In this document: one piece after another, positions 1 through 43,302 of the stretch
How positions within the stretch are numbered: the stretch's first letter is position 1
Layout of the letters: each line of letters starts with the position of its first letter
Source of the DNA: Silvibacterium sp.
Lineage (GTDB): Bacteria > Acidobacteriota > Terriglobia > Terriglobales > Acidobacteriaceae
Direction: 5' to 3'
Assembly: GCA_030037215.1 (NCBI GenBank)
Contig: JASHRS010000111.1
Coordinates: 1 to 43,302 of the forward strand
Length of the DNA stretch: 43,302 nt
The notes under the pieces: generated by a model
Databases searched by the model: none
The model's input: the letters and a program-made list of their open reading frames with translations, nothing else
What the model was told of the DNA's origin: nothing
Position numbers and translations under genes: made by a program

Positions 1-1200
1 CCGGCTGCTCCTCCGGCACAGCCCGGGTCGTTTACGGAGACGTTTTCGAGTCTGGGCCCGCCGAAACCTCCGCAGGATGATCCACTGAAGACGCAGCCGG
101 TGATATCGGCATATACGCCGTCTGCTGCACCTCCGCCGCCATCGCCAGCGAGGCCAGGTTCATTTACGGATACATTTTCGACGCTGGGCCGGGCAGATGC
201 CGAGACGCAGCCAGTGATGCAGGCATATACACCGTCAGCACCGGCTGCAGCTACGCCTGTGCCGCCAGGACCAGGTTCAGAATCTGGTTCAGGGCCGGGA
301 TCGTTTACACAGATGTTTTCGAACATGGGTTCGCCTGCGCAGAACGAACCGCCAAAGGCGCAGCCAATCTCGTCTGTGCCTCCACCAGCAGCGCCAGGTT
401 CGGGACCCGGTTCGTTTACGCAAATGTTCTCCAGTCTTAGCCCGGCAGGCTCGCAGCAGTCCGCGAGCTTTTCAGAGCCAGATCCGCTGAAATCGTTGAA
501 GCAGGAGCCAACGCCTCCGAGCAATTTTCAGTTTTCGCAGCCATCGTTTACGCAGCCGTCCCGGCCAGCGGAGCCTCCGGCGGCTGGCGGATTCACCCAA
601 CTGCTGCAAGCCTTGAACCAGGAAGCTGTCCCAAAACCTGCGGAGCCGAGTTTGGCGCCGCCTCCGCCGGCAGCGACGCCGACTCCCGCGGCTGGCGGAT
701 TCACCCAACTGCTGCAAACACTTTCTGCCGAGCCTGCGCCGACACCAGCTCCTCCGGTTCTGCCGCAGGTGCCGCAGGCGGCTGCTCCTCCACCGTCATC
801 GGGTGCGCCGAGCGAGTTTACGCGGGTGATTTCGGGCTCAGCACTGCGCGATCTTCAGGGTTCGGGAGCCGCGCCAGTTCCGCCGGTTGCCGCTGCTCCT
901 GCTGCCGGGGCTCCGGCGTTCACTCCGCCTCAGATGCCTCGAATACCTTCGGCTCCGCAGATGCCGCATATGCCACAGATGCCGCAGATACCGCACGCGG
1001 GAGGGGCTGCTGCTCCGCCACCGGCACCGCACTTTGCGCCTCCGGCATTTGCGTTTCCTCAGCCGCCGATGCCGCCTGCTCCCGCGCCCATTCCGGAACA
1101 GAGCAAATTACAAAAGTACCTACCGCTGATTCTGGTCCTGAATGTCTTCATTCTGCTGGTGATTGTGCTGATTCTTGTCTTCGCACTGCACCACAAATAG
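1..1200 (+). CDS. Proline-rich tail-anchored membrane protein with repeated FT motifs (5' end outside window)
   Basis: The reading frame is open from base 1, so the true start lies upstream; the GTG at 100 is only an internal codon. The visible 399 residues are almost entirely low-complexity Pro/Ala/Ser sequence carrying about seven copies of a short motif of the type PGSFTxxFSxLG or GGFTQLLQxL (bases 22-57, 154-189, 295-330, 406-441, 586-618, 694-726, and a weaker one at 808-846). A PQMP-type run lies near bases 928-1000. The last 30 residues form one hydrophobic helix (KYLPLILVLNVFILL...) followed by a short basic-end tail, HHK. This suggests a cytoplasmic, disordered protein anchored by its C-terminus in the inner membrane. 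It converges on tssK with an 82-bp gap. I do not recognise a named family. A role as a flexible membrane scaffold or docking protein for the adjacent T6SS is inference only. Confidence 0.8.
   Translation, partial: PAAPPAQPGSFTETFSSLGPPKPPQDDPLKTQPVISAYTPSAAPPPPSPARPGSFTDTFSTLGRADAETQPVMQAYTPSAPAAATPVPPGPGSESGSGPGSFTQMFSNMGSPAQNEPPKAQPISSVPPPAAPGSGPGSFTQMFSSLSPAGSQQSASFSEPDPLKSLKQEPTPPSNFQFSQPSFTQPSRPAEPPAAGGFTQLLQALNQEAVPKPAEPSLAPPPPAATPTPAAGGFTQLLQTLSAEPAPTPAPPVLPQVPQAAAPPPSSGAPSEFTRVISGSALRDLQGSGAAPVPPVAAAPAAGAPAFTPPQMPRIPSAPQMPHMPQMPQIPHAGGAAAPPPAPHFAPPAFAFPQPPMPPAPAPIPEQSKLQKYLPLILVLNVFILLVIVLILVFALHHK
580..717 (+). repeat. Exact 30-bp direct repeat within the proline-rich gene
   Basis: Bases 580-609 and 688-717 are identical over 30 bp and encode the AAGGFTQLLQ motif in the same frame, 108 bp apart. 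The other motif copies in this gene differ at many synonymous positions, so this pair is the youngest duplication in the array. Confidence 0.85.
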
Positions 1201-1282
1201 GGACTGGCCATCCAGGCGGATGCTTCGCGTGGTCCTCCCGTTGGTCGGAAGCGGACTGACCTGCCATTCGGGCGAGATCAAC

Positions 1283-2638
1283 CTAATCTGGATTCGCGAA
1301 GAGGAAAATGAGCTCCATTTCTGGATTGGGAATTTCACCCGGAGCGTAGACGGCGAAGTTGCGGGCGCGCGTGATCGCTTCCCACACGGGGCCGGTGCGG
1401 TCAAGGCTGAAGTACTGGTAGCGCAGCTTAACGGGGATGGCCCGCGGCGGGACAGGGACATGTGTGAGCTTGAGGCCGGGAAGCGCCTGACGGATGAGCT
1501 GCTCGATATGCGTGGCGGAGCAGGCTTTGGCAAGCAGCGGGAAGCGGCTGATGAGGTCTGCCTCGCGCATATCTGAGGAAACAGCGAGGTAGAGGCGCGA
1601 ATTCTCGAAATATTTGTCTTTATCAATGGCCGTCGCGTAGATGGAATCGCGGAGCGGCTTGAGGGGCAGCGCGACGAAGTTGCTTGGGATAACAGTATCC
1701 AGAAGCTCGGTGATGATAGCGTCGAGCGCGATGAAGCACGGGCCGAGGTGCTCATGCTCGTATTTGGGCAGGTCGCGCGGCTCCATCTTCGAGGAAAACG
1801 TGGTCAGCGCTCCTGCCAGAGACAGCATCTGCAGATACAACGCTTCAGGGTGCACCTGCGTGGCATCGAGCATGTGGCGCAGCACGGGAAGCTGCGAGTT
1901 GATGGTGTAGAGCAGCCAGAAGTTCGCTATGTCGGACGCGCTGAAGTCGGCCAGCGATTGGTTGCGCTGGCGGCGCGAGCCGGCAAGCTGGCTGCTGCGC
2001 GCAACAAGGGTCTCCATGAGCCCGCGCAGAATGCCTGAGAGCAGCTCGTTGCCCTTCAGGTTGAGCATGGGCGGGACATATTTCGCGTCCAGGCGATAAC
2101 CGCCAGCCTCGGTGCGCTCGATCTGAATGAACGGCAGCAGGACTGAACCTTCGAGGTTTTCCCCCTCGGCGAGGATCTGGAGGTTTTTGCGCGCAAGAGA
2201 GACCGGCTTTTCGATGCCAGAGCTGTTTTCGTCGCGCAGCATCTGGAGCTCGGAGTAGAACCGGGTGCTGACGCCGCCGCGCTGGAGGCCGATGTTAATG
2301 CCTCCGGGACGGTCCTGCGGAATGGCGAGATAGAAGGCGCAGGTGGTGCGGCCGTCGTGAAAGCACTCGTCGAGGGTGCGCGAGCGGGGTGCGGGATCGG
2401 ACGCGGGCATGTCGAGCATGAGTCCGTCGGAGAAAACTCCGGAAGCCTGAGTCAGGCTGAGCTGGCCTTCGCTGAGACCGGCGGCATCAATGCTCAGCGA
2501 GGAAAAACCCCAGTTCCGGTAGGAGAGCGCATTAGACAGAAAACGCAGCGTCTCCTCAAAGAAGCGGTCCTGCGCCTGCAGGTGCTGCGGTGACAGAAAG
2601 ACGCCTTTTGACCACACAACGGGCTGCAATTGCCGCAT
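1283..2638 (-). CDS. tssK: Type VI secretion baseplate subunit TssK
   Basis: TssK is the trimeric baseplate adaptor that links the TssEFG wedges to the TssJLM membrane complex. The N-terminus carries the family hallmark VVWSKGVFLSPQHLQ at residues 7-21, followed by the expected shell and helical domains. The total of 451 residues matches the usual ~450. The open frame extends upstream to 2815, but that would overlap the divergent gene's ribosome-binding site and start. The ATG at 2638 puts the VVW motif where other TssK proteins have it and has GGGGA about 8 bases upstream. The ATG at 2653 is the alternative. It is transcribed opposite to the other tss genes, so baseplate adaptor levels may be set separately. 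Family assignment is secure. Confidence 0.95.
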   Translation of the reverse strand: MRQLQPVVWSKGVFLSPQHLQAQDRFFEETLRFLSNALSYRNWGFSSLSIDAAGLSEGQLSLTQASGVFSDGLMLDMPASDPAPRSRTLDECFHDGRTTCAFYLAIPQDRPGGINIGLQRGGVSTRFYSELQMLRDENSSGIEKPVSLARKNLQILAEGENLEGSVLLPFIQIERTEAGGYRLDAKYVPPMLNLKGNELLSGILRGLMETLVARSSQLAGSRRQRNQSLADFSASDIANFWLLYTINSQLPVLRHMLDATQVHPEALYLQMLSLAGALTTFSSKMEPRDLPKYEHEHLGPCFIALDAIITELLDTVIPSNFVALPLKPLRDSIYATAIDKDKYFENSRLYLAVSSDMREADLISRFPLLAKACSATHIEQLIRQALPGLKLTHVPVPPRAIPVKLRYQYFSLDRTGPVWEAITRARNFAVYAPGEIPNPEMELIFLFANPD

Positions 2639-2662
2639 GCTCGTATTCCCCATCGGGGTATG

Positions 2663-2668
2663 AGTATA
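2663..2668 (-). promoter_or_regulatory. Possible -10 element for tssK
   Basis: TATACT on the minus strand lies about 25 bases upstream of the chosen tssK start. Transcription would begin near 2656, excluding the longer upstream start codons. I see no convincing -35 element, so this is weak. Confidence 0.3.
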
Positions 2669-2775
2669 CATCGGCGGCAGTATTGCAATATGACCAGGGA
2701 ACAGGCTAAGGTTCAATTCTAGCTTGAGCTCCGCCGGAAGTTTGCTGAACAGATTCTGCCCTGGAGGGAATTCTG

Positions 2776-4212
2776 ATGCCTCAAGTATTTGCTGCCATAT
2801 TTCATCCGCCGACACTCGACAACCTTAAAAGCGTCCCCCCGGAGCGGCGTCTTCCGGAGATGAAAGTAGCGATCCAGCAGGCGTACGGGCAGCTTGCTGC
2901 TTATGCCAGCCGAATGGGTGCGACAAATCCCTTTTTTATTTTTCTTGCCCCGGAATACTACTTCGTGAAGAACTGCGTAGCTACCGGCTCAGGGCGCGGT
3001 GCCGGGGAGAAGTGGACGCTCTATACAGAGACTGAGAAAAATCAGATTTTTGAGGAATTGCGTGCGTTGAGCGGGAAGTACAAGCGGTTCCTGATTGCGC
3101 CGAGCACAATTTCGTGGTGCAAGCCGGCCAAGGCTCCTCAAGGAAACCTGACAAAGGACGGTTGGAATACCACGCCCATCTTTTACGAAGGCAAGCTGAA
3201 GCACGAATACGACAAGATTTTCGACGATGGAAATTTCAGTGGCAAGACAGCCGACGTTCGTTTCCAGCAAGGCAAGAAATCGCAACTCTTCACTGTGGAA
3301 TCGCTGAAGTTCGGCATTGAAGTGTGCGGCGATTTTGACCACGGCAACCTGGGTAAAGAGGCGCGTCCTGAGAGCCTCGATTTCGAACTGATGCTTTCTG
3401 CCCCCAATCCTCACAGCTTTGATTCGCACCAAATTGCAAAAGTTCCGGTGAAGAACGGCGGCTATTTTCTTCATGCCGATTGTGATGAGAAGAAGTCGGA
3501 GCGTTGTGGCGCCTGGTGTGTGCAACGCGGCTCCGGTTCGCACGGTGTCGCACTGCCGAATGAGCTTCTAGGCTATGCTCTCTTCGACCCGTGGACAGGT
3601 CAGATGCTGAAGGGAGACATGCTGGGGGTATCACTGTCGTCGGGAAGCATGCTGGCATTGAAGGCAGTGGTTGGACAGCAGAACGGCAATCTTCCGCAGC
3701 AGAATAACCCGCTACCACAGAGCAATTTGCGTTCCAGCGGTTCGTCATGGGTTTCAGGCGTGAAATTGCAGAGAACGAACAGCTTGCAGCAGATCGGGAT
3801 GTCAAGGCTGTCAACGAATCTCTCCCAGCCTGCGCAGCAAACGGCCTATGGCATGAGAATGGCGACAAACCCTGCCCAACCCTACCTGAACAGCACGGAC
3901 GGCAGCTTCAACGTCAAGGTGACTGTCACGTTGACCAGCGGCAACGCGGGGCTGGCAAACCAGCAGATCAGTTTTCGGGCAGGAAACGGCAGAGCGCGGG
4001 ATCTGGTGAAAACGACGAACATGCAGGGCGAAGCGGAGACAGTTTTTACCGGCAATCGAGCGCATCCCATGCAGATCAGCGCCAGCTTCAATGAAACTAC
4101 TGTCAGCTATGAAGCGAAGATTACGAGTTTGGGCGGAGGCAACGTGAGCAAGATTGGGCGGCTGCAGCCGGAGACAGTACTCGATATGTGGTCGTATTTC
4201 CTGCCGATTTGA
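2776..4212 (+). CDS. Nitrilase-superfamily hydrolase fused to a C-terminal bacterial Ig-like (Big_1-type) domain
   Basis: Residues 1-290 look like a carbon-nitrogen hydrolase domain. The Glu-Lys-Cys triad is visible as E60 in FLAPEYYF, K147 in KHEYDKIF and C184 in FGIEVCGDF. Members of this superfamily cleave or transfer amide and nitrile carbon-nitrogen bonds; the substrate cannot be read from sequence. Residues ~300-370 are a Gln/Asn/Ser-rich linker. Residues ~376-453 resemble an invasin-type Ig-like fold, with the pattern NQQISF...TTNMQGEAETVFT. There is no signal peptide. The start is supported by GGAGGG at 2763-2768, 7 bases before ATG. It diverges from tssK and lies just upstream of the tssB promoter. 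Location and architecture make it a candidate T6SS effector or accessory enzyme, but no immunity gene is obvious. Domain calls are by motif only. Confidence 0.75.
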   Translation: MPQVFAAIFHPPTLDNLKSVPPERRLPEMKVAIQQAYGQLAAYASRMGATNPFFIFLAPEYYFVKNCVATGSGRGAGEKWTLYTETEKNQIFEELRALSGKYKRFLIAPSTISWCKPAKAPQGNLTKDGWNTTPIFYEGKLKHEYDKIFDDGNFSGKTADVRFQQGKKSQLFTVESLKFGIEVCGDFDHGNLGKEARPESLDFELMLSAPNPHSFDSHQIAKVPVKNGGYFLHADCDEKKSERCGAWCVQRGSGSHGVALPNELLGYALFDPWTGQMLKGDMLGVSLSSGSMLALKAVVGQQNGNLPQQNNPLPQSNLRSSGSSWVSGVKLQRTNSLQQIGMSRLSTNLSQPAQQTAYGMRMATNPAQPYLNSTDGSFNVKVTVTLTSGNAGLANQQISFRAGNGRARDLVKTTNMQGEAETVFTGNRAHPMQISASFNETTVSYEAKITSLGGGNVSKIGRLQPETVLDMWSYFLPI

Positions 4213-4273
4213 GCATTGAAATCACCGCAGGTGGCTAAAAAGCAGGGCTCAACTGCGAGTCAAAACTCTAGGC

Positions 4274-4302
4274 TTGACACACCTCATGGGGCAGTTAATA
4301 AT
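4274..4302 (+). promoter_or_regulatory. Sigma70-type promoter for the tssB operon
   Basis: The -35 element is a perfect TTGACA at 4274-4279. A 17-bp spacer is followed by AATAAT (five of six consensus bases) at 4297-4302. The inferred transcript would start near 4309, giving a leader of about 170 nucleotides before tssB. It is the best promoter match I found upstream of the tss run. Confidence 0.6.
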
Positions 4303-4333
4303 CAATCCGCTCAAGAGAGTACGCGGAGTGCGG

Positions 4334-4428
4334 CGCCCAAGCACGTTCTATCAATTGTGGGCGTTGTCCCAGAAAAGAACAACAAAACGATAAGCAGTTC
4401 GTCACGTTCTCCACGTTCAACTAACGTG
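4334..4428 (+). other. Two possible stem-loops in the tssB leader
   Basis: CGCCCA at 4334-4339 can pair with TGGGCG at 4358-4363, and CACGTT at 4412-4417 with AACGTG at 4423-4428 around a 5-base loop. Neither has a following T-run, so they are not intrinsic terminators. They might fold in the ~170-nt leader. The 268-bp gap between 4213 and 4480 contains no convincing gene. Confidence 0.3.
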
Positions 4429-4480
4429 CTTTGCTGATACAAATTGCGACGGGTTCTCCAAGCGCTTCGAGGATAAAAAT

Positions 4481-4999
4481 ATGGCTAGAGAAAGTACGCA
4501 GCACAAACTGGATCGCGTGCGGTCGCCGCGCGTGCATATCACCTATGATGTCGAGATCGGCGACGCGATCGAGCTGAAGGAACTGCCCTTCGTCATGGGC
4601 GTTCTGGGAGACCTGACAGGCCAGCCCGAGCAGCCGCTTGCGGCCCTGAAAGACCGCAAGTTTGTCGAGATCAATCCCGACAACTTCGACAGCGTTCTCA
4701 AGGGAATGCAGCCGCATCTCTCATACTCGGTTGCAAACAAGCTGAGTGACGACCCCAGTGCGGGCCAGATTGGCGTGAACCTGAAGTTCGAGAGCCTGGA
4801 CGATTTTTCGCCGGAGAATGTAGCCAAGCAGGTGGGTCCGCTGAAGGAACTGCTTGACCTGCGCACGCGGCTGGCCGATCTTCGCGGCAGTTTGCAGGGC
4901 AACGACAAGCTTGACGAGGCGCTGTTCGAGGCGGTTTCCAACACGGAGACGCGCGAGAAGCTACGCGCCGAACTGGGTAAGACCGGAGGTGAGAAATGA
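4481..4999 (+). CDS. tssB: T6SS contractile sheath small subunit TssB (VipA)
   Basis: TssB pairs with TssC to build the contractile sheath around the Hcp tube. At 172 residues it has the normal family length. The N-terminal half contains the characteristic VHITYDVEIGDA and ELPFVMGVLGDLTG stretches, followed by FVEINPDNFD and the C-terminal helices SPENVAKQVGPLKELLDLR. The stop overlaps the tssC start by 4 bases (ATGA), so the two subunits are probably translationally coupled. Family assignment is secure. Confidence 0.97.
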   Translation: MARESTQHKLDRVRSPRVHITYDVEIGDAIELKELPFVMGVLGDLTGQPEQPLAALKDRKFVEINPDNFDSVLKGMQPHLSYSVANKLSDDPSAGQIGVNLKFESLDDFSPENVAKQVGPLKELLDLRTRLADLRGSLQGNDKLDEALFEAVSNTETREKLRAELGKTGGEK

Positions 5000-6492
5000 G
5001 CGCAGCCAAAGCGGCAGCTTCAACCGAACAGGCAGCGGCGGCCGAGCAGACATCGGAACAGGGCCTGCTCGAACAGATTGTCTCCCAGGGCCGCTTCAAT
5101 CGCGACACGGCGAGCCTGGAGCGCGGCCGCGACATGGTCAAGGAGTTTGTGTCCCAGGTGCTTGAAGGGCACATGACCCTCAGCCGCGACGCCGAGGCGT
5201 CGATCCAGGCGCGCATCGCGCAGATCGACCGGCTGATCTCGCTGCAGTTGAATGAAGTCCTCCACTATCCGGCCTTCCAGAAGCTGGAAGGAACGTGGCG
5301 TGGCATCAAGTACCTGATTGACCAGTCGGAAACAAGCGACATGCTCAAGATCAAGGTGCTGAATGTCTCCAAGCGTGACCTGCTCAAGGACCTGCAGCGC
5401 GCACCTGAGTTCGACCAGAGCGCACTGTTCAAGAAGGTCTACGAAGAGGAGTTCGGCGTCTTTGGCGGCGCTCCGTTTGCGGCGCTGGTGGGCGACTATG
5501 AGTTTGGCCGCGGACCGGAAGACATCGAGCTACTGGAGCGGGTATCGCAGGTGGCATCGGCAGCGCATGCGCCGTTTATGACGGCAGCCGGCTCGGAGCT
5601 GCTTAACCTGAGCAGCTACACGCAGCTGGGCGCGCCGCGCGATATCGGCAAGATTTTCGACTCGACGGAATATGCGAAGTGGAAGTCCTTCCGGCAGTCG
5701 GATGACTCGCGTTATGTGGCACTTACGCTTCCGCATATCCTTATGCGGCTGCCGTACGGGAAAGACACGAAACAGATTGATGCGTTCGACTATGAAGAGG
5801 CGGTCGACGGCAGCGATCACTCCAAATACCTGTGGAGCAACGCTGCCTATGGGCTGGCAGCGCGGCTCACGAACTCGTTTGCAAAATACGGCTGGTGCGC
5901 GGCGATCCGCGGCGTGGAAGGCGGCGGCCTGGTCGATGGTTTGCCGGCTCACACCTTCCGCACCGATGAGGGTGACGTGGCCCTGAAGTGCCCGACCGAG
6001 GTAGCCATCACCGACCGGCGCGAAAAAGAACTCGCGGATCAGGGACTGGTGCCGCTGGTGCACTGCAAAGGCACAGACTACGCTGCGTTCTTCAGCGTGC
6101 AGACAGCGAACAAGCCCAAGCTGTACGACAAGGAAGCGGCGAATGCGAATGCGCGTCTGTCGGCGCAGTTGCCGTACATTCTGGCGATGTCGCGCTTTGC
6201 GCATTACCTGAAGGCGATGATGCGCGATAAGATCGGCAGCTTTATGAGCCGCCAGGATTGCGAAAAGTTCCTGAACCAGTGGATCAGCCAATATGTCGTC
6301 TCCGATGACAACGCATCGCAGGCGGCCAAGGCGAGCCATCCGCTGCGTGAGGCTGTCATTCAGGTTTCTGAGGTTGCGGGCAAGCCCGGCGCATACCGGG
6401 CGGTCGCATTCCTCAAGCCGCATTTCCAGCTCGACGAGCTATCTGTCTCGCTTCGTCTGGTGGCCGACTTGCCGGCATCGGCGCGGAAGTAG
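4996..6492 (+). CDS. tssC: T6SS contractile sheath large subunit TssC (VipB)
   Basis: TssC is the main sheath subunit. The 498-residue length is typical. Recognisable family blocks include VLHYPAFQKLEGTWRGIKYL near residue 90, FGVFGGAPFAALVGDYEF near 155, and the C-terminal FLKPHFQLDELSVSLRLVADLP that ends the sheath handshake domain. The N-terminal ~25 residues are Ala/Glu-rich and variable. It overlaps tssB by ATGA and is followed by 79 bp before hcp. Confidence 0.97.
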   Translation: MSAAKAAASTEQAAAAEQTSEQGLLEQIVSQGRFNRDTASLERGRDMVKEFVSQVLEGHMTLSRDAEASIQARIAQIDRLISLQLNEVLHYPAFQKLEGTWRGIKYLIDQSETSDMLKIKVLNVSKRDLLKDLQRAPEFDQSALFKKVYEEEFGVFGGAPFAALVGDYEFGRGPEDIELLERVSQVASAAHAPFMTAAGSELLNLSSYTQLGAPRDIGKIFDSTEYAKWKSFRQSDDSRYVALTLPHILMRLPYGKDTKQIDAFDYEEAVDGSDHSKYLWSNAAYGLAARLTNSFAKYGWCAAIRGVEGGGLVDGLPAHTFRTDEGDVALKCPTEVAITDRREKELADQGLVPLVHCKGTDYAAFFSVQTANKPKLYDKEAANANARLSAQLPYILAMSRFAHYLKAMMRDKIGSFMSRQDCEKFLNQWISQYVVSDDNASQAAKASHPLREAVIQVSEVAGKPGAYRAVAFLKPHFQLDELSVSLRLVADLPASARK

Positions 6493-6571
6493 CATAGCCG
6501 GAACATACGGGTCGTAGAGGTCCATTGCAGGCGACCAGCAACGAATTCGGAACTAAGAAAGGGGTTAGCCA

Positions 6572-7048
6572 ATGGCTGTTGATTACTATCTGAAGCTCGA
6601 CCAGATTCAGGGCGAAGCAGCGGATTCAAACCACAAAGACGAGGTCCAAATCATGAGCTGGAGCTGGGGAGCATCGCAGGTGTCCTCGGTTGCCGGCACA
6701 GGGGGATCGGGCGCAGGCAAGGTCGATTGCAGCGACTTCAGCATCATGGCCTATTTCGATAAGTCAACGCCTAAGTTCTTCAAATCGATCGCGGCCGGCA
6801 CGCACATCAAGACCGCAACCATGACGGCGATTAAATCCGGCGCCGACAACAAGCCGTATCTGAAAGTGGATTTTCAAGAGATGTTTGTGACCAGCCTTCA
6901 GATTTCGGGGTCGAGCGAGATTCCCACGGTGAGCGTTTCGTTCAGCTATAACCAGATCAAGATTGATTACTCCACGCAGAACGAGCAGGGCAACCTTACC
7001 AGCACAGGCGCCATTACCTTCAACACAAAAGAAAACAAGCTGACGTAA
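6572..7048 (+). CDS. hcp: T6SS inner tube protein Hcp (TssD)
   Basis: Hcp forms stacked hexameric rings that make the expelled tube. The protein of 158 residues opens with AVDYYLKLDQIQGEAADSNH and continues with the family's IMSWSWGASQ segment. It later shows KSIAAGTHIKTATMTAIK and the C-terminal VSFSYNQIKIDY strand. The start is supported by AAGAAAGGGG at 6555-6564, 7 bases from ATG, the strongest ribosome-binding site in the cluster and in keeping with high Hcp demand. No C-terminal toxin extension is present, so it is a structural Hcp. Confidence 0.97.
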   Translation: MAVDYYLKLDQIQGEAADSNHKDEVQIMSWSWGASQVSSVAGTGGSGAGKVDCSDFSIMAYFDKSTPKFFKSIAAGTHIKTATMTAIKSGADNKPYLKVDFQEMFVTSLQISGSSEIPTVSVSFSYNQIKIDYSTQNEQGNLTSTGAITFNTKENKLT

Positions 7049-7062
7049 GGCGGTTTTCTTTT

Positions 7063-7791
7063 ATGGACGCCCTTTCGCTGTATCGTGCCGGCCAGCTGAA
7101 ACCGGCGATTGATGCGCTTGGTGACGAGCTGAAGAAACAGCCTCTCGACACCAAGCGCCGCACCTTTCTGTTTGAGTTGCTGTGCTTTGCCGGCGAGTAT
7201 GACCGCGCATCGAAGCAGCTCGATATCCTCTCCGACTCCAGCAAGGAGGCGGCTGCCGGGGCCATGCTATATCGCTCGGCCCTGCACGCCGAGCGGACCA
7301 GGCAGGAAATGTTCGCGGAAGACAAATTGCCGCTCAGCAGCGCTCATCCATCCTCGCGCGGTCAGCTCAACGGAGTGGATTTCGACAAACTTTCCGATGC
7401 CGATCCGCGCATCGGCGCGCACGTTGAGGCGTTTATTGCGGGAAGTTATACGTGGATTCCATTTGCGTACATCGAGTCGGTAGAGACGGAGCCGCCGAAG
7501 AGGTTGCGCGATTTGCTGTGGATGCCCGCAATCCTGCACACAACAGAAGACTTTCGCCTTCAGGATCTAGGCGAAGTTCTGCTGCCGGTGCTTTCGCCGC
7601 TCTCGTGGAAAAGCTCCGACGATGCCGTCCGCCTGGGACGCTCGACTGTGTGGGAAAGCGACCCGAAGTACGGCGAAGTGCCGCTGGGTCAAAAACTGCT
7701 GCTGCGCGGCGACGAAGAGGAGCCGTTCCTCGAAATGCGGAGCCTCAACTTCCATCACGTGAGGGAGACCGCTGAAAGTGCCACTACGTGA
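7063..7791 (+). CDS. tagJ: T6SS accessory protein TagJ (ImpE family)
   Basis: The protein has 242 residues. It begins with a helical repeat-like N-terminus (YRAGQLKPAIDALGDELKKQP), typical of ImpE/TagJ, and continues with the family block GSYTWIPFAYIESVETEPPKRLRDLLW and a C-terminal GEVLLPVLSPLSW region. In systems that have it, TagJ binds the TssB/ClpV side of the sheath and modulates sheath recycling. Its gene follows hcp by 14 bp and overlaps the tssA start by 14 bp, consistent with one transcript. Assignment rests on motif recognition and gene order. Confidence 0.9.
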   Translation: MDALSLYRAGQLKPAIDALGDELKKQPLDTKRRTFLFELLCFAGEYDRASKQLDILSDSSKEAAAGAMLYRSALHAERTRQEMFAEDKLPLSSAHPSSRGQLNGVDFDKLSDADPRIGAHVEAFIAGSYTWIPFAYIESVETEPPKRLRDLLWMPAILHTTEDFRLQDLGEVLLPVLSPLSWKSSDDAVRLGRSTVWESDPKYGEVPLGQKLLLRGDEEEPFLEMRSLNFHHVRETAESATT

Positions 7792-9610
7792 TGATCTGCT
7801 GAATCCGGTCCCGGGCGAGAATCCATCCGGGGTGAGCCTGCGGTACGAGCGCATCTACGACCAGATCAAGGAAGCGCGCACAGAAGATGACGACACGATT
7901 CCGGCGGGCATGTGGGCGCGCCAAGTTAAAAAAGCCGATTACCCCTTAGTCATCAAACTTGGCGGGGAAGCCCTGGCGACCAAAAGCAAAGACCTTCAGC
8001 TTGCTGCGTGGTTAACCGAGGCCCACGTAAAGCGCGAGGGCATCGCACTTATCCAGCCCTGTTTCAAGCTCATGTACGATTTGCAGGAGCAGTTCTGGGA
8101 CACGCTTTATCCGGAAATCGATGAAGGCGACGCGGGAATGCGGGCGGTCCCCATCGAATGGGCCGCCAATCGCGTCGCGGCAATCCTGCGCGAAGCTCCC
8201 ATTACGCGCGACGGCCTGGATTATTACCAGTACAAGGAGTCTCGCGCCATTGGCTATGAGGCCGATGCGGAGTCGAATGAGGCGAAGCGCGAGGCCCGCG
8301 AGCGCGCTATCAATGACGGCAAAGTTACGGCGGAAGACTTCGACAAATCCTTCACCTCCACGCCAAAGTCTTTCTATGCCAATCTTGACGAGTCGATCCA
8401 CTCGGCAACGGACACCATCAACGAGCTGCAAATTTTCTGCGAAGGGAAATATGGCGACGACGGGCCTGGCTTCAGCAAGCTTCATGGGTCTCTCGAAGAA
8501 GTCGGCCAGGTGATTCGCAGTTTCCTCAATGAGAAGCGCAAGCTCGAGCCTGATGCGGGTGCTGAAGAGGCTGCAGAAGATGAGCCTGCTGAAGCCGAAG
8601 CACAGCCGGATGATGCAGAAGCATCGGAAGACGCCGAGCCGGTCAAGGCAAAGAAGGGCAAGTCGGTTTCGGCCGAGCCCGCTGACTGGGACGATGCTAT
8701 CAGCCGTATTCAGGCGTGCGCGCTGTTTCTGCTCCGGGAGCGTTCATCGAGTCCAGCAGCGTATCTGCTGCAGGCTTCCATCCGGCTGGGTGAGATGCGC
8801 GAGCAAGGCAGCTCCGCGTCCTACGATTTCCTTGTGTCGCCGTCGACGGAGACGCGGCAAACGCTGAAGCGATTGGCGTCAGAGGGGAACTGGGAAGAGC
8901 TGCTGCGTGCGGCCATTGCGGCTGCCGGCGAACCCTGCGGGCGGGCATGGCTCGATGTGCACCGTTATATATGGAAGGCGAGCTATGAGGGCGGATACTC
9001 CGCAATCTCGGCCAGCGTGATCGCCACGCTGCAGTCGCTGCTCAAGGACATTCCCGAGCTTCCCACGTGGACACTGAATGACGACACGCCGACGGCGAAT
9101 CCGGAGACGCAGCGCTGGCTTGAGGAGATGGTAATTCCCAAGCCGCCCGAGCCGGTGGTCATCGTGCAGGAAAACCAGCCAGAGCAGCAGCCGATGTATG
9201 CGCAGGCCGCCGAGCAGGCAAGAGAGGCGGAAGAAGGCGCGCCGCCCGATGCGCTCGATCTGGCGCGGGATCTTATCCGCCATGGGCAACTGCCGCAGGC
9301 CATTCAGCTTTTGATGCGCGATGCCGCGCAGCAGCCTTGTGGGCGTGCGCGCTTCCAGCGCAGGCTGCAGGTGGCGCAGCTTTGCATCAATGCGGGGCAG
9401 AACAAGGTCGCGCATCCGGTGCTTGAAGAGCTGGTGAACGAGATCGACCAACGGCGCCTTGAAGAATGGGAATCGAGTGAAATGCTGTCTCCTCCGCTGG
9501 CGCTGCTCATTCAGTGCCTTGACCCGGGCGCCAGCAACGGCGTTCGAGAGGCGCTGTTTGCTAAACTCTGCCGCATCGATCCCACGGCAGCGATGGATGT
9601 TTCTCACTGA
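7778..9610 (+). CDS. tssA: T6SS assembly cap protein TssA (ImpA family)
   Basis: TssA primes baseplate assembly and caps tube and sheath polymerisation. The N-terminal ImpA domain is recognisable from NPVPGENPSGVSLRYE at residues 9-24. A strongly acidic Glu/Ala/Asp linker of about 45 residues (around 254-300) separates it from the helical middle domain. The C-terminal part carries RFQRRLQVAQLCINAG, shared with the VasJ/VC_A0119-like TssA class. The start is GTG at 7778, inside the end of tagJ, with GAGGGA at 7761-7766; no ATG fits the domain start. The long acidic linker is the only atypical element. Confidence 0.93.
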   Translation: MPLRDDLLNPVPGENPSGVSLRYERIYDQIKEARTEDDDTIPAGMWARQVKKADYPLVIKLGGEALATKSKDLQLAAWLTEAHVKREGIALIQPCFKLMYDLQEQFWDTLYPEIDEGDAGMRAVPIEWAANRVAAILREAPITRDGLDYYQYKESRAIGYEADAESNEAKREARERAINDGKVTAEDFDKSFTSTPKSFYANLDESIHSATDTINELQIFCEGKYGDDGPGFSKLHGSLEEVGQVIRSFLNEKRKLEPDAGAEEAAEDEPAEAEAQPDDAEASEDAEPVKAKKGKSVSAEPADWDDAISRIQACALFLLRERSSSPAAYLLQASIRLGEMREQGSSASYDFLVSPSTETRQTLKRLASEGNWEELLRAAIAAAGEPCGRAWLDVHRYIWKASYEGGYSAISASVIATLQSLLKDIPELPTWTLNDDTPTANPETQRWLEEMVIPKPPEPVVIVQENQPEQQPMYAQAAEQAREAEEGAPPDALDLARDLIRHGQLPQAIQLLMRDAAQQPCGRARFQRRLQVAQLCINAGQNKVAHPVLEELVNEIDQRRLEEWESSEMLSPPLALLIQCLDPGASNGVREALFAKLCRIDPTAAMDVSH

Positions 9611-9630
9611 TATAGAAGGAGTGCGCAAGC

Positions 9631-10095
9631 GTGGCGCGTTCGACGACAGAAACGCTGGTGACACAATCCGTGCTCGATCGCCTGGTGGCTGTCGAGGATT
9701 GGCCAACGACCCGGTCGCAGTCGCTCCGCTTCTTTAAGGACGCCCTGAAGCGCGATCTGGAGTGGCTGCTGAATACGCGCCAGCCGCCGATGCCGGAGCT
9801 TGCGGACTACTCGCTGGCGAAGGCGTCGGTCATCAATTACGGCCTGCCGGATATCACATCGCTCGGGTTGTCGTCGGCTGCCGACCATCGGCGGCTGCGC
9901 ATTGCCATTGAAGTCTGCCTGACCAATTACGAACCGCGCCTCACCGATGTGCGCGTGACGCTGCAGGGCGCGGATACGACGGACCGGCGGCTGCGTTTTC
10001 ACATTGAAGGCAACATGAAGCTGGATCCGGCGCCTGAGGAGATTTCTTTTGACACCGTGCTTGAGCTTTCAAGCGGCGAGTACAAGGTGAAATGA
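9631..10095 (+). CDS. tssE: T6SS baseplate wedge subunit TssE (gp25-like)
   Basis: TssE is homologous to phage T4 gp25 and joins the baseplate to the first sheath ring. The 154-residue protein contains the expected SVLDRLV N-terminal helix, a VINYGLPDITSLGLSS block, and the family EPRLTDVRVTL motif that corresponds to the gp25 core. The start is GTG with AAGGAG about ten bases upstream. It is separated from tssF by 3 bp. Confidence 0.95.
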   Translation: MARSTTETLVTQSVLDRLVAVEDWPTTRSQSLRFFKDALKRDLEWLLNTRQPPMPELADYSLAKASVINYGLPDITSLGLSSAADHRRLRIAIEVCLTNYEPRLTDVRVTLQGADTTDRRLRFHIEGNMKLDPAPEEISFDTVLELSSGEYKVK

Positions 10096-10098
10096 CCT

Positions 10099-11940
10099 AT
10101 GCGCGAAGAGCTGCTGGAATATTACGAACGCGAACTCGCGCATCTTCGCCAGCTGGGCGCGCAATTTGCGGAAAAATATCCGCGCGTAGCCAGCCGCCTG
10201 CTGCTTGAGCCGGACCGTTGCGACGATCCTCATGTGGAGCGGCTGCTCGAGAGCTTCGCGTTCCTGGCTGCTCGTGTTCATCTGCGCGTCGATGACGATT
10301 TTCCTGAAGTGACCTCAGCCCTGCTGGGACTGGTATCGCCACATTATCTGCGTCCCATACCATCCATGACAGTCGTGGAATGCCAGCTCGATCCGGAGCA
10401 GGGCAAGCAGACCGCGGGTTTGCGCGTGCCGGCACGTACTCCGCTGATTACCAAACGCACCGTGGACGGCATGCCGTGCAGGTTCCAGACGGCATACCCG
10501 GTGGAGCTATGGCCGTTTATTGTGAGCGAGTGCGAGTGGCGGCAGCCGGAGCGGCTTGCGGACCCTGTGCGCGTGCCGGGCGCTGCCGGCGTGATTCGGA
10601 TGCGGCTGCAATGCGCACGCGATGTTGCCTTCAATCAATTCAGCGTGGGCAAGCTGGCGTTTCATCTGACCGGCGAGACCAATGTTGTTCACACGCTGTA
10701 CGAATTGCTTTGCCGCAACTGCATTTCGATCGTCGTGCGCAATCCGCAGCAGCGTGGCGGCAAAGTTGTCAGCATTTCTCCGGCGCAACTGCGGCCGCTG
10801 GGCTTTGAGGAAGATGAGGCATTGCTGCCGTATCCGCGGCGCTCGTTTGATGGATACCGGCTGCTGCAGGAGTACTTCACATTTTCCGAGAAATTTCTTT
10901 TCTTTGAGCTGAGGGGCCTGGAAGCGATTGCCGAAGCGGGATGCGGCGAGCAGGCCGAGATTCTTTTCTACTTCTCGCGCTTTGACCGGCCTGAGCGGAG
11001 TCAGGACCTGGAGAACGGCGTCTCTGCGCGCACTCTGCGGCTGGGATGCACGCCAGTCATCAACCTGTTTTCGCATGTCGCGGAGCCGATTCTGGTGACG
11101 CACACGAAGCACGAGTATGTCGTGATCCCCGATGTGCGCCATCAGGAAACGACGGAGATATTCTCGATCGACGAAGTGATGGCATCGAACACTACGCGGC
11201 GGGAAAGCATTCAGCTTGAGCCGCTCTATTCCTACCGTTTTCAGGCGCGAAGCGAGACGGGGCGCGTTTACTGGCATGCTGTCCGCCGCATGAATGTGCT
11301 TGGCGAGCGCGAACCTTCGACAATGTATCTCTCGTTGGTTGACGTCGATGGCACGATGACGGAGCCGGATGCGGAAGTGCTGACGGTGCGCTGCTCATGC
11401 TCGAACTTCGATCTGCCGTCGCGTCTTTCCTTCGGGCTTGAGGACGGCGATTTCATGGCTGAAGAGTATCCGGTGGTCAAGCAGATCACGGCACTGCGCA
11501 GACCGACGCCTACTTACGATCCTCCGACAGCCAAAGGGCAATTGTGGAGGCTTGTATCGCAGTTGTCGCTGAATTATCTCTCATTGATGGAAGAGGGAGT
11601 GGGCGCACTGCAGGAGATTTTGCGGCTGCACAATTTTACCGACTCATCCTATCTCGAAAACCAGATCGGCGGCATCGTCACACTCAGTTCGCGGCCGCAT
11701 TTCGCCATCATGCAGTCGGTCTACGGCAACGTGCCGGCGCGCGGCACGCGAGTGGAAATTGAGTTTGACGAGCGGCAGTTTGTTGGCGGCGGCGTGTATC
11801 TCTTCGCGAATGTGCTCGATCGCTTTCTCGGCTGTTACACCTCGATCAACAGTTTCTGCCAACTGGCGGCGCGCACCAATCAGAGAAAGGAGATGCTGGG
11901 CGAATGGTCACCCAAAGCGGGCAATCAACCTCTGATTTGA
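10099..11940 (+). CDS. tssF: T6SS baseplate wedge subunit TssF
   Basis: TssF (ImpG/VasA) is the major wedge component that binds TssG and TssK. The 613-residue length is typical. The N-terminus shows the diagnostic LLEYYERELAHLR and the following DPHVERLLESFAFLAARVHLR, then FPEVTSALLGLVSPHYLRPIPS. The C-terminal portion carries GGGVYLFANVLDRFLGCYTS, another family block. The 3' end overlaps tssG by 37 bases. Confidence 0.96.
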   Translation: MREELLEYYERELAHLRQLGAQFAEKYPRVASRLLLEPDRCDDPHVERLLESFAFLAARVHLRVDDDFPEVTSALLGLVSPHYLRPIPSMTVVECQLDPEQGKQTAGLRVPARTPLITKRTVDGMPCRFQTAYPVELWPFIVSECEWRQPERLADPVRVPGAAGVIRMRLQCARDVAFNQFSVGKLAFHLTGETNVVHTLYELLCRNCISIVVRNPQQRGGKVVSISPAQLRPLGFEEDEALLPYPRRSFDGYRLLQEYFTFSEKFLFFELRGLEAIAEAGCGEQAEILFYFSRFDRPERSQDLENGVSARTLRLGCTPVINLFSHVAEPILVTHTKHEYVVIPDVRHQETTEIFSIDEVMASNTTRRESIQLEPLYSYRFQARSETGRVYWHAVRRMNVLGEREPSTMYLSLVDVDGTMTEPDAEVLTVRCSCSNFDLPSRLSFGLEDGDFMAEEYPVVKQITALRRPTPTYDPPTAKGQLWRLVSQLSLNYLSLMEEGVGALQEILRLHNFTDSSYLENQIGGIVTLSSRPHFAIMQSVYGNVPARGTRVEIEFDERQFVGGGVYLFANVLDRFLGCYTSINSFCQLAARTNQRKEMLGEWSPKAGNQPLI

Positions 11941-12971
11941 GCCCTGAGCAGCCCTCCGATCCGAAATTCGATGCAATACGCAAAATGCTGGAGCGGGAGC
12001 CATACTCGTTCCGGTTCTTCCAGGCAGTGCGCCTGCTGGAGCGCGTTTATCCGGAGCGCAATCCGGTGGGGCTGTTTGTGTCGCCGTCATCGGAGGTCGT
12101 CCGCTTCTCTTCTGTGCCTACGCTGTCGTTCCCGGCGAGCGAAATTCAGGATATACAGTTCGGTAAGGACGGCCAGCCGAAGCTCTTCGTGAATTTCATG
12201 GGGCTCTCCGCAGCGACCGGCGCGCTGCCACATCCTTATACGGAATTTCTACTGGAACGCATTCGCGCCAAAGACCACACGCCGGGTGAATTCTTCGACA
12301 TCTTCAACACCCGCATCATCGCGCTGTTCTACCGCGGGTGGCAGAAGTATCGCTTTTATATTGCGTATGAACGGACAGGCGCAAGCGATGACGTGATCAG
12401 CGCGCGGCTGCTGGACCTGATCGGGCTGGGAACCAAGGGCCTGACGCATCGCATGGATATTGAGGACGAAGCGGGCCTGTATTATGCCGGGTTGCTGTCG
12501 CAGCGGCGTCCGACGGCGCAGGGGTTGAAGCAACTGCTTGAGGATTATTTTGAAGTCCCGGTTCAGGTGAAGCAGTTCACGGGAACATGGAACCGGCTTC
12601 CTCCCGGCAATCTGACTTTTCTGCGCGACACAGGAGCGTTCTGCGAGCGCCTGGGCATGGGAACAATTGTCGGCGACGAGGTGTGGGACCAGCACGGCAC
12701 CGTGACCATCCGGCTGGGACCGATGAGCTTTAAGCGATATCAGCAGTTTTTGCCCGGCGCCAGTGCCAATCGCGAGCTGCGCGCGTGGCTGCGGCTGTAT
12801 GCAAACCGCGAGCTCGACTTTATTATCCAGCTGGTGCTGGAACGCGAAGAGACGCCCGGCATGGAACTGGGCGAAGAAGGATTGCGCGCCTCGCGTCTGG
12901 GATTGGTGAGCTGGGTGAAGAACCGGCCTCTTGAGCGTGATCCGGACGAGGCAACGTACCGCTTGTCTTAA
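11904..12971 (+). CDS. tssG: T6SS baseplate wedge subunit TssG
   Basis: TssG (ImpH/VasB) completes the TssEFG wedge. The 355-residue protein has the family's EPYSFRFFQAVRLLER near the N-terminus, then FSSVPTLSFPASEI and VNFMGLSAATGALPHPYTE, and a late RLGPMSFKRYQQFLPG block. The start at 11904 lies within tssF; AAGGAG about 12 bases upstream supports it. The size and motifs fit the family with nothing unusual. Confidence 0.95.
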   Translation: MVTQSGQSTSDLSPEQPSDPKFDAIRKMLEREPYSFRFFQAVRLLERVYPERNPVGLFVSPSSEVVRFSSVPTLSFPASEIQDIQFGKDGQPKLFVNFMGLSAATGALPHPYTEFLLERIRAKDHTPGEFFDIFNTRIIALFYRGWQKYRFYIAYERTGASDDVISARLLDLIGLGTKGLTHRMDIEDEAGLYYAGLLSQRRPTAQGLKQLLEDYFEVPVQVKQFTGTWNRLPPGNLTFLRDTGAFCERLGMGTIVGDEVWDQHGTVTIRLGPMSFKRYQQFLPGASANRELRAWLRLYANRELDFIIQLVLEREETPGMELGEEGLRASRLGLVSWVKNRPLERDPDEATYRLS

Positions 12972-13004
12972 ATAAAGGCAGTTATACCTACGGGAGTAAG
13001 AACG

Positions 13005-15665
13005 ATGAGTTTGAACCTGAAGTCGCTGATCAGCAAACTGGATGATGCAACCCGCAGCGCTCTTGAAGCTGCGGCCGGCCTGTGCGTTTCGCGCACTCAC
13101 TACGACATTGAAATCGAGCATTATCTGCTGAAGGCGATCGACAGCTCGGACAACGATATCGCATTCATCCTGAAGCAGTATGGTGTGGACAAGTCGCGGT
13201 TGACGAATGAACTGGAGCGCAGCCTGAGCCGCCTGAAAACGGGCAATGCGCGCAGCCCAGCCTTCAGCCCGCTGCTGGTGAAGATGCTCACCGAAGCGTG
13301 GACCATCGCCACGATCGAATACGACGCAGCGCAGATTCGCACCGGCTTCACGCTGCTGGCGCTGTTTTCGAGCGAAGAGTTGTCGCGGCTGGTGCGCGAT
13401 ATTAGCAAGGAGCTCCAGCTTGTGCCGCCAGAGGCGCTGCGCAAGGACTTCTACACGGTGACGGAGAAGTCGAAGGAGCAGACCGTGTACGGAGCGGTAG
13501 CAGATGCCGGTGCACCTGCGGGTGAAGGTGAAGCTCCCCGTCCGGGAGGCGGGAAGACTCCGCACCTTGACCAGTACACCGAGAACCTGACTGCCAAGGC
13601 AAAGGCCGGGAAGATCGACGCCGTCCTCGGGCGCGATCAGGAAATCCGGCAGGTGGTAGACATTCTGATGCGGCGGCGGCAGAACAATCCCATCCTTACC
13701 GGTGAGGCCGGTGTGGGCAAGACTGCTGTTGTCGAGGGCTTTGCACTGCGGCTTGCCAATGGAGACGTGCCTCCGGCGCTCAAGAGGGTTCAACTGCACA
13801 GCCTTGATCTTGCGCTGTTGCAGGCAGGTGCGGGCGTGAAAGGTGAATTCGAGAACCGGCTGAAGGGGCTTATCAACGAGGTGAAGTCATCGCCGCATCC
13901 GATCATTCTTTTCATCGATGAGGCGCATACGATGATCGGCGCGGGTGGTCAGGCGGGGCAGAATGACGCAGCCAATCTGCTGAAACCGGCCTTGGCGCGC
14001 GGTGAGCTGCGGACCATCGCTGCGACGACATGGTCGGAGTACAAGAAGTTTTTCGAAAAAGACGCGGCTCTCGCGCGTCGTTTCCAGGTGGTTAAGGTTG
14101 AGGAGCCAAGCGAGGACCAGTGCGCGACAATGCTGCGCGGAATCGTCTCCGCCCTTGAAAAGCATCACGATCTGCGCATCCTCGACGAAGCTGTGACTTC
14201 GACCGTGAAGCTTTCGCACCGCTACCTGGCGGGGCGCCAGTTGCCCGACAAGGCAGTGAGCGTCCTTGATACGGCGTGCGCACGGCTTTCACTCGGACAG
14301 AACACGATTCCGCCAGCGATTGAAGACGCGACACGACGAATCGACGATCTGAAGGTACAGAAGCAGATTCTCGAGCGTGAGACGGCCGTGGGCGAAGACC
14401 ACGCCGAGCGCCTGGCTGCGATTGAAGCGCAGCTTGCCACGACGGAAGCGAATCTTGCGAAACTCAACGAGCAATGGACGCAGGAGGTCGATCTGGTGAA
14501 GCGTATCCGCGCGATGCGTGGGGCTCTGGAGACTGGTGCTGAAGCCGTAAAGACCGAGGGCGACGGCGAAAAAGGGGGGAAACCGTCGATCGAGGCTCTG
14601 AATGCGCTTGAAGACGAGCTTGTAAAAATACAGGGCGCGAATCCGCTGATGCACGTCTGTGTCGACGAGCGCATTGTCGGTGAGGTGATCTCGGCGTGGA
14701 CTGGAATTCCACTGGGTAAGATGGTGAAGGATGAGATTGCCGCAGTGCTCGATCTGGACGGGCATCTGCGCAAGCGCGTGATTGGGCAGGATCATGCTCT
14801 GGCAGCGATTGCGCAGCGCATCGTCACGTCGCGTGCTCGTCTCGATGATCCGGGCAAACCTGTGGGCGTGTTTATGCTGGTAGGTCCGAGCGGCGTGGGC
14901 AAGACCGAAACCGCGCTGGCGCTATCTGACCTGCTTTACGGCGGCGAGCGCAACCTGATCACGATCAATATGTCAGAATTTCAGGAAGCCCACACAGTTT
15001 CCACGCTGAAGGGGTCGCCTCCGGGATATGTGGGCTACGGCGAGGGCGGTGTTCTGACGGAAGCAGTGCGGCGCCGTCCGTATTCGGTCGTGCTGCTTGA
15101 CGAAGTCGAGAAGGCCCATCCCGATGTACTGGAACTGTTCTTCCAGGTCTTCGATAAAGGAAATATGGAAGACGGCGAAGGCCGCTCCATCGACTTCAAG
15201 AACACGATCATCATTCTGACGAGTAACGCCGCGACGGACACGCTGATGAAGCTGACGGCCGACAAGGAAACGATGCCCGACAGCGACGGGCTTGCGGCAG
15301 CGATCAAGCCAGAGCTGAACAAGATCTTCAAGCCTGCGTTTCTGGGGCGCTTGATCGTTGTTCCATTCTTCCCGGTGCGGGATGAAGCGCTCAAGCAGAT
15401 CATCCGGCTGAAGATCAGCAAGATTCAACGGCGGCTCCAGGAAAACCACAAGATCGCGTTTACTTACGACGATGCGGTGCTGGAAGAAGTGGCAAAGCGC
15501 TGCACCGAGGTCGAGAGCGGCGCGCGCAACGTGGACAACATCCTCACCAACACCATGCTTCCTGAGATTTCGCGGCAGGTGCTGGCGCGCATGGCAGAGG
15601 AGACGCCGAGCGAACGGGTCAATGTTGGCGTTTCTTCTGAGGGCCAGTTCACTTATAGTTGGTAG
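13005..15665 (+). CDS. clpV: T6SS sheath-disassembly AAA+ ATPase ClpV (TssH)
   Basis: ClpV is a class I Hsp100 ATPase that pulls apart contracted TssBC sheath so it can be reused. The 886-residue protein has an N-terminal Clp repeat domain (residues 1-150). AAA module 1 has Walker A GEAGVGKT at 233-240 and Walker B ILFIDEAH near 301-308. A ClpB-type middle coiled coil lies around 450-520, and AAA module 2 has Walker A GPSGVGKT at 627-634. It belongs to ClpV and not housekeeping ClpB because of the N-terminus ([19 protein letters not shown]) and its position in the tss run. A GGGAG ribosome-binding site precedes the ATG. Confidence 0.96.
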
Positions 15666-15744
15666 TTTGGCTGGCAGTTTACCGCAGGTGCAGGCGCATG
15701 TTGCGTCCGCGCATTTATTCCAATGAGGGTTCCGGCAGGCCAGT

Positions 15745-18633
15745 ATGTGCGCACTCAAGCAAGACGAACGGCTTCTCAGCTTCTCCAGCCCTTTGGGCGA
15801 CAATGTGCTTCTGGCCGACCGGCTGACCGGCGTTGAGGGCATCTCAGAACTGTTTTTCTACAATGTCGACCTTCTGGCGACCGTCGGCACAAAGATCGAT
15901 CCGAAAAGCATCGTTGGCCAGAAAGTCAGCGTAAGCATTCTCGGTGACGACACGGGCACCGAGCGCTACATCAACGGTTATGTTGCCAGCTTTGAGATGA
16001 CGGGCGGCGATGCGGAGTTCAACAACTATCGCGCGCTCATCGTTCCCAGCATCTGGGTCCTTACTCTTAACGTGAACACGCGCGTCTTTCAAAACCAGAC
16101 GGTTACAGACGTGGTGAAGGCAGTGCTCGGCAACTATAAGATCAGCCCGGCAATCGAGACCTCCAACACGTACACGCCGATGGAGTACTGCACGCAGTAC
16201 CGCGAAACCGATTTCAACTTCATTTCGCGGCTGATGGAGCAGCACGGCATCCTGTACTACTTCAAGCACACGCAGAACGACCACACGATGACGCTGCAGG
16301 ACACGTCGACCAAGCTGAGCGCCTGCGCGATTCAGAACTCGTTCCGCTATGCGCCGGAGCCGGGAACTCACGAGGGTTTTTACGACTTTATCGTCGACAA
16401 GCTCTCTTCCAAGTCGACCATGGTGACCGGCAAGCACACCACCTGGGACTACAGCTTTATCAAATACAAGACGGTTCCCGATTCCTCGACTTCGGCCTTG
16501 ACGAAAGGTCCACTCGGTTCCAACCCCAACGAGCAATATGACTATGCCAACAGCGCTGCGGCCTACCTGAAAAAAGCGGCGTCGGACCCGACGATCGGCG
16601 ATCTGGCGACATTTTTTCTCAACATCCGCAGAGACAGCAACGACGCTACGACCCTCGTAGTTGAGGGCGAGGCAAACGCGATCCCCATGCAGGCCGGCTA
16701 CAGTTTCGACCTCACGGAGAATCCGCAAAGCACGTTGAACATTAAATATCTTTTGACGCGAGTCGAGATTGATGTTCAGCAACTGCCGAGCTACAGGACA
16801 CGATCACAGAACATTCCCGCACCGTTCAAGAACAACTTCACCGCGATACCTTTCTCGATTGTCTACCGGCCTCCGATCAAAACAAAAAAGCCGGTCGTCA
16901 GCGGCATGCACACAGGCCAGGTGGTAGTGCCGCAGGGCGAAGACTCCTTCATGGACAAGTATGGCCGCGTGTGCGTGCAGTTCTGGTGGGACCGGCTTCG
17001 CAAGCCAAACACCACGGACAATACTCTCTTGCGGGTTGCACAACAGTGGGCCGGCAATGGATGGGGAACCTATTTCTGGCCGCGTGTGAACGACGAGGTC
17101 CTGATCGACTTTATCGAGGGCGACCCCGATCAGCCGATCGTGGTCGGCTCGGTTTACAACGGCGTCAACATGCCGAAGTACGACCCGGCGGGGCAGTACA
17201 CGCTTTCCGGCATCCTCACGCGCAGCTCGAAAGACGGCGGCGAGGCCAATGCCAATGAGCTGCGCTTCGAAGACCTCAAAGGCAAAGAGCAGATCTACAT
17301 GAACGCGGAGCGCGATTACGATCTGCATGTCGAAAACAGCCATCACACACTCATCGGCGCCGAGCAGCATGAACAGATCGGCACCGACCACTATATGCAG
17401 ACCGCCGGAGACACTCATCTGCACATCGAGAAAAAACTGTATGAGCAGATCGATGACGAAGTTCATCAAACCTATGGCTCCAAACAGATCATCAGCATCA
17501 GCGCAGACCATAATGAGTCGATTGGCGGAAGCGCGGTGCAGAAGATCAGCACGAATTCAGACATCAATGTCGGCTCCAACCTTACGGAACAAATCGGCTC
17601 GAATTACTCGCTGAATGTCGGCATGAGTGAGAACCACAAGATCGGCATGTCGTACAACATCGATTCCGGCATGACGGTCAGCATCAAAGGTGGGATGACG
17701 ATAACGCTCGACGCTCCGCTGGGAGTGAGCCTCACATGCGGCGGCAACTTTGTGAATCTTACCCCCGCCGGCGTCATGATCCAAGGCATCTTGGTCAATA
17801 TCAACAGCGGAGGCGCGGCCATGAGCGCCCAGTCGGCGAGCACGCAGAGCCCGCAGTCGCCGTCTTCGCCCACGGCGCCAAAAGCCCCGAGCTTTCCCGG
17901 CGATGCGCCGCCGTCACAGGCAGCGACGAGCCAGGCAGGTCAGTCTGCGACATCTCCGAATATCACTACTTCGAACGCGGCATCCTCTTCTGCGACCGCA
18001 GCCGCAGGTGCGGCCACCCAGGCACAAGAGGCTGCGACCCAGGCACAACAAGCCGCACAGCAGACGGAACAGCAGGCGCAGCAGGCTGTGAACCAGGTTA
18101 CGCAGGAGGCGCGGCAGACGTATCAGCAGGCGAATCAGGCTGCGCAGCAGGCACAGCAGGCTGCGAACCAGGCCGTGGGTCAGGCGCAGCAGGCCGCACA
18201 ACAGGCAGCCCAACAAGCGCAGCAAGCGGCGCAACAGGCGTCGCAACAAGCCGCGCAAGCAGTACAGCAGGCACAGAAACAAGCCCAGCAGGTACAGCAA
18301 CAGGCCCAGCAGGCGGCGCAACAAGCGCAAACGGCGGCACAACAGGCTCAACAGCAGGCCCAGCAAGCCGCCCAGCAGGCGCAACAGGCCGCGAAGCAGG
18401 CCCAACAGCAAGGTCAGCAGGCCGCGCAACAAGCGCAACAGGCAGCACAGCAAGCGCAACAGCAGGCACAACAAGCCGCCCAGCAGGCGCAACAGGCGGC
18501 AAAGCAGGCCCAGCAGCAAGCGCAGCAGGCATCGCAGCAGGTGCAGCAGGCAGCCAAAGGAGCACAGCAGCAGGCCCAGCAAGCCGCACAGCAAGCACAA
18601 CAGTCCGCCCAGCAGGCGATGAAAGGAATCTAG
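15745..18633 (+). CDS. vgrG: T6SS spike protein VgrG (TssI) with a 210-residue Ala/Gln heptad tail
   Basis: VgrG trimers form the spike on the Hcp tube. Residues ~1-370 are the gp27-like base (RETDFNFISRLMEQHGILYYF is diagnostic). The OB fold follows around 388-470 (DKYGRVCVQFWWDR, WAGNGWGTYFWPRVNDEVLI, EGDPDQPIVVGSVYNG). A gp5-like beta-helix needle runs to about 690 with regular IGs and NVGs repeats, and 693-752 is a Ser/Pro/Ala linker. From residue 753 to the end (bases 18001-18630) the sequence is almost pure Ala and Gln with a few Lys, in an AxxAxxx heptad-like pattern. No enzymatic domain is visible in the extension. The PAAR gene follows after 3 bp. At 962 residues it is well above the ~650 of a plain VgrG. 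Confidence 0.95.
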   Translation: MCALKQDERLLSFSSPLGDNVLLADRLTGVEGISELFFYNVDLLATVGTKIDPKSIVGQKVSVSILGDDTGTERYINGYVASFEMTGGDAEFNNYRALIVPSIWVLTLNVNTRVFQNQTVTDVVKAVLGNYKISPAIETSNTYTPMEYCTQYRETDFNFISRLMEQHGILYYFKHTQNDHTMTLQDTSTKLSACAIQNSFRYAPEPGTHEGFYDFIVDKLSSKSTMVTGKHTTWDYSFIKYKTVPDSSTSALTKGPLGSNPNEQYDYANSAAAYLKKAASDPTIGDLATFFLNIRRDSNDATTLVVEGEANAIPMQAGYSFDLTENPQSTLNIKYLLTRVEIDVQQLPSYRTRSQNIPAPFKNNFTAIPFSIVYRPPIKTKKPVVSGMHTGQVVVPQGEDSFMDKYGRVCVQFWWDRLRKPNTTDNTLLRVAQQWAGNGWGTYFWPRVNDEVLIDFIEGDPDQPIVVGSVYNGVNMPKYDPAGQYTLSGILTRSSKDGGEANANELRFEDLKGKEQIYMNAERDYDLHVENSHHTLIGAEQHEQIGTDHYMQTAGDTHLHIEKKLYEQIDDEVHQTYGSKQIISISADHNESIGGSAVQKISTNSDINVGSNLTEQIGSNYSLNVGMSENHKIGMSYNIDSGMTVSIKGGMTITLDAPLGVSLTCGGNFVNLTPAGVMIQGILVNINSGGAAMSAQSASTQSPQSPSSPTAPKAPSFPGDAPPSQAATSQAGQSATSPNITTSNAASSSATAAAGAATQAQEAATQAQQAAQQTEQQAQQAVNQVTQEARQTYQQANQAAQQAQQAANQAVGQAQQAAQQAAQQAQQAAQQASQQAAQAVQQAQKQAQQVQQQAQQAAQQAQTAAQQAQQQAQQAAQQAQQAAKQAQQQGQQAAQQAQQAAQQAQQQAQQAAQQAQQAAKQAQQQAQQASQQVQQAAKGAQQQAQQAAQQAQQSAQQAMKGI
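18001..18630 (+). repeat. Ala/Gln-rich heptad repeat encoding the VgrG tail
   Basis: About 30 degenerate 21-bp units encode AQQAQQx-type heptads. Both Gln codons and several Ala codons are mixed irregularly, so the DNA units are not identical even where the protein is. The pattern predicts a long Ala-core coiled coil. Confidence 0.85.
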
Positions 18634-18636
18634 CTT

Positions 18637-19776
18637 ATGGGAATGCCTGCCTGCACCATTACCAGCCTGACGGCACACGGCGGAACGGTTATCGTCGGCT
18701 TTCCGCAGGTGCTGATCGGCTTTATGCCTGCGTCGCGCATCGGCGACATGCACGTTTGCCCCATGGTCACAGGCGTGGTGCCGCATGTCGGCGGCCCGTT
18801 CATCCTGGGTTCACCGACGGTCCTTGTCGGCTTTATGCCGCAATCGCGAGTGACGGACCAACTCACGTGCGTCGGACCTCCCGATGTTGCCGTGATGGGC
18901 GTAGAGACGGTGCTGGTGGGGATGTCAGGAGCAGGCGGCGCTGGAGGGGCAGCTGCAGGCGTCGCTGCCATGGGAGTAGCTGTTCCAGTCAATTCTTCTT
19001 CTGCGCCGGCCGGGACTCCGCAATCCGTCGTGCAATATGACGGCACGACGAACACATCCACGCAGGCGAGCAGCCTTCCGCCGATTACCCTCAGTCAGTT
19101 GGGATGGCCCGACCTGTCGCCGGAAAGCACAGCGACGTTCCAGAGCGTCGCGCCCGCCACGCTGCCGCAGGGAACACAACTTTTCGCCGCGGCCGATTCG
19201 CAGAGCGATGCCGTTCCAAATCTCTGGTCGACGGCGCCACCGGAAGCTGCTGATCCAGCCAAAGACGCAATGAAGGTTCTTACCGTGACTGATCCATCCG
19301 GGATGAAAGCGTGGGTCGGGCAAGCGGCGGCACAATATGCGCAGGACGCGCAACAGGCTGCGACCCAGGCACAGCAAGCCGCGCAACAAGCGGAGAAGCA
19401 GGCGCAGCAGGCTCTGGCCCAGGTACAGCAACAAGCGCAGCAAGCTGTTCAGCAAGCGCAGCAACAGGTGCAGCAGGCACAGACAGCAGTGAATCAGGCG
19501 ACAGCGCAGGGGAAGGCCGCTGCACAGCAGGCATTGAACCAGGCCAAGCAGCAGGAACAGCAGGTGCAGCAACAGGCACAACAGGCTGTCCAGCAGGCGC
19601 AAAAGCAGGCACAACAGGCGCAGCAGCAAGCACAACAGGCCGCAAAGCAGGCTCAGCAAACTGCTCAACAGGCGCAGCAACAGGCCGGTCAGGCGACGAA
19701 GCAGGCCTCGCAGGTGTGCACATCCGCGTCGGGCGCGGCCAGCCAGGCGATTCAGAGCTTTGCGAAAAAGGGCTGA
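18637..19776 (+). CDS. PAAR-domain spike-tip protein with a matching Ala/Gln heptad tail
   Basis: PAAR proteins form the metal-bound cone that sharpens the VgrG spike and recruits effectors. Residues 1-95 match a PAAR domain with two half repeats, MPASRIGDMHVCP and MPQSRVTDQLTC; H39, C41, H50 and C78 are plausible metal ligands. A Gly/Ala-rich hydrophobic stretch lies at ~92-117. It is followed by an unrecognised Ser/Thr/Pro region to ~228. Residues ~229-354 are an Ala/Gln heptad repeat of the same kind as the VgrG tail, ending in a short SASGAASQAIQSFAKKG segment. No toxin fold is visible. The gene starts 3 bp after vgrG stops. Confidence 0.88.
   Translation: MGMPACTITSLTAHGGTVIVGFPQVLIGFMPASRIGDMHVCPMVTGVVPHVGGPFILGSPTVLVGFMPQSRVTDQLTCVGPPDVAVMGVETVLVGMSGAGGAGGAAAGVAAMGVAVPVNSSSAPAGTPQSVVQYDGTTNTSTQASSLPPITLSQLGWPDLSPESTATFQSVAPATLPQGTQLFAAADSQSDAVPNLWSTAPPEAADPAKDAMKVLTVTDPSGMKAWVGQAAAQYAQDAQQAATQAQQAAQQAEKQAQQALAQVQQQAQQAVQQAQQQVQQAQTAVNQATAQGKAAAQQALNQAKQQEQQVQQQAQQAVQQAQKQAQQAQQQAQQAAKQAQQTAQQAQQQAGQATKQASQVCTSASGAASQAIQSFAKKG
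19321..19713 (+). repeat. Ala/Gln-rich heptad repeat encoding the PAAR-protein tail
   Basis: The repeat encodes AQQAQQA-type heptads closely resembling the tail of the preceding vgrG, again with mixed synonymous codons. It is roughly 130 residues, against about 210 in VgrG. Confidence 0.85.
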
Positions 19777-19779
19777 AAC

Positions 19780-20148
19780 ATGACAGAGACGCAAACCATT
19801 CCGCAGCCCCTTGCTGATCGCTACCTCACGGCCTTCACGGCGCTGGTGTCCAAAGGCCGCGACGCGACCGCTGCCGGCAGTTCTCAACAGGCCGAAGTAT
19901 GGAAGCAAAAGGTTCTACCGCTTCTTGAGCTTCGGCTTACAGCTGCTAAGTCTGCGTCAGCGCATTATGCAATCGGCGATGAACAGCCGCTCGTAATACA
20001 CGCGCGCCAATCGCTGTCCCTGGGGCGCGACATGGACGGCTATTCGCTGGATTTTGCCGGAGATGAGTTTGCCACTCAACTGAAACAGGCACAACAGCTT
20101 GTTGTGTTTGCAGCGTGGCATGTGTGCCAGTCTGCAGGAGCGGTCTGA
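19780..20148 (+). CDS. Unrecognised 122-residue protein between PAAR and Eag-type genes
   Basis: I do not recognise a family. The protein is soluble-looking and mostly helical at the N-terminus (ADRYLTAFTALVSKGRDA, WKQKVLPLLELRLTAAKSA), with a later segment HARQSLSLGRDMDGYSLDF and a hydrophobic end QLVVFAAWHVCQSAGAV. There is no signal peptide. It begins 3 bp after the PAAR stop, so it is almost certainly in the same transcript. Spike-linked small genes are often adaptors, chaperones or immunity proteins, but nothing in the sequence distinguishes these. Confidence 0.75.
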   Translation: MTETQTIPQPLADRYLTAFTALVSKGRDATAAGSSQQAEVWKQKVLPLLELRLTAAKSASAHYAIGDEQPLVIHARQSLSLGRDMDGYSLDFAGDEFATQLKQAQQLVVFAAWHVCQSAGAV

Positions 20149-20177
20149 GAGCGGTCTCAATCTCCCCAATGAATTCC

Positions 20178-20205
20178 GATCTATGAGCGCTGATCTATGA
20201 GTGCC
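20178..20205 (+). repeat. 14-bp tandem duplication of a start region creating a 5-codon mini-ORF
   Basis: Two copies of GATCTATGAGYGCY (20178-20191 and 20192-20205) each contain an ATG. The first ATG (20183) opens a 5-codon frame, MSADL, whose TGA at 20198-20200 overlaps the second ATG as ATGA. The second ATG (20197) starts the chaperone gene. Confidence 0.7.
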
Positions 20206-20673
20206 GATCCGGGACAATTCGCCAGCCAGACTACCGCCGCTCGCATCGGCCGCTGGATTATTCCCGCGATTCCTTTCGGGTGGGTGTGGATCCCGGATTT
20301 CGGCATCCAGAGAAGCGGGGAAAATGTGCCCCCGAGCAATGTGTATCTGAAAGAAGACGAGCTTTTGGCAGGGGACCTGGCGCTCTATATTCAGGCTCAG
20401 GTCACGATCATGAAGCGGACATTTCAGGAGCCGACGATCGCGGGACCAGCGCCGCTCGAGTATTCTGGCGCCACCGAAGCCGCGCTGCTCATGCTTAAGC
20501 ATCAGCCGATGAATGGAACGCAGGTCTTTCAAGTGCAGCACTATATCCGCGTGGGACGGTGGGTCGGCATCGCCACGCTGACGACCATCGAATCGGAGCT
20601 GCTGAAAGTCCGCAAGGACTTCGATCAATTTATGAAGCTGGTAAAGGTCGAGCCGGATGCGCCTGATTCATGA
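20197..20673 (+). CDS. DcrB/DUF1795-family protein, probable Eag-type T6SS effector chaperone
   Basis: The 158-residue protein resembles DUF1795 proteins, which in T6SS loci act as Eag chaperones that hold hydrophobic segments of PAAR-linked effectors until loading on VgrG. Visible family-like features are the IPFGWVWIPDF opening, a middle LYIQAQVTIMKRTFQEP helix, and the strand block TQVFQVQHYIRVGRWVGIATLTT followed by a C-terminal helix. There is no signal peptide, unlike the periplasmic DcrB lipoprotein. Its presence implies a client, and the Gly/Ala-rich hydrophobic stretch of the PAAR protein is the obvious candidate. Its stop codon abuts the convergent gene's stop in a TCATGA hexamer. 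Confidence 0.72.
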   Translation: MSADPGQFASQTTAARIGRWIIPAIPFGWVWIPDFGIQRSGENVPPSNVYLKEDELLAGDLALYIQAQVTIMKRTFQEPTIAGPAPLEYSGATEAALLMLKHQPMNGTQVFQVQHYIRVGRWVGIATLTTIESELLKVRKDFDQFMKLVKVEPDAPDS

Positions 20674-21213
20674 TTCTTTGCGCCTGATGGCGCGAAAGAG
20701 CGGCGCTCCCCATGCTCCCGCAGCAAGCGCCGCTCCGAAGAGGATGACAGCATCAATGCTTTCGCGGCCCTGCGGCGACCAATAATCGTTGGCGAGATTG
20801 AGCCAAAGCGCGAACTCATCGAGGGTGAGCGCCGCTCCTACTCCGTACAGGATGGCGAGCAGTCGAGAGACGAATATAGAGGTTGGCGAAGATCCCGAGC
20901 CTGCTTCCGCAAGCCATGCGTAACCGACAGCGAGCAGGAGAAAGATTCCCGGCACGAGATGGTGAATGTGGCGACCGCCAACCTCGACCCATCCGAAGGG
21001 GCCGATGTGATGCGTAATGGCTGCGACGAGCAGGCGAACGCCAAGAAACGTTACGAAGAAACTGACAGAGGCGTAAAAGAGCCGACGGCGCGGGCGATCG
21101 GGAATGCGGGTGTGAATGATGTCGCCGAGCTTCGTGCGGTGCAGCAAAAACAGCATGACTGCGATAGCAAGCAGGACGAAGATCAATAGTATCGATGCGC
21201 CGTTTAAGTGCAT
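20668..21213 (-). CDS. Small multi-pass integral membrane protein
   Basis: The 181-residue protein has about four or five hydrophobic segments: SILLIFVLLAIAVMLFLL at the start, LFYASVSFFVTFLGVRLLVAA, HLVPGIFLLLAVGYAWL, a segment in ILYGVGAALTLDEFALWLNL, and AVILFGAALAAGAWG near the end. The conserved-looking HHLVPG and ALTLDEFALWL motifs are shared with uncharacterised bacterial membrane proteins. No function is assigned. It converges on the chaperone gene and ends exactly beside its stop. Confidence 0.75.
   Translation of the reverse strand: MHLNGASILLIFVLLAIAVMLFLLHRTKLGDIIHTRIPDRPRRRLFYASVSFFVTFLGVRLLVAAITHHIGPFGWVEVGGRHIHHLVPGIFLLLAVGYAWLAEAGSGSSPTSIFVSRLLAILYGVGAALTLDEFALWLNLANDYWSPQGRESIDAVILFGAALAAGAWGAPLFRAIRRKES
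20675..20699. terminator. Possible stem-loop between convergent genes
   Basis: TCTTTGCGCC at 20675-20684 pairs with GGCGC plus AAAGA at 20689-20699 around a TGAT loop, with one bulged base. It lies just after the chaperone stop and inside the last codons of the membrane-protein gene. There is no long T-run, so termination is only a possibility. Confidence 0.3.
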
Positions 21214-21243
21214 TTATCGTCTAATGGCCTTCCGGCTTGGATT

Positions 21244-21751
21244 TTATACGGTGAGACGAACAAGCTGTTCCGCTTCCAACCGCGGACCAAGGATCGAAAC
21301 CTTTGGAACCTGGCCACGCGCCATCGCGACTTCGTCGCAGCGGTATAGGCGCGGGCAGTTCTGGCAATCCTTGAATATTTTGTCGGGGAGCGCTGTACGG
21401 TCTTCCACCTCACGAAAGCCGTAACGGAAAAAGAAATCAGGAATGCGCGTGAACAGGCACACGCAGCCGATGCCGTGGTCTTCGGCTTCTTCGAGCAACA
21501 CCTTCAGAATATTTCCGCCGACGCCATGACTTTTCGCTTCCGGGCGTACGACGATGGAGCGTACCTCGGCGAGATGCGGCCCGTAGAGGTGCAGCGCGCC
21601 GCAGCCTAGAAAGACTCCAGCCTCCGTTTCCGCGATGGTAAAGTCGCGCACGTTCTCACAGATTTCCGCGAAGGCACGGCGCAGCAGAGTGCCATCGTGC
21701 GAGAGGCTGTTGACCAGCTCATAGATGTTGGTCGCGTCCTGAAGGCGCGCT

Positions 21752-21765
<14 letters not shown>
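21244..21765 (-). CDS. argA: GNAT-type N-acetylglutamate synthase (short ArgA)
   Basis: The 173-residue acetyltransferase would transfer acetyl from acetyl-CoA to glutamate, the first step of arginine synthesis. The GNAT core shows FLGCGALHLYGPHLAEVRSI, then RPEAKSHGVGGNILKVLLEE (acetyl-CoA binding loop), and FFFRYGFREVE. This is the pattern of the short stand-alone synthases, such as the mycobacterial form, not the long kinase-fused ArgA. The ATG at 21765 lies within the end of argH and has GAGGTGG upstream; the longer frame to 21807 is less likely. Its place as last gene of a full arg operon is strong context. A tetracysteine-like stretch, CQNCPRLYRC, near the C-terminus is unexplained. Confidence 0.82.
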
Positions 21766-24645
<2,880 letters not shown>

Positions 24646-24702
24646 TCATGATTAAAGGAATGATTAGCAGCGCCCGGAACGGCATGTTTCTGCGCCGGCC
24701 TT

Positions 24703-25716
24703 TCATTGCCTTGCTGTTTCCCGCGCCGTTCCACCCAGGAGCATCAGCAGCAGCGCTTTCTGTGCGTGCATGCGGTTTTCGGCCTGATCGAAGACTACTG
24801 ACTGCGGTCCGTCGAGAACCGCGTCCGTAACTTCGGCGTTGCGGTGCGCGGGCAGACAGTGCATGAAGACAGCGTGCGGCGCGGCGTGCGCCATCAGCTG
24901 CTCATTTACCTGATACGGCTTGAAGATGGGAGCGCGCTTGGTCACTTCATGTTCAAAGCCCATGCTGGTGCAAACATCGGTATATATGGCGTCGGCTCCG
25001 GTCACAGCGACCACAGGGTCACTGACCAGATTGATGCTGCCACCGGTCTCATTCGCAATCGCGCGTGCCTGCGCGACGATGTCGGCCTTCGGCGCATAGT
25101 TCTTCGGCGAGCCGACGGTGCAATGCGCGCCGAGCTGCGCTGCCATCAACATGAGCGAGTGGCAGACGTTGTTGCCGTCGCCGACATAGGTGAACTTGAG
25201 ACCTTTGGCCGTGCCAAAGCGCTCCTCAATCGTCATGAAGTCTGCGAGCGCCTGGCATGGATGCTCAAGATCGCTGAGCGCATTAATCACAGGGCAGGTC
25301 GCGTATTGCGCCATCTCCGTGATCGTCTCGCGCGCATAGGTGCGCAGCACAATGACCGAAACCCAGCGCTCGAGGTTGCGCGCCATGTCGGCCAGCGATT
25401 CGCGCTCGCCGAGCGGTGACTGCGTCTGGTCGACGAAGATCGCATTGCCGCCAAGCGTGTTAATGGCCGTCTCGAAAGTGAGCCGCGTGCGCAGAGACGC
25501 CTTCTCGAAAAACATGACCATCTGCTTCGCGTCGAGCGCCCAGCGGTACTTGCCGGGATCGGCTTTGACTTCGTGCGCGAGCTTCATCACGGCTGCGATC
25601 TCGTCAGTCGAGAAGTCAGCGATCGAACAGAGGTCGCGCCCGGCGAGCGATTCCACGGGCGAGGGAAGTGTTGAGGCTGCCGTTTCCGGCGAATTCCAGT
25701 TATAGGTTTTAGCCAT
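24703..25716 (-). CDS. argF: Ornithine carbamoyltransferase
   Basis: ArgF makes citrulline from ornithine and carbamoyl phosphate. The 337-residue protein has the carbamoyl-phosphate loop EKASLRTR at 71-78, HPCQ at 152-155, SMG at 251-253 and the ornithine-site HCLPAHR at 286-292. These favour ornithine carbamoyltransferase over the acetylornithine-specific paralogue, although the SLRTR form (in place of STRTR) deserves note. Its start overlaps the argD stop by 8 bases. Confidence 0.94.
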   Translation of the reverse strand: MAKTYNWNSPETAASTLPSPVESLAGRDLCSIADFSTDEIAAVMKLAHEVKADPGKYRWALDAKQMVMFFEKASLRTRLTFETAINTLGGNAIFVDQTQSPLGERESLADMARNLERWVSVIVLRTYARETITEMAQYATCPVINALSDLEHPCQALADFMTIEERFGTAKGLKFTYVGDGNNVCHSLMLMAAQLGAHCTVGSPKNYAPKADIVAQARAIANETGGSINLVSDPVVAVTGADAIYTDVCTSMGFEHEVTKRAPIFKPYQVNEQLMAHAAPHAVFMHCLPAHRNAEVTDAVLDGPQSVVFDQAENRMHAQKALLLMLLGGTARETARQ

Positions 25717-26974
25717 TCTGTTTGGCTCCAGTCTTTACCTGATTTGGGGATGAAGTTGCCGTCTGCGGTGCATGTTCGGTGAAAATGTCATCGAGTGCGG
25801 CAATGGCCTCGTCGATGTGGTCTTTCTTGAGGATGTAAGGCGGCAGGAAACGGAGAACCGTTTCGCTGGTGCGGTTAATAAGGATGTGCTTCGCAAGCAT
25901 CTCTGCAACCACCTGCTTGGCGAGATCGGCAGAGTCGAGTTCGACGGCCAGCATGAGGCCGAGTCCGCGCACATCGATAATCGCCGGGTGCTTTTTTGCG
26001 AGCGCGGCCAGTTGATTGCGGAAATATGTACCTGTTTCGGTTACATACTGGAGCAGGTTGTCCTTCTCGATGGTGCCGATGACGGCGAGCGCGACTGCGC
26101 AGGCCAGCGGACCTCCTCCGAAGGTAGTTCCGTGCATGCCAGGATGAATCGCCCGCGCAGCCTCGTCCGTGCAGAGCATGGCTCCAAGCGGAAGCCCACC
26201 GGCAAGCGGCTTGGCGATTGTGGTTACATCGGGCTGAATGCCGTAATACTGGTATGCAAACCACTTTCCGGTGCGGCCGAGGCCGGACTGAATTTCGTCG
26301 CAGATGAGCAACGCTCCGGTCGATTGCGTAAGCTCGCGCGCGACAGCAAGGAATTCCTGTGAGAGTGGATTGATGCCGCCTTCGCCCTGAATGGCTTCAA
26401 CAAGAACCGCACAGACCTCAGAGGAAAACTTCGTCTTGAGGTCTGCGACATCGTTGAAACGGACGAACTCAACATCCGGCATAACGGGCGCAAATGGCTC
26501 GCGGTATTTTCCCTTGTGGGTCGTAGCGACGGAGCCCATGGTACGTCCGTGGAAGCTGTGCTCGAGGGCGAGAATCTTCGTTCCCAGCGGCTTGCCTTCG
26601 CTGCGCTTCAATCCGGCATAGGCGCGGGCAAGCTTCAGAGCCGCCTCGATGGCCTCGGTGCCGCTGTTGCAGAAGAAGGCGCGATCGAGCCCGCTGGCCG
26701 TGGTCAGCCGCAGCGCAAGCTGCGCCTGGCCCTCGTGATAATAGAGGTTCGAAATGTGGATGAGCTTCCAGCTTTGCTCCGCGATGGTATTCACGATCGC
26801 GGGGTGTGCGTAGCCAAGCGCATTGACGCCGATGCCGCTCAGCAGGTCGAGATAGCGCGCGCCATTCTCGTCTACAAGGTGCACGTCTTCGCCTGAGACA
26901 AACAGGATCGGATTCCGCTCATACGTTGGAAGCAGTAGCTTTGCCTCTGCCGCCTTTATTTCTTCAAGTGTCAA
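25709..26974 (-). CDS. argD: Acetylornithine aminotransferase
   Basis: ArgD is the PLP enzyme that converts N-acetylglutamate semialdehyde to N-acetylornithine. The 421 residues show NSGTEAIEAALKLAR at 103-117, the cofactor Asp in CDEIQSGLGRTG (D226), and the Schiff-base Lys K255 in TTIAKPLAGGLPLGA. The start is TTG, strongly supported by AGGAG seven bases upstream. It lies 21 bp after argB. A ~25-residue C-terminal tail (HAPQTATSSPNQVKTGAKQN) is poorly conserved in appearance. Confidence 0.95.
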   Translation of the reverse strand: MTLEEIKAAEAKLLLPTYERNPILFVSGEDVHLVDENGARYLDLLSGIGVNALGYAHPAIVNTIAEQSWKLIHISNLYYHEGQAQLALRLTTASGLDRAFFCNSGTEAIEAALKLARAYAGLKRSEGKPLGTKILALEHSFHGRTMGSVATTHKGKYREPFAPVMPDVEFVRFNDVADLKTKFSSEVCAVLVEAIQGEGGINPLSQEFLAVARELTQSTGALLICDEIQSGLGRTGKWFAYQYYGIQPDVTTIAKPLAGGLPLGAMLCTDEAARAIHPGMHGTTFGGGPLACAVALAVIGTIEKDNLLQYVTETGTYFRNQLAALAKKHPAIIDVRGLGLMLAVELDSADLAKQVVAEMLAKHILINRTSETVLRFLPPYILKKDHIDEAIAALDDIFTEHAPQTATSSPNQVKTGAKQNG

Positions 26975-26995
26975 TTCCAGTCTCCTGAATCCGGG

Positions 26996-27778
26996 TTATG
27001 CCACAAGTACTTCCGTTCCATGATTCACACGCGTGCTGCACAGGTCGGGCAAAACCGATGCCGCATCTGCAGGAAGAATCCGCACGCGCTTGACGCCCTG
27101 CAGCAGAGCTTCGCGGCAGGCGCTCAACTTAGGCAGCATCCCACCGCTGATGACCTCGTCTTTGGTGAGCGTGGCAATCTGGTCCACGCTCAGCCAGCGC
27201 ATCACTTCACCGTCGGCGCCGCGCACGCCGGGCACATCGGTAAGGAAGACCAGCGCGTCGGCCTTGCAGGCAGCGGCGCAGGCCGATGCCATCTCGTCGG
27301 CATTCACGTTGTAGTACTCGCCATCGAAGCCGAGCGCCATGCTTGAAATGACAGGCACAGCGCCCATTTTCCAAATGGTTTCCAGCCAGCGCGGGTCCGA
27401 TGCGACGATTTCGCCGACATAACCAAGGTCGGGCGCGGTGCGCTTTTTCCGCGCTCTGAAGATCAACCCGTCGCCGCCCGAGAGTCCCACGGCAGCCTGT
27501 CCGTGCGCGCCGAGTGATGCAACCAGAAATTTATTGATGCGGCCTCCGAGGACCATCAGGGCAGCGTCACGCGTTTCGGCGTCTGTTACGCGCAGTCCGG
27601 CGACGAATTCGCTTTGCTTACCCAACTGCTTCAGCGTTCGCGTCAACTGCACGCCTCCTCCGTGGACGACAGCGACCTGGTTGCCGTCCTTTACCAGATC
27701 GGCGATCGCTTGCGCGCATTGATGCAGGATCTCCCGATTTTCGAGGGTAGCCCCTCCAAGCTTGACGACGAATCTCAT
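26996..27778 (-). CDS. argB: N-acetylglutamate kinase
   Basis: ArgB phosphorylates N-acetylglutamate. The 260-residue amino-acid-kinase-fold protein starts MRFVVKLGGATLEN, with the nucleotide-binding KLGG. It has VVHGGGVQLTRTLKQLG for substrate and a late ISGGMLPKLSACREAL block. The ATG at 27778 gives a 4-base ATGA overlap with the argC stop; an in-frame upstream start would lie inside argC. No N-terminal extension for arginine feedback inhibition is present. Confidence 0.95.
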   Translation of the reverse strand: MRFVVKLGGATLENREILHQCAQAIADLVKDGNQVAVVHGGGVQLTRTLKQLGKQSEFVAGLRVTDAETRDAALMVLGGRINKFLVASLGAHGQAAVGLSGGDGLIFRARKKRTAPDLGYVGEIVASDPRWLETIWKMGAVPVISSMALGFDGEYYNVNADEMASACAAACKADALVFLTDVPGVRGADGEVMRWLSVDQIATLTKDEVISGGMLPKLSACREALLQGVKRVRILPADAASVLPDLCSTRVNHGTEVLVA

Positions 27779-28833
27779 GCCAATCCCTCCGCTTCTCCCC
27801 ATCCGCACATCAGGTTCATGTTCTCAACGGCCTGTCCGGCTGCGCCTTTCAAAAGATTGTCGAGGCAGGAAACAATCACGCAGCGTCGGCCGTCGCTGTC
27901 CAGCTCAAACCCGATGTCGCAGTAATTGGTGCGCACCGAATATTGAATCTGCGGCAGGTGTCCTCGAGCAAAGAGACGCACCAGCGGACTATCCGCATAA
28001 AAGTCGCGGTAGAGCGAAGCAACTTCATCCGCACTATGCTTCTTTTTGAACGTCACATACGAGGTCGCCAAAATGCCACGCGGAATGGGCAGCAGATGCG
28101 GCGTGAAGATGATCTGTGAGCGATCGAGACCAAGCTGCTCCAGCAGTTCGCCCGTGTGCCGGTGCGCGAACACACCGTATGCGGAGAGATTGTCCGCTGC
28201 ATACATATAGTGCGTCTTCGGCGTGGGAGCTTTGCCCGCGCCGGAGACTCCGGACTTGGCATCGGAAACAATCCCGCGATCGAGGTCGACCCATCCTGCG
28301 GCAAGCAGAGGCTTGAGCGCGAGGATGATCGAGGTCGCATAGCAGCCGGGATTGGCAACGAGTTCCGCTGTTCGAATCTCGTCGCGATGCAACTCGGCGC
28401 TGCCATAGACAGCCTTTGCCTGCACCTCGACGGCAACCGGAGCGCCATCATCATGAAATTTATAGACAGCGCGATTCGCCGCCTTGGTGAGCCGCCACGC
28501 GCCGCTGAGGTCAATTACGCGGATGCCGTGTTTGAGCGCAATCGGAGCGAATTCCCGCGACTGCTCATGCGGAATTGCAAGAAAAAGCACATCGACGCCG
28601 CGCGCCTTCAGCAGGTCCCATGAAAACGGCTCGATTTTGAGACCAGCCGAGCCGTTGTTATCCATTAAGTGAGGATGCAGTGCGATCAGGGAAGCATCGT
28701 GGCCGGCTTCGGCGCGTCCAAGGAACACGGGCGGGCGGTCTTTCAGCCGTGGATGCTGCAGCAGCAGCCGCACCAACTCCATGCCGGCGTAGCCGCTTAC
28801 GCCCAAAATCGCGGTTTGTACTGAATCTCCCAT
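27775..28833 (-). CDS. argC: N-acetyl-gamma-glutamyl-phosphate reductase
   Basis: ArgC reduces N-acetylglutamyl phosphate to the semialdehyde with NADPH. The 352 residues include the Rossmann start AILGVSGYAGMELVRLL and the catalytic Cys, C164, in VANPGCYAT. Downstream is the conserved SGVSGAGK stretch, then HTGELLEQLG and FTPHLLPIPRGI. The 53-bp gap from argR contains no ARG box or obvious promoter, so argC is probably read from the argR promoter. Confidence 0.97.
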   Translation of the reverse strand: MGDSVQTAILGVSGYAGMELVRLLLQHPRLKDRPPVFLGRAEAGHDASLIALHPHLMDNNGSAGLKIEPFSWDLLKARGVDVLFLAIPHEQSREFAPIALKHGIRVIDLSGAWRLTKAANRAVYKFHDDGAPVAVEVQAKAVYGSAELHRDEIRTAELVANPGCYATSIILALKPLLAAGWVDLDRGIVSDAKSGVSGAGKAPTPKTHYMYAADNLSAYGVFAHRHTGELLEQLGLDRSQIIFTPHLLPIPRGILATSYVTFKKKHSADEVASLYRDFYADSPLVRLFARGHLPQIQYSVRTNYCDIGFELDSDGRRCVIVSCLDNLLKGAAGQAVENMNLMCGWGEAEGLA

Positions 28834-28886
28834 TCAACCCTTTTCCAATCTCAATTTGGATGTAACGTTCCTGCCGTCGGGTGCGT

Positions 28887-29360
28887 TTATCCGATCATCT
28901 CTTCGAGGCGTTCACGCAGCGCGCCTGCCTGCCTGTGGTCGGGACAGATAATGAGCACGGTATCGTCGCCCGCAATTGTGCCTACAACTTCATCCCAGTC
29001 CTCATGATCGATGCCGAGCGCAACCGGCTGCGCGCTTCCCGCAGTTGTGACCAGCACAAGCTGGTTCTGCGCCTGTTTCACCTTCAGTCCAAAGCTCGAT
29101 AGAACCTCACGGATCGAGGGAAGCTCATCATCCTGGTGTTCTCCTGCTCCGTTGCCGTTGGGCAGTGCATAGCCATTGGGTCCTTTATATAGACGCATCT
29201 CGTGGATATCGCGCGAGAGTGTTGCCTGTGTTACGTCAAAGCCGCGCCGCACCAGCTTGCGCCGCAACTCGTCCTGACTGGTGACAGCGGCTGCCCCCAC
29301 CAGTTCGCGAATCGCATTGTGCCGATCGTATTTCGTCAAACAAAAACCGCAGACCGCCAA
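28887..29360 (-). CDS. argR: Arginine repressor
   Basis: ArgR is the arginine-responsive hexameric repressor of arginine biosynthesis. The 157-residue protein has an N-terminal winged helix-turn-helix (TSQDELRRKL ... VTQATLSRDIHEMRL, roughly 27-57) and a C-terminal oligomerisation and arginine-binding domain ending with VVGTIAGDDTVLIIC, which contains the Asp pair that binds arginine. The start is TTG at 29360 with GAGGCG about 6 bases upstream; a second in-frame TTG lies seven codons on, just before TKYDRHNAIRELV. It heads the arg operon and is divergent from gltB. Confidence 0.93.
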   Translation of the reverse strand: MAVCGFCLTKYDRHNAIRELVGAAAVTSQDELRRKLVRRGFDVTQATLSRDIHEMRLYKGPNGYALPNGNGAGEHQDDELPSIREVLSSFGLKVKQAQNQLVLVTTAGSAQPVALGIDHEDWDEVVGTIAGDDTVLIICPDHRQAGALRERLEEMIG

Positions 29361-29374
29361 AATCTGCGCCTCGA

Positions 29375-29388
29375 TGCATAAACATGCA
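29375..29388. promoter_or_regulatory. ARG box 1 (ArgR operator)
   Basis: TGCAT-N4-ATGCA is a perfect palindrome matching the ARG-box layout TGAAT-N4-ATTCA. It covers the expected transcription start of argR and lies 20 bp centre to centre from box 2, the one-face pairing that hexameric ArgR uses. Confidence 0.75.
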
Positions 29389-29394
29389 ACTTAA

Positions 29395-29408
29395 TGTATA
29401 AATATACA
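29395..29408. promoter_or_regulatory. ARG box 2 (ArgR operator)
   Basis: TGTAT-N4-ATACA is a second perfect palindrome of ARG-box form. It overlaps the -10 element of the argR promoter, so bound repressor would block RNA polymerase. Confidence 0.78.
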
Positions 29409-29424
29409 GAGGGTGCGTTGTCAA
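29395..29424 (-). promoter_or_regulatory. argR operon promoter
   Basis: On the minus strand a perfect TTGACA (29424-29419) is followed after 18 bp by TATACA (29400-29395). The -10 is embedded in ARG box 2. The transcript would start near 29388, about 28 bases before the argR TTG. Confidence 0.65.
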
Positions 29425-29542
29425 GATTTCCGGATAATTTTCGTTAATAACCGCGATTCCTGATTTTTATGAGAAACGGAAAAACTGTGTTCGCACTGCA
29501 TTTTCGTGATGCTGGCCAACTGTGGAGGTCGTATAGTAACGT

Positions 29543-32500
29543 ATGGGCCATATAAAAACTTCTGATTCCAGGCTGTCTCTTCTGCGCGACCGGAGTTGTC
29601 GCCCCTCCCTCGTTGATGCGCGTTTTGACCACGAGTCCTGCGGTGTGGGCTTCGTGACCACACTTACCAATCAGCCCTCCCACGACATCCTTGCCAAGGC
29701 GCTTACAGCGCTGGCCCGTCTCGAACATCGCGGCGCGATCGCCGCGGACGGCAAATCAAGCGACGGCATCGGCATTACTACTGGCATTCCCCGCGATTTT
29801 CTGCTGGCGGAAACCGGCATCGCGCTGGACGAAGCCCGTCCGCTGGCAGTCGGCGTAGTCTTCTTTCCGCCTGAAGGCGAGTCGCATGCCGAGCTTGAGC
29901 AGGCCCTGGCTGCACAGAACCTCACGGCTCTGGGCTGGCGCGACGTGCCCACACACCCTGAAATTCTTGGTGAGATTGCGCTTTCGACCATGCCGGTGAT
30001 CCGGCAGGTGCTGATCACAGCCGGGGATATCGGGCGCGAAGGACGCGAGAACATGGAGAAGATCAGCCGGCGTCTGTTTCTGGCGCGCAAGCAGTTCGAG
30101 CGCTCCGGTGCCGAAGGGTATATCTGTTCTCTCTCGGCTTCGACGATGGTCTATAAGTCGATGTGCGCGGGGCGCATCCTGGGCGATTTTTTCCCCGATC
30201 TTACCGACGAGCGGTTCACCACGCCTTTCGCGCTCTTCCATCAGCGCTATGCGACCAACGTCGCGCCTTCGTGGGACCGCGCGCAGCCGCTGCGCATGCT
30301 GGCGCACAATGGCGAAATCAATACAGTGTGGGGCAATCGCGCGCGCATGTCTGCCCGCGCTGCAACTTTCCCTGACGAGGTGAAGCCGGTCTATACGCCG
30401 AACGGCTCCGATTCAACCAGTCTCGATGAAACGGTGGAATTGCTTGCCCGCAGCGGGCGCACGGTCGCTGAGTCGCTGCGCATGCTCATTCCTCCGGCGC
30501 ACACCATCAAGCCGCAGTCAGCCTTCTTCAAGTACGCAGCCGACTGCGCCGAGCCGTGGGACGGCCCAGCCGCGATTGCCTTCGCCGATGGCTGCCTTGT
30601 CGGTGCGATTCTCGACCGCAATGGATTGCGGCCCTGCCGCTATTTTGTGACGGAAGACAATCTGGTGGTTCTTGGCTCTGAGGCTGGGCTTGTCGATCTC
30701 GATCCGGAGACGGTCGTCCATAGCGGACGCCTCGGCCCGGGCCAGATGATCGTCGCCGATCTCAAGGACCATGTGCTGCTCGAAGACGAGCAGATTCAGG
30801 CGATCTTTGACGGTGCTGCTCCACAGTACGAGGACCTGCTGGAAAACAGCACGCTCGACGATCACGCTCTGGTTCCAGCGATGGAAACCACAGAACTCAA
30901 TCGCCTGCAGCACGGCTTTGGATATACACGTGAGGACGTGGCGATGATCCTGAAGCCAATGGCCTCTGACGGCAAGGATGCCGTTTGGTCCATGGGCGAC
31001 GATACGCCGCTTGCGCCGCTGGCACGCTCGCCGCGCCCTGTTTACGCGTATTTCCGGCAGCGCTTTGCGCAGGTCACGAATCCTCCGATTGATTCGCTGC
31101 GCGAGACCTGCGTCATCCAATTGCATACGCGTCTGGGCCCGTGGCCGCACATGCTCGACAAGCATGCTCCGCTGCCCGGTCTTTCGCTGCAATCGCCGTT
31201 CCTTTCACTTGCGCAATTAAAGGACCTGCGCGACCGCCACCATGCGCTCGCCAGCGATCTGCCTCTTGCTGTCCTCGAATGCGTCTTTAACCCGGCATGC
31301 AATCTGGCAACGGCGCTCGACGACATCTGCGCGAAGGCCATTGAGCTGGTGCGCGGCGGCGCGGCCATTCTGCTGCTCACAGACCGCAGTGCAGGGGAAC
31401 AGTCCCTGCCTATTCCCATGGCTATGGCAACCGGAGCCGTGCATCACGCGCTGATTCGCGCCGGAGAACGCACGCGCGTGGGCCTGGCCGTTGAAGCGGG
31501 AGACTGCCGCGATCTGCATCACGTTGCGGTGCTGCTTGGCCTGGGCGCAGGAGCAGTCTGCCCGTGGCTCGCGCTGGAAACCGCCCGCAATCTGAACGCC
31601 GAAAAGGGCGAAGCCAACCTGCTCCACGCGCTTGACCTCGGACTAGCGAAGATCATGTCGAAGATGGGTATCTCGGTTGTCGACAGTTACCGCGGTGCGC
31701 ACCTCTTCGATTCGCTCGGCTTGAACAAAGAAGTTGTGGACCGCTGCTTCTACGGAATTCCTGCGCCGATCGGTGGCATCGGATTCGACGAACTGGACGC
31801 GCAACTGCGCCAGACGTGGGTTTCGGCCGATAACGGCGGCGAATCCGTCGATGATGCGCCGGAAGCTCCGCTCGTCACCATCACGAAAGACCTTCCCGAT
31901 TATGGATGGGTTCGTTTCCGTAAGGCCGAAAAAGCAGAGCCGCATGGGTGGCAGCCTTCGACTGTAAAGCTGCTGCAGACGGTTGTGGGAACAGCGCGCG
32001 GCGCAACGGCTGCCGTTGCCGAACCCGGCGCGGCGTGGGCCGCGTTCTCAACGCAGGCGGTCGAAAAACAGCCAGCCGTGCTGCGCGATCTGCTGGAGAT
32101 TCGTCCCGCAGGTGCTCCACTGGCAGTCGAGCAGGTCGAGCCGTCATCCAATATGTATAAGCGCTTCATCGCCAGCGCTATGTCGCTCGGCTCGCTCAGC
32201 CCTGAAGCGCACCAGACTATTACTGCCGCAATGAATATGCTCGGCGCGCGCTCGAACACGGGCGAAGGCGGCGAGGACCCTGCGGTTTATCAGCCGGACG
32301 TGAACCTCGACCTTGTCGGCACGCCCACGCCGTCGCATCTGCTGAACAATAAGATCAAGCAGGTAGCTTCAGGACGTTTTGGCGTCACCGCTGAATACCT
32401 AATGCACGCCGAAGAGATCGAGATCAAGATCGCGCAGGGTTCAAAACCCGGCGAAGGCGGCCAGCTTCCCAGCCACAAGGTCACGGAGCTCATCGCTCGC

Positions 32501-34024
32501 CTGCGCCACGCGCAGCCGGGCGTGCAGCTCATCAGCCCCCCGCCGCACCACGATATTTATTCCATCGAAGACCTCGCGCAGTTGATCTTCGACCTGAAAC
32601 GCGTGAACCCGAAGGCGGCAATCGGCGTCAAACTCGTCTCCGAGTGCGGCGTGGGCACCGTCGCTGCTGGCGTAGCCAAAGCCTATGCCGACTACATCGT
32701 TATCGCGGGACACGCAGGCGGCACGGGCGCCTCGCCGCTTTCGAGCATCAAGTACGCAGGCAATCCGTGGGAGCTTGGCCTTGCCGAAGCGCAACAGGTG
32801 CTGCTAGCCAACGGCCTGCGTGGACGCGTTCGCCTGCGCTGCGATGGCGGCCTGCGCACCGCACGCGACATCCTGATTGCGGCGCTGCTTGGCGCGGATG
32901 AGTATGCATTTGGAACCGCTGTTCTGGTCGCGCTTGGTTGCGACATGGCGCGGCAGTGCCATCTCAACACCTGCCCCACGGGCATCGCCACGCAGCGGCC
33001 TGAACTGCGCGCCAAGTTCCGCGGACGCCCCGAACATCTGGTCCGCTTTTATGAAGAGCTGGCACGCGATCTTCAATCGCTGCTTGCGCAGTACGGGCTG
33101 CCTTCGCTCGATGCCGCGATCGGACGTACGGACCTGCTCGAACAGGTTCGCCACGACGGCGGACTCGATCTGGCGGCTGTGCTGGCTGCGCCGGTCGAGG
33201 GAGACATTCATTGGCAAGGCAAGCGCAACTCGCGTCCGTCGCCGCAGCCTCCTATCGATGACGCCTGGGTGGAACCGGCGCTGACTGCCTATCGCGCCGG
33301 TGAGCATTTCATCCACGATGCGCTGGTTTCGAACGAAGACCGCACGCTGGGAGCGAGACTCGCGGGCGAGGTAGCTCTGCTCAATACCAATGGCACACGC
33401 ACTACCGCTCAACTCACATTCAGACTGAGTGGCATTGCCGGGCAGTCCTTCGGCGCGTTCGCTGCTCCGGGAATGCATCTTGTGTTGAAAGGTCTTGCCA
33501 ACGATTTTGTGGGCAAAGGACTCTCCGGCGGCGAAATCATCCTTCGCGGCGAGGGGCGTGCGGCGCTGCAATCCGAACTGCACGTCATCCTCGGCAATGT
33601 CGCGCTCTATGGCGCTACCAGCGGCGCGCTTTTTGCCGCGGGCCGCGCGGGCGAGCGCTTCGCTGTGCGCAACTCCGGTGCTCTGGCCATCGTCGAAGGC
33701 GTGGGTGACCACGGCTGCGAATACATGACAGGCGGTCTAGCCGTTATTCTCGGAGCCACGGGCTTTAACTTCGGTGCGGGCATGACCGGCGGACTCGCAT
33801 GGGTCTTTGACGAGGACGGCAGCTTCCTCGAAAAGCAGCTCTACCACCCCGACTTCCTCACGCCCGAGCTGTACGACACGCTCGATGCTGAAGCAAAAGA
33901 AGCAATCCAGGGGTTGGTGCAGCTTCATGCCGAGAAAACGGCCAGCACGCGCGCCTACTGGCTGCTCTCGAAGTGGGGCGAGCTAGCTCCGAAGTTCGTG
34001 CGACTCACTCCGAAGCCTCAGTAA
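29543..34024 (+). CDS. gltB: Glutamate synthase large subunit
   Basis: GltB converts glutamine and 2-oxoglutarate to two glutamates. The 1493-residue chain has the N-terminal amidotransferase domain with nucleophile C33 in HESCGVGF, exposed after removal of a 32-residue propeptide. The central and FMN-binding synthase domains follow (PPPHHDIYSIEDLAQLI, HAGGTGASPLSSIKYAG). The 3Fe-4S cluster cysteines are in CDMARQCHLNTCPTGIA, and the C-terminal GXGXG beta-helix ends the protein. No gltD follows, so the NADPH-oxidising subunit must be elsewhere or the electron donor differs. A GGAGG lies 14 bases before the ATG, which is far, while TATAGT lies only 5 bases before it. The gene is divergent from argR. 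Confidence 0.96.
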   Translation: MGHIKTSDSRLSLLRDRSCRPSLVDARFDHESCGVGFVTTLTNQPSHDILAKALTALARLEHRGAIAADGKSSDGIGITTGIPRDFLLAETGIALDEARPLAVGVVFFPPEGESHAELEQALAAQNLTALGWRDVPTHPEILGEIALSTMPVIRQVLITAGDIGREGRENMEKISRRLFLARKQFERSGAEGYICSLSASTMVYKSMCAGRILGDFFPDLTDERFTTPFALFHQRYATNVAPSWDRAQPLRMLAHNGEINTVWGNRARMSARAATFPDEVKPVYTPNGSDSTSLDETVELLARSGRTVAESLRMLIPPAHTIKPQSAFFKYAADCAEPWDGPAAIAFADGCLVGAILDRNGLRPCRYFVTEDNLVVLGSEAGLVDLDPETVVHSGRLGPGQMIVADLKDHVLLEDEQIQAIFDGAAPQYEDLLENSTLDDHALVPAMETTELNRLQHGFGYTREDVAMILKPMASDGKDAVWSMGDDTPLAPLARSPRPVYAYFRQRFAQVTNPPIDSLRETCVIQLHTRLGPWPHMLDKHAPLPGLSLQSPFLSLAQLKDLRDRHHALASDLPLAVLECVFNPACNLATALDDICAKAIELVRGGAAILLLTDRSAGEQSLPIPMAMATGAVHHALIRAGERTRVGLAVEAGDCRDLHHVAVLLGLGAGAVCPWLALETARNLNAEKGEANLLHALDLGLAKIMSKMGISVVDSYRGAHLFDSLGLNKEVVDRCFYGIPAPIGGIGFDELDAQLRQTWVSADNGGESVDDAPEAPLVTITKDLPDYGWVRFRKAEKAEPHGWQPSTVKLLQTVVGTARGATAAVAEPGAAWAAFSTQAVEKQPAVLRDLLEIRPAGAPLAVEQVEPSSNMYKRFIASAMSLGSLSPEAHQTITAAMNMLGARSNTGEGGEDPAVYQPDVNLDLVGTPTPSHLLNNKIKQVASGRFGVTAEYLMHAEEIEIKIAQGSKPGEGGQLPSHKVTELIARLRHAQPGVQLISPPPHHDIYSIEDLAQLIFDLKRVNPKAAIGVKLVSECGVGTVAAGVAKAYADYIVIAGHAGGTGASPLSSIKYAGNPWELGLAEAQQVLLANGLRGRVRLRCDGGLRTARDILIAALLGADEYAFGTAVLVALGCDMARQCHLNTCPTGIATQRPELRAKFRGRPEHLVRFYEELARDLQSLLAQYGLPSLDAAIGRTDLLEQVRHDGGLDLAAVLAAPVEGDIHWQGKRNSRPSPQPPIDDAWVEPALTAYRAGEHFIHDALVSNEDRTLGARLAGEVALLNTNGTRTTAQLTFRLSGIAGQSFGAFAAPGMHLVLKGLANDFVGKGLSGGEIILRGEGRAALQSELHVILGNVALYGATSGALFAAGRAGERFAVRNSGALAIVEGVGDHGCEYMTGGLAVILGATGFNFGAGMTGGLAWVFDEDGSFLEKQLYHPDFLTPELYDTLDAEAKEAIQGLVQLHAEKTASTRAYWLLSKWGELAPKFVRLTPKPQ

Positions 34025-34036
34025 AAGGCAATTACC

Positions 34037-34075
34037 GAGAACCGGTCGAAAAATCTTCGGCTGGTTCTTCTTTTT
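34037..34075 (+). terminator. Intrinsic terminator after gltB
   Basis: A 14-bp stem (34037-34050 with 34056-34069, three G-T wobbles) around the loop AAATC is followed by C and five Ts. It starts 12 bp after the gltB stop and should separate gltB from the next gene. Confidence 0.85.
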
Positions 34076-34123
34076 GTGCTTTGCTTGCCCGTGCGGAGGC
34101 TTTTCATCTACTGTTAAGTCGCT

Positions 34124-35923
34124 GTGCTTGATCTCAAAACTCTCAACGACGTCTTTTTTCTGGTCGCGACCGCCAATCGCGACCGTGCCGTCCTCACATT
34201 GGACGCGAAGGGCGCATGGCAGCCCATCTCCAGCAATCAGATTTATCAGCGTGTCCGCGCTCTGGCTGGAGCCTTCGCCGGATGGGGCATTCGCAAGGGT
34301 GATCGCATTGCGATTCTGGGCGAAAACCGCTGGGAGTGGGGGGTGACCGATTTCGCCACGCTGGCTCTGGGTGCGGTTGATGTTCCTATTTATCCCACGC
34401 TCACCCCAGAACAGACCGCCGAGCTGCTGGCTGATTCCGGGGCGCGCATCGCTGTCGTCTCAACGCGGGCGCAATACGAAAAAGTTGTGCAACATCGCGC
34501 ACAGACTGTGCTTGAACACATCGTCATCATGGACGAAGAAGGAACTCCCGACGCGGTGCTGTTTTCTTCGCTCATCGGCGACGCGGACAAGACCACTGGC
34601 CGTGATGCCGCCTTCGACCGCACAGCCTATGACGTGCAGCCCGAGGACCTCGCAACCTTGATCTATACATCCGGAACCACGGGCGAGCCGAAGGGCGTCA
34701 TGCTTACGCACGGCAACATTGCGTCGAACATCAACGAATCGCTTTCCGGGTTCGACATCGGCGCGAACGATTCCTGCATTTCGTTTCTTCCGCTGTCGCA
34801 CATCACGGCCCGACATCTCGATTACGCAATTTATACGCGCCAGGCGACCGTCGCCTATCTTCCCGGGTTCGACAAGCTGCCCGCAGCGATGGTTTCCGTG
34901 AAGCCCACCATCATTGTTGCTGTGCCGCGCGTCTATGAAAAGTTCCGGCAGGAGGTCGAGCGCCGCGCCGGCGAATCGTCGACAAAGCTGCGCATTCTGA
35001 AGTGGGCCATCAATACGGGCGCAAAACACCGCGAAGCGATTGCGCGCGGCGAACAGCCCGGCTCAGCCACCTGGAAGCTCGCCAATACTCTTGTCTTCAA
35101 GAAAATGCAGGCAGGCTTTGGCGGACGCGTGCGCTACTTCATTGCAGGAGGCGCGCCGCTGGGCCTCGACACCGCGCACTGGTTCGCCTCGGTGGGCATT
35201 CGCATTCTTGAGGGCTACGGGCTCACGGAAACCTCGCCTGTGATTGCCATTAACACGCCGGCCGCGAATCGCATGGGTTCCGTCGGCAAACCATTGCCGC
35301 AGGTCGCGTGCAAAATTGCCGAAGATGGTGAGCTGCTGGTGAAGGGTCCGAACGTCTTTTCCGGCTATTGGAAGCACCCGCAACATGAGCCGGAAAATTT
35401 CGATACTGAAGGCTGGTTCAAAACCGGAGACATCGGCCATCTCGACGCAGACGGCTTTCTTTACATCACTGACCGGAAAAAAGAACTGCTGAAGACGTCC
35501 GGCGGAAAGCTGATCGCTCCGCAGCCGATCGAAAACAAGCTGAAAGCAAATGTTCTCGTAAGCCAGGCCGCGCTAGTCGGCGACCGGCACAAATTTGCTT
35601 CGGCATTGATCTCTCCGAACTTCGCCGTTCTCGAAGCATGGGCAAAAGGGCAGGGAATTACAGCAGCCACGCGGCGCGACCTGGTGAAGAATGAGCGAAT
35701 GATCGTGCTTTATCAGGGCATCGTCGATCAGGTGAACATGACGCTGGCAAATTTTGAGACGATCAAGCGCTTCCTCGTTGTTCCCGATGAATGGTCGCTC
35801 GATACCGGCGAACTCACTCCAAGCCTCAAGCTGAAGCGGCGCGTGATCTTGAAAAAGTACGAGGCAGAGATCGCTGCATTCTACGCCGACGAGAATTCAT
35901 CCCGCTCACAGACGGCTTCTTGA
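34124..35923 (+). CDS. Long-chain acyl-CoA synthetase (AMP-forming)
   Basis: The 599-residue enzyme activates fatty acids as acyl-adenylates and then acyl-CoA. It has the AMP-binding P-loop IYTSGTTGEPKGVMLTH near residue 180, the adenine-binding GYGLTETSPVI near 364, and the hinge and C-terminal block GWFKTGDIGHLDADGFLYITDRKKELLK. This resembles the FadD15-type long-chain ligases. The start is GTG, and I see no good ribosome-binding site. It stands alone between the gltB terminator and a 235-bp gap. Confidence 0.92.
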   Translation: MLDLKTLNDVFFLVATANRDRAVLTLDAKGAWQPISSNQIYQRVRALAGAFAGWGIRKGDRIAILGENRWEWGVTDFATLALGAVDVPIYPTLTPEQTAELLADSGARIAVVSTRAQYEKVVQHRAQTVLEHIVIMDEEGTPDAVLFSSLIGDADKTTGRDAAFDRTAYDVQPEDLATLIYTSGTTGEPKGVMLTHGNIASNINESLSGFDIGANDSCISFLPLSHITARHLDYAIYTRQATVAYLPGFDKLPAAMVSVKPTIIVAVPRVYEKFRQEVERRAGESSTKLRILKWAINTGAKHREAIARGEQPGSATWKLANTLVFKKMQAGFGGRVRYFIAGGAPLGLDTAHWFASVGIRILEGYGLTETSPVIAINTPAANRMGSVGKPLPQVACKIAEDGELLVKGPNVFSGYWKHPQHEPENFDTEGWFKTGDIGHLDADGFLYITDRKKELLKTSGGKLIAPQPIENKLKANVLVSQAALVGDRHKFASALISPNFAVLEAWAKGQGITAATRRDLVKNERMIVLYQGIVDQVNMTLANFETIKRFLVVPDEWSLDTGELTPSLKLKRRVILKKYEAEIAAFYADENSSRSQTAS

Positions 35924-36158
35924 CTCAGCGGTCAATTTGCTCCCCATGGGGCATGGATGAAACCTGTCTCCTCTGCAGCAGTTTTCAATGATATGAAATC
36001 GCCAAAAATACCGTGGGTCCTGGCCTTGCCATTTGTCGATGCACGACACTAAGCTGGCTTCGGTATTCGAAGTTCCTCATCTCTGAACCCCTCCCTTGTC
36101 TTCCCCTTGGTTGATCCTGGCTAAAATCCTTCCGGTATCACCGTGCGGAGTTGCGTTC

Positions 36159-37994
36159 ATGAAGAATCTTTTCACCCGGCTATTAACGGCATGCGTTTCC
36201 ATTGTCTTAATGTTCGGATCCGTGTGGTGTAATGCATCTGGCCCCGCTCGCGATGGCAACGATGGGACCAACAAGAACTTGGTCCGTCATGCTGGACATG
36301 CCGGTCTGGTGCAAAGCTGGAGCACACGTTTTATCGTGTTTCCCATCCATGGCCCGTATGCACGAAAGCTCGCGGCACAAAACGATGCACGCGCCGTGAT
36401 GAGCTGGCGGATGCTGGCTAACGACGCTGCAAGAAGCGCGCGGCTGCACTCGAGGATGCATGGGTCTGATGGAATCACAAAGCGACTTCACCGGGACTGG
36501 GCAATCAGCATTGATACCTCGGGGAATCCTGATCCCGCTTATCCCGCGAAGTACGGTTTTGACGTCAACGCAGCGCCCAGCTGCAGCGCTGATTTTGCGG
36601 TCTTTTCGGCTTACGGCTCAGTGGCAGGTTCTCCGAACATTCTGGCGCTCAATAACCTGTATAGCGGTACTGCCGGCGCCACCGGAATCTGCAATCGTAC
36701 GCCAACCAGCAGCGATACCGGGGTAGATGCCACGGTGATGTGGTCTTACAGGGTCGGCAGCACAACCGAAATAAATACATCGTCGCCGGAACTGTCGCTT
36801 GACGGAACCAGGATAGCTTTTGTAAGCGTCGATTCTTCGGGTGCAGAGCATTTTCACGTTCTCGCATGGAAAAGTGGCGATGGCGTGACCTCCGCGAACC
36901 TGCAAAGCGTGTACAGCCCTGTCTCGATCACATCATTCAGCTCCCTTGCTCCTGCTGCCGGAAGCGGTACCGCAACGGATCTGGTGGTCGGCGGCAGCGG
37001 AAGCATCAGCGGAGAAACAACGTATAGCCCGTTTATCGACTACACGAATGACACTGCCTACATCTCGCTTGCAGGAACGGCGGCGATTGTGCGGGTGCAA
37101 AACGTTTTCTGCACGGTCAATCCTGCCTGTTCGACAGCATCTCCGCCTGCGCCGAGCCTCGATCCCACATGGGGAACCGCGGGAGTGGTGACGATTGGCG
37201 GCACATGCACGGGTTCGACTTCGGAAACCCAGCTCACCGCTCCGGTGCATAGCGGAGTAACAGGAGATGTATTTGCCGGATGCGGGGACGGTAAAATCTA
37301 CGGCTTTACTTCGACAGGACTCCCGATGGTAGACTCTCCTGTCGCTTTAGGAGATGGCAGCGCTGACGGAGGGTTTGTTGATCCTCCGCTGTTGGACGAG
37401 GTCAATCAGAACCTCTTTGTGGTGACGAATAATGGAAGTACATCACTGCTCGTGCTCCTGCCGGTCGCGTCTTCTCTGGGCACCTACGCAAGTATCTCTC
37501 TCGGAAGCGCACCGCCTACGGCGCTCGGCCAACGGGCTCCAGCTCTGAATAATGCCTACTTCACAAATTCGGACACCAGCACCTGGGGGCTTTTCACCAT
37601 TGCATTCGACAGCGGTGGTACCCCGCTTCTTGTTGTAGAAGGGTTTCAATCGGACGGGTATATATTCGGCAGTCCCGTAACTCTGACCGACTTATCCAGC
37701 GACTTTCAAAGCCCCAGCCCGATGACTGAATTCATGAACAACGGCGCTGATCGGATATTTGTGGCGGGAGACGCTGCAGGCAGCGGTGCTCTGAGTTCAT
37801 GCAACATTACCGATTTCATGACCACGGATTGCTCCGGTTCCAACTTGGTGACGATAACCGGAAACGCCTATAGTGCGGCGGGAATTGTTGTTGATAACGT
37901 CAGTACTGAAGCCCAGGCTTCCAGTATTTACTTCTCAACGATGACGGCGTCGCCGACGATGGCGACAAAGTTGACGCAGTCTGGGCTGGAATAG
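36159..37994 (+). CDS. Secreted propeller-like protein, copy 1
   Basis: This 611-residue protein begins with a signal peptide (KNLFTRLLTACVSIVLMFGSVWCNA). A region with WSTRFIVFPI follows, then a linker and a long Ser/Thr/Gly/Asp-rich beta-strand region. The strand region has repeated short motifs such as SPELSLDGTRIAFVS, YSPFIDYTNDTAYI and GDGKIYGF, which look like propeller blades. The conserved entry YPAKYGFDVNAAPSCSADF is shared with the two copies downstream. No catalytic or cofactor residues are recognisable. The ATG at 36159 has GGAG 8 bases upstream and puts the signal peptide at the N-terminus; the open frame reaches back to 36096 through a TTG. It is the most divergent of the three copies. 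The function is unknown. Confidence 0.82.
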   Translation: MKNLFTRLLTACVSIVLMFGSVWCNASGPARDGNDGTNKNLVRHAGHAGLVQSWSTRFIVFPIHGPYARKLAAQNDARAVMSWRMLANDAARSARLHSRMHGSDGITKRLHRDWAISIDTSGNPDPAYPAKYGFDVNAAPSCSADFAVFSAYGSVAGSPNILALNNLYSGTAGATGICNRTPTSSDTGVDATVMWSYRVGSTTEINTSSPELSLDGTRIAFVSVDSSGAEHFHVLAWKSGDGVTSANLQSVYSPVSITSFSSLAPAAGSGTATDLVVGGSGSISGETTYSPFIDYTNDTAYISLAGTAAIVRVQNVFCTVNPACSTASPPAPSLDPTWGTAGVVTIGGTCTGSTSETQLTAPVHSGVTGDVFAGCGDGKIYGFTSTGLPMVDSPVALGDGSADGGFVDPPLLDEVNQNLFVVTNNGSTSLLVLLPVASSLGTYASISLGSAPPTALGQRAPALNNAYFTNSDTSTWGLFTIAFDSGGTPLLVVEGFQSDGYIFGSPVTLTDLSSDFQSPSPMTEFMNNGADRIFVAGDAAGSGALSSCNITDFMTTDCSGSNLVTITGNAYSAAGIVVDNVSTEAQASSIYFSTMTASPTMATKLTQSGLE

Positions 37995-38078
37995 GCAAGG
38001 AACAACCTGGCCCCTGATAGCTGGACTTCTTTGAATGCTTCATAGGCGGCGCAAACAGGCAAGACTATAGTGTGTGTC

Positions 38079-39554
38079 ATGCCTTTTGCCTACGATGTCG
38101 TTCCGTATGAGAGCCGGCCGTATGCACGGACGCATCCGGGCAGGCTGGCGGCGCTCGCAACGCTGTATGGCATGAATCCGGCGCCGGTCGATCATTGCCG
38201 TGTGCTCGAACTGGGCTGCGCGGACGGCACCAATCTTATTCCAATGGCTCTTGGGCTTCGCGGCAGCGAGTTTATCGGCGTCGACCTGGCAGAGCAGCAG
38301 GTCGTGGCTGGGCTAGAAATTATTGGGCAATTGGGTTTGAAGAATATCGAGCTGCGCGCACTCGATCTGACGCAGATCGATTTGTCCTGGGGCAAGTTCG
38401 ACTACATCATCGCGCACGGAGTCTATGCCTGGGTCCCGGCAGCGGTTAAAGACGCCGTTCTGCGGATCGCCGTGCAAAATCTGGCTGCACACGGTGTGGC
38501 GTTTGTCAGTTACAACGCATATCCGGGCGGGCACCTGCGGCGCATGTTTCGCGAAATGATGCTGCACCACGTCTCCGGTGTCAATGACCCGGCAGATCGG
38601 ATGACGCAGGCAAAAGAGCTGATGAAGTTTCTCAACGCCGCTATTGATTCACAGGACAGTGGCTATCAGGCTGTCGCACGGCGCGAGATTGCCGAGATTC
38701 TCGACCGCCCGCCGAACGTCCTGTTCCATGACGAGCTATCGGACCATTGGGAGCCGGTCTCCTTCAGCGATTTCATGGCGCATGCGCAGCAGCATGAATT
38801 GCAGTTTTTAGCCGAAGCTGATTTTTGTGACCTGGCAGAGAACAATCTGCGGCCGGAGATTGCAGAAGCCATGGCGAAGATGAGCGTGAATACGCGGCTG
38901 GAGCGCGAGCAGTATCGCGACTTTATTAAGTGCCGCAAGTTCCGCAGAACGCTTCTTTGTCACAAGGACGTGACGCTCGATGCAAATGTAAAGGCGAGCA
39001 GCGTGCGAACGCTCTACGCTACATCGCAGGCGATGAAGGTTAACGCCGAAGAAGAATCAGCTGGAGTCAGCGCGTTTTGTGCAGTGGGAGGTGCGCAAAT
39101 GAAGACTGCGCATCCTCTCGTGATCGGGTTGATCACAAGACTCATCGAGGCCAAACCGCGGCTGATCCTTTTTGAAGAACTTGTCGGCGAGTTTGGGGCA
39201 GGGAACGCCGAGGCCATCAGCGAAGTTCTGCTCTCTATGTATGGCGCCGGGCTGGTGGAGATGGCGGCGTGGCGTCCGGAATTTGCAACCATCCCCAGTG
39301 AGCGCCCTGAAGCGAGTCCTCTGGCGCGGCTCCAGGCAAGCCGAGGTTTAAAGATAACCACCCTTGCTCACACATGCGTTGAGGCTGAGGACGCGCAGGT
39401 GCGGCGGCTGGTAACGCTGCTTGACGGTACCCGCGACCGCGTCTCATTGCAGGATGCAATGTTTAACCCGACATCCTCCGCCGGGATCACATTCGACGCT
39501 GAACTGGAGAGAAATCTGAGCGTCGTCGCGAAGCTCCCCTTGCTGATTCGCTGA
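38079..39554 (+). CDS. Class I SAM-dependent methyltransferase with C-terminal regulatory domain
   Basis: The 491-residue protein has SAM motif I as VLELGCADGTN (residues 42-52), an acidic follow-up FIGVDLAEQQ, and the motif FDYIIAHGVYAWVP. The C-terminal ~300 residues resemble the methyltransferase regulatory domain found in a family of large bacterial methyltransferases (SYNAYPGGHLRRMFREMM is typical). The substrate is not known; some relatives methylate protein lysines. The ATG at 38079 begins MPFAYDVVPYESRPY; an in-frame GTG at 38070 is less likely. TATAGT lies 7 bases upstream and no ribosome-binding site is seen. It interrupts the run of propeller paralogues. Confidence 0.85.
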   Translation: MPFAYDVVPYESRPYARTHPGRLAALATLYGMNPAPVDHCRVLELGCADGTNLIPMALGLRGSEFIGVDLAEQQVVAGLEIIGQLGLKNIELRALDLTQIDLSWGKFDYIIAHGVYAWVPAAVKDAVLRIAVQNLAAHGVAFVSYNAYPGGHLRRMFREMMLHHVSGVNDPADRMTQAKELMKFLNAAIDSQDSGYQAVARREIAEILDRPPNVLFHDELSDHWEPVSFSDFMAHAQQHELQFLAEADFCDLAENNLRPEIAEAMAKMSVNTRLEREQYRDFIKCRKFRRTLLCHKDVTLDANVKASSVRTLYATSQAMKVNAEEESAGVSAFCAVGGAQMKTAHPLVIGLITRLIEAKPRLILFEELVGEFGAGNAEAISEVLLSMYGAGLVEMAAWRPEFATIPSERPEASPLARLQASRGLKITTLAHTCVEAEDAQVRRLVTLLDGTRDRVSLQDAMFNPTSSAGITFDAELERNLSVVAKLPLLIR

Positions 39555-39858
39555 GTTTTCCGCGCCCAATATCAAGCTGGCATATCTGGAGTGTGTTTGT
39601 GCGTCCCATTTTGGGAAGCGCTGTAAGAGTCACATTGGAATGAGTCTCTTGCAGAAAACTCGAAACACAAAAGTGTTTTGAAGAGGGCACTGATTTCGAA
39701 AACTGAGGCCGAGCTATGTTAAAATTTGCTCCACTCAGTCTTCATGCCTCTCGAGCACGCCGAAGCAGCAATGGACTGCGTTTTATTCGGAGACGCCGCT
39801 TCCCCCCTGAAGTAGATGTCTGCCCTGTGCGTATTTGATTTGACCCCAGAGGACTTCG
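39555..39858. other. 304-bp intergenic region before propeller copy 2
   Basis: I see no gene here. It holds a small hairpin, AAACAC at 39663-39668 pairing with GTGTTT at 39673-39678, with one further T. An AT-rich, -10-like patch lies near 39715-39727 with no matching -35. The last 20 bases match the region before copy 3. Confidence 0.5.
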
Positions 39859-41658
39859 ATGAGCCGATTCAGTTGTCTTGCAAGGAATGGATTTCAATTT
39901 TCAACCGCAGTGCTTCTTGTTGCAGGGGTATTCGCCCCTAGTCTGGCCCAGCAGAGCACAACCTACCGCGGCAGCGTCGTAACAGATTGGACCAGCCGTC
40001 ACGTGCTCTTTTCCGATGCCGGTACATTGACGAACGCAATGAAGAGCAGGAGCGACCGCTGGGAGCGAATCGTGAACGACCCTCGCTACCAGATGCAGCA
40101 GATAAGGCGCGACGCACCCTCTGCGCGGTTGACGACAATTTCCGACTTTCATTCTACGAAACCGTCCCGGAACAAACCGTCTCCTCCGCAGCCTCAGAAA
40201 AGCAAGATCCATCAGGACTGGTCAGTGCCGATCGCCTCTACAGGGTTCGGCGTTGCTGACTGGGCGTATCCCGCAAAATACAGCTTCGACCCGTCGGCCT
40301 CTCCAAGCTGCGGAAGCGACTATGTCGTTTACCCGGTTTGGGAGAACGGGGCAAGCACGCAAGCCAATATAGTCGGCGTCAACAATCTATACAGCGGTAC
40401 CTGCGCGGGAACTGTTCCCTCAGTACTGTTTGCTTATGAAGTCGGCACCGGCCAGGTTTATAACTCGCCGACTCTTTCTCTGGACGGCACCAAAATCGCA
40501 TTCGTCGAGTCGATCAGCGGAGGCTCGAAGTTCCACGTTCTCACGATTGATCAGAGCGGAAATGCAGGTTGCGCCACCGACACGAGTCCATGCAATGGGG
40601 CCAGCTACAATGCCCCTGCCGTCCCTGGCGTGAACAACAGCGCGGTGGATGTGGCCATCACGATGGACGGCGGCGTTTCTGACACCTTTTCATCGCCTTT
40701 CATCGACTATACCCACGACATTGCCTATGTGGGAGACGATAACGGAACACTGCACAAGTTTACCGGGGTGTTTCACGGTACTCCGACCGAGGTCACAACG
40801 AACGGGTGGCCGATGACCATCGCTTCCGGCAGCATGCTTACCTCGCCGACATACGACAGCGGCAGCCAGGACATTTTTCTAGCGACTCAATATCCGGGCG
40901 GCGGCGCTGCCGCTACGACCGGCACGCTGTACTGCGTGAACGCGGCTGCAGCTACTGCCTCGTTTTGTTCCACGTCCAGCATTGCTGTAGGCACCAATAT
41001 CTTTGATGGGCCGATCGTAGACAGCACCTGGGAGCAGGTCTTTGTCACAGCCGACGACTCCACGGATACGAATATGATCTTGTTTCAGACCCCGGTGAAT
41101 TTTGGCTCTTCCGTCACAGTCGACTATGGAGCTGCGGGGACGAATCACTATATCGGAGCGTTCGACAATGCCTATTACTCCAGCGTGAGCACCGGACATC
41201 TGTATGCATGCGGGAACCAGGAATCTGCAGCTACTCCAGTATTGTTCCGGATTGGCTTCAACAGCAGCGGAGTTATGAACGGCTCCCCGGACAGCGGTTC
41301 GTTTGCGCTGGTCAAATCAGGCGAGTCGGGAGCGGGTGTTTCCTGTACAGCACTCACCGAGTTCTACAACGTAGACCAGAGCACCGATTATCTCTTCCTG
41401 GGAGTGGAATACTACGGATTTGAATCGGGCAATCCCAACTGCGGCGGCATTGCGTGCATGATGAGCTTTACACTTCCAACCACGTCACCTTTCACATTTC
41501 CTTCTGGTCCAACCGCAACGCTGACGGAGAACTACGGATATGCGTTCAGCTCAATCGTCGTCGACAACTATTCGAATGAATCGGGCGCGTCCCAAGTCTA
41601 TTTCGGAAACATAGGTGAGGGGGCGGGCATACAAGCGTCGCAGGCCGCGCTGCAGTGA
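39859..41658 (+). CDS. Secreted propeller-like protein, copy 2
   Basis: This 599-residue protein has a signal peptide cleaved near GVFAPSLAQQ. An N-terminal module contains DWTSRHVLFSDAGTL and WERIVNDPRYQMQQIRR. A basic Pro-rich linker and then the strand-rich propeller-like domain follow, starting at YPAKYSFDPSASPSCGSDYV. Blade-like motifs include SPTLSLDGTKIAFVE, SSPFIDYTHDIAYVGDD and IFDGPIVDSTWEQVFVT. A number of Cys pairs suggests extracytoplasmic disulfides. GAGGAC 5-10 bases before the ATG supports the start. It is a close paralogue of copy 3 and a distant one of copy 1. Function unknown; a cell-surface binding role would fit but is not shown. Confidence 0.87.
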   Translation: MSRFSCLARNGFQFSTAVLLVAGVFAPSLAQQSTTYRGSVVTDWTSRHVLFSDAGTLTNAMKSRSDRWERIVNDPRYQMQQIRRDAPSARLTTISDFHSTKPSRNKPSPPQPQKSKIHQDWSVPIASTGFGVADWAYPAKYSFDPSASPSCGSDYVVYPVWENGASTQANIVGVNNLYSGTCAGTVPSVLFAYEVGTGQVYNSPTLSLDGTKIAFVESISGGSKFHVLTIDQSGNAGCATDTSPCNGASYNAPAVPGVNNSAVDVAITMDGGVSDTFSSPFIDYTHDIAYVGDDNGTLHKFTGVFHGTPTEVTTNGWPMTIASGSMLTSPTYDSGSQDIFLATQYPGGGAAATTGTLYCVNAAAATASFCSTSSIAVGTNIFDGPIVDSTWEQVFVTADDSTDTNMILFQTPVNFGSSVTVDYGAAGTNHYIGAFDNAYYSSVSTGHLYACGNQESAATPVLFRIGFNSSGVMNGSPDSGSFALVKSGESGAGVSCTALTEFYNVDQSTDYLFLGVEYYGFESGNPNCGGIACMMSFTLPTTSPFTFPSGPTATLTENYGYAFSSIVVDNYSNESGASQVYFGNIGEGAGIQASQAALQ

Positions 41659-41778
41659 AGCTTCTTTGTAGAAGTTGAGCCTGAAGTAAAAAACCCACAG
41701 TTCAAGTAAAGACACCGCTTCGGATTTATATGAGGCTAACGCAGTTGTGTGTGTGCAGTTTGACTCCAGAGGATGTTG

Positions 41779-43302
41779 ATGAGCAGAATCGGTTATTTCT
41801 CTAAAAATACATATCTTTATATAGCTGCAGCACTTCTAGCGGCAACCACCATAATACCCGCCCTCGCTCAGCAGAGCCAGATTTCCCGGGGCAGCGTCAT
41901 CACCGATTGGACCAGCCGTCACGCCCTCTTTTCTGATGCGGGCACGCTGATGGATGCGATGATGAAAGGCAAGCGCGAGCAGTGGGAGCGCGTCGTCAAC
42001 AACCCGCGCTACCAGATGCAGCTGGTCAGGCGTCATGCCGATGGGAACTTCAACTCTCAAGGAAATCATGGAGGACCGCCGCCGCCCTCACAGCCACGAA
42101 AGGCTGAGAAGTCTGCTCTCCATCGGGATTGGGCGGTGCCGATCGCGCCAGTTGGGTCTGGCGTCGCTGCCTGGGCATACCCTGCGAAGTACAGCTTTAA
42201 CCCCGCTGCTGCTCCCAGCTGCACAAATGACTACGTGGTTTACCCGGTTTTTGCCAGCGGATCGAGCACGCAGGCCAACATCGTCGGCGTCAACAATCTG
42301 TACAAAGGCAGTTGCACCACGGGAACGGTGCCATCTGTACTTTTTGCCTATCAAGTCGGCACCGGCCAGATTTCCAACTCACCCACTCTCTCTCTCGATG
42401 GCACGAAGATCGCTTTTGTTGAGACGATCAGCGGCGGCTCGAAGCTCCACGTCCTCACGATTGATCAGAGTGGAAATGCTGGTTGCGCCACCGACACGAG
42501 TCCCTGCAACGGAGCCAGCTACAATGCACCTGCCGTTCCGGGCGTGAACAACAGCGCGGTAGATGTGGCAATCACGATGCACGGCGGCGTCACCGATACG
42601 TATTCATCCCCATTCGTCGACTATCAGGATGACGTTGCATATATCGGAGACGATTCCGGGTACTTGCACAAATTTACGGGCGTATTTCTTGGTACTCCAA
42701 CTGAAGTCACATCCAATGGCTGGCCATTGGATGTGACTCTCGCTGGCTCGGGTCTCGGTCTTACATCTCCGGTCTATGACAGCAACAGTGGGGACATCTT
42801 TGTAGCGACACAATATACCGGCGCCTACAATACGACTGGCACGCTTTACTGCATTAATGCGACTGCAGCCACGGCCTCATTCTGCTCCACAGCCAGCATT
42901 GCCGTAGGCACAAATATCTTCGATGGGCCCATTGTGGACAGCACCTGGGAGCAAGTCATTCTCACAGCCGACAATAGCGACACCACAAACATGATCCTGT
43001 TTCAAACCCCGGTGAATTTCAGTTCTTCGGTCACCATCCCCTATGGAGCCGCCGGAACCTATCACTATACGGGTGCGTTCGACAATGCATACTTTACCAG
43101 CGTGAGCACAGGACACATGTACGCATGCGGGAACCTTACATCCGCTGCTACCCCCGTGCTGTTCCGGGTGGGATTCAACAGCAGCGGCGTCATGAACGAT
43201 TCTGTCGACAGCGGCTCTTTCCAACTCGTGACGACTGGTGGTTCCGGACTGAGCGTTTCCTGCTCGCCGCTGACTGAGTTCTACAACCCCACTGAGGGCA
43301 AC
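41779..43302 (+). CDS. Secreted propeller-like protein, copy 3 (3' end outside window)
   Basis: The frame is open from ATG 41779 to the window edge (508 codons visible). It encodes a signal peptide (IAAALLAATTIIPALAQQ), then DWTSRHALFSDAGTL, WERVVNNPRYQMQLVRR, a Pro-rich linker and the strand-rich domain, closely following copy 2 throughout. Some stretches are almost identical at the DNA level, for example the segment encoding LTIDQSGNAGCATDTSPC. The ribosome-binding region matches copy 2 base for base at most positions. Relative to copy 2 there are a few extra residues after NGWPL, where a perfect inverted repeat lies. About 90 residues should remain beyond the edge. Confidence 0.88.
   Translation, partial: MSRIGYFSKNTYLYIAAALLAATTIIPALAQQSQISRGSVITDWTSRHALFSDAGTLMDAMMKGKREQWERVVNNPRYQMQLVRRHADGNFNSQGNHGGPPPPSQPRKAEKSALHRDWAVPIAPVGSGVAAWAYPAKYSFNPAAAPSCTNDYVVYPVFASGSSTQANIVGVNNLYKGSCTTGTVPSVLFAYQVGTGQISNSPTLSLDGTKIAFVETISGGSKLHVLTIDQSGNAGCATDTSPCNGASYNAPAVPGVNNSAVDVAITMHGGVTDTYSSPFVDYQDDVAYIGDDSGYLHKFTGVFLGTPTEVTSNGWPLDVTLAGSGLGLTSPVYDSNSGDIFVATQYTGAYNTTGTLYCINATAATASFCSTASIAVGTNIFDGPIVDSTWEQVILTADNSDTTNMILFQTPVNFSSSVTIPYGAAGTYHYTGAFDNAYFTSVSTGHMYACGNLTSAATPVLFRVGFNSSGVMNDSVDSGSFQLVTTGGSGLSVSCSPLTEFYNPTEGN
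42705..42738. repeat. Perfect 16-bp inverted repeat inside propeller copy 3
   Basis: AGTCACATCCAATGGC (42705-42720) is the exact reverse complement of 42723-42738 with only TG between. It lies in coding sequence (VTSNGWPLDVT). Copy 2 at the equivalent site has only the outer GGTCA/TGACC in inverted form. Confidence 0.9.

Follow-up and report, generated by a model that had tools for sequence, protein, structure and literature searches.

The window analysed here is one entire contig of 43,302 bases from a genome that is 89% complete. It contains a T6SS cluster comprising TssK, TssB, TssC, Hcp, ImpE, TssA, a TssE-like gp25 protein, TssF, TssG, a ClpV-like ATPase, VgrG and PAAR, and a TssM-type gene is found on a different contig of the same genome. 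The VgrG head matches Pfam PF05954 (1.8e-72), PF04717 (5.8e-13) and PF22178 (2.4e-28) and NCBIfam TIGR03361 (3.5e-141), all above the cut-offs, and both by these domains and by its place in a T6SS cluster the protein is a T6SS VgrG (TssI). The protein encoded behind it is a PAAR tip protein by its PAAR motif, with a PAAR domain 87 and 91% identical to those of two relatives, and is the one PAAR protein found in this genome at the given completeness. Between its PAAR domain and the Ala/Gln array lies a linker region. Downstream of the PAAR gene follow genes for proteins of 122 and 158 residues (Table 1). Elsewhere in the window, a 478-aa ORF beside TssK (2776-4212) matches an Ig-like domain (Big_1) below threshold in its end part, and a 366-aa Pro/Ala-rich ORF (100-1200) has a hydrophobic segment at its C-terminus and no family match.

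Table 1. Features of the VgrG-PAAR locus, in window coordinates
Feature	Position	Strand	Basis or remark
VgrG ORF	15745-18633	+	962 aa
VgrG head, residues 1-691: GPD, OB and gp5-C domains	15745-17817	+	Pfam/NCBIfam
VgrG Ser/Pro/Thr-rich linker, residues 692-751	17818-17997	+	relatives without a tail end inside the linker
VgrG Ala/Gln tail (predicted helix), residues 752-958, 207 aa	17998-18618	+	composition, periodicity
VgrG tail glycines, residues 812 and 890	18178-18180 and 18412-18414	+	break points of the AF2 model
PAAR ORF	18637-19776	+	379 aa
PAAR domain, residues 1-98	18637-18930	+	Pfam PF05488, 1.2e-14
Apparently degenerate NADase-fold domain copy, PAAR residues about 146-228	19072-19320	+	alignment with relatives
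PAAR Ala/Gln array of VgrG-tail type (predicted helix), residues 229-350, 122 aa	19321-19686	+	composition, periodicity, tail comparison
PAAR protein, final 29 residues	19687-19773	+	resemble the C-terminal ends of L028 (arrayless) and L023 (with a short array)
122-aa companion protein	19780-20148	+	conserved position behind PAAR
158-aa DcrB/DUF1795-like protein	20197-20673	+	Pfam DcrB match in one family member

Geometry of the Ala/Gln tails

A preliminary description of this DNA reported Ala/Gln tails of about 210 residues on VgrG and about 125 on PAAR, and both are located where it placed them, with compositions of 50% Q and 35% A (VgrG) and 49% Q and 31% A (PAAR). It also had the PAAR tail close the protein; the array is indeed present, but it is followed by residues like those that end the arrayless PAAR protein of a related locus, L028. 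VgrGs without a tail end shortly past a shared FPGD linker motif. Codons over the tails are mixed (CAG and CAA for Gln, all four GCN for Ala), so that the pattern is held at the protein level, and long ORFs in other frames and on the minus strand over the repeats look like by-products of the repeat codons.

Fourier analysis of Ala was applied to 18 tails (7 VgrG and 11 PAAR, from the window's genome and its relatives) with 200 shuffles per tail. For the window VgrG tail the best Ala period is 3.605, with a power of 57.4 compared to a shuffle maximum of 12.3, and for the PAAR tail it is 3.615 (19.9 compared to 9.7); at period 3.5 the power is 1.5 and 4.0, respectively. All 18 tails have a single Ala stripe with a period of 3.585-3.625 whose peak exceeds the tail's own maximum of 200 shuffles, and in all of them the power at 3.5 (0.3-8.2) lies below that maximum, which excludes a canonical heptad coiled coil. 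The tails had been described as heptads, and here the description has to be revised: judging from the sequences, the pattern is that of a straight helix of 18 residues in five turns, unlike left-handed heptad coils. The phase of the stripe is kept along each tail, with a spread over five segments of at most about 80 degrees (largest in the VgrG of L023). The Ala face spans about 140 degrees and carries nearly all of the larger hydrophobic residues, and the Ala fraction up to about 60 degrees from the centre of the stripe is 0.5-0.9. The predicted outcome is an Ala-lined interface along a long helix, as in an alanine zipper or Alacoil. Mean hydrophobicity is about 0, the moment 0.18-0.20 and the net charge +2 per tail.

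AF2 models the PAAR tail of L039 as a single helix (residues 275-419) and the window VgrG tail, as a monomer and at low confidence, as three helices with breaks at the two glycines. Disorder, which the preliminary description had asked about, was not seen in these models, the VgrG tail being modelled at low confidence. A continuous VgrG fibre does not agree with this low-confidence split into three helices.

Conservation and specificity

Tail lengths are 204-218 residues in VgrG and 122-161 in PAAR, and the ends are conserved: all seven VgrG proteins with a tail end in [KR]G[FI] (LPKGF in L020 and L030), and 8 of the 11 tailed PAARs in LPKG or LAKG followed by one or two more residues. Glycine occupies the first break position in 7/7 VgrG tails and the second in 5/7. 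Compared to phase-preserving shuffles, realigned each time (40 nulls each for VgrG and PAAR tails, with shared ancestry outside the model), the VgrG tails have 85 invariant columns against 35.4 ± 3.4 (SD; null maximum 43) and the PAAR tails 30 against 10.6 ± 2.4 (SD; null maximum 17). By this measure, whose null ignores kinship, the tails appear to be under selection on single residues beyond the helical pattern. Identity among the VgrG tails is 0.735 compared to 0.664 among the heads, and the fraction of identical Ala/Gln residues that differ in codon is 0.50 compared to 0.41, so synonymous divergence in the tails is at least as high.

A search of the window's genome with the VgrG tail returned VgrG and PAAR, plus one match at E 0.6. 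Across 21 genomes, with 147 candidates scored per genome, 18 of the 21 matches fall in VgrG (7) or PAAR (11), as assigned by position and frame length, which bears out the earlier view of the tails as one kind on these two proteins. The remaining three matches are weak (2e-4 to 7e-4) and lie in proteins named by eye as OmpA-like lipoproteins, each having a short Ala/Gln helix close to its N-terminus (L189, L190, L191). In the tail searches, 147-150 and 7 candidates were scored for each genome, and all matches are among those scored. On these terms at least 7 of 396 Acidobacteriota genomes, the window's included, have a VgrG-tail match at 1e-5, and no strong match on an unrelated protein was seen among the candidates scored in the 21 and the 396 genomes. 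The best match outside the window's own genome, among the candidates scored in the 396, is again a VgrG, from a different Acidobacteriota family (G151; L087:9466-12453, minus strand); its long A/K/E/D/Q helical tail has a period of 3.62, and its PAAR is tailless. VgrG itself was matched in 54 of the 396 genomes, from which 56 regions were taken (G087, G099, G111, G412:C93, G278:C249 and G278:C234 being left out). In the resulting survey of 68 VgrG ORFs (56 from these regions, 7 from the distant loci L040-L054 and 5 others) an Ala-striped stretch is present in one, that of G151. HEMxHA motifs, metallopeptidase-like by eye, occur in C-terminal extensions of the VgrGs of L157, L159, L163, L164, L166 and L167 and of the PAARs of L041-L044.

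Distribution and origin of the tails

Scanning PAAR heads against 84,980 species genomes gave 35 loci, of which 20 are close Acidobacteriota VgrG-PAAR pairs (L020-L039). The tally of tails covers these and the window, 21 loci in all; the 15 more distant loci (L040-L054) are left out and the PAAR loci L055-L077 lie outside the tail inspection. The contig of L020 ends inside PAAR, and this locus is excluded from the PAAR and joint counts. Long VgrG tails are found in 7/21 loci (window, L020, L022, L023, L024, L030, L038) and long PAAR tails in 11/20. Both are present in 5 of the 20 decidable loci (window, L022, L024, L030, L038), neither in 8 (L021, L025, L026, L027, L028, L035, L036, L037), and a PAAR tail accompanies a tailless VgrG in 6 (L029, L031, L032, L033, L034, L039); in the last locus, L023, a long VgrG tail meets a PAAR array of only about 17 residues. 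A VgrG tail without any PAAR array was not seen among the six decidable loci with a VgrG tail (five have a long PAAR tail, six counting L023).

The association between the two tails gives a Fisher p of 0.157; taking the roughly 17-residue array of L023 as a tail lowers it to 0.042. On the tree it is not significant: in four independent pairs the PAAR tail changes in the same direction in 2.2 on average and never in the opposite one (p 0.25 or more). Obligatory pairing is not supported, because PAAR tails stand beside tailless VgrGs in six of the 20 decidable loci.

At a minimum, the tree calls for five changes of the VgrG tail and five of the PAAR tail, so the tails have evidently been gained or lost repeatedly. 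Vertical inheritance of the tail with the VgrG head was considered and is not supported, four of the five VgrG-tail changes on the head tree being forced by starred branches. In L027, where VgrG is tailless, the PAAR protein (6001-7122) has a different C-terminal domain in the tail slot, restriction-nuclease-like by eye, and a 260-aa ORF (7128-7910) follows the PAAR gene as a possible immunity gene of that domain.

The double tails arose by at least two routes, because the window PAAR array is VgrG-like and sits at a different site, whereas the other PAAR tails are PAAR-like. The window array aligns with VgrG tails across 122 residues with zero gaps, and its mean z is 4.07 to the seven VgrG tails compared to 1.22 to the ten other PAAR tails (Mann-Whitney p 0.0097). 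All ten others are nearer to PAAR than to VgrG tails, though some (L032, L034) also reach a mean z near 4 to VgrG. As for the site, the window array is followed by a C-terminal stretch that is also present in the arrayless L028, and the other PAAR tails come after the conserved domain. A recent gene conversion between the tails of a single genome was rejected, as shared DNA 15-mers are no commoner within than between genomes.

NADase-fold domain and companion genes

Between the PAAR domain and the tail, the PAAR proteins of relatives are predicted to carry a Tne2/Tse6-like NADase fold, a putative effector. The evidence is an AF2 model of the L039 protein (residues about 141-270, pLDDT block means 65-94), whose four best structure matches (VIA rows) are Tne2, Rhs1-CT, Tse6 and Tse6. 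Sequence comparison gives little: Pfam TNT is weak on the relatives (0.016 in 1/17), it gives matches below the cut-off in 5/14 genomes (3 mapped to PAAR) and likewise in 3/14 control genomes, hhalign gives an E of 0.0074 with a probability of 5%, and the window's genome has no Pfam TNT match. The window region that aligns with the domain is shorter and diverged and is followed by the Ala/Gln array, the fold itself having been seen in L039 only; by this alignment the window's copy appears degenerate. The preliminary description found no toxin domain in either tail, which is right for the tails themselves; the stretch before them holds the predicted domain in relatives and its apparently degenerate copy here. 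The PAAR domain starts at residue 1, and a transmembrane segment before it, a trait of Eag-dependent prePAAR effectors, is absent from the window protein by hydropathy (the top 19-residue mean, 1.44, lies behind PAAR at residues 100-118).

In 17 of the 20 related loci a homologue of the 122-aa protein sits immediately behind PAAR. Sequence searches gave it no notable relative in Pfam or the PDB, and it is possibly the immunity protein of the NADase-fold domain. By eye, L037 has a diverged candidate of the family; in L036, which has lost most of the NADase-like region, none is seen. A tie between the tail and this companion was rejected, since the companion also occurs in tailless loci. The 158-aa protein, with no PDB relative of note by sequence and a Pfam DcrB match (4e-4) in 1 of 11 family members, is possibly an Eag-type chaperone.

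Proposed role of the tails

VgrG, a trimer, and PAAR meet at the tip of the T6SS spike, and the adjacency from which the preliminary description started is established knowledge. The long Ala/Gln helices on the two proteins probably represent a module added for structure or docking and not a random repeat. As to its form, we tentatively favour, with somewhat less than even confidence, an Ala-faced helical bundle at the spike tip. Each of the two spike-tip proteins would have gained a folded amphipathic alpha-helical module that is almost uncharged, with a straight Ala stripe of about 140 degrees along each helix and a Gln face. The Ala faces would pack together beside the spike tip: inside each VgrG tail, where the chain would turn at conserved glycines to give three helices, among the three VgrG tails of the trimer, and also with the PAAR tail where there is one. 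Such a bundle would most likely be a structural or docking module adjoining the PAAR cap and, in relatives, the NADase-fold domain, and may be delivered together with the spike. A more specific version, which we think unlikely, would have three VgrG tails and one PAAR tail co-fold into a heteromeric, untwisted, Ala-cored bundle, a new and removable spike-tip element. Its lack of charge would let it hold in the acid soils where its hosts live, and a second acidobacterial family would have a charged A/K/E/D version; the link to acid soil is speculation.

The main argument against a VgrG-PAAR bundle is the six PAAR-only loci, and these are what one would expect if each tail docked on its own to a third partner (an effector, one of the companions of 122 and 158 residues, or the membrane complex), making tail-tail contact unnecessary. 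PAAR is taken as one copy per spike, so a lone PAAR tail must pack on something else, and the same C-terminal slot in L027 holds another domain with its 260-aa ORF downstream. However, both companions also occur in tailless loci and are thus not tail-specific, and among the 147 candidates scored per genome in 21 genomes no protein other than VgrG and PAAR was seen to have a tail of this kind; we regard third-partner docking as possible, if somewhat unlikely. It is less probable still that the tails, as amphipathic helices of weak hydrophobicity, rest on a membrane of the attacker envelope or target cell and help the tip or an attached domain across. Their wide, straight Ala face, uniform polar face and period of 3.6 would suit a flat surface, but the hydrophobicity, moment and charge given above are weak for lipid binding.

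We think it very unlikely that the VgrG tail, which occupies the slot used by other VgrGs for enzymes, is delivered as an effector or a passive payload in its own right: it has no catalytic-looking residues, and the same module is also on PAAR, once inside a domain, even if long VgrGs of another Acidobacteriota genus carry HEMxHA domains in this slot (six of the VgrG rows scanned, metallopeptidase being a guess from the motif). Equally improbable, and already disfavoured, is a functionless low-complexity expansion by slippage or recombination. Repeats of Q and A codons are prone to expansion, the array of L023 is very short, and the tails are patchy on the tree, with at least five changes for VgrG and five for PAAR. 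Against this, residue-level conservation, kept lengths and ends and diverged synonymous codons are unexpected for drifting repeats, and the VgrG and PAAR tail DNA is no more alike within one genome than between genomes.

When VgrG or PAAR is extended at the C-terminus, the extra part is usually taken for an enzyme or an adaptor; here the same non-enzymatic helical module is on both. In full-text searches of open-access literature, judged by title and start of abstract, no paper describing a T6SS spike with such tails was found, in line with the preliminary description. If the tails form a bundle or dock, they would be a T6SS tip component so far undescribed in that literature and a natural example of the untwisted 18-residue Ala helix. 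Close relatives with and without tails provide natural presence/absence pairs.

Comparison with known systems

Compared to the NADase effectors Tne2, Tse6 and Rhs1-CT, the proteins here have no transmembrane segment before PAAR and a Q/A tail behind the domain, and the window's copy of it appears degenerate. The likeness of the modelled VgrG tail to 4TQL, a designed three-helix bundle with a Leu-rich core, is one of arrangement, with no homology claimed.

Among Ala-rich helices, the alanine-zipper trimers of E. coli Lpp mutants and of Licanantase (PMC4137666), the latter a proposed acid-stable trimer, have long Ala-cored helices and share the trimeric state of VgrG, but they are described as heptads of period 3.5 over about 56-80 residues, compared to a period of 3.6 over about 207-218 residues here. 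A similar case is honeybee silk, where four related proteins, each with an Ala-rich helical part about 210 residues long, form one heterotetrameric rod of 243 A; these are 24 heptads, antiparallel and extracellular, and the proteins are unrelated to ours (PMC12284834). A further Ala-rich comparison is offered by PMC4049302. For docking, the XVIPCD of Xanthomonadales T4SS effectors is a Gln-rich C-terminal tail that docks antibacterial effectors to the secretion machine; it belongs to a T4SS, has about 120 residues and other conserved motifs, and is likened to the tails by its description and not by sequence (PMC6536674).

The closest setting is that of evolved VgrG and PAAR proteins, which, like those of the window, have extra C-terminal domains on both tip proteins in a variable slot. 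In relatives this slot holds NADase-fold or other domains, whereas in the window the extension is a long Ala/Gln helix with no enzyme, and in 5 of the 20 decidable loci such a helix is present on both proteins at once.
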